DNA of 64,000 nt from Halarcobacter ebronensis. Lineage in GTDB: Bacteria > Campylobacterota > Campylobacteria > Campylobacterales > Arcobacteraceae. This document shows positions 1 through 64,000 of the stretch, in pieces (within the stretch, counting starts at the first letter, position 1; every line of letters begins with the position of its first letter). The position numbers were made by a program, and so were the translations under genes. The notes under the pieces were generated by a model that was not told the origin of the DNA, ran no database searches, and saw only the letters and a list, made by a program, of their open reading frames with translations. The stretch lies in assembly GCF_013201825.1 (NCBI RefSeq), contig NZ_CP053836.1:2728001-2792000 (forward strand). Reading direction: 5' to 3'.

Positions 1-901
1 TAATTCTAACATCAGGAACCATCTCTCTTATCTTTTTAGCCCTATTTAAAAACCACTCTTTTGTGTATCCTCTTTTCATAGCTTTTAGAATTTTTGTAGA
101 ACCACTTTGTAGTGGCATATGAATACACTTAGAGATTTTAGGATTTTTTGCAAACTCCTCTATAAACTCATCATCCATATGAAGAGGGTGAGGAGAAGTA
201 AATCTAATTCTCTCAACTTTCTCAATTTTTGAAACATCTTGCAAAAGTTTTGTAAAAGAGTATTTCTCTCTTTTGTCGCTAAATCTTCTTCCATAAGAGT
301 TTACATTTTGCCCAAGTAAAGTTACCTCTTTAGCTCCTCTTAAAACATCTTTTTTTATCTGTTCAATTATCATTTCAGGAGGAATAGAGATTTCATCTCC
401 TCTTGTTGCAGGAACAATACAATATGTACACTCCTTATCACAACCAATTGAGATGTTAACTGATGTTTTATACAAGTTATTTGAGTTTTGTGCAAATTGG
501 TAAGTTGAATCATCATAATCTATATCAATCTCAACTGCACCTTTTTTTTCTATAACATCTTTTATTTTAGAGATATTTCTAGCTCCAAGTACAAAATCAA
601 CATAAGGCGCTCTTTTTATAATATCGTTTCCCAAATGACTTGCAGTACATCCACATACACCTATTTTTGCACCATCTTTTTTCTTAACATTAAACTGACC
701 AATCTCTGAAAAGAGTTTTGAAACAGGTTTTTCTCTAACAGAGCAGGTATTGATAATTATCAAATCTGCATCCTCTATATTATCTGTTGTGGTGTAGTTT
801 TTATGCTCTTTAAGTTCTGCAATAATATGTTGGCTGTCTGTGTCGTTCATTTGACAGCCAAGGGTTTGTATAAATAGCTTTTTTTCTTCTTGTTTACTCA
901 T
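1..901 (-). CDS. miaB: tRNA-2-methylthio-N6-dimethylallyladenosine synthase MiaB (partial, C-terminus beyond left edge)
   Basis: Radical-SAM methylthiotransferase that adds the 2-methylthio group to i6A37 of tRNAs reading UNN codons. I translated the minus strand from the ATG at 899-901. It opens with [15 protein letters not shown], and the N-terminal MTTase domain carries Cys16, Cys53 and Cys85 ([21 protein letters not shown]), the ligands of the auxiliary 4Fe-4S cluster. The radical-SAM motif CDKECTYC follows at residues 154-161. The NTCSVREKP and PATRGDE strings favour MiaB over RimO, and a true RimO lies at 40524-41876. About 300 codons are inside the window; the TRAM domain is off the left edge. 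A TATAAT-like box lies about 23 nt upstream of the ATG. The upstream neighbour is the HP0268-like gene on the same strand, as I recall in Helicobacter. Confidence 0.95.
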
Positions 902-921
902 TAATACTTTTCACTAAAAAA

Positions 922-1164
922 TTATAGTGCATGAACCTCATACATATACTCTTCATCTGCAAGTCCGTATTTAACTTCTCTAAAGTATACGTTAAATCCC
1001 TCATCTTCAAAAGAGTCAACTAAAGACATCATATCTTTATGAGAGTTATCTCTATCAAAATAGAAAATTTTCTCCCCATCTTTTTTCAAATCCTCTTTAA
1101 GTTTATCAAGTTGAACTTTTTTTGGTTTTTCACTTAATTCAGTTCTTGCAAGTAATAATTCCAT
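922..1164 (-). CDS. HP0268-family small nuclease
   Basis: An 80-residue protein matching, as I recall it, HP0268 of Helicobacter pylori, which has been described as a small nuclease (nicking and purine-specific RNase activity) with an Smr-like alpha/beta fold. Shared features are the 80-residue length, the central IFYFDRDNSHKDMM segment (HP0268 has a similar IFYF..NAHKDM), and the C-terminal YMYEVHAL ending. It lies 20 bp upstream of miaB on the same strand; HP0268 is also next to the miaB homologue HP0269. A weak AAAGG ribosome site precedes the ATG by about 10 nt. The family assignment is good; its physiological substrate here is unknown. Confidence 0.75.
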   Translation of the reverse strand: MELLLARTELSEKPKKVQLDKLKEDLKKDGEKIFYFDRDNSHKDMMSLVDSFEDEGFNVYFREVKYGLADEEYMYEVHAL

Positions 1165-1318
1165 ATTATTTAACCTTTGTTTTTATAAATTAGCTAAATA
1201 GTCTATCTTAAAATTGCTTTAATTTCTATAAAAGCTCTTTTAAGATAAAATGGTGTTCTACTCTACATTGAAAATCAAAAACTTTACATTTCAATGTCAC
1301 AAAATAAAGAAGGTACAA

Positions 1319-2491
1319 ATGGATAAGATTATAGATATATTGGATTCTATTGCCTATGAAAAAGGCTTAAAAATTGATGATGTTGAAAACTCTTTAAAAG
1401 AGGCATTAATCAAGACTGCGGAAAAGATGGTTGATTCAACTTTGAGATTTGATGCAGAAATAGATAGACCAAATAAAAAATTAGAACTTTTTCAAAAAAT
1501 TGAAGTTGTTAAAAACGATGATGTGAGATTAAAAGAAGATGGTGTTGATAATTATGGGAATATCATCAGTAAAGAGAATTACATCTCAATAGAAGAAGCA
1601 AAAAAAATTGATGAAAGCTTAGAGATTGGTGATTTTGTAAACTATGACTTAGAGTTTGAAAATATGGGAAGAAATGCAGCAACAATTCTTCACAGCAATT
1701 TTGAATATAGAATACAAAGATTTCTAGAAGAGTCTCTTCTAAATAAATATAAAAATAAAATTGGAAAAACTATAAGCGGAAGTGTTACTAGAATAGATAG
1801 AGCAGAAAATACTTTCGTAGAGATTGGTGAAGTTAAAGGGATGTTACCAAGAAAGAGTAGAATTAAAGGTGAATCTTTTAGAGTTGGTGATACAGTTAAA
1901 GCTGTTGTTAAAAGTGTAAATATAGATAAAACAAATGGACTTATTGTTGAGATTTCAAGAACAAGTCCAAAATTTTTAGAATCACTTTTAAAATCTGAAG
2001 TTCCTGAACTAAAAGATGAGATTATCTCTATTGAAGCTAGTGCTAGAATTCCAGGTACTAGAGCAAAAATTGCACTTATCTCAACTGATTCTAATATTGA
2101 CCCTATTGGTTCTGTTGTAGGTGTAAAAGGTGTTAGAATAGGTGCAGTATCAAAACAGTTAAATGGAGAAAACATTGACTGCGTTGAGTTCTCAACTATT
2201 CCAGAAATGTTCATAGCAAGAGCACTTAGCCCAGCAATTATTACAAGTGTAAAAATTGAAAAATATGCAGAAGGAAATGAAAAAGGAAAAGCTTTAGTTA
2301 CAATCCCTGCTGATCAAAAATCAAAAGCAATTGGAAAATCTGGTTTAAATATTAGACTTGCATCAATGCTTACAAAATATGATATAGAGCTAAAAGAGGT
2401 TGGCGGTGAGACTATTTCTTCAACAGAAACAGATTCTCAAAAAGAAGAGAAAAATCATGATACAGCATCACTAGAGGCACTATTTAAGTAA
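1319..2491 (+). CDS. nusA: transcription termination/antitermination factor NusA
   Basis: NusA binds RNA polymerase and nascent RNA and modulates pausing, termination and antitermination. The order is an N-terminal RNAP-binding domain (start MDKIIDILDSIAYEKG), an S1 domain (about residues 145-205, GSVTRIDRAENTFVEIG), KH1 (SVVGVKGVRIGAVSKQL) and KH2 (KAIGKSGLNIRLASML). The C-terminal acidic repeats of E. coli NusA are absent, which I recall as normal in this phylum. The reading frame is open to an ATG at 1250, but the extra 23 residues look unlike NusA and the ATG at 1319 has an AGAAGG ribosome site 5 nt upstream, so I start there (390 aa). The stop overlaps the cysS start as TAATG, implying translational coupling. 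Confidence 0.95.
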   Translation: MDKIIDILDSIAYEKGLKIDDVENSLKEALIKTAEKMVDSTLRFDAEIDRPNKKLELFQKIEVVKNDDVRLKEDGVDNYGNIISKENYISIEEAKKIDESLEIGDFVNYDLEFENMGRNAATILHSNFEYRIQRFLEESLLNKYKNKIGKTISGSVTRIDRAENTFVEIGEVKGMLPRKSRIKGESFRVGDTVKAVVKSVNIDKTNGLIVEISRTSPKFLESLLKSEVPELKDEIISIEASARIPGTRAKIALISTDSNIDPIGSVVGVKGVRIGAVSKQLNGENIDCVEFSTIPEMFIARALSPAIITSVKIEKYAEGNEKGKALVTIPADQKSKAIGKSGLNIRLASMLTKYDIELKEVGGETISSTETDSQKEEKNHDTASLEALFK

Positions 2492-3894
2492 TGAAAAAAT
2501 TAACAATATTTGACTCTGTAAAAAAAGAGAAAGTTCTATTTGAAGCAATTGAAAGCCCGGATGTAAAAGTTTATATCTGTGGACCTACAGTTTATGATGA
2601 TTCACACTTAGGACATGCAAGAAGTGCTATCTCTTTTGATCTACTTCACAGAGTCTTAAAAGCAAATGGTTATAATGTAATAATGACCAAAAACTTTACA
2701 GATATCGATGATAAGATTATTAAAAAAATGCACGAGACAAATAGAAGTTTGGAAGAGATTACAAGTGAATATATTAATGCATATAAAAAAGATATGTCGA
2801 CTTTAAATATCTTGCCAAATTCCCTTGAACCAAAAGCTACACAAAATCTTGAATATATGATTGAAATGATTGAAAATCTAATGGAAAAAGATATTGCTTA
2901 TAAAATAAGTGACGGTGTATATTTTGATGTTTCAAAAGATGAAATTTATGGTTCACTTTCACACAGAGCAAGTGATGAAAACTCTATTGCTAGAGTTGAA
3001 TCAAATACTCAAAAAAGAAATCCAAGTGATTTTGCCCTTTGGAAATTTGAAAAAGCAAATGATGTAGCCTATGAGTCACCTTTTGGTAAAGGAAGACCTG
3101 GATGGCACATTGAGTGTAGTGCAATGATAAAAAAACATTTGGCATACAAAGATAAAGAGTACCAAATTGATATTCATGGTGGAGGGGCAGATTTGCTTTT
3201 CCCTCACCATGAGAATGAAGCAGCACAAACTAGATGCTCTTCAAACCAAAATTTAGCTAAATATTGGATGCATAATGGTTTTGTAACGATTGATGGAGAG
3301 AAGATGAGTAAATCTTTAGGAAACTCATTTTTCCTAAAAGATATACTAAAATCATATAGTGGTGAAGTTGTAAGATTTTATCTTTTAACAGCCCAATATA
3401 GAGCAAACTTTAACTTTAATGAAGAGGATTTAATCGCTTCTAAAAAAAGACTTGACAAACTATATAGAGTGAAAAAAAGGGTTTATGGTTTAGAAGCAAG
3501 TAGTGTAAACAGTGAGTTTAAAACTTCACTTTTAGAATCTTTAAATGATGATTTAAATACACCAAAAGCGATCTCTATAATAGATGAGTATATAAACAAA
3601 GCAAATGAGACTTTAGATAAAGAACCAAAAAATAAAAACTTAAAAAAAGAGTTAGTTGCTACGTTTAATTTTATTAGTGATATTTTAGGTATTGGTTTTG
3701 AAGATGCCTATAAATATTTCCAATTTGGAATAGGTGAAGATGAGATTAAAGAGATTGAAAATCTAATTGAAAAAAGAACTCAAGCAAAAAGCAATAAAGA
3801 TTTTGAAACTGCCGATAAAATAAGGGAAGAGATTAGCTCTAAAGGTGTTTCAATAATGGATACACCAAATGGTGTAGTATGGGAGAGAGTTTAA
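2491..3894 (+). CDS. cysS: cysteinyl-tRNA synthetase
   Basis: Class I aminoacyl-tRNA synthetase that charges tRNA-Cys. All landmarks are visible: the first zinc cysteine in CGPTVYD (Cys30), the HIGH motif as HLGH (residues 39-42), the other zinc ligands Cys209 (GWHIECSAM) and His239/Glu243 (FPHHENE), and KMSKS at 271-275. Length 467 aa is typical. Its ATG overlaps the nusA stop by one base, so the two are probably one operon. A short AGAAGTT/AACTTCT inverted repeat just after the stop is too weak to call a terminator. Confidence 0.97.
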   Translation: MKKLTIFDSVKKEKVLFEAIESPDVKVYICGPTVYDDSHLGHARSAISFDLLHRVLKANGYNVIMTKNFTDIDDKIIKKMHETNRSLEEITSEYINAYKKDMSTLNILPNSLEPKATQNLEYMIEMIENLMEKDIAYKISDGVYFDVSKDEIYGSLSHRASDENSIARVESNTQKRNPSDFALWKFEKANDVAYESPFGKGRPGWHIECSAMIKKHLAYKDKEYQIDIHGGGADLLFPHHENEAAQTRCSSNQNLAKYWMHNGFVTIDGEKMSKSLGNSFFLKDILKSYSGEVVRFYLLTAQYRANFNFNEEDLIASKKRLDKLYRVKKRVYGLEASSVNSEFKTSLLESLNDDLNTPKAISIIDEYINKANETLDKEPKNKNLKKELVATFNFISDILGIGFEDAYKYFQFGIGEDEIKEIENLIEKRTQAKSNKDFETADKIREEISSKGVSIMDTPNGVVWERV

Positions 3895-3965
3895 GAAGTT
3901 TAACTTCTAAACACCCTCCTCTTTTTAAACTTTTTTACATTTATTGAAATAATTTTTTATTTCTG

Positions 3966-3971
3966 TATAAT
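3966..3971 (+). promoter_or_regulatory. sigma-70 -10 box of the MFS gene
   Basis: TATAAT lies 31 nt upstream of the MFS ATG at 4003 in a T-rich stretch, the usual form of housekeeping promoters in this phylum, where -35 boxes are poorly conserved. An AAGAAGGA ribosome site follows at 3986-3993. Confidence 0.55.
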
Positions 3972-4002
3972 CAAAATATTTTCCAAAAGAAGGATAAAAA
4001 AA

Positions 4003-5235
4003 ATGTCAAAAAAAAATAGATTTTCTGTTATGCCCATATCATCTCTATTTTTTTCAGTAACCTTTTTGGCTATTGGTTACGGTATGGTGCTAACATATAT
4101 TGGTGTATATTTAAAAGGCAACGGAATAAATGATATTGCCATTGGTCTTATTAACTCATCATTTTTTCTTGGGGCTATTTTATCATCTATTTTTAGTCAA
4201 AGTATAATTTCAAAAGTTGGGCATATAAGAAGTTATGCAAATTTTGCAGCTCTTATGGTAACTACATTTTTACTTCAATATCTATTTTTCAATGAATTTT
4301 TATGGGGATTTCTTAGATTTGTAGCTGGATTTTGTTATTTTAGTATCTTAATCATAATAGAGAGTTGGTTAAATGAAAAAGCTACTTCAGAAATCAGGGG
4401 AAAAGTGCTTGCAATATATGAGATTATTTTCTATTTATCAATTGCATTAGGGCAACTATTTCTAACAATGGATAATTTAAGTAGCACTATTTTTGTTTTA
4501 GGTTCTGTTTTAGTTTTAGTTTCAATCCCTTTTATTGCTTTAACAAAAATCAAAGAGCCAGAACTGCTCCCTTTTGAGAGATATTCATTACCAAAAATAT
4601 ATAAAATAGTACCTCTTGCTACAACAACAAGTTTTATTGGAGGGATATTTATTGGTTCATTTTTTACAATGGCTCCCGTATATGTTTTAGCAAAATTTCA
4701 ATCTGTAGAAGTTGTCTCTTATTTTATGTTAATTGGTATTTTAGGAGGTCTTATTGCAGAATGGCCAGTTGGTATTGTTTCAGATAAATATGGAAGAAGA
4801 AAGATTATTGCAATAGTCTCATTTATTACTGCAATTAGTTCCTCTTTGTTTTTATTTATAGGTTTAAATACAACTTTATTATACATTTGTTCTTTTCTAT
4901 TGGGACTTACTATATTTTCACTATATCCTCTAAGCTTAGCAAGAGCAAATGATGTTTTAGATGAAGATGCTGATATTTTAGAGATAAGTAGAACTCTACT
5001 CTTTACTTATGGATTAGGTTCTTTTGTAGCTCCAATTATTGTTGGATTCTTATTTAAATTTTATGACAACTCTATGTTTGTATTGTATTCTGTTGTAGGA
5101 ATATATTTAACTTTTTATTCTTTATCTAAAAAAAGAGTTGCCGATGATGAACTAAGTACCTTTGTAAATGTTCCTATAACTTCTGGGGCAAATATAGCTG
5201 ATCTTGACCCAAGAACAGATAGGGAAGCAAGATAA
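4003..5235 (+). CDS. MFS transporter, YcaD-like
   Basis: A 410-residue inner-membrane carrier with about 12 hydrophobic segments. The first half carries a long loop and the pattern ESWLNEKATSEIRGKVLAIYEI in its central part, which resembles the YcaD branch of the major facilitator superfamily. The second half has an MFS-A-like loop, DKYGRRK, after the seventh helix. The last 30 residues (PITSGANIADLDPRTDREAR) are hydrophilic and cytoplasmic. The substrate is unknown; YcaD itself has no settled substrate. It is a single gene with its own promoter, ending convergently against fbpC with a shared terminator. Confidence 0.8.
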   Translation: MSKKNRFSVMPISSLFFSVTFLAIGYGMVLTYIGVYLKGNGINDIAIGLINSSFFLGAILSSIFSQSIISKVGHIRSYANFAALMVTTFLLQYLFFNEFLWGFLRFVAGFCYFSILIIIESWLNEKATSEIRGKVLAIYEIIFYLSIALGQLFLTMDNLSSTIFVLGSVLVLVSIPFIALTKIKEPELLPFERYSLPKIYKIVPLATTTSFIGGIFIGSFFTMAPVYVLAKFQSVEVVSYFMLIGILGGLIAEWPVGIVSDKYGRRKIIAIVSFITAISSSLFLFIGLNTTLLYICSFLLGLTIFSLYPLSLARANDVLDEDADILEISRTLLFTYGLGSFVAPIIVGFLFKFYDNSMFVLYSVVGIYLTFYSLSKKRVADDELSTFVNVPITSGANIADLDPRTDREAR

Positions 5236-5258
5236 AAAAGAGTTAAATACTCTTTTTT
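5234..5258. terminator. bidirectional terminator between MFS gene and fbpC
   Basis: Perfect 10-bp inverted repeat AAAAAAGAGT / ACTCTTTTTT around a 5-nt loop (TAAAT). The A/T tails give a U-tract on both strands. It overlaps the stop codons of the two convergent genes, so it can end both transcripts. Confidence 0.8.
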
Positions 5259-6241
5259 ACTACTTTTATATCTTCTAAATTGATTGTCAAATAGCACTCA
5301 CTGCTATTTTCAAGCTCATCAATTGAAGTAGTTTTTATAAATATAGAACTGTTTTCATAATCACATAATAAAACTTCCACTTCATAATAATCTCCGCAAT
5401 ATGAGATATCTTCAATAGAAGCTTTAACTCCACTTTGCGAGAAACTTATTTTATCAATAGGAACAACCCCAACACTCTCTTCATTAACATCAACACCCAA
5501 CGATAGACTTAATTCATTAGGAAGGCTATTTATTCTATTTAAAAAATTTGCCACATAAAGTGAGTTTGGAGATTCAAAAAGCTCTTTTGGTGTTCCAAAT
5601 TGTTCAATTTTTCTATTATGAATAATTGCAATTTTATCACTCATACTTAAAGCCTCTTTTTGATCGTGGGTAACCAAAATAGCACTAAGTCCCATCTGCT
5701 TGATAAGTTTTTTTAGCCAAACTTTTGTTTTATTTCTAAGTATTGAATCCAAATTTGAAAAGGGTTCATCAAGAAGTATTACTTTTGGTTCATATGCCAA
5801 AACTCTAGCTATTGATACCCTTTGTTGTTGTCCACCACTTAGTTCATGGATTTGTTTATTTCTATGCTCAACTAAGTCAAACTGTTTTAATAACTTATCA
5901 ACTCTTTTTTGTCTCTCTATTGCCTTTAGTTTATAAAGGGCAAACTCAATATTCTCTTTTACATTTAGATGTGGGAAAAGTGCATAATCTTGAAAAATAT
6001 ATCCAATATCTTTGTGACACTGTTTTTGTCCGTTGTTTATTAAGCAGTGATCATTTATAAAAATCTCTCCACTATACTCATCTTGCAAAGAGGCGATACT
6101 TCTTAAAATTGTACTTTTACCACAACCACTTGGTCCTAAAATTGTTACAATCTCCCCTTGAATAACATCGAAAGATACATCTTCTAAAATCTTTGTATCT
6201 GAAAAAGAGATTGAGAAATTTTTTAGGCTAACTCCTACCAT
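5243..6241 (-). CDS. fbpC: iron(III) ABC transporter ATP-binding protein
   Basis: ATPase subunit of a ferric iron importer. Walker A is GPSGCGKST near residue 36, the Q-loop is GYIFQDYALFPHL, the ABC signature is LSGGQQQR and Walker B is VILLDEP, followed by the H-loop VTHDQKEAL. The C-terminal ~100 residues form the TOBE-type regulatory region found in FbpC/PotA ATPases. It follows fbpB by 4 bp and is the last gene of a fbpA-fbpB-fbpC operon preceded by a Fur-like box, which fixes the substrate class as iron better than the ATPase sequence alone would. Confidence 0.88.
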   Translation of the reverse strand: MVGVSLKNFSISFSDTKILEDVSFDVIQGEIVTILGPSGCGKSTILRSIASLQDEYSGEIFINDHCLINNGQKQCHKDIGYIFQDYALFPHLNVKENIEFALYKLKAIERQKRVDKLLKQFDLVEHRNKQIHELSGGQQQRVSIARVLAYEPKVILLDEPFSNLDSILRNKTKVWLKKLIKQMGLSAILVTHDQKEALSMSDKIAIIHNRKIEQFGTPKELFESPNSLYVANFLNRINSLPNELSLSLGVDVNEESVGVVPIDKISFSQSGVKASIEDISYCGDYYEVEVLLCDYENSSIFIKTTSIDELENSSECYLTINLEDIKVVKKSI

Positions 6242-6245
6242 ACTA

Positions 6246-7826
6246 CTAATCCTTAACCATTTTTTTTGCCAAAATCAAAACTGAAATAATTCCAAAGGCA
6301 ACTATAAACATTGCTGGAACACTAGACTCTATTATCTGAGATTGATTTACAAGCTCATGGGATAAAACAGGAAGAGTGTCAAAATTAAAAGGTCTTAATA
6401 TCATTGTTAAAGGCAACTCTTTCATAACTTCAATAAAAACAATAATAAAACTTACCATAATTGAACCTCTAATAAGAGGGAAAACCATCTTAAAAAAGGT
6501 TTGAAAACTTCCTATTTGCATAGTTTTACAAGCATCATCATAGGTTTTTGGAATTTTACTAAATCCTGACTCATAATTATTTATTGAGATTGCAATAAAT
6601 CTAACCACATAACCAAAGATTATGGCAACTATTGTTCCACTTAGTAAAATGTCCAAATTTCTATCTATAATACTAAAAAAACTCAAAATCCCAACAGCCA
6701 CAACTGCTCCTGGAATTGAGTATCCAAGTTTTGAGATTTGTACTAGATTTTCAGCTATTTTATTTTTATGAACTCTTACATTGTATGTAATTACAAATGC
6801 CAATATTGTTATTAATATAGAACTAAATACTCCTAGTGAAAGAGTTTGAAAAAGTATTGTTAAAAAATCTTCATCAATAATCTCTTCATAAGAGATATAA
6901 AACCAATAACTCATTTGAGAAAAAGGGAGTAAAAACCCTAAAAAGAAAGGAATAAAACATACAAGAAAAGCTAAAAAGGCTTTTAAACCTTTTAGTTTTT
7001 GTTTTATAATTGGTTTAAAATCTTTTCCACTACTGTTATACTGTTTATTTCTTCGCTGAAATCTCTCAGCAAAAATAAGTAAAAAAATGAAAAGCATTAA
7101 AAGTGAGGCAAGTTTTGAAGCATCTTCCACACTTCCCATTCCAAGCCAAGTTCTAAAAATACCAGTTACAAATGTTGATACTCCATAATAATCCATAACT
7201 CCAAAATCTGCAACAGCTTCCATTACTGCCAAAATCACTCCTGCAACAATTGCTGGTCTTGAAATAGGAATTATTACCTTATAAAAGATTTGAAAATTTG
7301 TAAGTCCCATTGTTCTTGAAGCATCAATAATAGATGAAGATTCTGCTTTTAGATATGTTTTAGAGATCAGATACACATAAGGGTATAAAACCAAAGACAT
7401 AATTATAATAGCGCCCTCTATTGACATAATATCAAAGAAATTTACTTCATCAAAAGATTTACCCATAAAATCTAAAATAAAAGTTGTAACACTTCCTGTT
7501 ATATCAAACATTCCTCCATAAATATATGACATTATATATGTCGGAATTGCAAAAGGAAGGATTAAAGCATAATGGAAAAACTTTGAACCTTTGAAGCTGT
7601 AAAAAGTTGTAATATAAGCTGTTGTAAATCCCAAAAGAGAGGTTAAAATAGCAACTCCTACCATTATATATAAAGAGTTGTAAATATATGTAAAAAGTAC
7701 AGTATCAACTAGATGTTGCCAATTTTTGCTGCTTACAAATATATTTGAGATTAAAATAAGCGCAGGAATAGAGATAAGTAGCGTTAAAAGAACACTACTT
7801 ATTGTTAATTTATTAAATATCTTCAA
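6246..7826 (-). CDS. fbpB: iron(III) ABC transporter permease (two fused permease halves)
   Basis: A 526-residue membrane protein of about 12 helices made of two permease modules, as in FbpB and SfuB. Each half has a degenerate EAA loop that docks to the ATPase: DASRTMGLTNFQIFYKVIIP in the first and DDACKTMQIGSFQTFFKMVF in the second. The start is TTG at 7824-7826, since no in-frame ATG lies near the first hydrophobic segment and an AAGAAG stretch precedes it. It sits 9 bp after fbpA and 4 bp before fbpC. Confidence 0.88.
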   Translation of the reverse strand: MKIFNKLTISSVLLTLLISIPALILISNIFVSSKNWQHLVDTVLFTYIYNSLYIMVGVAILTSLLGFTTAYITTFYSFKGSKFFHYALILPFAIPTYIMSYIYGGMFDITGSVTTFILDFMGKSFDEVNFFDIMSIEGAIIIMSLVLYPYVYLISKTYLKAESSSIIDASRTMGLTNFQIFYKVIIPISRPAIVAGVILAVMEAVADFGVMDYYGVSTFVTGIFRTWLGMGSVEDASKLASLLMLFIFLLIFAERFQRRNKQYNSSGKDFKPIIKQKLKGLKAFLAFLVCFIPFFLGFLLPFSQMSYWFYISYEEIIDEDFLTILFQTLSLGVFSSILITILAFVITYNVRVHKNKIAENLVQISKLGYSIPGAVVAVGILSFFSIIDRNLDILLSGTIVAIIFGYVVRFIAISINNYESGFSKIPKTYDDACKTMQIGSFQTFFKMVFPLIRGSIMVSFIIVFIEVMKELPLTMILRPFNFDTLPVLSHELVNQSQIIESSVPAMFIVAFGIISVLILAKKMVKD

Positions 7827-7835
7827 TCTAACTTC

Positions 7836-8837
7836 TTACTTCCAACCAGCTTCATCAAAGATTTTAACGGCATCTGCGTTGTATTTACCCAAAGTATTAA
7901 CTGAAATTTTGTCATCAGTAAATTCACCCCAAGATGCAACTACACTATTTACTTTCATACCTTTTACAACTGGATATTCAAAGTTATCATTTGCAAAAAG
8001 CTCTTGTGCCTCAGGACTTGCCAAAAACTCAATAAATTTGATAGCATTTTCTTTATGTGGCGCATATTTTGTAACACCTGCTCCACTTACATTGATATGT
8101 GTTCCACCATTTTCAAATACAGGGAAAATCACTTTCACATTTTGAACTGCCTCTTTTTCAGAAAGATCTTTTGAGCCAGTCATCTGTCCCACATAATATG
8201 TATTTACAATTCCTATCTTTCCAATCCCATTTCCAACTGCTTTTACTTGATATCTATCATCTCCTCTAGGAGCTCTTTTCATATTATTGACAACACCCTT
8301 TGCCCATTTTAGTGCATACTCTTTTCCATGGTGGGCAATAACAGCTGCAAGCATAGATTGGTTATATATGTGACTTGAAGATCTTGTCATAATCATCTTT
8401 TTAAACTCTGGTTTAATTAAATCCTCATAAGTCTTGATTTTGTTTTCCAAACCACTATCTTTTGGAACAACAAAAGCTCTAACTCTTTTTGTAAGAGCAA
8501 ACCACTCATTATCTTCATCTCTTAAATTTTCTGGTATATTATTTATTAAGTAGTCTGATTTAATTGCCTGTAAAAGATTTAGCTCTTTTGCTTGGTATAA
8601 TCTACCAGCATCAACAGTTATTAATACATCAGCAGGAGATTTATCACCTTCACTTGTTAATCTTTTTATTAAAGCATTTGCGTCAGCTTTAACTACATTT
8701 ACTTTTATTCCCGTTTTTTCTTCAAACATTTTAAAAAGTTGTTTATCTGTATCATAATGTCTGTGGGAATAAACATTTACCTCTTCACTTGCAAAAAGTG
8801 CAGAGAATATCAAAAAAAATCCTAAAATTAATTTCAT
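7836..8837 (-). CDS. fbpA: periplasmic iron(III)-binding protein
   Basis: Substrate-binding protein of the FbpA/FutA class that delivers ferric iron to FbpBC. A signal peptide (MKLILGFFLIFSALFASEE, probable cleavage after ALFA) is followed by VNVYSHRHYDTDKQLF, the typical first strand with iron-ligand Tyr/His residues, and by NTYYVGQM with the conserved tyrosine pair near residue 205. The frame is open to a TTG one codon earlier, but the ATG at 8835-8837 has AAGG about 8 nt upstream. First gene of the fbpABC operon, behind a Fur-like box at 8861-8879. Confidence 0.9.
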   Translation of the reverse strand: MKLILGFFLIFSALFASEEVNVYSHRHYDTDKQLFKMFEEKTGIKVNVVKADANALIKRLTSEGDKSPADVLITVDAGRLYQAKELNLLQAIKSDYLINNIPENLRDEDNEWFALTKRVRAFVVPKDSGLENKIKTYEDLIKPEFKKMIMTRSSSHIYNQSMLAAVIAHHGKEYALKWAKGVVNNMKRAPRGDDRYQVKAVGNGIGKIGIVNTYYVGQMTGSKDLSEKEAVQNVKVIFPVFENGGTHINVSGAGVTKYAPHKENAIKFIEFLASPEAQELFANDNFEYPVVKGMKVNSVVASWGEFTDDKISVNTLGKYNADAVKIFDEAGWK

Positions 8838-8860
8838 CAAAATATCCTTATTTTCGTAAT

Positions 8861-8879
8861 TGATAATTGTTATTGAAAT
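8861..8879 (-). promoter_or_regulatory. candidate Fur box upstream of fbpABC
   Basis: TGATAATTGTTATTGAAAT resembles the Fur consensus (TGATAAT-N-ATTATCA): the first half is exact and the second shares TTAT. It lies 23 nt upstream of the fbpA start, where bound Fur-Fe(II) would block transcription. Repression of ferric import under iron-replete conditions is the expected logic. Confidence 0.6.
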
Positions 8880-8937
8880 TATATAGAGAAATTACTTAAC
8901 CCTCTCTTATAGGCTTTTAGAAATTTTTGGCATAAAA

Positions 8938-8969
8938 AAAGGGAAGAAAGTATAAACTTCCTTCCCTTT
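8938..8969 (-). terminator. Rho-independent terminator of rpsF-ssb-rpsR
   Basis: On the minus strand a 14-bp stem (AAAGGGAAGGAAGT / ACTTTCTTCCCTTT, one G-U pair) with a 4-nt loop is followed by TTTT. It is 19 bp after the rpsR stop. On the plus strand the same site has an A-C mismatch instead of the wobble pair, so it favours the ribosomal operon direction. Confidence 0.85.
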
Positions 8970-8988
8970 TATCTAATCAGAATATAGA

Positions 8989-9246
8989 CTATTTTACGTA
9001 AGCCGCATCTGTAACGTTTTGAGTGTTAACAATATATGGAACTAATGCCATGTGTCTAGCTCTTTTAATTGCTTTCTCTACCATCTCTTGAGAGTTTTTA
9101 GAGTTACCAGTAAGTCTTCTAGGCATGATTTTACCTCTTTCACTCATAGAGATTTTTAATAAATCTACATTTTTATAATCAATGAAATCAACTTTCATCT
9201 CAGTATATTTACAAAATTTTTTTCCGTATTTTCTTCTTTCTGCCAT
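8989..9246 (-). CDS. rpsR: 30S ribosomal protein S18
   Basis: An 85-residue, strongly basic protein with the S18 core [16 protein letters not shown] followed by [16 protein letters not shown], which binds 16S rRNA beside S6. Cys12 (KKFCKYTE) lies in the N-terminal arm. It is the last gene of rpsF-ssb-rpsR, 17 bp after ssb, and is followed by a strong terminator. The gene set and order are as in most bacteria. Confidence 0.97.
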
Positions 9247-9263
9247 TTTATGTCCTTATTATT

Positions 9264-9785
9264 CTAGAAAGGTATTTCGTCATCGTCAATATCGATTTCA
9301 GGTATACTGTACTCTTGCGGTTGCACAGAGTTCATACTACCACCATAATTATTTTGACCAACATTGCTTTGAGGTGCTTGAGATTGATTGTATTGTGGAG
9401 CTTGTGGATTATAACCATTATCCCCACCACCTTGTTGTGGAACAACATTTTGCGAATCAGCTTTAGTATCTAACATTTTCATAGTATCAACTCTTAAAGC
9501 ATGTTTACTTCTGTTAGATCCGTCTTGTGCTGTCCATTGCTCAAATACTAATCTTCCCTCTAATAAAACTTTAGAACCTTTTCTTAGGTATTGATTAGCA
9601 ATTTCAGCACTTCTTCCAAAAATATTGAAATCTAAAAAACAAACTTCTTCTTTTTGTTCTCCAGTATTTGTCTTATATCTATGACTTGTTGCAATTGCAG
9701 ATTTAGCTAATGCAGAACCATTTGGCATATATCTAAGCTCAATATCTCTTGTTAAGTTACCTATCATTACTACTTTATTATACAT
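9264..9785 (-). CDS. ssb: single-stranded DNA-binding protein
   Basis: A 173-residue SSB. The OB-fold covers residues 1 to about 108 (MYNKVVMIGNLTRDIELRY; LEGRLVFEQWTAQDG). A Gln/Asn/Gly-rich linker follows, and the conserved acidic tail DIDDDEIPF recruits replication and repair proteins. The linker is low-complexity, as usual for SSB. It lies between rpsF and rpsR in one operon, 21 bp after rpsF. Confidence 0.97.
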   Translation of the reverse strand: MYNKVVMIGNLTRDIELRYMPNGSALAKSAIATSHRYKTNTGEQKEEVCFLDFNIFGRSAEIANQYLRKGSKVLLEGRLVFEQWTAQDGSNRSKHALRVDTMKMLDTKADSQNVVPQQGGGDNGYNPQAPQYNQSQAPQSNVGQNNYGGSMNSVQPQEYSIPEIDIDDDEIPF

Positions 9786-9806
9786 AAGATGTTCCTATAA
9801 ATTTAA

Positions 9807-10160
9807 TTAGTTAGCTTTTTTAGCTGCCTCATCACTCATTTTTGTCCAAGCAACAACTTCTTTTTTACTTTCATATTTGATGAAAATAAATCTGATAATA
9901 TTTTCATTAATTCTGTAGTTTCTTTCTATTTCAAAGATACCATCAGTTTGACATTTGAAATAAATTACGAAATAGTAACCTCTTTTGTGTTTTTCAATTT
10001 CATAAGCTAGTTGTTTAGTTCCCATATCATCACAAGATACGATTTCACCACCATTTTTTTCGATTGTAGCTTTTACTAAATCGATTTGAGCCTTAGTCTC
10101 TTCTTCTGTAAGAGTTGGCTTTAAGATAAACATTGTTTCATAATGTTTGATTCTTGTCAT
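9807..10160 (-). CDS. rpsF: 30S ribosomal protein S6
   Basis: A 117-residue S6 starting [21 protein letters not shown], with the [16 protein letters not shown] beta segment typical of the family. It pairs with S18 on the 30S platform. A GGAG ribosome site precedes the ATG. The 68-bp gap to holA holds an inverted repeat and a CCG element that may be an S6:S18 autoregulatory leader (see the separate entry). Confidence 0.97.
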
Positions 10161-10228
10161 TAATTCTCCTTATAGATTGTGCCGGTATCTTTACAAATAT
10201 CAGCAAGGTTTTTGTAAAGTCTGTGATT
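10161..10228 (-). promoter_or_regulatory. candidate S6:S18-binding leader of rpsF
   Basis: The rpsF leader contains a perfect 9-bp inverted repeat (CTTTACAAA at 10189-10197, TTTGTAAAG at 10211-10219) directly followed, in the mRNA sense, by ATACCGGCAC. An alternative fold pairs TGCTG with CGGCA. Many bacteria autoregulate rpsF operons through an S6:S18-binding RNA with a bulged CCG next to a hairpin, and the CCG is in a compatible place here. I cannot fold it reliably by eye; chance pairing is possible. Confidence 0.4.
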
Positions 10229-11209
10229 TTATCTAATTAAAACTGAAATTTTCCTAAGAGAAGCTTGGAGATATAGATTTTGATTGTTTATTTTTGAAGA
10301 TTTTAACTCCAATTCTATATTTAATAGAAAATCAAGTAGTTCTAAAAATTTCTCTGGTTTTATATTTATTGCTAATCTACTTTTTCTCTCCCAAATATTT
10401 TTTGGAGGAATAAAACCTAAAATCTCTTTTGCATTTGCACTTCCGTAAACCCTTGCGTAAGAGCTTATCATAAAGAGTTGTTGGATAAATGAAGTTACTT
10501 GATTTAGAAGATATATCTCATTCATACCCTCTTCCAATAAAGCTTCCAAATCTTCACTTATATCTTGCCCTTCTAAAAGATTGTGTAAGAAGTCTTCAAA
10601 GTTCACTGCACCTATTCCAAAGCAGTGTTTATATATCAAATCAGGAGTTATTAGTTGTTCTAAAATTGAGAGTTTTTTTAAGTCATTCACACATAAAGAT
10701 AAATCTTGTCTATGCATAAAATAAAGATTATTTAGTGCTGAAATTTCATATTTTATATTTAAGGCTTTTGCATGGCTCTCTATTATTTTTATTGCTTCAT
10801 TTACAAAAGGTAAAAACATTCTAACGCTAACAGCATTTTGTTTCTCTGTAAAATATCCAGCCATAGTTTTGAATTCGCCATCATCCATACAAGCAAAAAT
10901 AACTTTTGAGTCAGGATTTATATTGCAAGCCTCTATTAGCTCTTCAACCTCTTTTTTATTTAGCTTCTTCTCTAGTTTTATAACTAAAATATTATTTGAA
11001 GAAAAAAGTGATGATTGTAGAAGTTTATCTTTTGCATATTTAAAATCAAAATCATCAAAATAGAGTTTCTCTACCTCATCAGGAGTTCCCAGTCTTTTGG
11101 CCACCAAATCAGTATAATACTCTATTAAAAATTTTGATTGCCCATAAAACATATAGGCATTAAATATTTTGTTTTGATTTAAAAGGTTGTCGAATTCATT
11201 TTTATACAT
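10229..11209 (-). CDS. holA: DNA polymerase III subunit delta
   Basis: A 326-residue clamp-loader subunit of the Campylobacterota type. The N-terminal segment FNAYMFYGQSKFLIEYYTDL replaces a nucleotide-binding loop, as in delta, which does not hydrolyse ATP. The helical middle and C-terminal collar domain (LLNQVTSFIQQLFMISSYAR; SLRKISVLIR) fit the family. Delta opens the beta clamp within the delta/tau/delta-prime loader. It lies upstream of rpsF on the same strand. As I recall, in Campylobacter holA abuts rnr, but here three accessory genes and a repeat region separate them. Confidence 0.85.
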   Translation of the reverse strand: MYKNEFDNLLNQNKIFNAYMFYGQSKFLIEYYTDLVAKRLGTPDEVEKLYFDDFDFKYAKDKLLQSSLFSSNNILVIKLEKKLNKKEVEELIEACNINPDSKVIFACMDDGEFKTMAGYFTEKQNAVSVRMFLPFVNEAIKIIESHAKALNIKYEISALNNLYFMHRQDLSLCVNDLKKLSILEQLITPDLIYKHCFGIGAVNFEDFLHNLLEGQDISEDLEALLEEGMNEIYLLNQVTSFIQQLFMISSYARVYGSANAKEILGFIPPKNIWERKSRLAINIKPEKFLELLDFLLNIELELKSSKINNQNLYLQASLRKISVLIR

Positions 11210-11235
11210 AGTGAAATATTAACCTAAATTTACTT

Positions 11236-12453
11236 TTAAAATAGTTTTTCTAATCTATTAAAAAGACCTATCCAAGTTTTATCTTCTAAAAGTTTAATTA
11301 CTTTATCAATATCATATTTTTTATCACTAATAACTTCTAAACTAACCTCTTTAATAAATCTTTTTATACTATTCTCAAACTCTTTTATATCTTCTTCAAA
11401 AGGGGTATCTAAGTTTTTTAATCTTGGCATTTTAATATATCTTATAGCACCAAGCTCTTTTAACTCATCTCCTAAAAAATCATCAAGACCTGGCAGATCT
11501 GTAGTTATTACTTTTGCACCTGAGGCTAATGCTTCTATAACAACTAGAGGTAAACCCTCAAAAAATGAAGGTAAAATAAAAATATCACTATACTTTAATA
11601 TCTCTTCTAGCTCTTTTTGAGGAAGTAATCCCAAGTATCTTATATTTGCTTTTGATATAACTACACTTTTTATTATATCATCACTCTCTTTTGCTGTACC
11701 ATTCCCTATCAAATTCAATTCCATATTTTCGCAATTTTCTACATTTTCAAATGCATTTATAAGATGAGGAACCCCTTTCGCATTACAAATTTTTCCTACA
11801 TATGTGATTTTTATTTTTTTATTTTTTTCTCTTTTTATAGGGAAAAACATTTTAGGATTATATCCGCTTCCACTTGTAATAACTTGTTCGTCATTTAGCT
11901 TGTACAATCTTTTAATTTCCTCATTTTGTACAGAGTTTAAAGCAAAAAAATAATCACATCTAGGAATTTTTTCTTTTACTAAATCTACAAATTGAAAAGC
12001 TCTTTCAAGTTGTCTTAAATCTGTTCCGTGACAAAGAGCTAAAACTTTTAAATTTGGATATAAATCTTTGATAAAAGTTGCTAAAAGCCAAATATGATTA
12101 CAAATTACAACATCAGGTTTAAACTCCTCAACAGCCTTTGTTATAACTTTTTTAAACTCTTTTTCATAAGAGTTAAACATCTCTTTTGTTAATTCACTAT
12201 ATTTAGTACTTTTATATGGCATTACATCACTCATACCAACAACAGGAAAAGGTAATGTTGAAGTTTCAAATAAAACAGGATAGTAGTTTTTCATATCTAA
12301 ATTATCAATGCCTGGTTCTTGCTCATTTAAAGGAACTCCTGCAAGTACCGCTTGTTGGTATCCTTTTTCAAAACCTGCTTTAAATAATTGTTGTAAAAAG
12401 ACACCGCTTCCAGTTTTCCCTGGTCTTTGTGCCAATGCATGTAAAATTTTCAT
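11236..12453 (-). CDS. GT4-family glycosyltransferase
   Basis: A 405-residue GT-B fold enzyme. The N-terminal acceptor domain starts MKILHALAQRPGKTGSGVFL with the glycine-rich loop. The C-terminal nucleotide-sugar domain starts near residue 215 (KIKITYVGKICNAKGVPHL) and contains the EX7E signature as FFEGLPLVVIEALASGAKV. It has no membrane segment. The likely role is sugar transfer from an NDP-sugar in envelope glycan or glycolipid synthesis, but no other glycan genes are nearby, so donor and acceptor are open. It sits alone between holA and the divergent DUF2721 gene. Confidence 0.8.
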   Translation of the reverse strand: MKILHALAQRPGKTGSGVFLQQLFKAGFEKGYQQAVLAGVPLNEQEPGIDNLDMKNYYPVLFETSTLPFPVVGMSDVMPYKSTKYSELTKEMFNSYEKEFKKVITKAVEEFKPDVVICNHIWLLATFIKDLYPNLKVLALCHGTDLRQLERAFQFVDLVKEKIPRCDYFFALNSVQNEEIKRLYKLNDEQVITSGSGYNPKMFFPIKREKNKKIKITYVGKICNAKGVPHLINAFENVENCENMELNLIGNGTAKESDDIIKSVVISKANIRYLGLLPQKELEEILKYSDIFILPSFFEGLPLVVIEALASGAKVITTDLPGLDDFLGDELKELGAIRYIKMPRLKNLDTPFEEDIKEFENSIKRFIKEVSLEVISDKKYDIDKVIKLLEDKTWIGLFNRLEKLF

Positions 12454-12619
12454 TTAGTACCTTATAGATATAATTGCTATTTAAAATATTAGCAAAAATA
12501 TACTTTTCCTAGCTTTCTGTAAAATCTATTATTAATTTTTAAATTGCATAAAAATTCCAATAACAAACATTACTTTTATATATTATTTCTGTTAAAATGT
12601 AAAATAAAAAAGGCTTAAT

Positions 12620-13021
12620 ATGGAAATAGAAATTTCAACACCAGCCCTACTCTTTCCTGCTATTTCACTACTTCTTTTAGCATATACAAATAGATTTTTA
12701 ACAACAGGACAACTTATAAGGGCAATAAGTAGCCAAGCTAGAACTGACGGTATTAGAGATTTTAGCGGACAAATTGCAAACTTGAAAAAAAGATTGGAAC
12801 TTACAAAATGGATGCAGTTTTTTGGCGCTTTGTCAATGCTTTTTTGTACCATATCAATGTTTGCACTGTTTTTAGGATATTACGATTTAGGTAAAAAAAT
12901 CTTTGGTTTTAGTCTTATAATTATGTGTATCTCTTTAGCTATTTGCATTTGGGAAGTTTATATCTCATCAAATGCTTTAAATTTGGAGTTAAAAGATTTG
13001 AATGACAGATGTTCGCAATAA
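12620..13021 (+). CDS. DUF2721 family membrane protein
   Basis: A 133-residue protein with three hydrophobic segments: about 7-25 (TPALLFPAISLLLLAYTNRF), 73-92 and 97-118. The N-terminal pattern with NRFLTTGQLIRAI and a basic/acidic helix (QARTDGIRDFSGQIANLKKRL) between helices 1 and 2 matches DUF2721 as I know it. Function is unknown. An AAAAAGG ribosome site lies just upstream. It is followed by a 321-bp gene-free stretch. Confidence 0.7.
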   Translation: MEIEISTPALLFPAISLLLLAYTNRFLTTGQLIRAISSQARTDGIRDFSGQIANLKKRLELTKWMQFFGALSMLFCTISMFALFLGYYDLGKKIFGFSLIIMCISLAICIWEVYISSNALNLELKDLNDRCSQ

Positions 13022-13087
13022 GACTCTTTTGTTAAAAGTTAAAGCTTTTATTCTCTCTTACACTCTTTTACAAAGAATTGCGCTTCT

Positions 13088-13185
13088 ATTACTTTTTGAT
13101 GTCAAAAAGTAATACAAAAAGCCACCAACGTCTTCACTGTTTGCTAAAGCAAATACCCTCAAAGATAAAAAATCAAAGATTTTTT
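13088..13185. repeat. three tandem palindromes, REP-like element
   Basis: Palindrome 1 (13088-13113): 12-bp perfect arms ATTACTTTTTGA / TCAAAAAGTAAT around TG. Palindrome 2 (13140-13153): TTTGCT / AGCAAA. Palindrome 3 (13167-13185): AAAAAATC / GATTTTTT around AAA. Successive palindromes between genes are typical of REP/BIME-type intergenic elements, and parts of this text resemble an intergenic repeat I remember from related genomes. Confidence 0.5.
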
Positions 13186-13301
13186 AATTTGTTAAATTTC
13201 GCGGCTAGCTCTTTAGTCCAGACTTTGTTAAACCTTAGATTTTATTAAAAATAAAAACAAAGCTAATAAAAAAACTTTATTAAAGCAAAAGTTCTCTTAT
13301 G

Positions 13302-13307
13302 TATAAT
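13302..13307 (+). promoter_or_regulatory. -10 box of the DsrE-like gene
   Basis: TATAAT preceded by ATG (extended-like context), 36 nt before the ATG at 13343. The ribosome site AAAAGGA is at 13331-13337. Confidence 0.5.
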
Positions 13308-13342
13308 CAAACAATAATTCATAAATTTTAAAAGGATATTTT

Positions 13343-13681
13343 ATGCAAAAAGAGGCAAAAATTCTTTGGACTACTGATAACAAAGAGACATCAATACATA
13401 TGGTACTTCTATATGCACACAATGCAAAAATAAAAGGTTGGATGGATGAAGTTTCAGTTTTAGTTTGGGGAGCTAGTCAAAAACTAATAGCTCAAGATAA
13501 AGAGATTCAAGATAAAGTAAAAGCTATGATAGATGATGGTGTTAAAGTTACAGCTTGTCTAAAATGTGCAGAGAATATGGAAATAGCTGAAGGGTTAGAA
13601 GCTTGTAATATAGATGTATATTATACAGGTGAGCTTCTAAGTAATTGGATAAAAAGTGGAGATACTATTATAAGTGTTTAA
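13343..13681 (+). CDS. DsrE/DsrF-like family protein
   Basis: A 112-residue small alpha/beta protein of the DsrE/YchN type. It has an opening beta-alpha unit (KILWTTDNKETSIHMVLLYAHNAK), VSVLVWGASQKLIAQD, and a Cys-containing turn VTACLKCAENM with Cys72 and Cys75, numbering approximate. Related proteins carry sulfur as persulfides in relay systems, and the CxxC-like pair would suit that, but no tus or dsr partner genes are close. It stands alone between the repeat region and rnr. Confidence 0.65.
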   Translation: MQKEAKILWTTDNKETSIHMVLLYAHNAKIKGWMDEVSVLVWGASQKLIAQDKEIQDKVKAMIDDGVKVTACLKCAENMEIAEGLEACNIDVYYTGELLSNWIKSGDTIISV

Positions 13682-13760
13682 GAAACTTCCTAAATAGTAA
13701 ATAAAGATATAATTTTTTATCCCAAAAGAGTTTTATAATAAAAGTTTTTCAATCTCTTTA

Positions 13761-15626
13761 TTATTTTATGGTTCCAATTATCGCTTTTGAGAGGATATCA
13801 CTTGATTTTATAATAACTTTTATTTTCCCATAAAGGGTTTGCCCTTTATAGTTATCAAGTTTTATCTTTGCTCCTGCTATTTGTCCATAAGTGACTGCAA
13901 TACCTTTTTCAGTATCTATAATTTTTGCTTTTATCTCTTTTCCTATATTTTTTAAAGCCCATCTTGCGTATTTTCTATCTTCAAAGTCCCAAACCATTTG
14001 ATCTATTTTTCTCTCTTGCTCTGAGATATAATCACATATTTCATCAATATTTTTAGGAGTCTGTTTTGTTTTTAACATCCTATGTAAAACCAAGTCAGAG
14101 TATCTTCTAATAGGACTTGTAAAGTGAGAATAAGACTTAAATCCAAGCCCAAAGTGCCCTAAATTTCTTGAACTATATTTTGCTTGGGTTTGAGCATGAA
14201 TAATAAGTTCATCTATCTCTTCCCTTAAAACAGAGTGTTTAGCTTTCTCTTGAATATGAGTAATTGTTGAGTGCACATCACTTTGAAGTTTTGCTTTTAT
14301 TCCAAGGCTATTAACATCATCAATCAATTTTGTAATAGCTTTAAAAGGAGGCTCTTCATGAATTCTAAAAATCCCAACACTATTTACTTTTTTACTTGCT
14401 TCAATATTTGCTAAAAGCATACACTCTTCTATTAGTTGGTGAGATGAACTTGAAGTTTCAATCTCAACACTTTGCAACTCTTCATTTAAAAGTTTTAATC
14501 TATACTCACTACTTCTAAAGTCATATCCATCTTTTAATCTTTTTGTTCTAAATTGTTTGGTTACTTCATATAAAGGAAGAAGATAATCAAAAATTTGCTT
14601 CTCAACTTGCGTATAAGTATCAAGTTTGTTCTCTAAAACTCTGTCAATTCTTCCATAAGAAAATTTTCTATGGGAATTAATAACTGCTTCAAGAAGTTCG
14701 CTCTTTTTAACCTCAACTTTTTGTAAATCAAGATAGATTTTAAAAACATAAGAGTATCTATCAACTCCCTCTTTTAGTGAACACATATCTTCACTAAGTT
14801 CATTTGGAAGCATAGGAAGAACTTTTGAAGGCAAATAAGCTGATGTTGATTTTTTAAAAGCTATTTTATCCAGTTCACTATCTTCCTTTACAAAATAAGA
14901 GACATCTGCAATTGCCACATAAAGAATTGAATTTTCCCAGTCAAAATAGATGGCATCATCATGGTCTTTTGCAGTATTTGGATCTATTGTACAAAATGCC
15001 AAATCCCTTAAATCAACTCTCTGTTTTAGGTCATCCATTTTAGCTTCTACAAAAGGAGTTTTCTCTAATCTTATCTCCTCTTTATATAGATTTAGTGATA
15101 TTCTTTCATCCACTTTTGGATTGCTTATATTCCCTAACTCTTCTTGAATTTCAAAACTCTTGCTATCTACAATTAAAAGTTCTCCATCCTCTAAAAGAGT
15201 ATTTGGAGTATTTTGAAGTCTTATTGACTCTTTTACAGTGTAATACTCTCTATTTTTTACATAAACTAAAATATTCTTATTGTTGTTATTTGAAAAGAGT
15301 TTGATAACCTTTGCTTTTATTTTATTTCTTGGATTAAAAACTCTTTTTACTAAAACTAAATCTCCATCATAAGCACCATTTAGATGTTCAAAATCTAAAA
15401 CTAAATCTTTATGTTCATTTACCAAATCACAAAGTACAGCTTTGGTTTTATCAACTCTTACTTGTCCAACTCTATATTTTGAGTTTATTTCATAATTTTC
15501 ATTTTTAACTATAAAACCCTCTTTAACAAACTCTTCTAAACTTTTTATCTCTTCTTCACTAAAATCTCTTATATTTTGTTGTACTTTAGTAAATAGTTCT
15601 TTATACAATATTCGATTCCTCTTCAT
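13761..15626 (-). CDS. rnr: ribonuclease R
   Basis: A 621-residue RNase II/R-family 3'-5' exoribonuclease. Cold-shock-like N-terminal domains lead into the RNB catalytic domain, whose magnesium-binding aspartates are in TIDPNTAKDHDDAIYFD; later RNB motifs include HFTSPIRRYSDLVLHR. The C-terminal S1-like part is short, as I recall in this phylum, so the protein is about 200 residues shorter than E. coli RNase R. It degrades structured RNA and aids rRNA/tRNA quality control. It is divergent from ilvC across a 231-bp intergenic region, an arrangement I recall in Campylobacter. Confidence 0.93.
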   Translation of the reverse strand: MKRNRILYKELFTKVQQNIRDFSEEEIKSLEEFVKEGFIVKNENYEINSKYRVGQVRVDKTKAVLCDLVNEHKDLVLDFEHLNGAYDGDLVLVKRVFNPRNKIKAKVIKLFSNNNNKNILVYVKNREYYTVKESIRLQNTPNTLLEDGELLIVDSKSFEIQEELGNISNPKVDERISLNLYKEEIRLEKTPFVEAKMDDLKQRVDLRDLAFCTIDPNTAKDHDDAIYFDWENSILYVAIADVSYFVKEDSELDKIAFKKSTSAYLPSKVLPMLPNELSEDMCSLKEGVDRYSYVFKIYLDLQKVEVKKSELLEAVINSHRKFSYGRIDRVLENKLDTYTQVEKQIFDYLLPLYEVTKQFRTKRLKDGYDFRSSEYRLKLLNEELQSVEIETSSSSHQLIEECMLLANIEASKKVNSVGIFRIHEEPPFKAITKLIDDVNSLGIKAKLQSDVHSTITHIQEKAKHSVLREEIDELIIHAQTQAKYSSRNLGHFGLGFKSYSHFTSPIRRYSDLVLHRMLKTKQTPKNIDEICDYISEQERKIDQMVWDFEDRKYARWALKNIGKEIKAKIIDTEKGIAVTYGQIAGAKIKLDNYKGQTLYGKIKVIIKSSDILSKAIIGTIK

Positions 15627-15822
15627 TTTTTATAATTGATAATAATATAAATACCCCTAAAAGAAGTATATTTTGTTAGTTATTATGATACTATCATTCC
15701 TCTTAACATTTATTGTTTATACCTAAAAAACACAAAAGTTATTTAGCTTTAAATACTAAAATAAGTTATTATTATAAAAGATTCTTCAACATTGAATTAC
15801 CTAGATTTTAACTTTGTTTGGA

Positions 15823-15828
15823 TATAAT
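15823..15828 (+). promoter_or_regulatory. -10 box of ilvC
   Basis: TATAAT with a T-rich upstream region, 29 nt before the ilvC ATG. AGAGGA at 15844-15849 is the ribosome site. No leader peptide or attenuator is seen. The rest of the 231-bp gap to rnr (15627-15857) is AT-rich without a recognisable gene. Confidence 0.55.
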
Positions 15829-15845
15829 CGCTCAAAATTTACTAG

Positions 15846-16880
<1,035 letters not shown>

Positions 16881-16893
16881 AACTTCTAATAGT

Positions 16894-16925
16894 GTTAAAG
16901 TAAGAAGGGTTCTTCTTACTTTAAC
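16894..16925. terminator. stem-loop after ilvC
   Basis: Perfect 14-bp inverted repeat GTTAAAGTAAGAAG / CTTCTTACTTTAAC with a GGTT loop, 13 bp after the ilvC stop. No U-tract follows, so it may stabilise the ilvC 3' end or attenuate read-through into the next gene rather than terminate fully. Confidence 0.55.
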
Positions 16926-16939
16926 AAATCCAAAACTTA

Positions 16940-18028
16940 ATGACTAGACGGAAAAAGAGTAGTAGAAAACCTACTAGAAGAAAAAACAGCACCAGTAAAT
17001 CTAACTATAATTTTAAGATTATAAATATTTTATTACTTATTATTGCCCTTTTAATTATTGCTATTGGATTTTTAATATATATTATTGACAATAATAGAGT
17101 TAAAAAAACTATTGATAATACACCTATTCCTAAAACTGTGGAAAAAATTGAACAAAAAGTAAAAGATACAAAAGATAAATTTGATAAATATTTTGATGAA
17201 GTTGAGAAGATAAAAAAAGATAAATTTGAAGAGTATACAAAAGATTTTTATAAAGATTATACAGATACAAATATAGAAGAGAAAAAAAGTGAAAAAAGTG
17301 TAACAGAAGAAGAGAAAAAAATCGAAAGTAAAGAGCCTAAAAAAGAGGAAAAAGAGAAAGCTATATTCCCTATTAAACCTAAATTAGCAATTATTTTTGA
17401 TGATGTTACAACCCAATACCAAATAAATAAAATTAGAGACATAGGTTATAAAACTACAATTTCTGTAATGCCTCCAACAAAAAAGCATCCAGATTCAGCT
17501 AAAATCGCCCAGCCTTTGCCTTTTTATATGATACATTTTCCCCTTGAAGCAACTGCATTTAAAAATGAAGAGTCAAGTACTCTTCATATAAATGATACCT
17601 ATGAAAAGATTGAAAAAAGAGTTGCAAAAATAAGAGAACTCTATCCAAATGCCAAATATACAAATAATCATACAGGAAGTAAATTTACTGAAAATCGTGA
17701 AGCAATGGATAAACTATTTAAAGCTCTAACAAAATATGATTTTGTTTTTGTTGATAGTAGAACAACAGGAAAAAGTGTAGCAAAAGAGATGGCACTTAAA
17801 TATAATATGCCATATATCTCTAGAAATGTATTCTTAGATAATGAACAAGAGTTTAACTATATACAAGGACAGTTGAAAAAAGCAGTTGCAATTGCAAAGA
17901 AAAATGGTTTTGCCATTGCTATTTGTCACCCACATCCTATAACTATTAAGACTTTAAAAGAGTCAAAACCTCTTCTTGATGGTTTAGAGATGATATATCT
18001 AAATCAAATTCCCACTTTAAAAAAGTAA
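16940..18028 (+). CDS. divergent polysaccharide deacetylase family protein (YibQ-like)
   Basis: A 362-residue protein. Residues 1-25 are very basic, a single membrane helix spans about 27-50 (INILLLIIALLIIAIGFLIY), a charged Lys/Glu-rich linker runs to about 140, and a periplasmic divergent polysaccharide deacetylase domain follows (KLAIIFDDVTTQYQ with the metal-site Asp pair; NHTGSKFTEN; AIAICHPHPITI). Members may act on cell-wall glycan, but the enzymatic activity is unproven. As I recall, its position after ilvC and before dprA is conserved in Campylobacter; here an EamA gene is inserted before dprA. Confidence 0.8.
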   Translation: MTRRKKSSRKPTRRKNSTSKSNYNFKIINILLLIIALLIIAIGFLIYIIDNNRVKKTIDNTPIPKTVEKIEQKVKDTKDKFDKYFDEVEKIKKDKFEEYTKDFYKDYTDTNIEEKKSEKSVTEEEKKIESKEPKKEEKEKAIFPIKPKLAIIFDDVTTQYQINKIRDIGYKTTISVMPPTKKHPDSAKIAQPLPFYMIHFPLEATAFKNEESSTLHINDTYEKIEKRVAKIRELYPNAKYTNNHTGSKFTENREAMDKLFKALTKYDFVFVDSRTTGKSVAKEMALKYNMPYISRNVFLDNEQEFNYIQGQLKKAVAIAKKNGFAIAICHPHPITIKTLKESKPLLDGLEMIYLNQIPTLKK

Positions 18029-18048
18029 AATAAAATATAGTTATATCT

Positions 18049-18978
18049 CTATGATATTGGTTCCATCTTTATTTTTGTTCTATTTCCAAGTAACCAAATA
18101 CTAGATAATAGTAATGCACTACCAATCCATTGGGAGATACCAAAAGCTTGATCTAATAAAAAAGCAGAAAGTACCACTGCTGTTAATGGTTCAAGAAGTG
18201 TTCCAACAGTTAATGTTGTAGGTTTTAAACGTACTGCACCCCAACTAAAAGCAAGTAAAGCAAGTGCAGCCGTTACAACACCAAGATATAAAAACCAAGT
18301 TTGTGGAGGCAATTGATTTGGCCAGATAAATGGTTGAGAAAATGCAAAAAGACTCATTACCAATGTGGCTACAATCGTTAAACAAGTTGTTGCTGGACCA
18401 GCACCAAGAGCTTTGGAAATTCGACCACTTGTCATTGAAAAACCTGCATAAAGAAAGGCTGAACCAAGGGAATATGCAACACCTAAGAGTAAATTATTTG
18501 AATTGTTTAAAAAAGTAGAAGCATCATCATCTTTCAGAATGATTAAAATTGTCCCAAGAATAGCTCCAAAAAGAACTAAAATTAGCTTTAAATCTACTTT
18601 TTCTTGCCCTTTTAGTACAGTAATTATTGTAACGATAACTGGTGGTAAGCAAAGAGCTATAAGAGTAGGTATAGCTGGTCCAATTTGCTCTATACCCAAA
18701 AACCAAAGTAGCACATAACCAGCCATAGCAATTCCAGCTAATACAACTGTTAATAATAAGGGTTTTAATTTATGCCAGAATATTTTACGACCAAAAATTG
18801 TTATAAGTACAATATCACCTATTAAAAATCTCCAAAAAGAGATATTTTCAGGAGTAAAACCATGTTTTGTAACAAGTATATCCACTACTAAAGCACCTGT
18901 TCCCCATAATATTCCTGCACCACAAACTGCAAAAAGTGATAATGTTAAAGATTGTGTTGATGTAGCTGTATTATTCAT
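18049..18978 (-). CDS. EamA/DMT-family permease
   Basis: A 309-residue drug/metabolite transporter with ten hydrophobic helices in two EamA repeats (GAGILWGTGALVVDIL; NLLLGVAYSLGSAFLYAGFS). The substrate is unknown; relatives export amino acids or metabolites. Its base use stands out: two 60-base lines that I counted within it are 37-38% G+C, against about 17-20% in lines from the flanking genes. It also lies on the opposite strand between two genes I recall as adjacent in Campylobacter. Both facts point to later acquisition. No SD sequence is obvious before the ATG. Confidence 0.85.
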   Translation of the reverse strand: MNNTATSTQSLTLSLFAVCGAGILWGTGALVVDILVTKHGFTPENISFWRFLIGDIVLITIFGRKIFWHKLKPLLLTVVLAGIAMAGYVLLWFLGIEQIGPAIPTLIALCLPPVIVTIITVLKGQEKVDLKLILVLFGAILGTILIILKDDDASTFLNNSNNLLLGVAYSLGSAFLYAGFSMTSGRISKALGAGPATTCLTIVATLVMSLFAFSQPFIWPNQLPPQTWFLYLGVVTAALALLAFSWGAVRLKPTTLTVGTLLEPLTAVVLSAFLLDQAFGISQWIGSALLLSSIWLLGNRTKIKMEPIS

Positions 18979-19111
18979 AGCAATATTCTAAAACCTTATA
19001 AAAAAATATTCTTTCTTGCACACTATATCAAATAATGATTAAAGCATGGTATATTTTTTATTTTCATAATATATTATCTTATTTTAAAACAACTAATTAA
19101 ACTTATTTGTA

Positions 19112-19117
19112 TATAAT
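19112..19117 (+). promoter_or_regulatory. -10 box of dprA
   Basis: TATAAT, 24 nt before the dprA ATG, with AAGGGGA as ribosome site at 19131-19137. Confidence 0.55.
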
Positions 19118-19140
19118 ATAGAAAATTATTAAGGGGATTT

Positions 19141-19908
19141 ATGTCTTCTATTATTGATTTTCATATAAAAGAGTTTAATTTATTAGAGAAATATCCAAAA
19201 GATGTTTTTTATAAAGGAGATCTCTCTTTACTTAACAAAAGAAAAGTCTCAATTGTTGGCTCAAGAAGACCTAATGCATATTGTGTAAAGTACACAAATC
19301 TTATTGCAAATGAGTTATCAAAAAGAGATATTGTAGTTGTAAGTGGCGCAGCAATGGGAGTTGATGCAATAGCCCACAAAGCTTCAAGTGTCAATAATAC
19401 AATAGCTGTAGTTGCAAATGGGTTAAATATTAGATATCCAGCCATAAACAGTAAATTAATTGAAGATATCGAAAAAAAGGGACTTGTTTTAAGTACCTAT
19501 AGTGATGATGAAATGCCAAGAAATTATACTTTTGTTCAAAGAAATGAACTTGTAGTTGCCCTTGGAGAAGTATTGATAGTAACCCAAGCAGATATAAATA
19601 GTGGTAGTTTAAGATCAATTGAATTTGCTCTTAAAATGAATAAAAAAGTATATACTCTTCCTCACAGATTAGATGAGAGTTTAGGCACACAAAAATTGGT
19701 TGAAGAGGGATTAATAGAACCAATTTATGACTTAAATAAATTTTTTGACACTTTTGGAGAAATTAAAGTAACCACCAGTGAACTTGCAGCTTTTATAAAT
19801 AGTTTTCCAAGCTATGAAGAGGCAGTAAAAAAGTACAAAAGTAAAATCTTTGAATTGGAATTAGAAGGAATAATAAAAATTGAAAATGGTTTTGTAAGAC
19901 CCCTTTAA
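19141..19908 (+). CDS. dprA: DNA processing protein DprA
   Basis: A 255-residue DprA that binds incoming single-stranded DNA and loads RecA during natural transformation. The Rossmann core shows VSIVGSRRPNAYC, VVSGAAMGVDAIAHKAS and the PRNYTFVQRNELV motif. An N-terminal SAM-like domain is missing and the C-terminal winged-helix-like part (KSKIFELELEGIIKIENG) is present in short form. Its presence suggests that the organism, or a recent ancestor, could be naturally competent. It overlaps nhaA by 4 bp tail to tail. Confidence 0.9.
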   Translation: MSSIIDFHIKEFNLLEKYPKDVFYKGDLSLLNKRKVSIVGSRRPNAYCVKYTNLIANELSKRDIVVVSGAAMGVDAIAHKASSVNNTIAVVANGLNIRYPAINSKLIEDIEKKGLVLSTYSDDEMPRNYTFVQRNELVVALGEVLIVTQADINSGSLRSIEFALKMNKKVYTLPHRLDESLGTQKLVEEGLIEPIYDLNKFFDTFGEIKVTTSELAAFINSFPSYEEAVKKYKSKIFELELEGIIKIENGFVRPL

Positions 19909-21092
19909 ATACTACAACCTCTTCGGCTTTTTACAAATCTTAATATTAAATAGCCCATTATTCCTGAAGCAAAAGAACCAATAAGAATAGCTAATTTATC
20001 AGTAAAAAAGAATACGTTACTATTTTCAAAAGCTAAACTATCTATAAAAAGACTCATAGTAAAACCTATTCCAGTTAAAACTGAGACTCCATAGAGTTGT
20101 GCCCAATTTGTGCACCTTGGGAATTTTGCAATATTATATTTAATTGCCAGATAGCTAAAAAGAAAAACCCCTAATTGTTTTCCAATAAAAAGTCCAAATA
20201 TAATCCCCATCGAAGTAGGATTTGAGAGTTTATCAAGGGAAGTATAACTTAAATCTACTCCCGCATTTACAAAAGCAAAAAGCGGTAAAATATAAAAAGC
20301 AACCCAGTAGTGAATATGGTGTTGTAAAGATTTAACAGGGGAAATAATTTTTCTTTTTTCATCTATTGCATGAAGAGGAATAGTAAAAGCCACAATTATC
20401 CCTGCAAGTGTAGCATGAACTCCTGATTTAAGTACAAAAATCCAAAGTAATACACCCAATAAAATATAAAATCCCAACCTTGTTACTTTAAATCTATTTA
20501 GAAGTATAAGAAGTATGATACAAATACCAGCTAGGCTAATTGCATGAAAAGAGAGATCATTTGTATAAAATAGCGCAATAATTAATATTGCACCCAAATC
20601 ATCAAAAATAGCCAAAGCCATTAAAAAAATTTTTAAAGAAGCTGGAATCCTTCTTCCAAGTAAAGATAAGATTCCAAGGGCAAAAGCAATATCAGTTGCT
20701 GTTGGAATTGCCCAACCCTTTAGGGCATAGTCATCTCCATAATTAAAGATAAAATATATTAATGCAGGAACTACCATTCCTCCTAAAGCAGCAATTGCAG
20801 GAAGAGCTATTTTACTTGGAGTTGAAAGATGTCCAGCAATTAATTCTCTTTTTATTTCAAGTCCAATAAGTAAAAAGAATATTGCCATTAAACCATCATT
20901 TATCCATAATATAAGTGGCTTTTGAATATCAAGAATATGTCCAACTTTAAAGACAATTTCTGTTTGTAAAAAAGAGGTATAAAATTCTGAAAAAATAGAG
21001 TTATTTAAAAGAAGAGCCAATATGGTTGCAAAAATCAATATAATGCCAGATGTTGACTCTTTTCTTATATATTTTTTTACTAAAACCTGCAT
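19905..21092 (-). CDS. nhaA: Na+/H+ antiporter NhaA
   Basis: A 395-residue inner-membrane antiporter that exports Na+ for protons. The key acidic pair lies in MALAIFDDLGAILIIALFYT (DD, equivalent to Asp163/164 of E. coli), and TATDIAFALGILSLLG supplies the discontinuous helix with Asp133. HATLAGIIVAFTIPLH and TGIGFTMSLFIDSLAF are further family signatures. Length is normal. It is a single gene, convergent with dprA. An antiporter of this type suits a marine or brackish habitat, though it is widespread. Confidence 0.95.
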   Translation of the reverse strand: MQVLVKKYIRKESTSGIILIFATILALLLNNSIFSEFYTSFLQTEIVFKVGHILDIQKPLILWINDGLMAIFFLLIGLEIKRELIAGHLSTPSKIALPAIAALGGMVVPALIYFIFNYGDDYALKGWAIPTATDIAFALGILSLLGRRIPASLKIFLMALAIFDDLGAILIIALFYTNDLSFHAISLAGICIILLILLNRFKVTRLGFYILLGVLLWIFVLKSGVHATLAGIIVAFTIPLHAIDEKRKIISPVKSLQHHIHYWVAFYILPLFAFVNAGVDLSYTSLDKLSNPTSMGIIFGLFIGKQLGVFLFSYLAIKYNIAKFPRCTNWAQLYGVSVLTGIGFTMSLFIDSLAFENSNVFFFTDKLAILIGSFASGIMGYLILRFVKSRRGCSI

Positions 21093-21173
21093 CTACTCCT
21101 CCTAGAAAAAGTTATATTTATAAAATACAACTTTATATCTAAGAGAAGAATTAAACTAAAATTTACTTAAGTA

Positions 21174-23162
21174 TTAAAAGCTTTCCCACTCGTCATCATC
21201 TTTTACATTACTTGTAATGGCTTTGTCTTTTACTTCAGTTTTTTTAGAAGAGTGTGACTCAACTTTTTTACTTTCATGTTTTGAAGATGCAGAAGAGGAC
21301 TCTTTTCTATCACTTTTTGCTGATGTTCTTGCTGCTACTTTATTTTTACCTAAAAACTCTTTTGATTGAGCATCTGCAACAATCTCTTTTGCAATTGCAT
21401 CAGTTTCAGCAGCAATATCATGAGTTTGTGTTGCAATTAATGCATTTTGTTGAGTCTGTTGGTCTAATTGATTTACCGCATCATTAATTTGAGTAATTCC
21501 TTGCTCTTGCTCTTTAGAAGCATTTGCAATCTCCTCAATTTTTTCAGTTGACTTTTTAATATCAATTAATAATTCATCATAACCTTTAATCATTTGGCTA
21601 CTTATATCTTTACCTTGAGCGGCTTTTGAAGTTGCATTCTCAACTAACTCTTTAATCTCTTTTGCTGCTTCAGCAGACCTACTTGCAAGGTTTCTTACCT
21701 CTTGAGCAACAACTGCAAAACCTTTTCCAGCCTCACCTGCTGTTGCAGCTTCAACTGCAGCGTTAAGTGAAAGAATATTTGTTTGGAAAGCAATTTGATC
21801 AATCACAGAGATTGCTTCATTAATAGAGTTTACTTGATCTGTAATATCTTCCATAGCTTTAGTTGTATTTTGAGCCAATGTTTGACCTGTTTTAGCAGAA
21901 CTACTAAGATTTTTTGCATATTCACTCATTAAGTGCACATTCTCTGCATTATTTACAATTGTACTTGTAATCTCTTCAAGTGCTGCTGCTGTCTCTTCTA
22001 AAGAAGCTGCTGCTTCAGTTGAACTTCTATTTAAAGTATCAACATTTATTATCAATTGATCTGATGATTTATCAAGTGTAAGCCCAATTGTATATGATTG
22101 TTTTAAAAGTGTTGAGATTTCATCAGTTAAGAAATTAAGACTATTTACTAATGATGCCATATCCCCTTCAATCCCTTTAGTATCTAATTTACTTGTGAAA
22201 TTGTAACTACTAAACTCATTTAATATTTTGTTTATTGAGTCAACTCTGTTTTTTAGCCCACTTAACATTGCATTTAATGCATCACACAATTGCACAAGTT
22301 GCGGATTATTTGGATGACTTAATACTTTTTGATCCATATACCCTTTGTTTGCTTTTTCAACAATAGCTAAAACCTCTTTAACTGTTTCATTATCTTTATT
22401 TAATCCAATTTTGGTTTTTTCTATACTCTCATTAACAGAAGCTGCCATCATTGCAAACTCATCTTTACCTTCAATTACTAAAAGTTTACTCTCTTGTGTC
22501 TCCCTGTTAATATATGCAAAGAAACTAGATAGTCCATCTTTAAACTTCTCAATTGATGAAATAATAATATTTGACAAAACAAGAGAAAAAATAAGAAAAA
22601 TGATAATTGAGATTATTGCAATAGCAATTAGAATATTATTCATTGTTGATTCAGCTTGAATACTTAACTCTTTTGCACTGCTGTTAATTTGATTTAATTC
22701 TTTTTCTAGTCTTAATCCAGTTTCGGCCATTTTTACTATAATAGGTTTAATTTCACTAGATTCATTTAAAATTCCATTATTAAACTCATCAATTCTTTTT
22801 TTTGCAAAAGCATCAAAATGTTCAATATATTCAGATGATTCTTTTAATATTTCATCACATATTTCAATGTTTTTCTGAACAGTTAGACCAGATTTAAACT
22901 CTTTAACTTTGTCATCAAGAGTTTCAAAGCTCTTATGAACATTATCAATATTTGAATCATTTGGTGTTCTTAAAAATTGATAAACCGCAATTCTTCCCTT
23001 TAAGACATCTTGAATAAATATATCTGTTTTTTCTGCTGCTTGTATTCTTGTTTTTACAACATTGTTGTAGTAAGTAAAGATAATCGTAACAATTGTCACA
23101 ATTACAATATAGACAATAGGCACTAATGCCAACTTAAACTTGGTACTAAAATTTTTTAACAT
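21174..23162 (-). CDS. methyl-accepting chemotaxis protein with C-terminal CheR-tether motif
   Basis: A 662-residue chemoreceptor. TM1 is about 11-31. A helical periplasmic sensor domain of about 150 residues follows ([19 protein letters not shown] onward), then TM2 at about 178-205 and a HAMP-like plus helical region. The signalling domain has the hairpin tip [20 protein letters not shown]. After the last coiled coil is a Ser/Lys-rich tail of about 60 residues ending DDEWESF, which fits the xWxx(F/Y)-COOH pentapeptide that tethers CheR methyltransferase in enteric receptors (NWETF). The ligand is unknown. It is a single gene, with no che gene nearby. Confidence 0.92.
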
Positions 23163-23295
23163 CCTTCACATCCCCCTGAGTACTATTGATTAAAGCATCA
23201 ATAATACCACAGAATTTGAGGATTTTATATAAATAATGACATTTTTGTGACAAAATTATTAATAAATAACAATTTTGTTACAATTCAATTATTTT

Positions 23296-24603
23296 TTAGT
23301 AACCTCTTAGTTGGTAAGTGATATCTCCAGCACCTACTCCTAAGAGTATTCCTTCATCATATGTTTTAATAATTTTATCATCTTTGATAAGTTCAATTTT
23401 TCCTTCACTAGCTTTTAATCTATCTGCAAAGATTGGATTATAAGAAGAAAACTCTTTTTCAAAATCGATTTCAATTACTTGTTCACCAGGTATTGTCCAT
23501 AAAGGAAGTATTACAAGCTCGTCACATCTTCTAAAACATTTTTTGAAACCTTCAAGGTTATCATTTGTTCTTGAATATTTATGTGGTTGCCAAATAACAA
23601 CTCTTTTATTTATATTTGTTAGATTGTCATAAAGTTCAACAGATTTCATTGTTGCTTCAATCTCTGTTGGGTGGTGAGCATAATCATCAACTAAAGCAAA
23701 TTTATCATTTTTTTGAATTAAATCAAATCTCTTTTTTATCCCCTTATAGTTTTTAATATTTTCTCTTATTGTTTCAATATCTAGTTCATTTAATGCAGCT
23801 AAAATTGCCAATGAAGCATCAATAGCTATATGATAACCAAATCCCCAAACTTCAAAAGAACCATAGTTTTTTAACTCAAATCTTGTGCAAGGTTCCCCTT
23901 CTCTTAAAAGATATGAAATATTTTTTATATCTTTGCTTGGGTACAAATAAAGAGCATCTTTTATATCTAGTTTTTGTATATATTTATCTTCACCATTTAA
24001 AACTCTTTTTTTTGCTAACTCAATAAATTTTTTATATGAATCAAAAAATTTATCATAATCATAATGGTAATACTCCATATGTTCTGGTTCTGCATTTGTC
24101 ACAATAGAACAGTATGGATTTGATAGTAAAAATGAAGCATCTGATTCATCTGCTTCAAAAGTCACAAGATTATTTACATATCTAAAGTTTGAGCCAAAAT
24201 CCTTAGAGATTGCACCAATTAAAGCTGAACTTTGAAGTATTGAAGCTAAAATCGCTGTGGTAGTTGATTTACCATGGGCACCAGCAACACAGTAGTTCTT
24301 TTTATCCCCTAAAATAATTGGCAGAGCCTCTTTTCTTGAAAGTGTTCTAATCTGTTTTAATCTTGCTTCAATCAACTCTGGATTTTCATCTGTTACTGCT
24401 GCACTATAAATAACTAAATCAAAATTATCAACAATATTTTTTGCATCTTGGGGACAAGAGACTTTAATACCTTCTTTTATTAACTCTTTTGTAATTGGCG
24501 AACTTTTCATATCTGAACCACTTACTTCATGTCCGTCATATTTCAAAAATCTTGCAAGGGCAGATAAACCTATCCCACCTATACCTATAAAATGTACTCT
24601 CAT
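23296..24603 (-). CDS. murC: UDP-N-acetylmuramate--L-alanine ligase
   Basis: Cytoplasmic Mur ligase that adds L-alanine to UDP-MurNAc, the first peptide step of peptidoglycan synthesis. The N-terminal UDP-binding loop is FIGIGGIGLSALARFL, the ATP P-loop is VAGAHGKSTTTAIL near residue 108, the carbamylated-Lys region surrounds FEADESDASFL, and the C-terminal domain has VDDYAHHPTEIEATM. At 435 aa it is normal. It starts on the stop of the preceding unknown gene (TAATG), downstream of dapC in one operon. Confidence 0.96.
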   Translation of the reverse strand: MRVHFIGIGGIGLSALARFLKYDGHEVSGSDMKSSPITKELIKEGIKVSCPQDAKNIVDNFDLVIYSAAVTDENPELIEARLKQIRTLSRKEALPIILGDKKNYCVAGAHGKSTTTAILASILQSSALIGAISKDFGSNFRYVNNLVTFEADESDASFLLSNPYCSIVTNAEPEHMEYYHYDYDKFFDSYKKFIELAKKRVLNGEDKYIQKLDIKDALYLYPSKDIKNISYLLREGEPCTRFELKNYGSFEVWGFGYHIAIDASLAILAALNELDIETIRENIKNYKGIKKRFDLIQKNDKFALVDDYAHHPTEIEATMKSVELYDNLTNINKRVVIWQPHKYSRTNDNLEGFKKCFRRCDELVILPLWTIPGEQVIEIDFEKEFSSYNPIFADRLKASEGKIELIKDDKIIKTYDEGILLGVGAGDITYQLRGY

Positions 24604-25181
24604 TAACTATCCAATAAATGTTTTAAAGTTTTATACTCTTTATCTAATATATCACTATTTTCTTCTAAATATTTTTCCAAATCATAATTAAAATTTGTTA
24701 TAAAATATCCATAAATTTCATCATCTTGTGAAGCATTTAAATTCACATCTTCTTCATAAAAGCTATCTATGTTTTTCTCTTTTGAAAGGGCAATTATATG
24801 TACTTTTAGTGCATCACAAAGAGCAGTGTCATCTAAAATTGATAATAAAACAAAAAGAAGCTCTTTTGCTCCTTTATTGTTCTCATAGCTCCATTTTTCA
24901 ATTGCATGTTCATAAAAAGCTCTAACATAAAAAAGATCTTTTTCTTTAAGGGTAAGTTTTCTTGTTAATATAATCTCTTCAACATCTTCAAAAGTGATTT
25001 TTAGAATATTTTGATAGATTTCATCAGCTTTATCTTCATCTAAATCAAGAACCAAAAAAGAGTCTAAAACTTCATAAAGTGCACCAATATCCCTACTACT
25101 TATTGCATCAAGCCTTGTTTTTTCTAAATATTTTAAAAAATCAGGGTTTGTTCTTGCACTATTTAGATCCTCTTTATCCAT
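24603..25181 (-). CDS. conserved hypothetical protein between dapC and murC
   Basis: A 192-residue acidic, soluble, mostly helical protein that I do not recognise. It has no signal peptide, membrane segment or cysteine cluster; helices such as VEEIILTRKLTLKEKDLFYVR and IIALSKEKNIDSFYEED suggest a TPR-like or all-alpha fold. It overlaps dapC upstream and shares its stop with the murC start, so it is translationally coupled to wall-precursor genes. I take the ATG at 25179-25181; a TTG one codon earlier is possible. A scaffold or regulatory role in precursor synthesis is a guess from context only. Confidence 0.7.
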   Translation of the reverse strand: MDKEDLNSARTNPDFLKYLEKTRLDAISSRDIGALYEVLDSFLVLDLDEDKADEIYQNILKITFEDVEEIILTRKLTLKEKDLFYVRAFYEHAIEKWSYENNKGAKELLFVLLSILDDTALCDALKVHIIALSKEKNIDSFYEEDVNLNASQDDEIYGYFITNFNYDLEKYLEENSDILDKEYKTLKHLLDS

Positions 25182-26304
25182 CAATAAAATCCTTTAATCG
25201 TTTTAGTATCTCTCTTGTTTTCTCTTCATTTTCAACAAGAGCTATTCTTACATACCCTTGTCCCATTCCATTTCTACCTAAAAAGCTTCCTGGAAGAACT
25301 TTAATATTTTTCTCTTTATAAAGATTTTTTGTAAACTCTAAATCATCTTCTACTTCAAGCCAGATATAAAAAGTTGCTTTTGGAGGAGTTATTCCCAAAA
25401 TCTCTTTTGCAATTTTAAAATTTTTCTTATATATCTCTCTAAACTCATCAACATGGAAATCTTCATTCCAAGCAACTGCTGCTGCTTTTTGTAACGGAAC
25501 AGGAGAAGCACACCCAACATAAGTTCTATATTGCATATAAGATTCTAAAATATTTTCATCTCCAGCAACAAATCCACTTCTTAAACCTGGAGCTGAACTT
25601 CTTTTTGAAATTGAGTTCATTACAATTACATTTTTAAAATCTACATTCCCTACTTCAATACTAGCTTCAAGTAAAGATGATGGTTTTTTGCTCTCATCAA
25701 AATATATTTCAGAGTAACACTCATCATTTACAAGTACAAAATCAAACTCTAAAGCTTTTTTCACCCACTCTCCAAGCTCTTTTTTTGTCATCTCTGCAGA
25801 GGTTGGATTGTTTGGGTAGTTCAAAATAACTAAATCACATTTCTCTAACTCTTTGTCACTTAGTTTTGCTTTGAATTTATTCTGCTTTGTTAAATTTATA
25901 TGAATAACTTTTGCTCTACTTGCAATTGCCGCACCTTCATATATTTGATAAAAAGGGTTTGTAAATGCAATTGTTGGCTCTTTTTTATCAAAAAGCAAAA
26001 ACTGTGGGAAATTAAAAAGAGACTCCCTTGTTCCAAAAGTAGTAACTAATTGTTTATCTTTCAAAGTTACATTAAATCTTTTTTTAACAAAATTAATCAT
26101 TGCCTCTTTTAATTCAGGCAAACCTGCACTTGCTGGATATTTTTTAAGTAATGAAGTTGATTTATTAAGTGCATTTTGAATAAATTTTGGAGTCTCAAAC
26201 TGAGGCTCTCCTATTGTTAACGCACTTGGTTCATAATTATCATTTGGCTTAATATCTTTTAATAACTCATTTAACTTTTCAAATGGATATTTTTCAAAAT
26301 TCAT
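25174..26304 (-). CDS. dapC: succinyldiaminopimelate transaminase
   Basis: A 376-residue fold-type I PLP aminotransferase. The PLP lysine is in NSISKRSSAPGLRSGFVAG, the NPNNPT turn appears as NYPNNPTSAEM, the cofactor Asp is in NDECYSEIYFD, and the substrate Arg is near GYVRIALV. The GFVAGD and YRTYVGCASPVP segments fit the DapC branch, which makes the lysine and meso-diaminopimelate precursor. The link to murC in one operon agrees with supply of DAP for the peptidoglycan stem peptide. A different class-I aminotransferase specificity cannot be excluded by eye. Confidence 0.82.
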   Translation of the reverse strand: MNFEKYPFEKLNELLKDIKPNDNYEPSALTIGEPQFETPKFIQNALNKSTSLLKKYPASAGLPELKEAMINFVKKRFNVTLKDKQLVTTFGTRESLFNFPQFLLFDKKEPTIAFTNPFYQIYEGAAIASRAKVIHINLTKQNKFKAKLSDKELEKCDLVILNYPNNPTSAEMTKKELGEWVKKALEFDFVLVNDECYSEIYFDESKKPSSLLEASIEVGNVDFKNVIVMNSISKRSSAPGLRSGFVAGDENILESYMQYRTYVGCASPVPLQKAAAVAWNEDFHVDEFREIYKKNFKIAKEILGITPPKATFYIWLEVEDDLEFTKNLYKEKNIKVLPGSFLGRNGMGQGYVRIALVENEEKTREILKRLKDFIDG

Positions 26305-26312
26305 TTTTTTCC

Positions 26313-27743
26313 TTATTCTTCAATAACTGGTATTAGCAGTTGATCAAATCTATTTAAATCAAAAGAGATTAAATCAGGATTTGTATATAAAAACTTCCAT
26401 GAAAATCTAGACTTAAACATACTATGTTTCAAAGGTAAAATTTGAAGGATGTTTGTCTCTTTTTTCAACTCTCTTATAGGATTCTCATCATTTGAAACAA
26501 CCTCTATTTTTTCATTAAAAATCTTTGCCAGATTTTCAAAATGATCTATTAAATCGCTTTTTTTCTCATTCTCACCCAAAGGGTTCATGTTAAAAATCTT
26601 AGTCCTTAATTTTAATTGTGCAGAAACATCAAAAACAACTGGTGAAATCTGTTCATAAGAGTTTACATCATTGATAACCACAACACTATTTTTCAATCCT
26701 GTTCCATTACTCTCTTCACCTATTTTATATAAAGGCAACTTCAAATCTAAAATATGTTTTATTTTTTTTCTGTTATTAAACATTTCACTTGTTAATATTA
26801 TCATTCCCACATCAAAAGCACGAATATCACTCTTTAGAAGTCTCTCCATACCAATATCATGATAATCCATTTTTATCTCAACACTATCGTTATTTGCAAA
26901 ATTATCTTTTATTAAATCTATAATATCAACGGTTGTAGGTCTTGTAATACGGATAATCATTTTACTGTTTTTTAATCTTTTATTTAAAAATTTTATTTGG
27001 TTGATTACATTTTCAATTCTATCTTTATCTTGTAAATACATATCAAGATACAAATAAATATTGTGTCCAAAAGGCATAGGAAATTGACCTTGTGATTTTC
27101 CAATTGCATTATAAACTTGCATCAGTACAGTAGGCTTACCAATAACAAGAATAATATCATTTGGTTTTAATATCAAAGAGGGTTTTATATTTATAAGTTT
27201 TTCACCCCTATAAAGTCCAAAGATTTTCCACTCTTTTTGCTCAATAGAACCAATATATCTGTAAGCATAAGAGCTACCAAAAGGGATTTTAATTTCCATA
27301 ATTTCACCCTGCTTTAGTCCAATATTTTGAGCCATTACAGGAATATTTGGCAATCTTTCAACCATACCATTTGCAAGAACTTCTATCCCTTTGTAAATAT
27401 TTACATAAGGATCTTTCATATTAATTCCCCAATAGTCTAAAATAGACATTGGAAGATTCTTTTTTCTTGCTTTTATATTTTTGATTACATTTATCATCTC
27501 ATCTTTTGAATTAAGAGCAATAAGAACTTGTGAGTGTGTGTCTTTGTCTAAAACCATTGCAAGTTTTGACTCAGAAGTTGGATCAAATTTATAAAAAGTG
27601 AAATTTGAAGGTTTGTGTTCTGGTACAATGGCATCACTTAGATAAACAATATCATAACTATTTTCTGTAGTATTGGTTTCAACCATTCTTTGCAGCAATT
27701 TTTTTGCAACAATGCCATCAAGGATTACTAATATTTTTTTCAT
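26313..27743 (-). CDS. COG3400 family protein with RCK_C (TrkA-C)-like domain
   Basis: A 476-residue protein of the Campylobacterota COG3400 family. A Rossmann-like TrkA-N region opens it (MKKILVILDGIVAKKLL; VLIALNSKDEMINVIKNI). An RCK_C-like segment covers about 130-205 (VMAQNIGLKQGEIMEIKIP to LKPNDIILVIGKP). The remaining ~270 residues are alpha/beta with no motif I can name. It has no membrane helix. RCK proteins gate K+ channels or transporters by binding nucleotides, but no channel lies nearby, and dapC follows by 8 bp in the same operon. A TATAAT box only 5 nt before the ATG, and no SD sequence, suggest a leaderless message. Confidence 0.7.
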   Translation of the reverse strand: MKKILVILDGIVAKKLLQRMVETNTTENSYDIVYLSDAIVPEHKPSNFTFYKFDPTSESKLAMVLDKDTHSQVLIALNSKDEMINVIKNIKARKKNLPMSILDYWGINMKDPYVNIYKGIEVLANGMVERLPNIPVMAQNIGLKQGEIMEIKIPFGSSYAYRYIGSIEQKEWKIFGLYRGEKLINIKPSLILKPNDIILVIGKPTVLMQVYNAIGKSQGQFPMPFGHNIYLYLDMYLQDKDRIENVINQIKFLNKRLKNSKMIIRITRPTTVDIIDLIKDNFANNDSVEIKMDYHDIGMERLLKSDIRAFDVGMIILTSEMFNNRKKIKHILDLKLPLYKIGEESNGTGLKNSVVVINDVNSYEQISPVVFDVSAQLKLRTKIFNMNPLGENEKKSDLIDHFENLAKIFNEKIEVVSNDENPIRELKKETNILQILPLKHSMFKSRFSWKFLYTNPDLISFDLNRFDQLLIPVIEE

Positions 27744-27748
27744 AGGGT

Positions 27749-27754
27749 ATTATA
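27749..27754 (-). promoter_or_regulatory. -10 box immediately before the COG3400 start
   Basis: On the minus strand TATAAT is followed by five bases (ACCCT) and then the ATG. Transcription would begin at or within a base or two of the start codon. No SD sequence fits in the gap. Confidence 0.5.
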
Positions 27755-27818
27755 TCTAAAAGTGCTAAATTTTTATGTTCAAATTTGTTGTTTTTTTTAT
27801 CTAAAAAAATAAACTTAT

Positions 27819-29423
27819 TTAGGATTGTAACTCAATAGGAATTTTAATTTTAAATAGAGCCCCATGCTTGCTGTTTTCAACTCCTAATTTACCTTGCATA
27901 TTCTCTTCAACAATCATTTTTGACATATAAAGACCTATACCAGTTCCTTGGTATTTATGTTTTGTAGTGAAGTATGGTTCAAAAATTTTATCAATTATTT
28001 TTTCATCGATTCCACCTGCATTATCTTCTATTTCTAAAACTGCATAGTTGTTATCTTTATAAAGTTTTATAAAGATTGTTGGATTTTTGATTTTTCGTTG
28101 AACTAAAACATCTTTAGAGTTTGTTAAGATATTCAAAATTGCTTGGGCATATTCATTTGGGAAGCCCTTTATTTCGATAGTTTTATCTAAATTTTCTTCT
28201 ACAGTTATATGATGGAATTTTAAACTTGAAGCAACCAATTCTAAAGATTGTTGCAGTTTATCTTCAATATGAAAAGTCTCTTTATATTTATTTGGTTTAA
28301 AGAAATTACTAAAATCCTCTATAGTGTTTGAAAGATAGTTAGAGGTTTTAATAATAACTTCAATTTTATTTAGTTCAGATTCATTATTTGAAAGTCCAAA
28401 CTCTTTTTCAACTTTCATTCCTGAAGCTGCTGTTGTAATCATTGATAGAGGTTGTCTCCATTGGTGAGCTATATTTCCTATCATCTCTCCCATTGCTGCA
28501 AGTCTTGATTGATGCATCAATAATTTCTCTTGTTTAGCTCTTTTTTCAACCTCTTCTTTTACTTTTTTATCCAAAACTTGGTTTAATTGTTCCAACTCAT
28601 GGGTTTTGTCTTCTAACATTTTATTTGTTTTATTTAACTCCAAAGTTCTCTCTTCAACTCTATCTTCAAGTTTTTCATAAGAATCTTTTAACTCTTTTTG
28701 AGAACTCTCTATTTTTGAAATCATCATATTAAAACTTTTTGATAAATGCCCTATTTCATCACTATTATTATTAAAACTTCTTAAACCTAAATTTCCTTTT
28801 GAAATCTCATTTGCTACCTCATTTAAAGAGATTATTGGTTTTGAAAAACTTCTTGCAATAAAAAATGAAATCAAGAAAATAATAACTAGAAGGATCACAA
28901 AAAAGGTAAAAAAACTATAATACATATTCTCTATTTTTTTATGAAACTGTTGAAGAGAAAAGCTTAAATGTATATGTCCCCAACTAGACCCTGATATAAT
29001 AATAGGTGTAACATAATGAAATACCTCTATTTTAGAGCTTGGGTCTACCATCATTTTATAGACACTATTTTCTTTTTCAAGACTCTTCATACTTGTATCA
29101 ATATTAGTTTCATATGACCATTTATCTTTATTTATAATAAAATATTTATTGTTTTTTTCAATTACAATTGAGTTAAGTAATTCATGATGGGAAAGAAAAT
29201 CATAGTTGAACTCTACAATATAGGAATTGTCATCTAATACTATTGCATCTGACATACTATAGATCAATATTTGGGCAATACTTTTTGCTTCTTGTTCTAG
29301 TGATTTAATAATCTCTTTTTTTTGGCTAGTAATATAATATATTGAAAAAATAGAAGAAAAGAATAATATCGCTAAAAACATTGAAATGAATATTTTTGTA
29401 AATATTTTATTTAGCTTGAACAT
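27819..29423 (-). CDS. membrane sensor histidine kinase
   Basis: A 534-residue kinase. TM1 is about 12-31, a periplasmic sensor of about 135 residues follows, then TM2 (about 168-190), HAMP (about 190-243), a long coiled coil (about 245-305), and a HisKA motif GNIAHQWRQPLSMITT with His320. The HATPase has N-box ILTNSKDVL, G1 EIEDNAGGID and G2 GTGIGLYMSKM. There is no receiver domain and no response regulator next to it. It overlaps the upstream PhnD-like binding protein by 17 bp, which suggests that the binding protein presents a ligand to its sensor domain. I use the ATG at 29421-29423; the frame is open to a TTG one codon earlier. Confidence 0.9.
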   Translation of the reverse strand: MFKLNKIFTKIFISMFLAILFFSSIFSIYYITSQKKEIIKSLEQEAKSIAQILIYSMSDAIVLDDNSYIVEFNYDFLSHHELLNSIVIEKNNKYFIINKDKWSYETNIDTSMKSLEKENSVYKMMVDPSSKIEVFHYVTPIIISGSSWGHIHLSFSLQQFHKKIENMYYSFFTFFVILLVIIFLISFFIARSFSKPIISLNEVANEISKGNLGLRSFNNNSDEIGHLSKSFNMMISKIESSQKELKDSYEKLEDRVEERTLELNKTNKMLEDKTHELEQLNQVLDKKVKEEVEKRAKQEKLLMHQSRLAAMGEMIGNIAHQWRQPLSMITTAASGMKVEKEFGLSNNESELNKIEVIIKTSNYLSNTIEDFSNFFKPNKYKETFHIEDKLQQSLELVASSLKFHHITVEENLDKTIEIKGFPNEYAQAILNILTNSKDVLVQRKIKNPTIFIKLYKDNNYAVLEIEDNAGGIDEKIIDKIFEPYFTTKHKYQGTGIGLYMSKMIVEENMQGKLGVENSKHGALFKIKIPIELQS

Positions 29424-30306
29424 CAACTTTTCTTTTTAAGCTTAAATACTCTTTATAGAATTTCTCTAACGTTTCCAAATCTTTTGGATAAATTCTTTTT
29501 ATTTTTGTGCTATCAAGCATTTTTATAAGATGGTTATATTCCCTATTAAAACTACCATCAATAACTATTCCATCAAAACCATTTATTATCTCTTCTGAGG
29601 TATTTTTATGAAAAAGCCCTATCCCATAAAAAAAGATAGGTTCAGATTCAATTAATATGGAAACTTTCTTTTCTATTGAGGGGTTTAAAAGGACTAAATC
29701 CTTATAAGAACTTTTTCTAATAACAGCAAAATCTCCTTTATCAAAAAATAGTTTTAAAACTAAACCTGCATCTTTTTCTACACTAATCTCTTCTTTGATT
29801 AATTTTTTATATCTTTTATTTAACTCTTTTAAAGTCAAATAATCTAACCAATCACTATAATTATCATTTGAAGAAAAAGATAAAAACTTCTTATTTTTTA
29901 TATCTTTTATACTTTTAATGTTTGAACTATTATTAACAACTAAAACATATCTTTGAAAATCTATATTGTTATCAAAAGTAAAAAAATATTTTGAAACCTC
30001 TTTTAGCTTATCCCTATATTTTAAATAGGAACTTGAATAAATAACTAAAGAGTTATATTTTTTATATCTAATATATTCATCTACTACTTCATCAACATTA
30101 TCAATAAAAGTTACATTTACATCATATTTATTATCAAATCTTTCTGCAAATTTCTTAGAGATTCTAGAGACTATACTTTTAATTTTATTTTGATTTATTT
30201 TATTGTATTCACCAATATTTACAGCAAATTCATAGTTTTTATCTAGATGATTATCCCCATACAAAAGGGTAATAAAAATAAAATATAAACTAATAAGTCT
30301 CTTCAA
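29407..30306 (-). CDS. PhnD-like periplasmic substrate-binding protein
   Basis: A 299-residue exported protein: signal peptide MKRLISLYFIFITLLYG, then the two-lobed binding fold of phosphate/phosphonate (PhnD) type proteins (YEFAVNIGEYNKINQNKI; YVLVVNNSSNIKSIKDIKNKK; VLKLFFDKGDFAVIRKSSY). It is not accompanied by permease or ATPase genes. It lies between a TolC-like gene and a histidine kinase and overlaps both, so a sensory rather than transport role is likely. The start is TTG at 30304-30306 with an AGG upstream. The ligand is unknown. Confidence 0.7.
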   Translation of the reverse strand: MKRLISLYFIFITLLYGDNHLDKNYEFAVNIGEYNKINQNKIKSIVSRISKKFAERFDNKYDVNVTFIDNVDEVVDEYIRYKKYNSLVIYSSSYLKYRDKLKEVSKYFFTFDNNIDFQRYVLVVNNSSNIKSIKDIKNKKFLSFSSNDNYSDWLDYLTLKELNKRYKKLIKEEISVEKDAGLVLKLFFDKGDFAVIRKSSYKDLVLLNPSIEKKVSILIESEPIFFYGIGLFHKNTSEEIINGFDGIVIDGSFNREYNHLIKMLDSTKIKRIYPKDLETLEKFYKEYLSLKRKVDVQAK

Positions 30307-31678
30307 GTTTTTTACCTATTAGTTTATCAATTGTTGCTAAAGAGATAAGATAGTCATGCAAACTTTTAAGATAATCAGCTTTTACATAGACTTCCATCAT
30401 AGAAGATTGAACTAAATCTTTTGCCTCTACCATCTCATATTTATAAGCTTTAAAATTTGTTATACTATTTTCAGTTGCGGCATCAACAGCTTCTTGAAGA
30501 GCTTTTAGTTGTTTAAAGCCCAATGAACTTTTGATAAACTCATTTTTTAGTTGTAAAGCAAGACCATCTTCTAGAAGAATCTTTTGTTCGTTTACAATCT
30601 TTTTATCTAATCTTTTTTCAAGTACTTGATTATCTGTCTTAAATCCATTAAATAAAGACATTTTTACAGCTAACCCAACTGTCCATCTATTTGCATTTTC
30701 TTCATATAAATATCCATATTGGTACGAATTGTAAGTATGATTGATATTTCCAAAAAGATTAACCATTGGTTGATACTCAGATTTAGCCTCTTTTATTTGC
30801 TCATCTTTTATTTTAAGTGCCAAATCAATAGTTCTAATATCTGAATTAAAATCCATTGATTTTTTTACTAATGTTTCCAAATCTTGGTTTTGTTTTAAAA
30901 TCTCTTGTTTCTCATATGTGATTTTAATCACATCATTATATTTAAGACCAATCAAATTCCCAATTGCACCCTCTAATATCTTTCTATTTGTATCAATTTT
31001 GTAAAGGGTAGTTTCAATAAGTGAAGTGATTAATTTTATATTTAAGTAGTCTGTTTTTTTAATATTTAGAGTTGTTCCATTCTCTAAAAATTCTTTGGTT
31101 AAATCTCTGCTAAACTTCATATTTTCATATATATCATTGATTAATTTATAAAGACTATCCACAAAAATATAACCATAAAAATATCTTTTAACATCATATA
31201 CAACTGAGCTTTCGCTTCTTTTTATTGCTTCTGCTTTTATCTCTTTATTAAGTTTTGCCTGTTGGATTATTGAAGAGATTTTTCCACCTGTATATAAAGG
31301 ATAATTAACTTCTAACTCTCCTCTTACAGTATCTCTACCAACTGCAATAGTGTCAATATCTGCACTTATTGAAGTTGATGTTATTCCCATCATTCCAAGT
31401 GCAGCAGCCATATCTGCTGGAAGTTTAAACTCACCTCTTTGTTGATAAATTGTATCTTTGTCATCTCTTTTAGCATACAAAACCACGTCAAGACTAGGAT
31501 AGTTTGCACTTAAGGCTTGTTCATATTGTGCTTTTGCAATCTCTAAATTTAATTTTGAGATTTTATTTAAACCATTATTTTCCAAAGCAAGATCTATTGC
31601 TTTATCAAGTGTTAAATCGAACTCTTTTGCATTTACCATAATGCAAGCTAATAAAAATACACATACAATCTTTTTCAA
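30290..31678 (-). CDS. TolC family outer-membrane efflux protein
   Basis: A 462-residue TolC-type protein with the duplicated alpha-helical/beta-strand layout: LTLDKAIDLALENNGLNKI and later VKKSMDFNSDIRTIDLALKI start the repeats, with VNYPLYTGGKISSIIQQA and VKMSLFNGFKTDNQV as the beta-strand regions. The frame is open to an ATG at 31750, but the extra 24 residues have no export signal. A TTG at 31676-31678 gives the clean signal peptide MKKIVCVFLLACIMVNA, so I start there. No inner-membrane pump or periplasmic adaptor gene is nearby; instead it is the first gene of an operon with a binding protein and a histidine kinase. Confidence 0.82.
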   Translation of the reverse strand: MKKIVCVFLLACIMVNAKEFDLTLDKAIDLALENNGLNKISKLNLEIAKAQYEQALSANYPSLDVVLYAKRDDKDTIYQQRGEFKLPADMAAALGMMGITSTSISADIDTIAVGRDTVRGELEVNYPLYTGGKISSIIQQAKLNKEIKAEAIKRSESSVVYDVKRYFYGYIFVDSLYKLINDIYENMKFSRDLTKEFLENGTTLNIKKTDYLNIKLITSLIETTLYKIDTNRKILEGAIGNLIGLKYNDVIKITYEKQEILKQNQDLETLVKKSMDFNSDIRTIDLALKIKDEQIKEAKSEYQPMVNLFGNINHTYNSYQYGYLYEENANRWTVGLAVKMSLFNGFKTDNQVLEKRLDKKIVNEQKILLEDGLALQLKNEFIKSSLGFKQLKALQEAVDAATENSITNFKAYKYEMVEAKDLVQSSMMEVYVKADYLKSLHDYLISLATIDKLIGKKLEETY

Positions 31679-31790
31679 CGAATTTTCCCAAAAATAATTT
31701 CCCAAGAGATTATAGCAATTAAGTTTTAAAAAAAGATAATGTATATTCATTCATATTACATATTAATTTCTATTTAAATTTTATATTTGA

Positions 31791-32957
<1,167 letters not shown>

Positions 32958-32974
32958 GATTACCTCTTTTTAGA

Positions 32975-32980
32975 TATAAT
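32975..32980 (+). promoter_or_regulatory. -10 box of the gatC transcript
   Basis: TATAAT, 17 bp after the tgt stop. It implies a gatC mRNA starting near 32987 with about 128 nt of 5' leader, long for this genome, containing two perfect hairpins. Confidence 0.5.
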
Positions 32981-32994
32981 CCACACAATTTATA

Positions 32995-33012
32995 AGAGCA
33001 ACTCGTTGCTCT
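32995..33012 (+). promoter_or_regulatory. hairpin 1 in gatC leader
   Basis: Perfect 8-bp inverted repeat AGAGCAAC / GTTGCTCT with a TC centre. It could be a weak tgt terminator or the 5' end structure of the gatC message. There is no U-tract. Confidence 0.5.
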
Positions 33013-33080
33013 CTTTAGAATTCTGATACTTTTAAGTGAATTTATTTCAGTGATAAAAAGTAGTTATTAAATTTTTGGTC

Positions 33081-33105
33081 CCTTTTAAAGGGCACCTTTA
33101 AAAGG
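33081..33105 (+). promoter_or_regulatory. hairpin 2: sequesters the gatC Shine-Dalgarno sequence
   Basis: Perfect 11-bp arms CCTTTTAAAGG (33081-33091) and CCTTTAAAAGG (33095-33105) with a GCA loop. The 3' arm contains the AAAAGG of the gatC ribosome site AAAAGGAG (33100-33107), 7 nt before the ATG. When folded it would block initiation, so it is a candidate translational switch such as an RNA thermometer or a protein-binding element. Confidence 0.6.
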
Positions 33106-33114
33106 AGTTATATT

Positions 33115-33405
33115 ATGACTGTTGATGATAAACTAATCGAGAAGTTAGCAAAACTCTCTAGTTTGGAGATTGCAGACTCAAAAAAAGAGAACCTAAAAGC
33201 TGAACTTGCTGATATTATCAACTTTGTTGAAAATCTAAATGAGATTGATGTATCAAATATTGAGGCTACATTTAATACAGTTGAGGGTGGAACACCTTTA
33301 AGAGAGGATGTGGCAAAACAAGACTTAGAACTATCAAATCATATTTTAAAACATGCTCCAAAATCTGAAGATGGCTACTTTATAGTTCCAAAAATTATCG
33401 AGTAA
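33115..33405 (+). CDS. gatC: Asp-tRNA(Asn)/Glu-tRNA(Gln) amidotransferase subunit C
   Basis: A 96-residue subunit that stabilises GatA-GatB in the transamidation route to Gln-tRNA and Asn-tRNA. It has the family pattern LAKLSSLEIADSKKENLKAEL, IINFVENLNEIDVSNIEAT and a C-terminal TPLREDVAKQ. gatA and gatB are not in the window. It precedes the ArsC-like gene by 2 bp, so the two are probably co-translated. Its ribosome site is buried in a perfect hairpin. Confidence 0.93.
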   Translation: MTVDDKLIEKLAKLSSLEIADSKKENLKAELADIINFVENLNEIDVSNIEATFNTVEGGTPLREDVAKQDLELSNHILKHAPKSEDGYFIVPKIIE

Positions 33406-33407
33406 TT

Positions 33408-33749
33408 ATGCTTAGAATTTATGGAATAAAAAATTGTGATAGTGTAAAAAAAGCACTAAAATTTTTTAAAGATAACAATATTGAAACAGAGCTTTTTGAT
33501 TTTAAAAAGCAAAATCCCCCTTGTGATAAAATAAAACTTTGGGCTTTAGATGCTGGAATTGACAAACTCTTTAATAGTAGAGGAACCACTTATAGAACTC
33601 TAAATTTAAAAGAGCTAAACCTAGATGAAACAGGGAAAATAGAGTGGCTTTGTAAAGAATCAATGCTTATTAAAAGACCTGTTATTGAATACGAAGACAA
33701 GGTTTTAGTTGGCTTTGATGAAAAGCTTTATAAAGAGACTTTTCTTTAG
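33408..33749 (+). CDS. ArsC/YffB-family thioredoxin-fold protein
   Basis: A 113-residue protein with the ArsC/Spx/YffB fold: MLRIYGIKNCDSVKKALKFF has one Cys (Cys10) at the active turn, followed by NSRGTTYRTLNLKEL and a cis-Pro region SMLIKRPVIEY. The KNCDSVKKA turn and RGTTYR text fit YffB rather than true arsenate reductases, and there is no ars operon. YffB's role is uncertain, possibly thiol-related. It is downstream of gatC in the same transcript and ends in a stem-loop. Confidence 0.78.
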   Translation: MLRIYGIKNCDSVKKALKFFKDNNIETELFDFKKQNPPCDKIKLWALDAGIDKLFNSRGTTYRTLNLKELNLDETGKIEWLCKESMLIKRPVIEYEDKVLVGFDEKLYKETFL

Positions 33750-33756
33750 TCTCTTT
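33732..33756. terminator. stem-loop between ArsC-like gene and the membrane protein gene
   Basis: 9-bp arms AAAGAGACT / AGTCTCTTT around a 7-nt loop, overlapping the ArsC-like stop codon and lying between two convergent genes. A/T-rich ends give a short U-tract in the 3' arm. Likely bidirectional, moderate strength. Confidence 0.55.
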
Positions 33757-33762
33757 ACAAAT

Positions 33763-34578
33763 TTATATTAAAATAGCTTCACTCTCCTCATCATCTTCAA
33801 CTATTTTTTCCTCTTCATTTTTACTCATAATATATTCATAAGTTACAGATATAAATCCTATAGAAAAAATAGTTATAAAAACACTTACAAGCGAGCTTAA
33901 AACTGAAAGTTTTGGGGAGATAATTCCCATAAGAAATCCAATTACAATTCCATATACTCCACCTATTAATGCTCCTAAAAGTACAGGTATTATAATTACA
34001 TTTAGAAAAACAAAAGTTTTATATTTTGAAGAGATTACAAAAGCATCCACAAAACCAATTGGTTTATCTATTGAAATTGCAGGAAAAACTAAAGAGAGTC
34101 TAGAAAAAACTACTGCTAAAAATAAAAAAACAACTATTTTTATAAGAGTTGAATAGATAAGAATACCCTTTAAATCTAAAATATCATATAACAATCTTTC
34201 AGAAAAGTTTGTAAGAAGAAATAAGATTCCTCCTATAATTGCACCAAATACAATCAACAAAAGAGTTTTGAAAAAAAACTTTAAATCAGCACTAAAAAAT
34301 TTTAGAAAATGTGTAAATGAAACTTCTTCATTTAAAAGAATTATCCTATGAATTAATACTGACATAACTACAGTAATAGCAATATATACAAATGCGAATA
34401 TATAAATATTTGAATACATTATAATTGCTTTAGAAAAATACTCACATATTAAAAGTAAAATAAATGGTATTAACAAAACTTTAGCCAGCTCATTTTTCTT
34501 TTTAAAAATCAAATCAAATGTTCTTTTAAAAACATAAGAGTACTTATTCTTTGGTTCTTCAAGAGGTAAAGAGTCCAT
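33763..34578 (-). CDS. polytopic membrane protein of unknown function
   Basis: A 271-residue protein I do not recognise. It has about six hydrophobic segments, near residues 35-55, 60-85, 105-130, 143-165, 190-215 and 225-250, and an acidic C-terminal tail (MSKNEEEKIVEDDEESEAIL). The N-terminal 30 residues are polar and basic. No motif suggests a transporter or enzyme class. It is a single gene convergent with gatC-arsC and upstream of nothing obviously related. Confidence 0.6.
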   Translation of the reverse strand: MDSLPLEEPKNKYSYVFKRTFDLIFKKKNELAKVLLIPFILLLICEYFSKAIIMYSNIYIFAFVYIAITVVMSVLIHRIILLNEEVSFTHFLKFFSADLKFFFKTLLLIVFGAIIGGILFLLTNFSERLLYDILDLKGILIYSTLIKIVVFLFLAVVFSRLSLVFPAISIDKPIGFVDAFVISSKYKTFVFLNVIIIPVLLGALIGGVYGIVIGFLMGIISPKLSVLSSLVSVFITIFSIGFISVTYEYIMSKNEEEKIVEDDEESEAILI

Positions 34579-34682
34579 AATATTCCTTCAAGTAAAGATT
34601 AAATTATGATACTACAAAGTTATTTATATGATTATTATTTACTAAAGGATGAGAGAATAAAAGATTTTGATGATTATTTAAA

Positions 34683-34714
34683 AATAAAAAAGTAGTATTA
34701 CCTACTTTTTTATT
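34683..34714. terminator. terminator overlapping the aroG stop
   Basis: Perfect 13-bp inverted repeat AATAAAAAAGTAG / CTACTTTTTTATT with a 6-nt loop (TATTAC). The run of six T/A in the arms gives a U-tract on either strand. It covers the aroG stop codon (34710-34712). On the plus strand nothing supported lies upstream, so aroG is the probable user. Confidence 0.65.
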
Positions 34715-36062
34715 TTCTTGATTCTTTTAGTGTTTCAGCTATCATAAATGCCAACTCTAAAGATTGGTCTGCATTTAATCTTGGATCACATTGAGTATGA
34801 TATCTACTAGCTAATCCTTCAGCTGTTATTGCAGAACTTGTACTTCCTGTACACTCAGTAACATTTTGACCTGTCATCTCAAGATGAATTCCACCTGCAA
34901 CACTTCCTTGTGCTTTATGGATTTGGAAAAATTGTTTCACTTCACTTAAGATATTTGCAAAATCTCTTGTTTTATATCCATTAGAAGTCTTTTCTATATT
35001 TCCATGCATAGGATCACATGACCAAACAATTTTTTTACCTTCACTCTCAACTCTTTTTAGAAGATTTGGAAAAATATCTGCTACTTTGTCGTGTCCCATT
35101 CTAACTATTAAATTTAGTCTTCCAGCCTCATTTTCAGGATTTAAAGTATCTATTAGTTTAATAAGTTCATCCTCTTTCATAGATGGTCCAACTTTACATC
35201 CAATAGGATTTTTTATCCCTTTAAAGTACTCAACATGAGCTCCATCAAGCTCTCTTGTTCTATCTCCAATCCAAAGCATATGTGCACTACAATCATACCA
35301 ATCACCAGTTAAAGAATCTTTTCTTGTAAGTGCCTCTTCATAGTTTAAAAGAAGTGCTTCATGGGAAGTATAAAGTGTTGTCTCTCTTAACTGAGTTGTA
35401 TTATCACTTGTAATTCCACAAGATGCCATAAACTTTAGTGACTCAGAGATTTTATTAGCCAATTGCTCATATTTTTCACCAAGAGTATTATCTTTTACGA
35501 AGTCTAAATTCCAAGCATGTACTTTATGTAAATCTGCCATTCCACCTCTTGAAAAAGCTCTAAGTAAGTTTAGTGTTGCTGCACTTTGATTATATGCTTT
35601 TAAAAGTTTTTTTGCTTTTGGAACTCTATCTTTTACTGTAAAATCCATATTATTGATAATATCACCTCTATATGAAGGTAAAGATACACCATTTATCTCT
35701 TCAAAATCTGCACTTCTTGGTTTTGCAAATTGCCCTGCAATTCTTCCAACTTTTACAACTGGACATCCACCTGAAAAAGTTAAAACTACTGCCATTTGCA
35801 TCATTACTTTAAATAGATCTTTTATATTATTTGCATTAAAAGCATTAAATGACTCAGCACAATCTCCACCTTGAAGTAAAAAGGCTTTCCCTTCCACTAC
35901 ATTTGCCAATTGGGTTTTTAATCTTCTAGCCTCTTCTGCAAAAATTAGAGGAGGATATGTTGCTAACTCTTTTTCAACTTTTTGTAATTTATCCAAATCA
36001 TCATATGTTGGTTGTTGTTTTATTGGAAAATCTCTCCAACTACTAGGATTCCAATTATTCAT
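34710..36062 (-). CDS. class II 3-deoxy-7-phosphoheptulonate synthase
   Basis: A 450-residue plant-type (class II) DAHP synthase that condenses PEP and erythrose-4-phosphate as the entry to aromatic amino acids. Signatures are [72 protein letters not shown]-like [15 protein letters not shown], and [12 protein letters not shown]. The metal-binding Cys in GDCAESF and His in WSCDPMHGN are present. Campylobacterota use this class. It is a single gene ending in a terminator. Confidence 0.95.
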
Positions 36063-36124
36063 ATTCTAACCCTTATCTTTTTAAATAGTTGTAGATTTTA
36101 TCTAAAAGTATCTTAAGTATTAAG

Positions 36125-36153
36125 AGTAACCCAAAAATTGCTTTTGGATTACT
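36125..36153 (-). terminator. stem-loop after tal
   Basis: In the minus-strand RNA AGTAATCCAAAA pairs with TTTTGGGTTACT (12 bp, one G-U) around a 5-nt loop, 8 bp after the tal stop. There is no U-tract beyond the stem except the four T at the loop side. A plausible terminator of serB-tal. Confidence 0.5.
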
Positions 36154-36160
36154 AATATTG

Positions 36161-37156
36161 TTAATCTTTTTGAAGTTTTCTAAGTAGATCTGCAAATGAG
36201 TCTTTAAATGTTTTTAAACCATCTTCTAAAAGCTTATTATAAACAGCTTCAATATCGATTTTATTATCTTTTAATTTTCTAAAATATTTATTACAATCTT
36301 CTAAAGTTGGGATCTCACTTGGCTCTTTACTTCCATTTTCCAACCAATCATCAATAGTTGCTAAAGGTGCAGTATTTACAGAGTTTGGATAGATTAAATT
36401 ATCAACATAATAACTTCCATTAAAATCATTTCCTTTAACTCCTGTACTTGCAAACAGAGTTCTAATATTACTATTTCCAAATTTCTCCACTTCGTGGTAA
36501 CACTTTGTAGCATTCATAATTCCAAGTCTACCTTTTTTTAAGCCTTTTGCAAAAAGTTCAGAATCACACATCCTGTCAAGTCTTGAAACAAACACAGAGA
36601 TTACTGCTTTTGTATCTTTATTTGAAGCTTTAATACCTTCATCTAAAGCTTTTGCACACTCAATTGCTTGTTCAGGAGAAAAAATCAGTGTAGCATTTAC
36701 ATTAATTCCTTGAGAAGTAAGCTCTTTCATAGCTTCATAACCAGCTTTTGTTGCAGGAACTTTTATCATCACATTTTCTGAACCAATTATTGTATTTAAT
36801 CTCATTCCCTCTTCAATTGTTCCTTTTGCATCATCACAAAGTTCTGGGTCAACTTCAATAGAGATAAAACCATCATCAGAATCATTTGAATATAAATCAC
36901 TTAAAAGCTCTGCTGCTCTTTTAATATCGGTGATTGCTAGCTCTTCATAGATTGTTTTTGGTTCATTTGCTTGTAACATTTGCAGTTGTTGCCCATAAGC
37001 AACAGAGTTTGAAATAGATGATTCAAAAATTGCTGGATTTGATGTTGCACCATAAATAATCTCTTTTTCAATTAGGTCAATAAATCTATTCTCTAAAAAA
37101 TCTCTCTCAATAAAATCACACCAAAGTGAGAAATTTATATCTTCTCTTAAACTCAT
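36161..37156 (-). CDS. tal: transaldolase
   Basis: A 331-residue transaldolase (non-oxidative pentose phosphate pathway: transfers dihydroxyacetone between sugar phosphates). The Schiff-base lysine lies in ENVMIKVPATKAGYEAM, and NVNATLIFSPEQAIECAKAL and STGVKGNDFNGSYYVDNL are family motifs. It starts SLREDINFSLWCDFIERDFL, like Campylobacter Tal. It follows serB by 9 bp. Supplying erythrose-4-phosphate makes it metabolically close to the neighbouring DAHP synthase. Confidence 0.93.
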   Translation of the reverse strand: MSLREDINFSLWCDFIERDFLENRFIDLIEKEIIYGATSNPAIFESSISNSVAYGQQLQMLQANEPKTIYEELAITDIKRAAELLSDLYSNDSDDGFISIEVDPELCDDAKGTIEEGMRLNTIIGSENVMIKVPATKAGYEAMKELTSQGINVNATLIFSPEQAIECAKALDEGIKASNKDTKAVISVFVSRLDRMCDSELFAKGLKKGRLGIMNATKCYHEVEKFGNSNIRTLFASTGVKGNDFNGSYYVDNLIYPNSVNTAPLATIDDWLENGSKEPSEIPTLEDCNKYFRKLKDNKIDIEAVYNKLLEDGLKTFKDSFADLLRKLQKD

Positions 37157-37165
37157 AAATAATCC

Positions 37166-37786
37166 TTAAATATACTCTAATATTTTTGTTAAATCTTTTG
37201 TATCAACAATAATATTAGCCTCTTTTTTTAATATCTCTCTTCCGCAAAAAGCAACTCTTTTAGCTGCATAGGGAAACATTGAGACGTCATTAGCACCATC
37301 TCCTGCTACCAAAGTATTCTCTTTAGTTGCTCCTAAAAGTGCTTGTACCCTTTGAATCATATCACCTTTAGAAAAACCAAACATCATATCACCGCCAACA
37401 AGTCCGGTTAATACTCCATTTTTTTCATGCAAAATATTTGAAAAATCTGCATCAAGTCCTAGTTTCTCTTTTGCTGGTGTAGTTCCTATTCTAAAACCTC
37501 CTGAAAAACAAACCACTTTATATCCAGCCTCTTTTAGTTTTGCTACTGTCTCGTAAGCTCCCGGCATAAGTGGTAAATCTTTACATATTTTTACAGCTTT
37601 TGTATATTCTAATCCTTTTAAAAGTGATACTCTTTCTACTAATGACTCAAAAAAATCCAGCTCTCCAGCCATTGCTTTTTCAGTAATTGCAGCAACTTTT
37701 TCCTCTAAACCCAAAGGCTTAGCCAAAAAATCTATTGTTTCTCCATCCATCAGCGTTGAGTCAAAATCAAAAACTGCCAATTTCAT
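37166..37786 (-). CDS. serB: phosphoserine phosphatase
   Basis: A 206-residue HAD-superfamily phosphatase, last step of serine synthesis. The nucleophile motif is FDFDSTLMDGETIDF (Asp7, Asp9 numbering approximate), motif II is VVCFSGGFRIGTTPA and motif III/IV is VAGDGANDVSMFPYA. The short cap domain and the lack of an N-terminal ACT domain fit the compact SerB of this phylum. First gene of the serB-tal pair. Confidence 0.92.
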   Translation of the reverse strand: MKLAVFDFDSTLMDGETIDFLAKPLGLEEKVAAITEKAMAGELDFFESLVERVSLLKGLEYTKAVKICKDLPLMPGAYETVAKLKEAGYKVVCFSGGFRIGTTPAKEKLGLDADFSNILHEKNGVLTGLVGGDMMFGFSKGDMIQRVQALLGATKENTLVAGDGANDVSMFPYAAKRVAFCGREILKKEANIIVDTKDLTKILEYI

Positions 37787-37817
37787 TTACATTTTCCTAG
37801 TTTTATTTTTTTAAGGC

Positions 37818-37823
37818 TATAAT
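37818..37823 (+). promoter_or_regulatory. -10 box of ruvX
   Basis: TATAAT after a T-rich run, 29 nt before the TTG start. AAAGGAA at 37841-37847 is the ribosome site. Confidence 0.55.
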
Positions 37824-37852
37824 AGTACCTAAATTTTACTAAAGGAAACTTC

Positions 37853-38230
37853 TTGAAGCTAGCTTGCATAGATATAGGTCTTAAAAGAATAGGTATGGCA
37901 ATATCTCTACAAGGCAATATTGTAACTCCTCTTCCTGCTGTTTTAAGAAAAAATAGAAATCAAGCTTCAAATGATGTAAAAAAAGTTTTAAAAGAGTGGG
38001 ATATTGATAAACTAATTATTGGTTTTCCAAGTGCAAGTTTAGATATGCAAAAAAGAGTTGAACATTTTACCAAACTTCTTGATCTTGATATCCCTTATGA
38101 ATTCCAAGAAGAGAATATGAGTTCAATAGAAGCAGAAGAACTAATTAAAGGTGAAATAAAATATAAAAGAGATGGAAGAATTGACTCCCTTGCTGCAAAA
38201 ATTATTTTAGAAAGATTTTTAAGTAAATAA
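37853..38230 (+). CDS. ruvX: putative pre-16S rRNA nuclease / Holliday junction resolvase YqgF
   Basis: A 125-residue RNase H-like fold protein, MKLACIDIGLKRIGMAIS with the catalytic Asp in DIGLKRIG and a C-terminal KYKRDGRIDSLAAKIILERF with the second Asp. YqgF matures the 16S rRNA 5' end in E. coli. The start is TTG at 37853 with a good SD. As I recall, Campylobacter has ruvX directly after dprA; here they are about 18 kb apart, a local rearrangement. Confidence 0.9.
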   Translation: MKLACIDIGLKRIGMAISLQGNIVTPLPAVLRKNRNQASNDVKKVLKEWDIDKLIIGFPSASLDMQKRVEHFTKLLDLDIPYEFQEENMSSIEAEELIKGEIKYKRDGRIDSLAAKIILERFLSK

Positions 38231-38231
38231 T

Positions 38232-38582
38232 CTACTTTTTTTTATTTTGAACTACTGCTATTGCTAAATCATTATCATGGGTTATAGATAGATATGACTT
38301 TTTAATCTTAAATTTTTTTCTTATCTCTTTTGTATACTTTAATTTAGGAGCTCCATTTTTATCTTTTTTTATCTTTATATCATGAAAAGAGCACTCTTTT
38401 CCAATGCCTGTTCCCAAAGCTTTACTAGCTGCCTCTTTTGCTGCCCAAAACCCAGCTGCTGTCTCAACTCTTTTAATTAACTCTATCTCTTCGTCATCTA
38501 AAAATCTCTCATAAGCTCTTCTTCCAAACTTATCAATCATATTTTTAATTCTATTTATAGAAACTACATCAATACCTAACAT
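38232..38582 (-). CDS. acpS: holo-[acyl-carrier-protein] synthase
   Basis: A 116-residue enzyme that puts the 4'-phosphopantetheine arm on ACP. MLGIDVVSINRIKN contains the metal Asp (GIDVV), WAAKEAASKALGTGIG holds the Glu-Lys core, and LSITHDNDLAIAVV is the C-terminal motif. Its 5' end is only 32 bp from the divergent permease gene, so the two promoters must overlap. Convergent with ruvX (1 bp gap). Confidence 0.95.
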   Translation of the reverse strand: MLGIDVVSINRIKNMIDKFGRRAYERFLDDEEIELIKRVETAAGFWAAKEAASKALGTGIGKECSFHDIKIKKDKNGAPKLKYTKEIRKKFKIKKSYLSITHDNDLAIAVVQNKKK

Positions 38583-38601
38583 TTTTAAAACCTATTTTGT
38601 G

Positions 38602-38607
38602 TATAAT
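38602..38607 (+). promoter_or_regulatory. extended -10 box just before the permease start
   Basis: TGTGTATAAT with an extended -10 TG, then 7 nt (TCTTTCC) and the ATG at 38615. Transcription would start at or next to the ATG, and no SD sequence is present. Confidence 0.5.
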
Positions 38608-38614
38608 TCTTTCC

Positions 38615-39574
38615 ATGAAACTATTTGTAAAAAAAGCATTATACCTTATCATTATGTTATTTATTATTAGCCTTATATCTTTTCTTGCAATACATATGGC
38701 ACCAAACTCTTTTTTTGCAAGTGGACAGCTAAATCCAAATATTACACCTGAAGCAATTGAGCAATTAAAAGCTGTGTATGGTTTAGATAAACCTCTTTAT
38801 GTTCAGTTTTACTTTTGGGTACTTGCAATTATCCAGCTTGATTTTGGAATCTCTTTTGCAAGTGGAGTTTTAGTAAAAAATGAAATCCTTGCAAGAATTC
38901 CTATAACACTAACTATAAATATTGTCTCAATGTTTTTAATTTTTATTATTTCACTATATTTAGGAATAAAAGCGGCACTAAATAAAGATGGCAAATTGGA
39001 CAGAGGTATAGGACAACTATCACTTCTAAGTTTTGCAATGCCCTCTTTTTATCTTGCACTTTTGCTTGTTCTTATATTTGCAATAAATTTTGAAATTTTG
39101 CCAATTGCTGGACTTCATTCTGTGCCAGAGGATGGGAGTTTAAATTACTATTTGGATTTTGCATGGCATTTAGTTTTACCAATTTTTATTATTGTATTTG
39201 GAGGAATTGGAAGTTTAACTTTGTATATTAGATCTCTTACTATTGAAATACTTAAATCAGATTATATATTTTTTGCAAAAGCAAGAGGTTTAGATAATAA
39301 AAAACTTTTAAGATACTATATTTTACCAAATCTATATCCACCTGTAATTACACTTCTTGGGCTCTCACTTCCAGGAATTATTGGTGGTTCTGTTATTTTA
39401 GAAACAATCTTTTCTATTGATGGGATGGGATTACTTTTTTATCAAAGTGCCTTAAGTCACGACTATCCTGTTATTATGGGAATATTAATAATTGGAGCAT
39501 TTTTAACTCTTTTAGGAAATATGCTAGCAGATTTGACACTTTTAAAACTAAACCCTAACTATGATGGAAAGTAA
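38615..39574 (+). CDS. ABC transporter permease, DppB/OppB-like
   Basis: A 319-residue inner-membrane permease of the peptide/nickel family: six helices, N-terminal LISFLAIHMAPNSFFASGQ and the VYGLDKPLYVQFYFWV segment, then FAKARGLDNKKLLRYYILPN as the EAA docking loop, then ILETIFSIDGMGLLFYQSA. DppB-type permeases work with a DppC partner, ATPases and a binding protein; none of these are nearby, so it is an orphan here or its partners are elsewhere. The ATG at 38615 is preferred over a TTG at 38597. panC follows by 19 bp. Confidence 0.85.
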   Translation: MKLFVKKALYLIIMLFIISLISFLAIHMAPNSFFASGQLNPNITPEAIEQLKAVYGLDKPLYVQFYFWVLAIIQLDFGISFASGVLVKNEILARIPITLTINIVSMFLIFIISLYLGIKAALNKDGKLDRGIGQLSLLSFAMPSFYLALLLVLIFAINFEILPIAGLHSVPEDGSLNYYLDFAWHLVLPIFIIVFGGIGSLTLYIRSLTIEILKSDYIFFAKARGLDNKKLLRYYILPNLYPPVITLLGLSLPGIIGGSVILETIFSIDGMGLLFYQSALSHDYPVIMGILIIGAFLTLLGNMLADLTLLKLNPNYDGK

Positions 39575-39593
39575 TTTTTTATAAGGAATTTTT

Positions 39594-40412
39594 TTGAAAA
39601 TATTAACAACTATTAAAGAGCTTCAAGAGGCTCGAAATGAGATAGAAGGAAGTGTTGGTTTTGTACCAACAATGGGTGCTTTGCATGATGGACATATTTC
39701 TTTAATAAGAAAAGCTAGAGCTGAAAATCAAACAGTTTTTGTATCTATTTTTGTAAACCCAACACAATTTCTTCCAGGTGAAGATTTAGATGCATACCCT
39801 AGAAAAGAGCAAGCTGATAAAAAAATCTGTGAAATGTGTAAAGTTGATTACCTTTTTATGCCAGATGCTACAACTATGTATGGTGAAGATGAAGTATTAA
39901 TTAAAGCACCAAGTAAAAGCTATATTTTGGAAGGGAAAACAAGGCCAGGACACTTTGACGGAGTTTTACAAGTTGTTCTTAAACTATTTGGTTTGGTACA
40001 ACCTACAAATGCTTACTTTGGGAAAAAAGATGCACAACAACTCTCACTTATTCAACAAATGGCAAAAAATCTATTTTTATCAGTTAATGTAGTGCCTTGT
40101 GATATTGTTAGAGAAAGCGATGGCTTGGCAATGAGTTCAAGAAATATTTATCTATCAAAAGAGCAAAGAAGAGATGCAATAGCAATTTCAAAATCACTCT
40201 ATACAGCTGCAGCTCTTGTTTCAAAAAAAGAGTTTGATATTGAAACTATTAAAAATAGAATGATGCAAGTTATGGAAAATCTTGATGTGGAATATATCGC
40301 ATTTGTAAATAGGGAGTTTAATGAACTTAAACAAATTGAAGTAGGAAACTCTATAATTTTAATAGTTGCTAGATTTGGTTCAGTTAGGCTTTTAGATAAT
40401 ATGTGGATTTAG
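39594..40412 (+). CDS. panC: pantothenate synthetase
   Basis: A 272-residue enzyme that joins pantoate and beta-alanine with ATP to make pantothenate. The HIGH-like motif is in GFVPTMGALHDGHISLIRKA, VNPTQFLPGEDLDAYPR binds pantoate, and AYFGKKDAQQLSLIQQM and MSSRNIYLS complete the set. The start is TTG at 39594 with AAGGA 7 nt upstream. It is co-oriented with the DppB-like gene. Confidence 0.95.
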   Translation: MKILTTIKELQEARNEIEGSVGFVPTMGALHDGHISLIRKARAENQTVFVSIFVNPTQFLPGEDLDAYPRKEQADKKICEMCKVDYLFMPDATTMYGEDEVLIKAPSKSYILEGKTRPGHFDGVLQVVLKLFGLVQPTNAYFGKKDAQQLSLIQQMAKNLFLSVNVVPCDIVRESDGLAMSSRNIYLSKEQRRDAIAISKSLYTAAALVSKKEFDIETIKNRMMQVMENLDVEYIAFVNREFNELKQIEVGNSIILIVARFGSVRLLDNMWI

Positions 40413-40523
40413 TAGTTAAAAACTACTAATCCTTAAAAAAAAAGTTTAGATTAGAACTTATTTTACATATTTTTCTATTTATGCTAAAATTCGCAAAAAA
40501 TTATTGAAAGCCAATAGGAAAAT

Positions 40524-41876
40524 ATGAATTTTACAACAAAAAAACCCACTAAATCTTTACATCTTGTAAGTCTTGGATGTACCAAAAATCTTGTTGATTC
40601 TGAAATTATGTTAGGAAAATTAAAAGATTATGAAATAACAAATGATGCTTCAAATGCTGATGTTATTATTGTAAATACCTGTGGATTTATTGATAGTGCA
40701 AAAGAGGAGAGTATAAATACTATTTTAACTTTGCATGATGAAAGAAAAGAGGAATCAGTTCTAGTAATGGCAGGCTGTCTTAGTGAAAGATACAAAGATG
40801 AACTACAAAAAGAGTTACCAGAGATTGATATCTTCACAGGTGTTGGAGATTATGACAAAATAGATCAATTAGTAAATGAAAAAAGAAGCTCTTTTTCAGA
40901 TGAAGTTTTTTTATTAAGTGAGACTAATGATAGGGTAATAACTGGTTCATCTTATCATGCATATGTAAAGCTAAGTGAAGGGTGTAATCAAACCTGTTCT
41001 TTTTGTGCTATTCCTAGCTTTAAAGGAAAACTTCACTCAAGAACTTTGGAATCTTTAGTTAAAGAGGTTAAAAACCTTGTAAAAAGTGGTTATTGTGACT
41101 TCTCTTTCGTATCACAAGACTCATCTTCATTTCTTCGAGATATGAATATCAAAAACGGTTTAGAGAAACTAATAGAAGAAGTAGAAAAGATTGAAGGTGT
41201 AAAAAGTGCTAGAATTTTATACCTTTACCCATCTACAACCACTCTTAAACTAATTGAGAAGATCCAAAAATCAAAAATATTTGAAAACTATTTTGATATG
41301 CCTTTACAACATATCTCTTCTAATTTACTTAAAATTATGAAAAGAGGAAAAGGTGTAGAAAAACTAAAAGAGTTAATGGACGCAATGAGAAAAGTTCCTA
41401 ATAGTTTTGTTAGAACAACTTTTATTGTAGGACATCCAGGAGAGACTCAAGAAGACTTTGAAGAACTATGCACTTATGTAAAAGAGTACAAATTTGATAG
41501 GGCAAATGTATTTTCTTATTCTGATGAAGAGGGAACAACAGCTTATGATAGAATAGACAAAGTAGCACAAGATATTATTGACCAAAGAGCTGATATTTTA
41601 GGAGAAATTATCTCTAAAACAACAAAAGAGTCTTTAGAAAATGAGATTGGAAAAGAGTTTGAAGTTTACATTGATGGAGAGAGCCAAGAGCATGAATATC
41701 TATTAAGTGCCAGAAAAAAATCTTGGGCACCTGATATTGATGGGGAAATCTATATCAATGACAATGAACTTGTGGATGAGAGCAATGAAGCTTTACAACT
41801 AAAATTTGGCTCTATTTATAAGGTAAAAGTTACAGAACTTGTTGGAGACAAACTTCTAGCTACTGTTATTAAGTAA
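40524..41876 (+). CDS. rimO: ribosomal protein S12 methylthiotransferase RimO
   Basis: A 450-residue radical-SAM methylthiotransferase that modifies the conserved aspartate of S12. The N-terminal cluster cysteines are Cys19 (VSLGCTKN), Cys53 (NTCGFIDSA) and Cys85 (MAGCLSERY); the radical-SAM motif is CNQTCSFC at 154-161. The [11 protein letters not shown] string and DSAKEES distinguish it from MiaB. The C-terminal TRAM domain is present. The tilS start follows 1 bp after the stop. Confidence 0.95.
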
Positions 41877-41877
41877 A

Positions 41878-42852
41878 ATGAAAATTAATAGAATCAACAC
41901 CAAAAAAAATCTTCTAGCCTTTTCAGGAGGGGTTGATTCTACTGCTCTTTTTTTTACTCTATTAGAAAATAGTATTCCCTTTGATATTGCTATTGTAAAC
42001 TACAATCTAAGAGAACAATCTAAAGAGGAAGTTACATATGCAAAAGAGTTAGCACAGAAATATGAAAAAAAGATATTTATCAAAGATGCTAACTTTGAGA
42101 ACAATTCAAATTTTGAAAAACAAGCAAGAGATTTTAGATATGAATTCTTTAGTGAGATTATAGAGAAAAACTGTTATGAAACTTTAATTACTGCCCATCA
42201 ATTAAATGATAGATTAGAGTGGTTTTTTATGCAACTAAGCCGAGGTGCTGGTATCTTAGAACTTGTCTCTTTTGAAGAGAAAACTACTTATAAAAACTAT
42301 GAAATACTAAGACCTCTAATTAATACTTCAAGGGATGAGATTATAAACTATCTTGAGAAAAATTCAATCAGATATTTTGTAGATGAGAGTAATTTTGATG
42401 AGAAATATAGAAGAAACTACTTTAGGAAAAATTTCTCCAATAAATTTTTACAAGAGTTTAAATCTGGCGTTAAAAAGAGTTTTGAATATTTAGAAAAAGA
42501 TATTAGCTCTTTAAATATTAGAAATGAAGCCATTTATCAAGAGAAAGAGTTGGAGATTTTTAAAAATTTAGAGGATAATAATCTAAATATAAGAGTAATT
42601 GACTTAAGTTTAAAAAGAAGAGGTTTTTTACTAACAAAAGATCAAAGAGATGAGATCTTAAAACAAAAAGAGATAGTAGTGTCTCATAAAATCTCTATTG
42701 CAATTACAGAAGATTATATCTTTATTGCACCGTATAAAATCTCAAAAATGGAAAAAGAGTTTAAGGAGAAATGCCGAATAAAAAAAATACCTAAAAATAT
42801 TAGAGTTTATCTTTATGAAGAGAAAGTTGAAAAACTATTTAAAATAATTTAA
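41878..42852 (+). CDS. tilS: tRNA(Ile)-lysidine synthase
   Basis: A 324-residue N-type ATP pyrophosphatase that converts C34 of tRNA-Ile(CAU) to lysidine. The PP-loop is FSGGVDSTALFFT near residue 17, and TAHQLNDRLEWFFMQLSRGAG is the family loop. It is shorter at the C-terminus than E. coli TilS. As recalled, short forms are normal in this phylum. It is coupled to rimO and convergent with the FliT-position gene (4 bp overlap). Confidence 0.93.
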   Translation: MKINRINTKKNLLAFSGGVDSTALFFTLLENSIPFDIAIVNYNLREQSKEEVTYAKELAQKYEKKIFIKDANFENNSNFEKQARDFRYEFFSEIIEKNCYETLITAHQLNDRLEWFFMQLSRGAGILELVSFEEKTTYKNYEILRPLINTSRDEIINYLEKNSIRYFVDESNFDEKYRRNYFRKNFSNKFLQEFKSGVKKSFEYLEKDISSLNIRNEAIYQEKELEIFKNLEDNNLNIRVIDLSLKRRGFLLTKDQRDEILKQKEIVVSHKISIAITEDYIFIAPYKISKMEKEFKEKCRIKKIPKNIRVYLYEEKVEKLFKII

Positions 42853-43115
42853 GAGCTAAAAAACTTCTTTAGTTTTCTATTCTCAACCATTTGTTTTCTT
42901 GTGTTTTCTTTGTGTTCTTTTATAAAATTGATATTTGTATAGAAAAGTTCTTTTAATTTTTTTAAGTTGTCAAAATCTAAGCCACTGGTTATATCAGAAG
43001 ATACCAAATATTTTTTTGACCATCTTACAAGAGCATCGGCTCTCTCTTGAGATTCTAAAGAGTTAATATAAGTTAACTCTTTTAAAGCCTCTATAGACCT
43101 ATTTCCTCTTTCCAT
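42849..43115 (-). CDS. small helical protein in FliT position
   Basis: An 88-residue, Lys/Glu-rich, all-helical protein that overlaps the 3' end of fliS by 25 bp. FliT genes often follow fliS, and FliT is a small helical chaperone of FliD and regulator of FlhDC in enterics. The sequence gives no diagnostic motif (e.g. NSLESQERADALVRWSKKY; FYTNINFIKEHKENTRKQ), so the link rests on position and size. There is no signal peptide. Convergent with tilS. Confidence 0.5.
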   Translation of the reverse strand: MERGNRSIEALKELTYINSLESQERADALVRWSKKYLVSSDITSGLDFDNLKKLKELFYTNINFIKEHKENTRKQMVENRKLKKFFSS

Positions 43116-43447
43116 GCTTCTATTAAACCTTGTACAACTTTCATTACTTGACCTACAGAGTTAATATTATCGTCAATCCCTGCAGTAAATAGAGTTTCTA
43201 TTTGATAAAGATATAATCCATCTAAATAATAAGCTACATCTCCACCATCAAAATCCAATACGTTTCGAAGTTCATCGAATATTGCCACGGATTTATTTAT
43301 GTATTTAAATTTAGATTCTATATCACCATCTTCCATTGCAGATTTAACAAATGACAGATATTTTAATAAGCCTTCATAAAGTTTTAATATCAATAAATAT
43401 GGATCTTCTGATATCGCACTTTGTTGTTGATAAGCTTCAATTCCCAT
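43091..43447 (-). CDS. fliS: flagellar export chaperone FliS
   Basis: A 118-residue helical chaperone that holds flagellin unpolymerised before export. It opens MGIEAYQQQSAISEDPYLL and has the family core LYEGLLKYLSFVKSAMEDG, with VAYYLDGLYLYQIETLFTA. It has its own TATAAT-containing upstream region (79 bp to flgH) and is followed by the overlapping FliT-position gene. The start ATG is clear. Confidence 0.9.
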   Translation of the reverse strand: MGIEAYQQQSAISEDPYLLILKLYEGLLKYLSFVKSAMEDGDIESKFKYINKSVAIFDELRNVLDFDGGDVAYYLDGLYLYQIETLFTAGIDDNINSVGQVMKVVQGLIEAWKEEIGL

Positions 43448-43526
43448 AAATTAACTCCAAATTTCATATTACAGAATAGTATATTATATATATACTTCAA
43501 ATTAAATTAGTCTAAAAGTATTTTAA

Positions 43527-44219
43527 CTAAAAAGGCCAAAACAACTGTAAAATTCTTGTTCCCCAAGGAACATGCATTACATCTTGTTCTTCTCCATCTT
43601 TTTCATAAAGCAGTTGCATATTTGCAATTTGAGCAGAAGTTACTGAATTATCAGAGGTAATATCATAAGGTCTTATTACTCCTGTTAATGTCAATGACTG
43701 CTTTTGCCCATCAATTAACATCTCTTTTCTTGCTTTTATAAAATAGTTTCCATTTTGATAAACCTCTTGAATAATTGCAGATACAGTAGTTGCAAAATCT
43801 TCACTAAGTTTTGTTTTTACTTCACCTTTATTATCATTTGCAGTTGTTTGAGAAAAACCTACATTTGTTAAAGGGTTTAAAGTAGAAGCAATTTTTTTAC
43901 CAATTCCACCATTTCCTGCTGTTACAACACCTGCACCTAAATCAGTTGATCTATCTGCACTTGTCTCTCTTTTATTATTTGTATTTGAAGATAAAGATTC
44001 ATCAATTTCAACTTGAATGATATCCCCAACTTGCAAATCTTTTTTATCTGCAAATAATGAAGGTCCTTTTACTGTATATAAAGAGCCTTTATTCTTTTGA
44101 ACAATAGGTTGTTCTCTTGGTATTTGCTCTTTTGGTTTTGTAAACTCCATCTCTGGATTTTGTACACAACCAATAAATACCAAAGGCACAAATAAAAAAA
44201 ATAATAGCTTAATTTGCAT
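43527..44219 (-). CDS. flgH: flagellar L-ring protein FlgH
   Basis: A 230-residue outer-membrane lipoprotein forming the L-ring bushing of the flagellar rod. The signal MQIKLLFFLFVPLVFIGC ends in a lipobox-like FIGC, with Cys18 as lipidation site. QVGDIIQVEIDESLSSNTN and GVIRPYDITSDNSVTSAQI are FlgH motifs. The frame is open to an upstream ATG 7 codons earlier, but MQIK... gives the clean lipoprotein signal. It overlaps the preceding unknown gene by 11 bp and closes the operon that begins with the acidic protein. Confidence 0.92.
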   Translation of the reverse strand: MQIKLLFFLFVPLVFIGCVQNPEMEFTKPKEQIPREQPIVQKNKGSLYTVKGPSLFADKKDLQVGDIIQVEIDESLSSNTNNKRETSADRSTDLGAGVVTAGNGGIGKKIASTLNPLTNVGFSQTTANDNKGEVKTKLSEDFATTVSAIIQEVYQNGNYFIKARKEMLIDGQKQSLTLTGVIRPYDITSDNSVTSAQIANMQLLYEKDGEEQDVMHVPWGTRILQLFWPF

Positions 44220-44637
44220 TATATTTACTCTCAATAACATATTTTAAATCTATAGCAATTTTTATATCATTAACACTTTTTTTAATAAGTGCTGCACTTC
44301 CATATCTAACTTTTAAAGCATCTAGATTAGTATCAGGATCTACAACAAGAAGAGCTCTATTTGAGACTATTTTCACGTCAATAACTTTTCTTTGACCTAT
44401 TAAATCAACAGCTGATTCAATCTCCCTATAAATTAATTTTTCTAACTTATTAGAGTTTTTACCTCTCTCTTCTTCTTTTATCTGTTGAAGTTTTTTTTCA
44501 TTCTCAATTTTTTGTTTTTGTGCATAAGTATCACTCATATAATAGTAGTAAAATAGGCACAATAACACTACTGCTCCAACAGATAAAAATTTTGTTATTA
44601 TCCTCTTTCTTGTGGTTGATTTTACTGCTATAATCAT
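44209..44637 (-). CDS. single-pass membrane protein of the flagellar operon, unknown
   Basis: A 142-residue protein I do not recognise. Residues 1-13 are basic, a membrane helix spans about 16-34 (FLSVGAVVLLCLFYYYYM), a charged coiled-coil-like stretch follows (YAQKQKIENEKKLQQIKEE), and a small alpha/beta part ends it. The layout (cytoplasmic tail, helix, periplasmic domain) resembles FliL-like or accessory motor proteins. It lies between fliL and flgH with tight spacing, so a flagellar assembly or motor role is inferred. Confidence 0.65.
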   Translation of the reverse strand: MIIAVKSTTRKRIITKFLSVGAVVLLCLFYYYYMSDTYAQKQKIENEKKLQQIKEEERGKNSNKLEKLIYREIESAVDLIGQRKVIDVKIVSNRALLVVDPDTNLDALKVRYGSAALIKKSVNDIKIAIDLKYVIESKYNAN

Positions 44638-44644
44638 TATTATT

Positions 44645-45175
44645 CTATTTTATTACAAAAGATGTAAATAAGATTTGTTTAATACTATTTTTTTGAATAT
44701 CATCATTCTCAGCACTTACTTCATTAAGAATTGAGTTAATATCATCCATCAACTCCTCTTTTAATAAAGCTTTCCCACCAACAGTCAAAAGTTCTTCTGA
44801 ACTTCTTGAACTAACTTGGGCTATAACTGCATCAACTATTTCAGGTTTATACTCTTCAACAAGAGATTCAATTGTAGGTTCTGTACTTTTTATAGCAAAA
44901 GAGAGCTTCATCAACTTTTCTCTACCTTTTGCATTTGTAATATTTAAAACCAAATCATTTATACTAGCTTTATATGAATCTTTAGCATCTGCCTTTTCTG
45001 TTGTTGTTTGGTTTTGGTTTTGTAATTGTTGTTGTCCATTTAGAACTCCACTTGATAGTAATAAATATCCACCAACACCAACAGCAGCAAATAGTAGTAC
45101 AACTAATACTATTAAAACAACTATTAATCCTTTTCCACTAGATTTTTGTGTTACTTCTTCATTTTCATCTGCCAT
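44645..45175 (-). CDS. fliL: flagellar basal body-associated protein FliL
   Basis: A 176-residue protein with one membrane helix (about 15-36, GLIVVLIVLVVLLFAAVGVG), a Gln/Asn-rich linker (GQQQLQNQNQTTTE), and a periplasmic stomatin-like FliL domain (INDLVLNITNAKGREKLMKL; ALLKEELMDDINSILNEV). It sits around the stator units and stabilises them. It is 2 bp after the MotE-like gene, which fits that role. Confidence 0.88.
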   Translation of the reverse strand: MADENEEVTQKSSGKGLIVVLIVLVVLLFAAVGVGGYLLLSSGVLNGQQQLQNQNQTTTEKADAKDSYKASINDLVLNITNAKGREKLMKLSFAIKSTEPTIESLVEEYKPEIVDAVIAQVSSRSSEELLTVGGKALLKEELMDDINSILNEVSAENDDIQKNSIKQILFTSFVIK

Positions 45176-45177
45176 AA

Positions 45178-45672
45178 TTAACCTTCACTCTTATTATTTA
45201 ATTTATAATCCTGCAACATTTGTGTTAACAATGAAGCATTTTCAGGACTCATATATTTCATCAAAGATGTTACTTTTGCTTCTTTAAGTCTTATAATTAT
45301 ATCGAAAACATCTTCAATTTTTCCCTCTCTAATCATTTGATTGAAAATATCTGCCGCAATTTTAGGTTTCATTTTATTAAAAATATTCGCTGTTTTACTA
45401 TCAACTTCACCTTTTATATTCTCTAAGAGTTGCTTGTTTTCATCTCTTAAATCTTGAATCTCTTTTTTCTCTTTTTCTATTTTTGCTAATAGATTATCAA
45501 GCTCTTTTTTTCTAGTTTGATACTCTGCCTCTTTTTTATTATAAAAATTATTCAAATCTTTTTTTAGTTCAGTTATCTCTATTCTTTGTTTAACCAAAGT
45601 TGCACTATTTACCTCTTGTGCACTTAAACTTATTAGATTAAAAAAAAGAATTAAAATAGCTAATCTTAACAA
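45178..45672 (-). CDS. MotE-like flagellar protein
   Basis: A 164-residue exported protein: signal MLRLAILILFFNLISLSAQ, long coiled coil (about 25-90), and the MotE/MgtE-N-like C-terminal part KMKPKIAADIFNQMIREGK, with MSPENASLLTQML. MotE-type periplasmic chaperones assist stator function in related phyla. The ORF is open to an ATG 66 nt upstream, which would overlap fliJ. The TTG at 45670-45672 has AAAGGA 7 nt upstream and yields the signal peptide directly, so I start there. Confidence 0.75.
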   Translation of the reverse strand: MLRLAILILFFNLISLSAQEVNSATLVKQRIEITELKKDLNNFYNKKEAEYQTRKKELDNLLAKIEKEKKEIQDLRDENKQLLENIKGEVDSKTANIFNKMKPKIAADIFNQMIREGKIEDVFDIIIRLKEAKVTSLMKYMSPENASLLTQMLQDYKLNNKSEG

Positions 45673-45682
45673 AATGGTTCCT

Positions 45683-46087
45683 TTACTCTGATATATATTT
45701 ACTCTGTACATATTCACTAGCTGCCTCTTCTTCTGCAACTAATATTTTTCTTAACTTCTCTTGTTGCTCTTCTTCTAAAATATATTTAAATTGCTCACAC
45801 TCTTTTTGTAACTCAATAATTTGTTGAATTAAAAAGGTTAACTCTTTATTTAATTCCATTTTATCTTTTTCAAGCTTTTTAATATGTAATTTCATTGTAT
45901 TTTTATGTATTTGAAGGATAGAAAAATCTGCAATTGCTCCAAACTTTTGCACACTTGTAGTACTTATTTTATTTAAAGTGAACATTATCTCATTTTCAAT
46001 CTTATTTATTTGAGACATTAACTGCCCTTTTTCCATAAGTTTTTGGTCAGTTTGCATTTTTTTTAAGTTATATATTTTATCTATCAT
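45683..46087 (-). CDS. FliJ-like flagellar export coiled-coil protein
   Basis: A 134-residue, almost fully coiled-coil protein (MEKGQLMSQINKIENEIMF; KLHIKKLEKDKMELNKELTF; EQFKYILEEEQQEKLRKIL). FliJ is a short coiled-coil that links the FliI ATPase to FlhA in the export gate; size, composition and position right after fliQ agree. Sequence identity of FliJ proteins is low, so I cannot exclude another flagellar coiled coil. It starts 1 bp after the fliQ stop. Confidence 0.65.
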   Translation of the reverse strand: MIDKIYNLKKMQTDQKLMEKGQLMSQINKIENEIMFTLNKISTTSVQKFGAIADFSILQIHKNTMKLHIKKLEKDKMELNKELTFLIQQIIELQKECEQFKYILEEEQQEKLRKILVAEEEAASEYVQSKYISE

Positions 46088-46088
46088 T

Positions 46089-46349
46089 TTACTGCCCGAA
46101 AGTTAAAATTATTCCCCATAAATCTTTTGTATAAGTCTCAATATTATCTCCAATCCAAGGCAAAGAGATTAAAATAAAGATAGATACAAAAATAACTTTT
46201 GGAACAAAAGATAAAGATGCGTCAGAAACTTGAGTTACAGCTTGAAATATTGAAATTAAAAGACCAATTACCATACTTACTAATAGTGATGGCAATCCTA
46301 AAATAAGGATTATTTTAACTGTGTTTTGTGCAATACCCATTAAATCCAT
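46089..46349 (-). CDS. fliQ: flagellar export gate protein FliQ
   Basis: An 86-residue inner-membrane protein with two helices (residues about 13-38 and 50-70) forming part of the flagellar type III export gate (FliPQR-FlhB). QNTVKIILILGLPSLLVSM and SIFQAVTQVSDASLSFVPK are the family motifs. It lies 1 bp after the acidic protein and 1 bp before the FliJ-like gene, so the three are translationally coupled. Confidence 0.92.
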   Translation of the reverse strand: MDLMGIAQNTVKIILILGLPSLLVSMVIGLLISIFQAVTQVSDASLSFVPKVIFVSIFILISLPWIGDNIETYTKDLWGIILTFGQ

Positions 46350-46350
46350 A

Positions 46351-47475
46351 TTAATCTTTTACTTTTATTGTAATCTCCAATGTCTTATTATTCAAAAGTT
46401 GAGATATAAGTTTTGCAATATCTTCAGAACTTGAACTTCCTAAACTAATACTACTATCACTACTAGTTTCAGTTACATTTTTCTCTACTTTTGGGCTTAC
46501 TACAACATCAGAACCTTCCGCATTTAATGCCTCCAATAAATCAGCTTCACTTAAAGTATCAAACTCTGAAAACTCTTCTGCCATATTATCTCCTTGGTTA
46601 CTACCCATTATTTCTGGAATATTTTGATTCTCTTCAATTACATCATCTAGATCCATATTAAAAGTCTCATTACTCTCTTCATCTTCACTATTTGATTCAG
46701 TTTCATCATTATCTATATTACCAAAATCTTCTTCAAAACTCAAACTATTTATTAAGTCCTCATAAAAACTTTGATCCTCTTGTGAGTCAAATTCCTCTTC
46801 CTCTTTTTCAACAGCCATTACATCAACACCTTCTCCAGATAATAGTTGTTGTAACTCTAATTCAAAATTGTGTTCGCTATGACTCTCTTCTTCAACTTCA
46901 GAAACTACTTCTTCTTTAGTTTCTGCTATCTCTTCAGACTCTTTATTATCCTCTTCCAAAAGTTTAGAGATATCATCAATTTGTTCAACTTCAACTTTCT
47001 CTTCAACATCATTTCTGTGGGTTAAAAGTTGACTTAACTCTTCATCTAAAGTATAATCTGTATTCTCATCTTCATAAGCACCTTCAACTATCTCAACAAT
47101 AGAATCATGGATATCTTCACTCTCATTTGCTTCAACAATAGAGTCCAATTTATTTTTAATATAAGTTGATAGGTCATCCATAGAATCAACAGATACATCC
47201 CCTATTCCATTATCCAAAAGATACTCTTGCTCTATTCCATCTTTTGGTTGTAAAAATTTTAGTTTCTTATTTAATGTGTTATTTTTTATTATTTTTGAGT
47301 CATCAATTATGTATATATTATTAGGATTATCTTCAATTGCAGCTTTTAAATCATTGATACTATTTAAGTCTATAACTTGACCCTCTTCACCTAATCTAAA
47401 CTTGATATTAGTATGCTCTAGTAGGTCATGTATATCTTTTTTAAAACTCTCACTTCCGTAAATGTAAACAACCAA
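46351..47475 (-). CDS. highly acidic flagellar-operon protein with repeated Leu motifs
   Basis: A 374-residue protein I do not recognise. The N-terminal ~115 residues look alpha/beta (MVVYIYGSESFKKDIHDLLE; NIYIIDDSKIIKNN; DSMDDLSTYIKNKL), perhaps a receiver- or Rossmann-like fold. The remaining ~260 are acidic and probably disordered but hold short amphipathic motifs: LDEELSQLL (143), IDDISKLL (166), ELELQQLL (205), FYEDLINSL (237), LSEADLLEAL (308), EDIAKLISQLL (351). The LSEADLLEAL motif resembles the FliM N-terminus LSQDEIDALL. The start is TTG with AGGA 7 nt upstream. It is the first gene of the operon running to flgH and divergent from flgI-fliM. Confidence 0.65.
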   Translation of the reverse strand: MVVYIYGSESFKKDIHDLLEHTNIKFRLGEEGQVIDLNSINDLKAAIEDNPNNIYIIDDSKIIKNNTLNKKLKFLQPKDGIEQEYLLDNGIGDVSVDSMDDLSTYIKNKLDSIVEANESEDIHDSIVEIVEGAYEDENTDYTLDEELSQLLTHRNDVEEKVEVEQIDDISKLLEEDNKESEEIAETKEEVVSEVEEESHSEHNFELELQQLLSGEGVDVMAVEKEEEEFDSQEDQSFYEDLINSLSFEEDFGNIDNDETESNSEDEESNETFNMDLDDVIEENQNIPEIMGSNQGDNMAEEFSEFDTLSEADLLEALNAEGSDVVVSPKVEKNVTETSSDSSISLGSSSSEDIAKLISQLLNNKTLEITIKVKD

Positions 47476-47504
47476 AAGATATCCTGTCTCTGTTTTTTTG
47501 GTTG

Positions 47505-47510
47505 ATTATA
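47505..47510 (-). promoter_or_regulatory. -10 box of the acidic protein-fliQ-...-flgH operon
   Basis: TATAAT on the minus strand with GG just upstream (GGTATAAT), about 29 nt before the TTG start. A sigma-54 (GG-N10-GC) element is not seen here, so this operon looks like an early, housekeeping sigma-driven flagellar class. Confidence 0.5.
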
Positions 47511-47566
47511 CCTACATTTTATAAAATTTTAGATAAAATTTTTCCAATTATAAGTGAGGTGCAAAA

Positions 47567-48616
47567 TTGAAATACATAGTAATACTTTTTTTAGTTATTA
47601 ATTCACTTTTTGCGGTAACAATTAAAGATATATCAAATGTTGTTGGTATTAGAGACAACCAATTAATCGGATATGGACTTGTTGTTGGTCTTGCTGGAAC
47701 GGGTGATAAATCACAATTTACAATGCAGAGTTTACAAAATTTACTTAGAAACTCATATATAAAAATTCCTACATCTTCTATAAAATCTAAAAATATTGCA
47801 GCTGTTATGGTAACAGCGGATCTACCTCCTTTTTCTAGACAAGGGGATAAAATAAAAGTAAAAATATCTGCAATAGGAGATGCTAAATCTATTGACCATG
47901 GGGAGTTGTTATTAACTCAACTAAAAGCAGTTGATGGACAAGTATATGCTTTGGCGCAAGGTTCAATTATTTCAGATGCAAAAAATAGCACAACAGGTTT
48001 TATTTATGATGGGGGAACAATAGAAAATGAAGTTGACTACTCTTTAATAAATGAAAATAGTGTAACTCTAAGTTTGTTTAAAAACGATGCAAAACAGGCT
48101 TATGAAGTAGAAAATAAAATTAATAATCATTTTGGTAAAAAACTGGCAACTGCAACAGATACAAGAACTGTTGAAGTAAAAAAACCTCAAAATACCTCTA
48201 TTGTAAAATTTATCTCTGATATTCAAGCAATAGAATTAACCTCTGATTTTAAAAAGAAAATTATTATTGATATGCAAAGGGAATCTATCATTGCTGGAGC
48301 TGATATAAGAATTGACCCTGTTACAGTTGCAACAAATAAATTCACAATTAGAATAAAAAAATTCCCAGATGAAAATAGTTGGGAAGATCCAAAAGCAAAT
48401 CCTGGGCAGGATATTGGAGATAATGTAAAACTTAATAATAAACCAATCGCTGTTGATATTGATAATACTTTATTAAATAGCAAAAATACGCCTACCGTTT
48501 CAGATTTAGTTAGAGCTATGAAGGTTATGAAGTTACCAATGACTGAAATTATTGATACAATAAAGATGATTAAAGAACTTGGGGCTTTAAATGTTGAAGT
48601 TGAGATAAGAGGATAA
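47567..48616 (+). CDS. flgI: flagellar P-ring protein FlgI
   Basis: A 349-residue periplasmic P-ring protein. Signal peptide MKYIVILFLVINSLFA, then TIKDISNVVGIRDNQLIGYG and VVGLAGTGDKSQFTMQSLQN, the classic FlgI opening. The start is TTG with GAGG 7 nt upstream. The last residues EMIKELGALNVEVEIRG fit the family end. It is 1 bp before fliM, so the two form an operon divergent from the acidic-protein operon. Confidence 0.94.
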   Translation: MKYIVILFLVINSLFAVTIKDISNVVGIRDNQLIGYGLVVGLAGTGDKSQFTMQSLQNLLRNSYIKIPTSSIKSKNIAAVMVTADLPPFSRQGDKIKVKISAIGDAKSIDHGELLLTQLKAVDGQVYALAQGSIISDAKNSTTGFIYDGGTIENEVDYSLINENSVTLSLFKNDAKQAYEVENKINNHFGKKLATATDTRTVEVKKPQNTSIVKFISDIQAIELTSDFKKKIIIDMQRESIIAGADIRIDPVTVATNKFTIRIKKFPDENSWEDPKANPGQDIGDNVKLNNKPIAVDIDNTLLNSKNTPTVSDLVRAMKVMKLPMTEIIDTIKMIKELGALNVEVEIRG

Positions 48617-48617
48617 A

Positions 48618-49721
48618 ATGGCAGAATTCTTAAGTCAAGATGAAATTGACGCACTTTTAGATATTGCTGAAGCTGGTGAAGAGATTGATCCAAATGCTGA
48701 TGAGCAGATAATCTCTAAAGAGAAAAACTATTCAATATATGATTTTAAAAAACCAAACAGAATCTCTTCTGATCAGTTTAAAGCTTTCTCAACTCTACAT
48801 GATAAAATGTTAAGAGACTTAATTACAGACCTCTCTGCTATGCTTAGAAAAGTTGTTGATATTAAACTTTACTCAATTGAGCAGATGACATATGGAGAAT
48901 TTATTTTATCAATTCCACAATTAACCTCACTTAGTACCCTTTCAATTAAACCTCTTGATGGAAGAATAGTTGTTGAGTGTAACCCTGGAATTTCACACAA
49001 AATTATTGCTGAATTGTTAGGTTCAGGAGCAGTTGCGGCAAGTGATAACTTAGATAGGGAATTGACTGAAATTGAAGTTAATATTTTTGATCACTTCTAT
49101 AGACTCTTTGTAAAACATATGTACAAAGCTTGGGAAGAGGTAACAACACTTAATTTTAAAATTGAGTCAAGGGATACAAATGCAAATGCAATTCAAGTTA
49201 TTTCTGACCACGAAATTGTTCTTTTAGTTGTACTTGAGATAACTATTGATGAGGAGTCAGGTTTTATCTCAATTTGTTATCCGATTGCTTATATTGAACC
49301 ACTTTTAAATAAAATTGTTGAAAAAATGTTTAGTGAAGGTAAAAACAAAAAAGCTAGTAGAAAAAAAGATATTACAACTCTTATTTCAGGAGCAAAAATG
49401 ACTGTTGAAGCTATTATGGCAGAAACAGAACTTACTGTTTCAGAGCTTTTAAAACTAAAACTTAATGATATTATTGTTTTTAATAAAAATGCCACCTCTT
49501 CATCTTCAAAAATCTATATAAATAATAGTGAAAAATTTTTGGGAGTATCTGGTATTTCAAGTAATAGAAAAGCTATTCAAATGAGTACAAATATTGACCA
49601 CGAAAAACAAGAAACTTTAGAAATACTAAGAAATATGAGAGAAGATAGAATTAAAAGAGCAGAAGAGTCTACTGCAAATATTAAAAGACTTCTTAAAGAG
49701 AAAGAGAGAGAAGGAAGGTAA
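48618..49721 (+). CDS. fliM: flagellar motor switch protein FliM
   Basis: A 367-residue C-ring protein that binds phosphorylated CheY and sets rotation direction. The N-terminal CheY-binding peptide is LSQDEIDALLDIAEAGEE (residues 5-22). The middle domain (LRDLITDLSAMLRKVVDI; ELLGSGAVAASDNLDRELTE) and the C-terminal SpoA domain (about 280-345) follow. After SpoA is a basic/acidic tail of about 25 residues. It follows flgI by 1 bp and faces pyrC tail to tail. Confidence 0.95.
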   Translation: MAEFLSQDEIDALLDIAEAGEEIDPNADEQIISKEKNYSIYDFKKPNRISSDQFKAFSTLHDKMLRDLITDLSAMLRKVVDIKLYSIEQMTYGEFILSIPQLTSLSTLSIKPLDGRIVVECNPGISHKIIAELLGSGAVAASDNLDRELTEIEVNIFDHFYRLFVKHMYKAWEEVTTLNFKIESRDTNANAIQVISDHEIVLLVVLEITIDEESGFISICYPIAYIEPLLNKIVEKMFSEGKNKKASRKKDITTLISGAKMTVEAIMAETELTVSELLKLKLNDIIVFNKNATSSSSKIYINNSEKFLGVSGISSNRKAIQMSTNIDHEKQETLEILRNMREDRIKRAEESTANIKRLLKEKEREGR

Positions 49722-49728
49722 TTTAATA

Positions 49729-50745
49729 TTACCCTTCTATACTCCAAGCTAAACTTTCACCTGCAAACATAGGTACTACTTTTTCATTTTCATAACTATA
49801 CTCTGCTGGAACTATAAACTCTTTTTTTATAAGTTTTATTTTTTTCTCTTTAGGTTTGTAATTATAAATTTTTTGTGCATTTAAACTTACAAAACTATTT
49901 AGATTTTCTAATTTTTTATTTTTTTCAAATAACTCAACTAGAACCTGTAAAGCAATTGGTGAAGTAAATACACCAGCAGCACAACCACAACACTCTTTTT
50001 TATGTTTAGGGTGTGGTGCAGAATCACTTCCAAACATAAGTTTTGAATGACCACTTAAAGCAGCCTTTAATAAGGCACTTCTATCTTCTGGTCTTTTTGC
50101 AATTGGTTTACAAAATAGATGTGGATTTAACATTCCCCCTGCCACATCATCTAAAGTAATTAATAGGTGATGAAGGGTAACTGTTGCATAAAGATTATCA
50201 TATTTATCTAACATCTCAACTGCATCTTTTGTAGTTATATGTTCCATAATAACTTTTAAATCTGGGAAAGAAGAAGCAATTGATTCATAAATTGGCATAA
50301 ACTCTTTTTCTCTGTCCATAACAAAACCATTTGTTTCTCCATGGATACAAAGAGGGATTCCTAGTTTACTCATCGACTCCAAAGTTGGTCTTAATACTTC
50401 AACATCCATAGAAGCAACACCTGTTTCAGAGTTTGTTGTGATTCCAGCTGGATAGAGTTTTATTGCAATTATTTCATCTTTTACATCTTTTAAAAACTCA
50501 TATGAATAATCATTTTTAAAAAATAGTGTCATTTTGGGATCAAACTCATCTTCTTTGCAAGCTTCTAAAATTCTCTCTTTATAAGCTAAAAGTGCCTCTT
50601 TTGTTGTAACAGGAGGAACTAAATTTGGCATAACAAGAGCTGCTGAAAATGTTTTTGAAGTCAAAGGACCTACTAACTTTAGCATATCACCATCACGTAA
50701 ATGAAGGTGCATATCCAAAGCTGAGTCTATTAAAAACTCTTGCAT
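49729..50745 (-). CDS. pyrC: dihydroorotase
   Basis: A 338-residue type II dihydroorotase of pyrimidine synthesis. [12 protein letters not shown] supplies the metal His pair, [16 protein letters not shown] the carboxylated-Lys region, CIHGETNG and [10 protein letters not shown] the other metal His, and [19 protein letters not shown] the catalytic Asp. Its start lies 1 bp after the glnK1 stop, so it may be read from the amt1-glnK1 unit, linking pyrimidine (carbamoyl) demand to nitrogen control, though chance adjacency is possible. Confidence 0.93.
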
Positions 50746-50746
50746 A

Positions 50747-51112
<366 letters not shown>

Positions 51113-51169
51113 TTAACTAAATAATTTTAAACTATCATTTCATAAATTATTAATATGAATTAATTTATC

Positions 51170-52357
51170 TTAAAATGCTCTTTTGAACTCTGGATATGCT
51201 TCTAATCCACACTCATCTACATCTAATCCTTGCATCTCTTCATCTCTATCCGCTCTTAATGGAACAATTTTATTAATTACAAAAAGAACAATAAAAGATA
51301 CAACAAAAGCAAATAGACCAACAACAACTACACCTTTTAATTGTCCTAAAAATGTAATATCATCTCCATTATTTGCAAAAATTCCAACAGCTAATGTTCC
51401 CCAAATTCCATTTAATAAGTGAACTGAAAGTGCTCCAACAGGATCATCAAGTTTTAATTTATCAAAAAAACTAACGCCAATTACGACAATTACACCACCA
51501 ATTGCCCCAACTAAAATAGGAGTATAGATATTGTATAGATTAGGACCAGCAGTTATGGCAACAAGACCACCTAAAGCACCATTTAAAATCATAGTAATAT
51601 CAAGTTTTTTATATTGAAAATACATAATTATACCAACAATAATTGAACCAGCAAGTCCTGCTGTATTTGTATTCATAATTGTTAAAGCTACGGCATCTGC
51701 ACTCTCTTTTGATGAGATTGAACCAACACTTCCACCATTAAATCCAAACCATCCAATCCAAAGTAAAAATGCTCCAAGAGTTACTAAAGGAATATTTGAA
51801 GCTGGAATAACTCTAATTACTCCCTCTTCACTATATCTTCCACGTCTAGCTCCAATTATTATTATAGCTGCAAGGAGTGCCCATCCGCCTGTACTGTGAA
51901 TAACTGTTGAACCAGCTAAATCATACATTGAAAGTTCTAAAAATGTACCTTCAAGCATATTACTTCCCCAAGACCAGTTTACTATAATTGGGTAAATTAC
52001 TGCTCCCATAATAACTGTAAATATTGCAAGAGGTATTACTTTTGCTCTTTCACTTACCCCTCCTGACATTATATTTATAGCTTTACCAACAAATGCCATT
52101 TGAAATAAAAATGCTGCCCATTTACTCATTGAATCACTTCCAAAATCTCCAAAGGCAAGAGAGTAACCAAAAAGTAAAAACGCCATAGAAGCAATCGCAT
52201 ATATCATAGTATTTACCATTAACACAGCCGAAACATTTTTTGTTCTAACAAGTCCTGCTTCAAGCATGGCAAAACCAGGTACCATGAAGATTATAAGTGT
52301 CATTGTAAATATTGCAAAAAAAGTATCAATAACATAATTTATTGATTGTAAGTCCAT
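51170..52357 (-). CDS. amt: ammonium transporter (copy 1)
   Basis: A 395-residue ammonium channel with 11 helices. The twin-histidine pore is VIHSTGGWALLA and ALSVHLLNGIWGTLAVGIF; VWMAAGFAMLEAGL-like first helix is VPGFAMLEAGLVRTKN. There is no export signal peptide beyond the first helix. The C-terminal tail GLEAYPEFKRAF contacts PII. It lies between glnK2 and glnK1 on the same strand. It probably admits ammonium at low external nitrogen, gated by PII. Confidence 0.94.
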   Translation of the reverse strand: MDLQSINYVIDTFFAIFTMTLIIFMVPGFAMLEAGLVRTKNVSAVLMVNTMIYAIASMAFLLFGYSLAFGDFGSDSMSKWAAFLFQMAFVGKAINIMSGGVSERAKVIPLAIFTVIMGAVIYPIIVNWSWGSNMLEGTFLELSMYDLAGSTVIHSTGGWALLAAIIIIGARRGRYSEEGVIRVIPASNIPLVTLGAFLLWIGWFGFNGGSVGSISSKESADAVALTIMNTNTAGLAGSIIVGIIMYFQYKKLDITMILNGALGGLVAITAGPNLYNIYTPILVGAIGGVIVVIGVSFFDKLKLDDPVGALSVHLLNGIWGTLAVGIFANNGDDITFLGQLKGVVVVGLFAFVVSFIVLFVINKIVPLRADRDEEMQGLDVDECGLEAYPEFKRAF

Positions 52358-52425
52358 ATTCTAATCCTTGCTTTTTGTAAATAGCAAGCATTATATAGTT
52401 TTTAAAAAGATTTAAAAAGTAGTAT

Positions 52426-52446
52426 TATGTATATTTAATATACATA
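52426..52446. promoter_or_regulatory. operator-like palindrome between amt1 and glnK2
   Basis: Perfect 10-bp arms TATGTATATT / AATATACATA around a single T, in the 138-bp gap upstream of amt1. The upstream region of amt2 holds related TATA-rich inverted repeats (GTATAAT-A-ATTATAC near 54138-54154). AT-rich palindromes arise by chance in this composition. Confidence 0.4.
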
Positions 52447-52458
52447 TATATATTTAAT

Positions 52459-52488
52459 AGAAGAGTGAAGAAAAATTCTTACTCTTCT
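52459..52488. other. stem-loop after glnK2
   Basis: AGAAGAGT / ACTCTTCT arms, extendable to 13 bp with one bulge, 7 bp after the glnK2 stop. There is no U-tract in the transcription direction, so it could be an mRNA-end stabiliser rather than a terminator. Confidence 0.4.
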
Positions 52489-52495
52489 AAAAAAC

Positions 52496-52852
<357 letters not shown>

Positions 52853-52855
52853 CTA

Positions 52856-54070
52856 TTAAGCTTTTTTGAACTCTGGATAACACTCTAATCCAGTTTCATG
52901 GATATCAAGTCCGTTAATCTCAGTTTCTTCATCTACTCTTAATCCCATAATTACATCAAGTATTTTCCAAAGAATGATTGATGAAACAAATACAAAGATA
53001 CCAACTATAACTATACCTTTAATTTGAGCTAATATTGTAATTTCTGGATTGAAGATACCAACTGCTAATGTACCCCAGATACCTGCAACTAAGTGAACAG
53101 ATAGAGCACCAACTGGATCATCAATTCTTAATTTATCAAAGAAAGGAACAGCAAATACAACAATTACACCACCAACTAAACCTTCAATAAATGCAACTAA
53201 CATACCTAAATCTGGTCCCGCAGTACAAGAAACAAGTCCTGCTAAAGCACCATTTAATACCATAGTTAAATCAACTTTTTTGTATAGAAGTTGAGTTAAA
53301 AGTGCAGCCATTACAGCACCTGCGCAAGCAGCCATGTTTGTATCAGCAACAACTAATGCAATTCCATCGATATCTGCTTTTGAACCTAATGCTAATTGAG
53401 AACCACCATTGAATCCAAACCAACCTAACCATAGAATAAATGTACCAAGTGTAGCAAGTGTTAAGTTTGAACCAGGGATTGGTTTAACTTTACCATCTTT
53501 TGTATATTTACCTTTTCTAGCTCCAAGGATAAGAACACCAGCTAATGCAGCCCATCCACCAACAGAGTGAACAATTGTAGAACCAGCAAAATCAGAGAAA
53601 CCAGCCATTAAACCACCAAGTTCACTTCCTCCCCAAGACCAATGTCCTTGAATTGGATAGATAATACCACTTAGGATTACAATAAAGATTAAGAATGGCC
53701 ATAATTTCATTCTCTCTGCAATTGAACCTGAAATAACAGATGCAGAAGTTGCAACAAATACAACTTGGAAAAAGAAATCAGCTGCAGCTGGATAAGATGC
53801 ATCAGCAGCAGTTTCCATGCTAATTGTTGAGAAACTTCCCATAAAAGATGAACCTTCACCATACATTAGGTTATAACCTATAAAGTAGTACATAATACAA
53901 GAGATTGCAAATAATGCAATATTTTTTGTTAGTACAGTCGCATTATTTTTCGATCTTGTAAGACCAGCCTCTAGCATTGCAAAACCTGCAGCCATCCACA
54001 TTACAAGGGCACCCATTATTATAAATAGAAACCCATCTAGAACATATTTTACATCAGCAAAATTTTCCAT
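52856..54070 (-). CDS. amt: ammonium transporter (copy 2)
   Basis: A 404-residue ammonium channel, paralogue of copy 1. The twin histidines are in TIVHSVGGWAALAG and ALSVHLVAGIWGTLAVG, and the first helix is MWMAAGFAMLEAGLTRSKN. The C-terminus ends HETGLECYPEFKKA. It is the first gene of the four-gene amt2-glnK2-amt1-glnK1 run and is separated by 284 bp from the divergent sensor operon. Confidence 0.94.
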   Translation of the reverse strand: MENFADVKYVLDGFLFIIMGALVMWMAAGFAMLEAGLTRSKNNATVLTKNIALFAISCIMYYFIGYNLMYGEGSSFMGSFSTISMETAADASYPAAADFFFQVVFVATSASVISGSIAERMKLWPFLIFIVILSGIIYPIQGHWSWGGSELGGLMAGFSDFAGSTIVHSVGGWAALAGVLILGARKGKYTKDGKVKPIPGSNLTLATLGTFILWLGWFGFNGGSQLALGSKADIDGIALVVADTNMAACAGAVMAALLTQLLYKKVDLTMVLNGALAGLVSCTAGPDLGMLVAFIEGLVGGVIVVFAVPFFDKLRIDDPVGALSVHLVAGIWGTLAVGIFNPEITILAQIKGIVIVGIFVFVSSIILWKILDVIMGLRVDEETEINGLDIHETGLECYPEFKKA

Positions 54071-54354
54071 TTTTTTCCTTTCTGAAATAAAGTATGATGA
54101 AATTCTATCAGATAAATAAATTTTTTTTCAACTTTATATGTATAATAATTATACAATAAACTATTAATTATATCTACCAAGTGGATATAAATTCCCATTT
54201 TATGGGAAATACATAAATGTTACATTTTTGTATATTAATCAATATAAATTCGAATTTAGTATATCCTTTTTTATTTTTTAGATAATTGTTTAAATTATAT
54301 ACATATATTTTATATACAGTATGTTATAATAATTGACTTAATAAGGGGTGATTT
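54071..54354. promoter_or_regulatory. divergent promoter region of amt2 and the glnD operon
   Basis: A 284-bp, very AT-rich region with no gene. It holds a perfect 7-bp hairpin (TTCCCAT at 54192-54198, ATGGGAA at 54202-54208), a 7-bp palindrome GTATAAT-A-ATTATAC (about 54138-54154), and ATATT/AATAT repeats near 54232-54244. I find no sigma-54 element (GG-N10-GC) in either orientation. These are plausible but unproven sites for nitrogen-responsive regulators. Confidence 0.45.
54325..54330 (+). promoter_or_regulatory. -10 box of the glnD operon
   Basis: TATAAT, 24 nt before the ATG at 54355. AAGGGGTG at 54342-54349 is the ribosome site. No recognisable -35 box. Confidence 0.55.
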
Positions 54355-55215
54355 ATGAAAGAGTATTTGGAAGTATATTTCCAAAATCAAGATAAAATCG
54401 AAGATTTTTTACAAGAGAGTTTACTAAAACTTGGGGAGCTTAAGAGATTAAGAGAGAATAAGTTTAAAGAGATATTCTCAATTTTCCCATCGTTGGAATT
54501 AGTATATATAATAAACAAAGATACTAAAATTCAAATCTCTCCCAACTTTTATAGAAATAGTACAGATACAAATGCCCAAAATATATCAAGGGATTATCTT
54601 CTTTCTAAACTACATTTTAAAGAGAACTCATTAACTGCTTTTAGCACACCTTATGTAAGTTCTGCAACAAAAAGTAGTTGTGTAACTGTTTCTGTAAGTG
54701 AAGGAAACTATATAATATTTTTTGATTTTAAAATAGAGTCTCTTTTGGAGAGGATGAATTTAATCGAATTAAACAAACCTTTTCACACAATGACTAAAAC
54801 ATTTTATACCATTGCTGGTTATTCAATGTTTCTTTTAGCACTATTTATTGTTTTTTACTCTATTTATGATTTTATTCACTCTTTTGCTGTTAAAGGAATA
54901 TTTGATTTAGATACAATTTTTAAACCTATTATTGCTTTAACCCTAGGCGTTGCAATTTTTGATTTAGGAAAAACTATTTTAGAGCAAGAAGTATATTTTA
55001 AAAGTTACTCAAAAAACTCTAAAGTTGAGACAAAAATGATTACAAAATTTTTAATCTCAATTATTATAGCTCTCTCTATTGAAGGGCTTATGGTAGTATT
55101 TAAAATAGCAATAAATGATTATGATAAGATGATAAACGCACTATATTTAATAACAGGTATCTCTTTTATCTTAATTGCACTGTCTATTTTTATATATTTA
55201 ACTAGAAAAAAATAA
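54355..55215 (+). CDS. membrane protein with N-terminal PDC/PAS-like domain
   Basis: A 286-residue protein with an unusual order: a soluble domain first (about 1-140; helix LKRLRENKFKEIFSIFPSLE, then LVYIINKDTKIQISPNFYR and GNYIIFFDFKIESLL, reminiscent of PDC/PAS sensor modules), then four membrane helices at about 150-174, 190-210, 229-250 and 259-282, with a short basic tail. No signal peptide precedes the sensor domain, so it is likely cytoplasmic. It is the first gene of the operon with the AAA+ protein and glnD. The function is unknown; a nitrogen-status sensor is a hypothesis. Confidence 0.6.
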   Translation: MKEYLEVYFQNQDKIEDFLQESLLKLGELKRLRENKFKEIFSIFPSLELVYIINKDTKIQISPNFYRNSTDTNAQNISRDYLLSKLHFKENSLTAFSTPYVSSATKSSCVTVSVSEGNYIIFFDFKIESLLERMNLIELNKPFHTMTKTFYTIAGYSMFLLALFIVFYSIYDFIHSFAVKGIFDLDTIFKPIIALTLGVAIFDLGKTILEQEVYFKSYSKNSKVETKMITKFLISIIIALSIEGLMVVFKIAINDYDKMINALYLITGISFILIALSIFIYLTRKK

Positions 55216-55247
55216 ATTTTTAATATAATTAACGAAGAAGGTAAGAA

Positions 55248-56006
55248 ATGGAAAACTACATAGCAATATCTAAAAACTCGAAGGAGATTTTAAACTCTGC
55301 ACATCTATTACAAAGTGTTGAAGTTAATGCACTGATTTCAGGGGAGCCAGGAGTTGGTAAAAAATCTTTATCACAATATATTGTCCCCAAAGCTCCAATA
55401 TTTAAAGCAAAAAATCTACAACAAGATATTAGTGACAATATAATAAATCTACAAAATTGTTCAGTAATTATTGATAAAATCGAGAATATTACAAATGTTG
55501 ATCTTTTTATAAATTGGATTAATAGTAATGGCATTAGAGTTATTGCAACAACACTAAAAGAGGAGCTAAACAATAGATTAGCTGAACTTTTTTCAATTAC
55601 AATTGAGCTTCCACCATTAAGGGACAGAGAAGAGGATGTAAAAGCTCTAACACAAAAGTTTTCTAAAGAGGCTAGTGTAACTTTGGATTTAGACCAAATT
55701 ATACCTTCAAAACTTATGATAAATATTTCAAACAATGCACACAGCCTTAGAAAATCAATATATTTTTCATACCTTTTTGAGACAATTGGTGAAGATGAAA
55801 TTCTTATGTTTATGGAAAACTATATGTACTCTAACATGAAGGGTGACAACTCATATAAAGACTTTTTATATCTGCTTGAAGTACCTATGTTAAAAGCAGC
55901 TACAAAAAAATACAAATCACAAGTTCAAATGGCAAAACATTTAGGACTAAATAGAATTACTCTTCGAAAAAAACTGGATATTCATAAGGAATACTTGAAT
56001 GACTGA
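55248..56006 (+). CDS. truncated NtrC-like AAA+ protein with Fis HTH
   Basis: A 252-residue protein. Walker A is GEPGVGKKS (32-40); a Walker-B-like VIIDKIENI (73-81) has Lys where bEBPs have Glu; VIATT (98-102) is like sensor I; LPPLRDREEDV (121-131) is a hallmark of NtrC-family activators. The C-terminus has a Fis-type helix-turn-helix (KSQVQMAKHLGLNRITLRKK). Only about 30 residues lie between Walker A and B, far fewer than in NtrC (about 65), and the sigma-54-contacting GAFTGA loop is absent. There is no receiver or PAS domain. So it cannot be a normal sigma-54 activator; it may be a DNA-binding regulator or a partner of glnD, which it overlaps by 8 bp. Confidence 0.7.
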   Translation: MENYIAISKNSKEILNSAHLLQSVEVNALISGEPGVGKKSLSQYIVPKAPIFKAKNLQQDISDNIINLQNCSVIIDKIENITNVDLFINWINSNGIRVIATTLKEELNNRLAELFSITIELPPLRDREEDVKALTQKFSKEASVTLDLDQIIPSKLMINISNNAHSLRKSIYFSYLFETIGEDEILMFMENYMYSNMKGDNSYKDFLYLLEVPMLKAATKKYKSQVQMAKHLGLNRITLRKKLDIHKEYLND

Positions 56007-58530
56007 ACTGAATATTCAAATTGAGGAGTTAATCTCTCAAAATGCAAAAGATTTTGAGATATCAAAGGTTTTTAGAACCTACTACAAGAATTATGTAGCC
56101 TCAATTGATACTGCAATAGAATCTTTGGGAAAAGATTTTTTTGTAAGACATACAAAACATACTGATAAATTTTTAATACAACTTTATAAATATATGCTAA
56201 GAAAATATTTTGGAGACTATCAACCAATGAGTAGCTCTCTGCCTGTAACTCTAATAGCTTTAGGAAGTTATGGAAGAGAACAACTTTGCGTTCACTCTGA
56301 TGTAGATTTAATGATTTTATATCAAGATATAAAAGGTTATAACTTAAGACCAATAATGGAAGAGCTTGTAACTTTAGCTTGGGATTGTGGATTAAAACTA
56401 GGCTCAAGAGTTCATGAGATAAAAGAGATAGAAGAGGCTGTAAAAGAGGATATTACTATTAAAACCTCAATTATAGAATCAAGAATGATATATGGCTCAA
56501 AACATCTTTGGTACTCATATGAAAATGTATTAAGAAAAATAAGAAAAACTGGAAGAAAAGAGTTTGTATTAGAAAAACTTGAAGAGCATAAACAAAGACT
56601 TCTAAAATATCCCCTAAAAATGGAACCAAATATCAAAGATGGTTATGGAGGAATGAGAGAAGCCAATATGGTTTTTTGGATGGCTACAGTGATTTTTGGT
56701 GTAACTTCAACTAGACAATTAATAGATAAAGAGTTTGATGAAGAAGAGTATAAAAAATATAGAGCCTCTTTAGAGTTTATTTTTCAAGTAAGAAGTGTAT
56801 TACACAGTGTTGCAAAAAAGAAACTTGATGTAGTAAACTTTGATTTATTGCCTGAACTAAGCTCTAAGCTGGGATTTGAAGGCACTCCAAGAATGACTAA
56901 AGAGAGATTATGCATGACAAAAATCTTAGAGTCTTTGCATAGGGTTCACTTTTTCTCTTCAGTTATGGTAAAAAAATTTACTAGAAGAGTTATTTTTGAT
57001 AAAACTTCCCTTCTTAATTTAAAAGAGTACAGATATAAAAAAGATTTATATATTATTGATAATAAACTATATACCTCATTTAATGCAAAACCTAAAACAC
57101 TAATTGATTTCCTAAAAGAGCTTATTGAACTACCTGATAGTGTAAAATATTTTGATAGATCTTATGTCTATTATGCAAGTAAAACAATACTTCCTAACAA
57201 ACAGACAAAAGAGCTTAAAAAAGTTATAAAAACTCTGCTTTATAAGCCAAATTTATATCCACTTATTAAACTTTTATATAATGGAAGATTGTTCCAAGCT
57301 GTTCTTCCAATTACTAAAAAAATAGTAAATCAACCTCAATTTGATGGATATCATCAACACCCTGTTGATATCCATTCAATTAAAGCTTTAAAAAAACTTG
57401 AGGAGATTAGCGATCCTTATGTACAAGAGTTATATGATAGTTTAGATGAAAAAGAAAAAGCATTAGTGAGACTTGTAACACTTTTCCATGATGTTGGAAA
57501 AGGTAGAGTAATTGATCACCATATTTCTGGTGAAAAATTATTTAAAAGTATGACAACCGCATTTGATTTTGAACCTGAGCAGATTCAATTGGGAGCTTTA
57601 CTTGTTAGATACCATAATATGATGAGTAAAGTTGCAACAAGTGAAGATATCTATTCTGAAAAAGTTATCCTCTCTTTTACAGCACTTTTAAAATCAAAAT
57701 TAGCTTTAACTATGCTATTTGTAGTAACCTATGCTGATATTTCTGCTGTTGGAGAGACTGTATATAACAGCTCAAATGCTTCACTTTTAAAACAACTATA
57801 TTTGCAATCACTACCAGCTTTTGATAATGTCTCTTTATTAAATGAAAATGCAAGAAGAAATGCAAAACAAGAGAGAATTAAAACACTTCCTGAGTATAAA
57901 GAGTTATCAAATATAATGAAGAAAAAAATCTTCTATATTGCTTCAAATCATATGTTCTTGAAACTAAAAGCAAATGAGATTGTAAATATTGCAGTAAAAG
58001 CACAAGATGTAACTACTTTTGATTATGAGATAATAAATGATAATAACCTAATAATTAGAATCATTAGAAAAGTACCTTTAAACTTGGGATATTTATTAGG
58101 GAAAATGGAGTTTTTAAATATCTCAACAATGAACATCTTTAAACTCTATGATGAAAAAAAATTCTTTGAAATCAACTTCTCTGAAAAGGTTGATGATGAA
58201 GATTTGCCTCATATTTCACAAATTATAGAGAGCTCTTTTGATATGGAGAAAAAAACCAAACTTCTAACTCCTATAATAAATAGAGAAGGTATTACAATAG
58301 ATTGTAACCACACTACTTATCTAGCCTCTATGCAGGTTGTTGCAAAAGACCAAAAGGGACTTTTGGCTTTCATTGCTAAGATTTTTGATGATTATGAAGT
58401 TGAGATTGAGACTGCAAAACTAAGCTCAATAAAAAATAAAGCTCACGACCTCTTTTTGATTGAAAAAAATGGAAACTTCTGTGCAAAACAAGAGGAGATT
58501 ATAAATGACTTGTGTGTAGATGAAGGTTAA
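55999..58530 (+). CDS. glnD: PII uridylyltransferase / uridylyl-removing enzyme GlnD
   Basis: An 843-residue enzyme that uridylylates PII at Tyr51 under nitrogen limitation and removes UMP when glutamine is high. The nucleotidyltransferase motif is GSYGREQLCVHSDVD (residues 89-103, metal aspartates 101/103). The HD domain has VTLFHDVGKGRVIDH (H497 D498) with His452/His454. Two C-terminal ACT domains (about 685-760 and 778-835, QVVAKDQKGLLAFIAK) bind glutamine. It is the last gene of the operon and overlaps the preceding gene by 8 bp. Confidence 0.94.
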   Translation: MTELNIQIEELISQNAKDFEISKVFRTYYKNYVASIDTAIESLGKDFFVRHTKHTDKFLIQLYKYMLRKYFGDYQPMSSSLPVTLIALGSYGREQLCVHSDVDLMILYQDIKGYNLRPIMEELVTLAWDCGLKLGSRVHEIKEIEEAVKEDITIKTSIIESRMIYGSKHLWYSYENVLRKIRKTGRKEFVLEKLEEHKQRLLKYPLKMEPNIKDGYGGMREANMVFWMATVIFGVTSTRQLIDKEFDEEEYKKYRASLEFIFQVRSVLHSVAKKKLDVVNFDLLPELSSKLGFEGTPRMTKERLCMTKILESLHRVHFFSSVMVKKFTRRVIFDKTSLLNLKEYRYKKDLYIIDNKLYTSFNAKPKTLIDFLKELIELPDSVKYFDRSYVYYASKTILPNKQTKELKKVIKTLLYKPNLYPLIKLLYNGRLFQAVLPITKKIVNQPQFDGYHQHPVDIHSIKALKKLEEISDPYVQELYDSLDEKEKALVRLVTLFHDVGKGRVIDHHISGEKLFKSMTTAFDFEPEQIQLGALLVRYHNMMSKVATSEDIYSEKVILSFTALLKSKLALTMLFVVTYADISAVGETVYNSSNASLLKQLYLQSLPAFDNVSLLNENARRNAKQERIKTLPEYKELSNIMKKKIFYIASNHMFLKLKANEIVNIAVKAQDVTTFDYEIINDNNLIIRIIRKVPLNLGYLLGKMEFLNISTMNIFKLYDEKKFFEINFSEKVDDEDLPHISQIIESSFDMEKKTKLLTPIINREGITIDCNHTTYLASMQVVAKDQKGLLAFIAKIFDDYEVEIETAKLSSIKNKAHDLFLIEKNGNFCAKQEEIINDLCVDEG

Positions 58531-58542
58531 ACCTCATCTACA
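58515..58542. terminator. stem-loop spanning the convergent glnD and aas ends
   Basis: TGTAGATGA...GGT pairs with ACC...TCATCTACA (12 bp, one bulged A) around a TAA loop that is the glnD stop. Both genes end inside the stem. No U-tract, so termination strength is uncertain; it may protect both 3' ends. Confidence 0.45.
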
Positions 58543-61500
58543 TAAGCTGCATTGCAACTTTTTTTGCCATACCAAAATCTGTTTTACCACTTCCTAGTTT
58601 TGGTACTTCTTCTACTATTTTATACTCTGAAGGCAGCATTAAATTATTATCAAAACTCTCTTTTACTTCATTTTTTAGTATTTCAAGCTCATCACTACTT
58701 ATATGAGAAAGCAGTGCAACAATTTTTTCACCTTTTTTTTCATCATTTATAGCAGTAACAACAACATCAATTTCATCATTAGTAATTAAAGCTTTAATCT
58801 TCTCTTCAACTAATCCTAAACTTACCATCTCTCCACCAAGTTTTGCAAATCTTGAGTATCTATCAACAATAGTTAAAAAACCATCACTGTCTAATCTTCC
58901 TTTATCTCCTGTTATATAATACTTCTCACCATTTTTTTCAATTATTGCCTCTTTTGTCCTTTTTTCATCTTTTAAGTAGCCTTTCATAACTTGAACTCCA
59001 GAGATTAATATCATCCCCTCTTCTCCAACTTTAAGTTCATTAAAAGTGCTTGGATCTACTATTTTAATCTTTGTTCCAGGAATTGGCATACCAACTGTTC
59101 CAAGCTTACTTCCTAGCTGAAACTCTCCCGTTGAAGTTTTAATATCTGGAAGATTGCAACAAGCAACAGGAGTTGTTTCTGTTGTTCCAAAACCCTCTAA
59201 AATATTTTTATTAAACCTTTTTTCAAAATCCTCTCTTACTTTTTGTGAAAGTTTTTCAGCCCCAGCAACAACAAGTCTTAGAGAAGAAAACATCTCTTTT
59301 TTCACCTTTGGATTTTTTGCATAAAGTCTAAAAAAAGTAGAAGTTCCAAGGATAATAGTTGCTTTATATTTTTCCACAAGTTTACCAATTGCATAACCAT
59401 CTGTTGGATCAGGATGAGCTACACATGTGATTCCTTCAATAAGTGGTAAAAACATTGTTACAACAGTTCCAAAAGCGTGAAACAAAGGTAGTGAACCAAC
59501 AATAATATCATCCTCGTTTGCATTAATAACTGAAGCAATTTGTTTTGAGTTTCCTATTATATTGCTGTGGGTTAACTCAACTCCTTTTGGAACTCCTTCA
59601 CTTCCACTACTAAACATTATAACTGCTGTTGAGTCTTTATTCACTTTTTTTAAATGTATTGCTTTTAAAATAAAACTTGGAAGAAGAACTATTGAGATAA
59701 GAGTTATTATCCCTTTAGTTTTTGTTATCTCTTTTTTCATATCTTCAACATAAATAACTTCACACAAAGATAAGACTTCATCAATTTTTATACCCTTTTC
59801 AATAAGTTTTTCAACAAATTTTTTAGAGGTAATCAGGCTTTTTATCTCTGCTTTTTTTACACACTCTGCCAAAGTTTGCATAGAAGAGGTAAAATTAAGA
59901 TTTATAGTAACTTTTCCTAACATTAAAACTGAACAGTTCATAAAAGCCCCACCTACACTTGAAGGAAGCAGTAAACCTATATGTTCTCCTTGAAGTTTTG
60001 TTTTTAGTATATTTTTAAAAAGAGTAATTGCTGTTAAAAATTTATATGCACTAACCTCAAGCCCTGTTGTATCTGCAAAAATTTTATAGGTTTTCATCTC
60101 TTTTAATCTATCAAAAACCACCTCTTGGATAGTTCCAAGTGAGTTTGTATGTTCTCTCCATGATTTAGATGAAAGTTCTTTAACTACTTGCTTAACCTTT
60201 GATGCAGTTGCTTCTCCTTTTTTTATTGGGTTTGAAAAAGAGACTGTAACACTTTTTATTCTTCTTAAACTTTTATATTTTCTATTTGCTCTACTAAACA
60301 TAGATTCCCACAAACCTCTAATATAAAAAGCGATTACAGGAATATCATCTTTTGTCTGTTTTAAAATAAGTTCAAAGCCCCTTTTAAACTCACCTAGATG
60401 TCCAGTTCTTGTAATACTTCCTTCAGGAAAAAGAACTACAATATCTCCATCATCTAAACACTTTGCAATGGTTTTTATTGTCTGTTTACTTGAACTATTT
60501 GAGATGGGAATTACATTAAAAAGTTTTAATATCCAAGTTAAATACCACTTCTCATAAATTGGTTTATGCATCACAAATCTAATTTGTCTTGGAGAGCTCA
60601 TAAATACAACTGCCCAATCTATCCAAGAGACATGATTTCCAAGAAGTAAAGCTCCCCCATTTGAAGGGATATTTTTCAAACCTTGAACATCTAATTTGTA
60701 CTTTAATCCAACAATTATCTTTACAAAAAGTAAAATCATAGATTGGGGAAGACTATAAACAGTATAAGCCATCCCAACAATAGTTATAAAAAGAATCAAA
60801 TAAATTGTACTTAGTGGATTTAGATTATTATATGAAACTACAGTTGTAAGGCAAAGCATAATAAACATAGCCAAAGAGTGAAACCAATTATTACCAGCTA
60901 AGATAGTTCCTAAAGTTTTCTTTTTTGCATTAAATTGTATTAGAGCATTTAAAGGAACCACAAACATCCCTCCAAAAACTCCAAAAAATAAAAATGTCAA
61001 AGAGAGCATTAAAGAACTCTCTACAATTGTTGAACAATATATCATTAATGCCATTCCCAAAGCAGCAAGGGGTATTGTTCCTATTTCTATATAGTGTCTT
61101 GAAAGTTTAGAGTATATTATTGAACCTAAAGCTATACCAATGCCAGAAGCTGCAAGAACTCCATTTATAACAAATACATCTGTTATATTCAAATACTCTT
61201 TTGCATATGAGGGAAATACAGCCATTAAACCTTGAGAAATTCCCCAGAAGACTGATAAACCAACCACAGATAAAGAGACAAGATTATTTGAGAAAAGCAT
61301 TTTAATATTTTTCTTTAAAAGCTCTCCTCTTAGAAGTTTGTTTTTATCTAAAACTAAACTTTCATCAAAACTATAGTTTGTATTAAGCCTTCTTAAAACT
61401 AATAAAGAGAGTAGCATCTCTAAAAAGGCAACAGGAACAATATAGTATGTAAGAGGCAATATTGCAAGAAGAAGTTCCTCTTTTGTCTGCAATGTTTGTA

Positions 61501-62017
61501 AAGCATTTGAATTATAAAAAGATTCAAAAACATATGAGCCACTTGCAATTGAAAACAAAATAGCAATTATTGAAACTGCCTGCAAAGAGGAGTTCCCTTT
61601 TGCAAGATTACCTTTCCCCCAAATATCCATAATAATTCCAAATTTAGCAGGAGAATAGATTGCACTTTGTACAGCTAAAAGTGTTAGGTTTAACATTGCT
61701 AAATAAAAATTTCCACTAAGATAAGATAAAACCATCAAAACTGATAAGGTAAAAGAAGAGATAGCTCCATATATCAAAATATCTTTTTTATTATATCTAT
61801 CAGACAAAAATCCACTTATAGAAAAAAGAAGTAAAAAAGGGATAATTATCATGGCATTTATAATTGATATCCAAACAACTTGTTCACTACCATCAAATAT
61901 TTTAAATGCAATATTTTGAAGTAAAACTTTGTGGGCAACATCAACAACTACATTACAAAAAACAACAATTAAAAAAGCAAATTTTATAATATAAATATTC
62001 TGATTTGTTTTTAACAT
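58538..62017 (-). CDS. LplT-PlsC-Aas fusion (lysophospholipid flippase / acyltransferase / acyl-ACP synthetase)
   Basis: An 1159-residue three-module protein. Residues about 1-430 are an MFS-type flippase like LplT. Residues about 440-620 are a PlsC acyltransferase with NHVSWIDW (His462, Asp467: HX4D) and LFPEGSITR (529-537). Residues about 640-1159 are an AMP-forming acyl-ACP synthetase with the P-loop IMFSSGSEGVPKGVELTH. In E. coli, LplT and Aas are separate proteins that flip and re-acylate 2-acyl-lysophosphatidylethanolamine; the single chain performs the whole cycle. I recall such fusions as typical of this phylum. It overlaps the MerR stop by one base and is convergent with glnD. Confidence 0.88.
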   Translation of the reverse strand: MLKTNQNIYIIKFAFLIVVFCNVVVDVAHKVLLQNIAFKIFDGSEQVVWISIINAMIIIPFLLLFSISGFLSDRYNKKDILIYGAISSFTLSVLMVLSYLSGNFYLAMLNLTLLAVQSAIYSPAKFGIIMDIWGKGNLAKGNSSLQAVSIIAILFSIASGSYVFESFYNSNALQTLQTKEELLLAILPLTYYIVPVAFLEMLLSLLVLRRLNTNYSFDESLVLDKNKLLRGELLKKNIKMLFSNNLVSLSVVGLSVFWGISQGLMAVFPSYAKEYLNITDVFVINGVLAASGIGIALGSIIYSKLSRHYIEIGTIPLAALGMALMIYCSTIVESSLMLSLTFLFFGVFGGMFVVPLNALIQFNAKKKTLGTILAGNNWFHSLAMFIMLCLTTVVSYNNLNPLSTIYLILFITIVGMAYTVYSLPQSMILLFVKIIVGLKYKLDVQGLKNIPSNGGALLLGNHVSWIDWAVVFMSSPRQIRFVMHKPIYEKWYLTWILKLFNVIPISNSSSKQTIKTIAKCLDDGDIVVLFPEGSITRTGHLGEFKRGFELILKQTKDDIPVIAFYIRGLWESMFSRANRKYKSLRRIKSVTVSFSNPIKKGEATASKVKQVVKELSSKSWREHTNSLGTIQEVVFDRLKEMKTYKIFADTTGLEVSAYKFLTAITLFKNILKTKLQGEHIGLLLPSSVGGAFMNCSVLMLGKVTINLNFTSSMQTLAECVKKAEIKSLITSKKFVEKLIEKGIKIDEVLSLCEVIYVEDMKKEITKTKGIITLISIVLLPSFILKAIHLKKVNKDSTAVIMFSSGSEGVPKGVELTHSNIIGNSKQIASVINANEDDIIVGSLPLFHAFGTVVTMFLPLIEGITCVAHPDPTDGYAIGKLVEKYKATIILGTSTFFRLYAKNPKVKKEMFSSLRLVVAGAEKLSQKVREDFEKRFNKNILEGFGTTETTPVACCNLPDIKTSTGEFQLGSKLGTVGMPIPGTKIKIVDPSTFNELKVGEEGMILISGVQVMKGYLKDEKRTKEAIIEKNGEKYYITGDKGRLDSDGFLTIVDRYSRFAKLGGEMVSLGLVEEKIKALITNDEIDVVVTAINDEKKGEKIVALLSHISSDELEILKNEVKESFDNNLMLPSEYKIVEEVPKLGSGKTDFGMAKKVAMQLM

Positions 62018-62664
62018 TAAATCCCCTTTTTCTCTTTTTTGAACTCAATAATTGTGTGTCTATTGAAAATATATGGCTTAAAAGAGTTTAGAATATCTAA
62101 AACTAAAATCTCAGGTAAAAATCCCGTCTCTTCCAAAACTTTTGTGCTTAGTTCTCTTTCTAAAAGAGCAAGTTTTTTGCTTGTTCTTACATATTCACTT
62201 ATAAGTTTTGTGGAGATATCATATTTTCTAAGCTCACTATAGGTTTTTAATACCTCTGTTTCTGTTTTGAAATATATCTTTTTGTCATCTAACAAATCTA
62301 AACTAATAGCCTCTTTTAAAAGCTCCTGGTCTAAATCTTTTTTTAAAATTGGATTTTTTATCTCATTTGAGAGCATTTGGATTGATTGCAAAATAAGCTC
62401 TGCTCTATCGTCAAAGTTAATTCTATAGTAATCAAAAAGCTCTTTTATATAATCTATTGAAAAATTTAGATTCTCTTTGAAATATTTTATTAGATTTAAA
62501 ACTGTAATTGTGATATGAGGATAGTACTTCATATTTTTTGAAGTATTAACTGTATTTGGAAGCAAACCTTTTTTATCATAAAAAGAGATTGTATAATTGC
62601 TAAGGTCAACCAGTTGTACAAGCTCACTCATCTTATAGTAATCTTTTCCATCAATAATTTTCAT
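62017..62664 (-). CDS. MerR-family transcriptional regulator
   Basis: A 215-residue regulator. The N-terminal winged HTH (YKMSELVQLVDLSNYTISFY; DKKGLLPNTVN; MKYYPHITITVLNLIKYF) is MerR-like, followed by a coiled-coil dimerisation helix (about 80-115) and a C-terminal effector domain of about 95 residues with no Cys, so not a metal-type MerR. It overlaps the acyltransferase fusion by one base, which strongly suggests a lipid-turnover regulator controlling its own operon. Two palindromic operators lie upstream (see entries). Clear AGGAG ribosome site 6 nt before the ATG. Confidence 0.85.
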   Translation of the reverse strand: MKIIDGKDYYKMSELVQLVDLSNYTISFYDKKGLLPNTVNTSKNMKYYPHITITVLNLIKYFKENLNFSIDYIKELFDYYRINFDDRAELILQSIQMLSNEIKNPILKKDLDQELLKEAISLDLLDDKKIYFKTETEVLKTYSELRKYDISTKLISEYVRTSKKLALLERELSTKVLEETGFLPEILVLDILNSFKPYIFNRHTIIEFKKEKKGI

Positions 62665-62674
62665 CTTAACTCCT

Positions 62675-62701
62675 AAAGTAGAGAGTTAAACTCTTTACTT
62701 T
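62675..62701. promoter_or_regulatory. operator 1 of the merR-aas promoter
   Basis: AAAGTAGAGAGTT and AACTCTTTACTTT, 13-bp arms with one mismatch around one base. It lies over the probable +1 and early transcribed region of merR. The right arm AACTCTTTACTTT recurs in operator 2, so the same protein, probably the MerR product, should bind both. Confidence 0.65.
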
Positions 62702-62705
62702 TGAG

Positions 62706-62734
62706 ATTATAGATAATAATTATATAAAAGTCAA
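62706..62734 (-). promoter_or_regulatory. merR-aas promoter: TTGACT -35, 17-bp spacer, TATAAT -10
   Basis: On the minus strand the -35 hexamer TTGACT (62729-62734) and the -10 hexamer TATAAT (62706-62711) are 17 bp apart, close to the optimal sigma-70 spacing. The -35 hexamer lies inside operator 2. A MerR-activated promoter usually has a 19-20 bp spacer with the operator inside it, so this layout is repressor-like. Confidence 0.65.
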
Positions 62735-62754
62735 GAGTGCAACTCTTTACTTTT
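62726..62754. promoter_or_regulatory. operator 2 of the merR-aas promoter
   Basis: AAAAGTCAAGAGT and ACTCTTTACTTTT, 13-bp arms with one mismatch around GCA. It overlaps the -35 box. Its centre is about 52 bp from the centre of operator 1, near five helical turns, so dimers on the same face could interact and loop the promoter. Confidence 0.65.
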
Positions 62755-62764
62755 ATTTTTTTAT

Positions 62765-64000
62765 TTATGAAAATATATTTTTAAGTACTTTTATTTTTGA
62801 AAAAACTAAAATATCTAAAGCCAATACAACTATTAAAGTAATTCCAACAAGTGGAAAAAATAAAGAGACTAAAAGCATTATAAACATAGCATTTTTCCAA
62901 TGGGGTAAATTTTTTGGCATAGGAGGAGCACTTAGTTTAAATCCAGCATTTGCTGGTCTTCTTTTCCACCACATTACAAGTCCAGTAATACTTAAGGCTA
63001 TTACAGATAAACAAATCAAAGTATTTATTATAAGATTCCAAATTGTTACAAGCCCCATATGAATAGGAATAGATACAGCCATAACTTTACCGGCAAGGGA
63101 ATAATCATCAAATGTTACTTTTGCCAAAATTTTTCCTGTATATCTATCTATATGAACTGTTTTATCAACAAATGGATTTTTGGAATCACTATTCATAGTA
63201 TCTTGGTTTATAGTCCATACACCAGTTTCTCCTTTAGGAAAGGATACTCTATATCTTTCTTTAAAACCAATCTCATTTGCTAGGTTTACTATTGAATCTA
63301 TATTAATTTTTTCATTATCTAAAGTACCTTTTAGTCCCATTTTTGAGCCTGACATTGGTAAATTAGTATGTTCTATTGCCCAAGGCATACCTTCACTAGG
63401 ACCATAATTTAAAGAAGCATGAGTCTTATCTGATAATGGAATCTTATCCCATTTTTGAGCAGGAAAAGTACTCCAAGCTTGAACTATTTTTGCTCCCCAT
63501 ACACCTGTCCATGACATCCCAGAAAGTAAAAAAAGAAAAAAGAAAATTGAAACATATACACCTAATGTAACGTGAAAATTCTTAAAAAATTCTCTACCTT
63601 TCAAAGAAAAATCAAAAGCTAAAACCTTTGAAATTTTCCTATCTCTTGGCCACCATAGATATAAACCAGTAATAATTAAAATAATACCAAACCCTGCACT
63701 TATCTCTAAAATTCTATCCCCAGTTTTTCCTATCAATAAATCACTATGGATATTATCAGCTAAATCATACCAACCTTGTCTTCTTTCCCAATCTTTTATA
63801 ATTTTGCCAGAATATGGGTTTACCGCAATCATTTTTTGAGTACCATTTTCTAACTTTAATCTAAAAACATTAACTCTATTTTCACTTGGAGCTTTTATTA
63901 ACTCCACAACATTTGAACCAACAATTGAAGATCTTGCAATCTGTGATTGTTTTTCTAAACTTATCATTGTATTATTTTCAGGAACACGAATAATAATATT
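62765..64000 (-). CDS. PepSY-associated membrane protein (partial, N-terminus beyond right edge)
   Basis: At least 411 residues, frame open to the window's end at 64000, so the N-terminal helix is missing from view. Visible are a PepSY-like segment (RLKLENGTQKMIAVNPYSGK), helices near residues 90-110 (ISAGFGIILIITGLYLWW, counting from 63967), 130-155 and 310-330, and a C-terminal pair. Conserved His and WW residues (DNIHSDLLIGKTGDRILE; FKNFHVTLGVYVSIFFFL; VSIPIHMGLVTIWNLI) are typical of the PepSY_TM family, often beside iron-siderophore uptake or reductases. The following MerR operators lie just after its stop. The internal ATG at 63967 is not taken as the start. Confidence 0.82.
   Translation of the reverse strand, partial: NIIIRVPENNTMISLEKQSQIARSSIVGSNVVELIKAPSENRVNVFRLKLENGTQKMIAVNPYSGKIIKDWERRQGWYDLADNIHSDLLIGKTGDRILEISAGFGIILIITGLYLWWPRDRKISKVLAFDFSLKGREFFKNFHVTLGVYVSIFFFLFLLSGMSWTGVWGAKIVQAWSTFPAQKWDKIPLSDKTHASLNYGPSEGMPWAIEHTNLPMSGSKMGLKGTLDNEKINIDSIVNLANEIGFKERYRVSFPKGETGVWTINQDTMNSDSKNPFVDKTVHIDRYTGKILAKVTFDDYSLAGKVMAVSIPIHMGLVTIWNLIINTLICLSVIALSITGLVMWWKRRPANAGFKLSAPPMPKNLPHWKNAMFIMLLVSLFFPLVGITLIVVLALDILVFSKIKVLKNIFS

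Follow-up and report, generated by a model that had tools for sequence, protein, structure and literature searches.

The DNA analysed here, referred to throughout as the window, is a stretch of 64,000 nucleotides from Halarcobacter ebronensis (contig NZ_CP053836.1, positions 2,728,001 to 2,792,000). Its minus strand carries a gene for a MerR-family regulator, followed by an lplT-aas gene fusion and preceded by a promoter-like sequence with two palindromes. The features of the locus are the following.

58538..62017, minus strand: lplT-aas fusion, next gene of the presumed operon (NCBIfam NF006386 and Pfam domains)
62017..62664, minus strand: merR, encoding a 215-aa MerR-family regulator, the presumed autorepressor (Pfam MerR_1, AlphaFold2 model)
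62675..62701, minus strand: op1, the proximal palindrome of 27 bp, shortly after the -10 in the predicted start-site region
62706..62711, minus strand: -10 hexamer TATAAT, 17 bp from the -35 and 4 bp before op1 (consensus scan)
62727..62753, minus strand: op2, the distal 27-bp palindrome, overlapping the -35
62729..62734, minus strand: putative -35 hexamer TTGACT, within op2 (consensus scan)

Read along the minus strand, op2 (including TTGACT) is followed by a 17-bp spacer, TATAAT, 4 bp, op1, an AGGAG and the ATG of the 215-codon gene, and the site sequence at the locus is AAAGTAAAGAGTTNNACTCTTTACTTT. The encoded regulator contains the N-terminal winged helix-turn-helix that defines the MerR superfamily and matches Pfam MerR_1 (PF13411) with an E-value of 2.7e-16 and 59.9 bits, against a cut-off of 21.6. 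Its gene overlaps the following one in the sequence TAATG. The product of this second gene combines MFS transporter, acyltransferase and AMP-binding (acyl-ACP synthetase) domains according to Pfam, and it belongs to the LplT-Aas fusion family, scoring 1480.6 bits with NF006386 against an equivalog cut-off of 1221. A PepSY-TM gene (62765-63967) lies directly upstream, with its stop codon 11 bp before op2. Searching the open-access literature by title and beginning of abstract, we found no paper on this merR-lplT-aas operon.

Both palindromes are real and lie where the original prediction, made from the DNA sequence, had placed them. Their description as inverted repeats with 13-bp arms and one mismatch each holds for op1 (12/13 arm positions complementary) but not for op2, in which 11/13 positions are complementary and a single mismatch is obtained only with 12-bp arms. 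The two sites agree at 24 of 28 positions (86%) in the repeat listing, and their start-to-start spacing of 52 bp is the distance originally given. The consensus scan also recovered the TTGACT and TATAAT proposed as promoter hexamers, and op2, said to lie on the -35, indeed contains TTGACT (62734-62729). The resulting merR-lplT/aas promoter on the minus strand matches 11 of 12 consensus bases with a spacer of 17. Since promoter-like sites are not unusually frequent in the 351-bp region (three, versus a mean of 1.7 with a standard deviation of 1.3 in shuffled sequence), the promoter call rests on the quality of the match and on conservation. Allowing up to three mismatches, the 27-bp pattern occurs in the window only at op1 and op2 (four matches with both strands counted), and 100 dinucleotide-preserving shuffles of the window gave 0.00 matches. 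At the same tolerance, under which weaker sites could escape, the 3.17-Mb genome contains no further operator besides these two, and the control with the pattern read backwards produced no match in it.

Conservation of the sites in the family

Conservation was assessed in a family sample of 104 genomes, with the MerR counted as present at E ≤ 1e-40. By this measure it is carried by 25 genomes, duplicates being counted once (the upstream sequences of L081 and L082 are those of L162 and L161, and L077-L080 correspond to G011, G007, G006 and G003). The prediction had been exposed to the possibility that other genomes would lack both operators; instead, all 25 merR-bearing genomes keep op1, which matches the consensus at 21-25 of 25 positions, and 18 also keep op2. 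The proximal site begins exactly 4 bp after a -10-like hexamer in 24/25 genomes, with a weaker -10 (TAAACT or TAGACT) in L157-L159, and it lies 10 to 24 bp from the ATG, depending on the genome. Where both sites are present, op2 lies 52 bp upstream of op1 in 17 of the 18 genomes and 68 bp upstream in G017; the op2 of L007 (G008) is degenerate, with 20/25 consensus matches. The seven op1-only genomes (G102, G115, G117, G118, G119, G120 and G126) all belong to genus g11. Six of them have TTGACA as their -35, as expected if the constraint imposed on it by op2 is gone, and G102 retains TTGACT. On the MerR tree the op1-only state needs two changes, of which the starred branches force only one; the tree is compatible with two losses of op2, and independent loss is likely.

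A pattern scan of 60 genomes returned matches in 20, of which 12 contain the pair, always at merR, and eight a single isolated match elsewhere; a few of the pair-bearing genomes also have additional single matches, and the backwards pattern matched nowhere in the 60 genomes. Away from merR, another palindrome, AAAGATAAGAGTTTAACTCTTATCTTT, is found in identical form in two relatives of the window genome (G002:C1:568342-568368 and G010:C1:1424138-1424164). At 11 aas loci of genomes with no detected merR, among them L072, where about 0.13 kb upstream of aas was covered, the best match to the operator reached 14-18 of 25 positions. Three genomes of the same genus, G004, G010 and G012, encode an LplT-Aas above the family cut-off, with no detected merR homologue and no operator pair.

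An altogether different function of the palindromes was also considered, in which they would act as RNA, op1 forming a 5′ hairpin near the ribosome site and op2 the terminator of the upstream gene. Folded alone, op1 and op2 reach -7.9 and -7.5 kcal/mol (z -2.9 and -2.3 versus shuffles), as any palindrome would, and the placement of op2 in the window, 11 bp behind a stop codon, would suit a terminator. However, among 14 distinct op1 sequences (L157-L167 left out) only one double-sided pair change is seen, a value reached by 338 of 500 shuffles, and op1 cells are paired in 93.5% of cases versus 93.7% in shuffles, leaving no compensatory excess. The folding of the 81-nt leader is unexceptional (z -0.71), the scanned region contains no terminator-like site, and op2 would lie outside the transcript of this promoter. 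Upstream neighbours also differ among loci: in 16 loci examined, an upstream open frame ending the same as or similarly to the PepSY-TM gene of the window is found only in L008 and L012, and in 4/16 op2 starts inside the upstream open frame. With covariation, leader folding and terminator scans all failing to support it, the RNA reading was rejected, and we consider it extremely improbable.

Distant relatives with a single site

The analysis was extended by scanning named genomes, which yielded at least 250 confirmed relatives; the best 80 were taken, most of them loci labelled Campylobacterota or Pasteurellaceae. Six of these loci are of the window type and 74 are not; after L126 was dropped because of its little upstream sequence, 73 distant loci remained. 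These 73 loci encode a 25-34% identical MerR. Every one of the 73, within this selection of 80 from at least 250 relatives, has a single related site of 27 bp (consensus AAAGTGTAAAGTNNNACTTGACACTTT), located on the -35 or close to it, and no separate second site, the best non-overlapping candidate scoring 10.1 bits versus 16.0 for the lowest first site. Significance was missing in many distant loci when palindromes were scanned by complementarity alone, so weight matrices with split controls were used. Trained on half of the loci, these matrices scored 110 of 111 test upstream regions above the best of 3700 shuffles and 111/111 above the 99% level, over three random halves with overlapping test sets of 37 and with a seed read off some of the same loci. 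With the -35 set at a fixed place in the site and a range of 14-21 allowed, the spacer measures 17-18 bp in 61 of the 73 loci drawn from the best 80 relatives. The other 12 have spacers of 15 (L148, L150-L155), 19 (L124, L134, L156), 20 (L147) or 21 bp (L089), so that promoter assignment in the distant loci is not uniform. The -35 position is therefore the common one outside the family of the window, and a site at the start position is present in every family member with this MerR, some of which have no other. L148 and L150-L155 constitute a MerR subgroup in which no aas follows merR; a related palindrome, such as AACGTAAAGTTTAACTTTACGTT in L152, precedes the matched start by about 80 bp, and its distance to the -10 is different.

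Gene linkage extends to this wider set. Of the 80 best loci, chosen from at least 250 relatives, 68 show an aas-like gene behind merR in the same orientation, at a distance of up to approximately 1.05 kb in 67 loci and of 3.8 kb in L138; the 12 loci with no aas-like gene comprise three with less than 200 nt of sequence and nine that lack the gene in the downstream sequence covered. In L157 and L159 the gene after merR differs from aas. In L077 (the same record as G011), merR and aas are separated by an Amidohydro_2 family gene (PF04909, positions 5639-6640), and coordinates indicate a similar gap of about 1 kb in G001, G005, G007 and G015 of the same genus.

The window-type and distant loci can be used to ask which protein reads the sites. 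In all 16 window-type rows the reading helix of the MerR is N[HY]TI[SA]FY; in the 74 others it is KST[IV]L[YF]Y with one exception (73/74). The operator is closer to the window type in each of the 16 and closer to the other type in 69 of the 74. Helix type and operator type thus agree in 85 of 90 loci, the exceptions being four Pasteurellaceae with a KST helix and a window-like operator (L133, L134, L135 and L138) and the short-upstream L126. This co-change, together with the constant linkage, points to the MerR itself as the binder, although much of the co-change could be explained by shared ancestry alone. Occupation of the sites by a different regulator is very improbable: op1 accompanies merR in every merR-bearing family genome, stays with it whatever the upstream gene (16 loci), is missing from the 11 aas loci of genomes with no detected merR, and matches the MerR reading helix in type nearly throughout.

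The series of one-site and two-site loci is also informative about DNA looping, which the original prediction had entertained next to direct repression. In a strict form of this idea, two MerR dimers on the same face of the helix, five turns apart, would trap the promoter in an obligatory loop or higher-order complex. The 52-bp spacing, at 4.95 turns of 10.5 bp in 17 of 18 two-site genomes, fits such an arrangement, but the same 52 bp also result from a 17-bp spacer plus the fixed 4-bp gap after the -10. The 68 bp of G017 amount to 6.48 turns and break the helical phasing, seven of the 25 relatives have op1 alone, and the 73 distant loci, which come from the 80 best of at least 250 relatives, all show the -35 site and no other. 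A looping model was also proposed for GlnR at nif and was unsupported by later data (PMC6191146). Helical phasing as a rule was rejected on account of G017 and the one-site relatives. Looping seems unnecessary, given that some relatives have just one or the other site and one relative has a spacing of 68 bp, and an obligatory loop is accordingly unlikely; in genomes with both sites looping may occur in addition, 52 bp being close to five helical turns.

Relation to known MerR-type regulators

VIA matches of the window MerR include SoxR (2zhg, Z 10.0, 85 residues aligned, 1.7 Å), GlnR (7tea, Z 9.3, 75 residues, 2.1 Å) and MtaN (1r8d, Z 9.3, 72 residues, 1.6 Å). Against the NCBIfam equivalogs for the metal sensors MerR, CadR, ZntR and CueR, its best score is 33.7 bits versus a cut-off of 150.85. 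MerR-type activation by DNA distortion typically involves promoter spacers of 19-20 bp (PMC9909328), and in the layout of MerR, CueR, SoxR and BmrR the operator lies within that spacer; the window has a spacer of 17 and its sites are elsewhere. They fall on the -35 and the start region instead of between the -35 and -10, and this repressor-type layout is conserved with merR. The 17-bp spacer and near-consensus hexamers further favour the direct repression that had been preferred to classical MerR activation.

GlnR of Bacillus and Paenibacillus resembles the window system in acting at optimally spaced promoters with two sites (PMC6191146). Full repression at B. subtilis glnRA requires both sites, one of which overlaps the -35, and at nif the sites flank the -35/-10, as in the window (PMC6191146). 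The regulator gene is, moreover, the first in its own operon (glnRA). GlnR differs in its 17-bp TGTNAN7TNACA site, in a C-terminal domain that senses glutamine synthetase and in targets other than lipid genes; the GlnR/TnrA site is absent from the window, where the site is AAAGTAAAGAGTTNNACTCTTTACTTT, and the consensus halves of the distant loci (best 80 of at least 250 relatives), TGTAA-N9-TGACA, are spaced by 9 instead of 7. The P. polymyxa nif promoter, at which GlnR activates through site I and represses through site II (PMC6191146), provides a precedent for a further alternative, in which the MerR would activate from op2 as a class-II site near -41, or by DNA distortion, and op1 would serve as a brake. 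Classical MerR proteins do both activate and repress (PMC9909328). Against activation stand the near-consensus promoter (11/12), its 17-bp spacer versus the 19-20 bp typical of MerR-activated promoters (PMC9909328), the position of op2 on the -35 itself and the full TTGACA in six of the seven op1-only relatives, and we regard it as quite unlikely.

Other repressors share individual elements of the arrangement. CarA and CarH of Myxococcus have a MerR-type N-terminal domain and repress directly over the -35, where two dimers bind cooperatively to a large operator (PMC8156234); they differ in their B12-type C-terminal domain and in a contiguous operator of about 55 bp (-70 to -19) that leaves the start region free of sites. 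The window MerR contains no cobalamin-binding domain, MerR_1 and MerR being its only Pfam matches at E ≤ 0.001. CvkR is a MerR-type repressor acting at PtnsB through a site over the start of a promoter with a 17-nt spacer, and the sites of HnoC and McdR overlap the start and the -10 (PMC9938897). All three have other motifs and genes, and the relevant passages of that source describe no twin sites around one promoter. In the Campylobacterota, HspR of Helicobacter pylori is a MerR-family repressor of its own promoter that covers 70 bp, with three dimers proposed (PMC6102357), and differs in having one central HAIR motif with non-conserved flanks and heat-shock genes as targets; at E ≤ 0.001, the HspR models of NCBIfam recognise 2-3 of 34 homologues and not the window MerR. 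Rv1828/FtsR has a MerR domain, as does the window protein, and its C-terminal domain gave the closest fold match to that of the window protein; its site is an imperfect 25-bp inverted repeat (PMC6683498), but it activates ftsZ, unlike the proposed repressor. The NCBIfam FtsR model matches 25/34 homologues at E ≤ 0.001 (best E 2.9e-13), with 22.4-26 bits for three homologues versus a cut-off of 150, and does not match the window MerR at E 0.001. MerR-type repressors with 17-bp-spacer promoters or several operators are thus already known in the sources cited (GlnR, CarA, HspR, CvkR); by analogy, the window system would add to this kind a lipid-operon case with a well-conserved layout.

The AlphaFold2 model of the MerR is confident (pLDDT 88.5 overall, 90.6 for residues 101-215). 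Its C-terminal domain is nearest to the Rv1828 C-domain (Z 7.2, 105 residues aligned, 3.7 Å, 10% identity), followed by the regulatory domain Rv1264N (Z 6.2, 111 residues, 4.2 Å). The profile match to the FtsR/Rv1828 C-terminal fold has an E-value of 0.1, Foldseek with the C-terminal domain found no match at E 0.001 (all E > 0.3), and these fold matches, with Z below 8, may reflect merely a common arrangement. Families that did not rank among the top fold matches, CarA and HspR among them, may still be similar. Fatty acids are given as the ligand of Rv1828 in a review table (PMC9909328), and the Rv1264 structure reportedly contained oleic acid (PMC12505454). A lipid inducer is a plausible lead, both because fatty acids are reported for the best fold matches and because the operon deals with lysophospholipids and acyl chains. 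We put somewhat less than even chances on a lipid-derived inducer (a fatty acid, lysophospholipid or acyl chain) acting on the C-terminal domain.

Autorepression as the proposed mechanism

We propose that op1 and op2 are the operators of the MerR encoded directly downstream. MerR dimers on op2 would cover the -35 and dimers on op1 the start-site region, keeping RNA polymerase off a strong promoter that seems self-sufficient, given its 17-bp spacer and 11/12 consensus bases. From the computed positions, conservation and gene linkage of the sites we infer that the MerR binds there and represses both its own gene and the presumably co-transcribed lplT-aas, and thereby lysophospholipid uptake and re-acylation. 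Two sites would give tighter or more cooperative repression than one, and each position would be able to work alone. Since each position is found by itself in some relatives, two steric blocks that act independently, perhaps with cooperativity, are favoured over a loop that both sites must form. A lipid ligand in the C-terminal domain would release the repressor when the membrane needs repair or exogenous acyl chains are present. The centre of op2 would lie near -41 relative to the likely start, a position from which some factors activate, and this would count against repression. On balance, we hold with good confidence that the MerR serves specifically to repress its own operon, by keeping RNA polymerase from the -35 and from the start site; a lipid inducer is our first guess. 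The original interpretation is, as a whole, partly supported. As a tentative and rather doubtful extension, Campylobacterota and some Pasteurellaceae may share a branch of the MerR superfamily that senses fatty acids or lysolipids and serves only the lplT-aas operon for phospholipid repair. In this branch the operator would have shifted its place, first on the -35 and later on the start site, by way of a two-operator stage that the window represents, with helix and site changing together.

If correct, this mechanism would offer a ready means of controlling how Campylobacterota repair phospholipids and salvage acyl chains, and put forward a candidate lipid-sensing MerR family. The natural series of loci with the -35 site only, both sites, or the start site only would then allow the contribution of each operator position to be measured.
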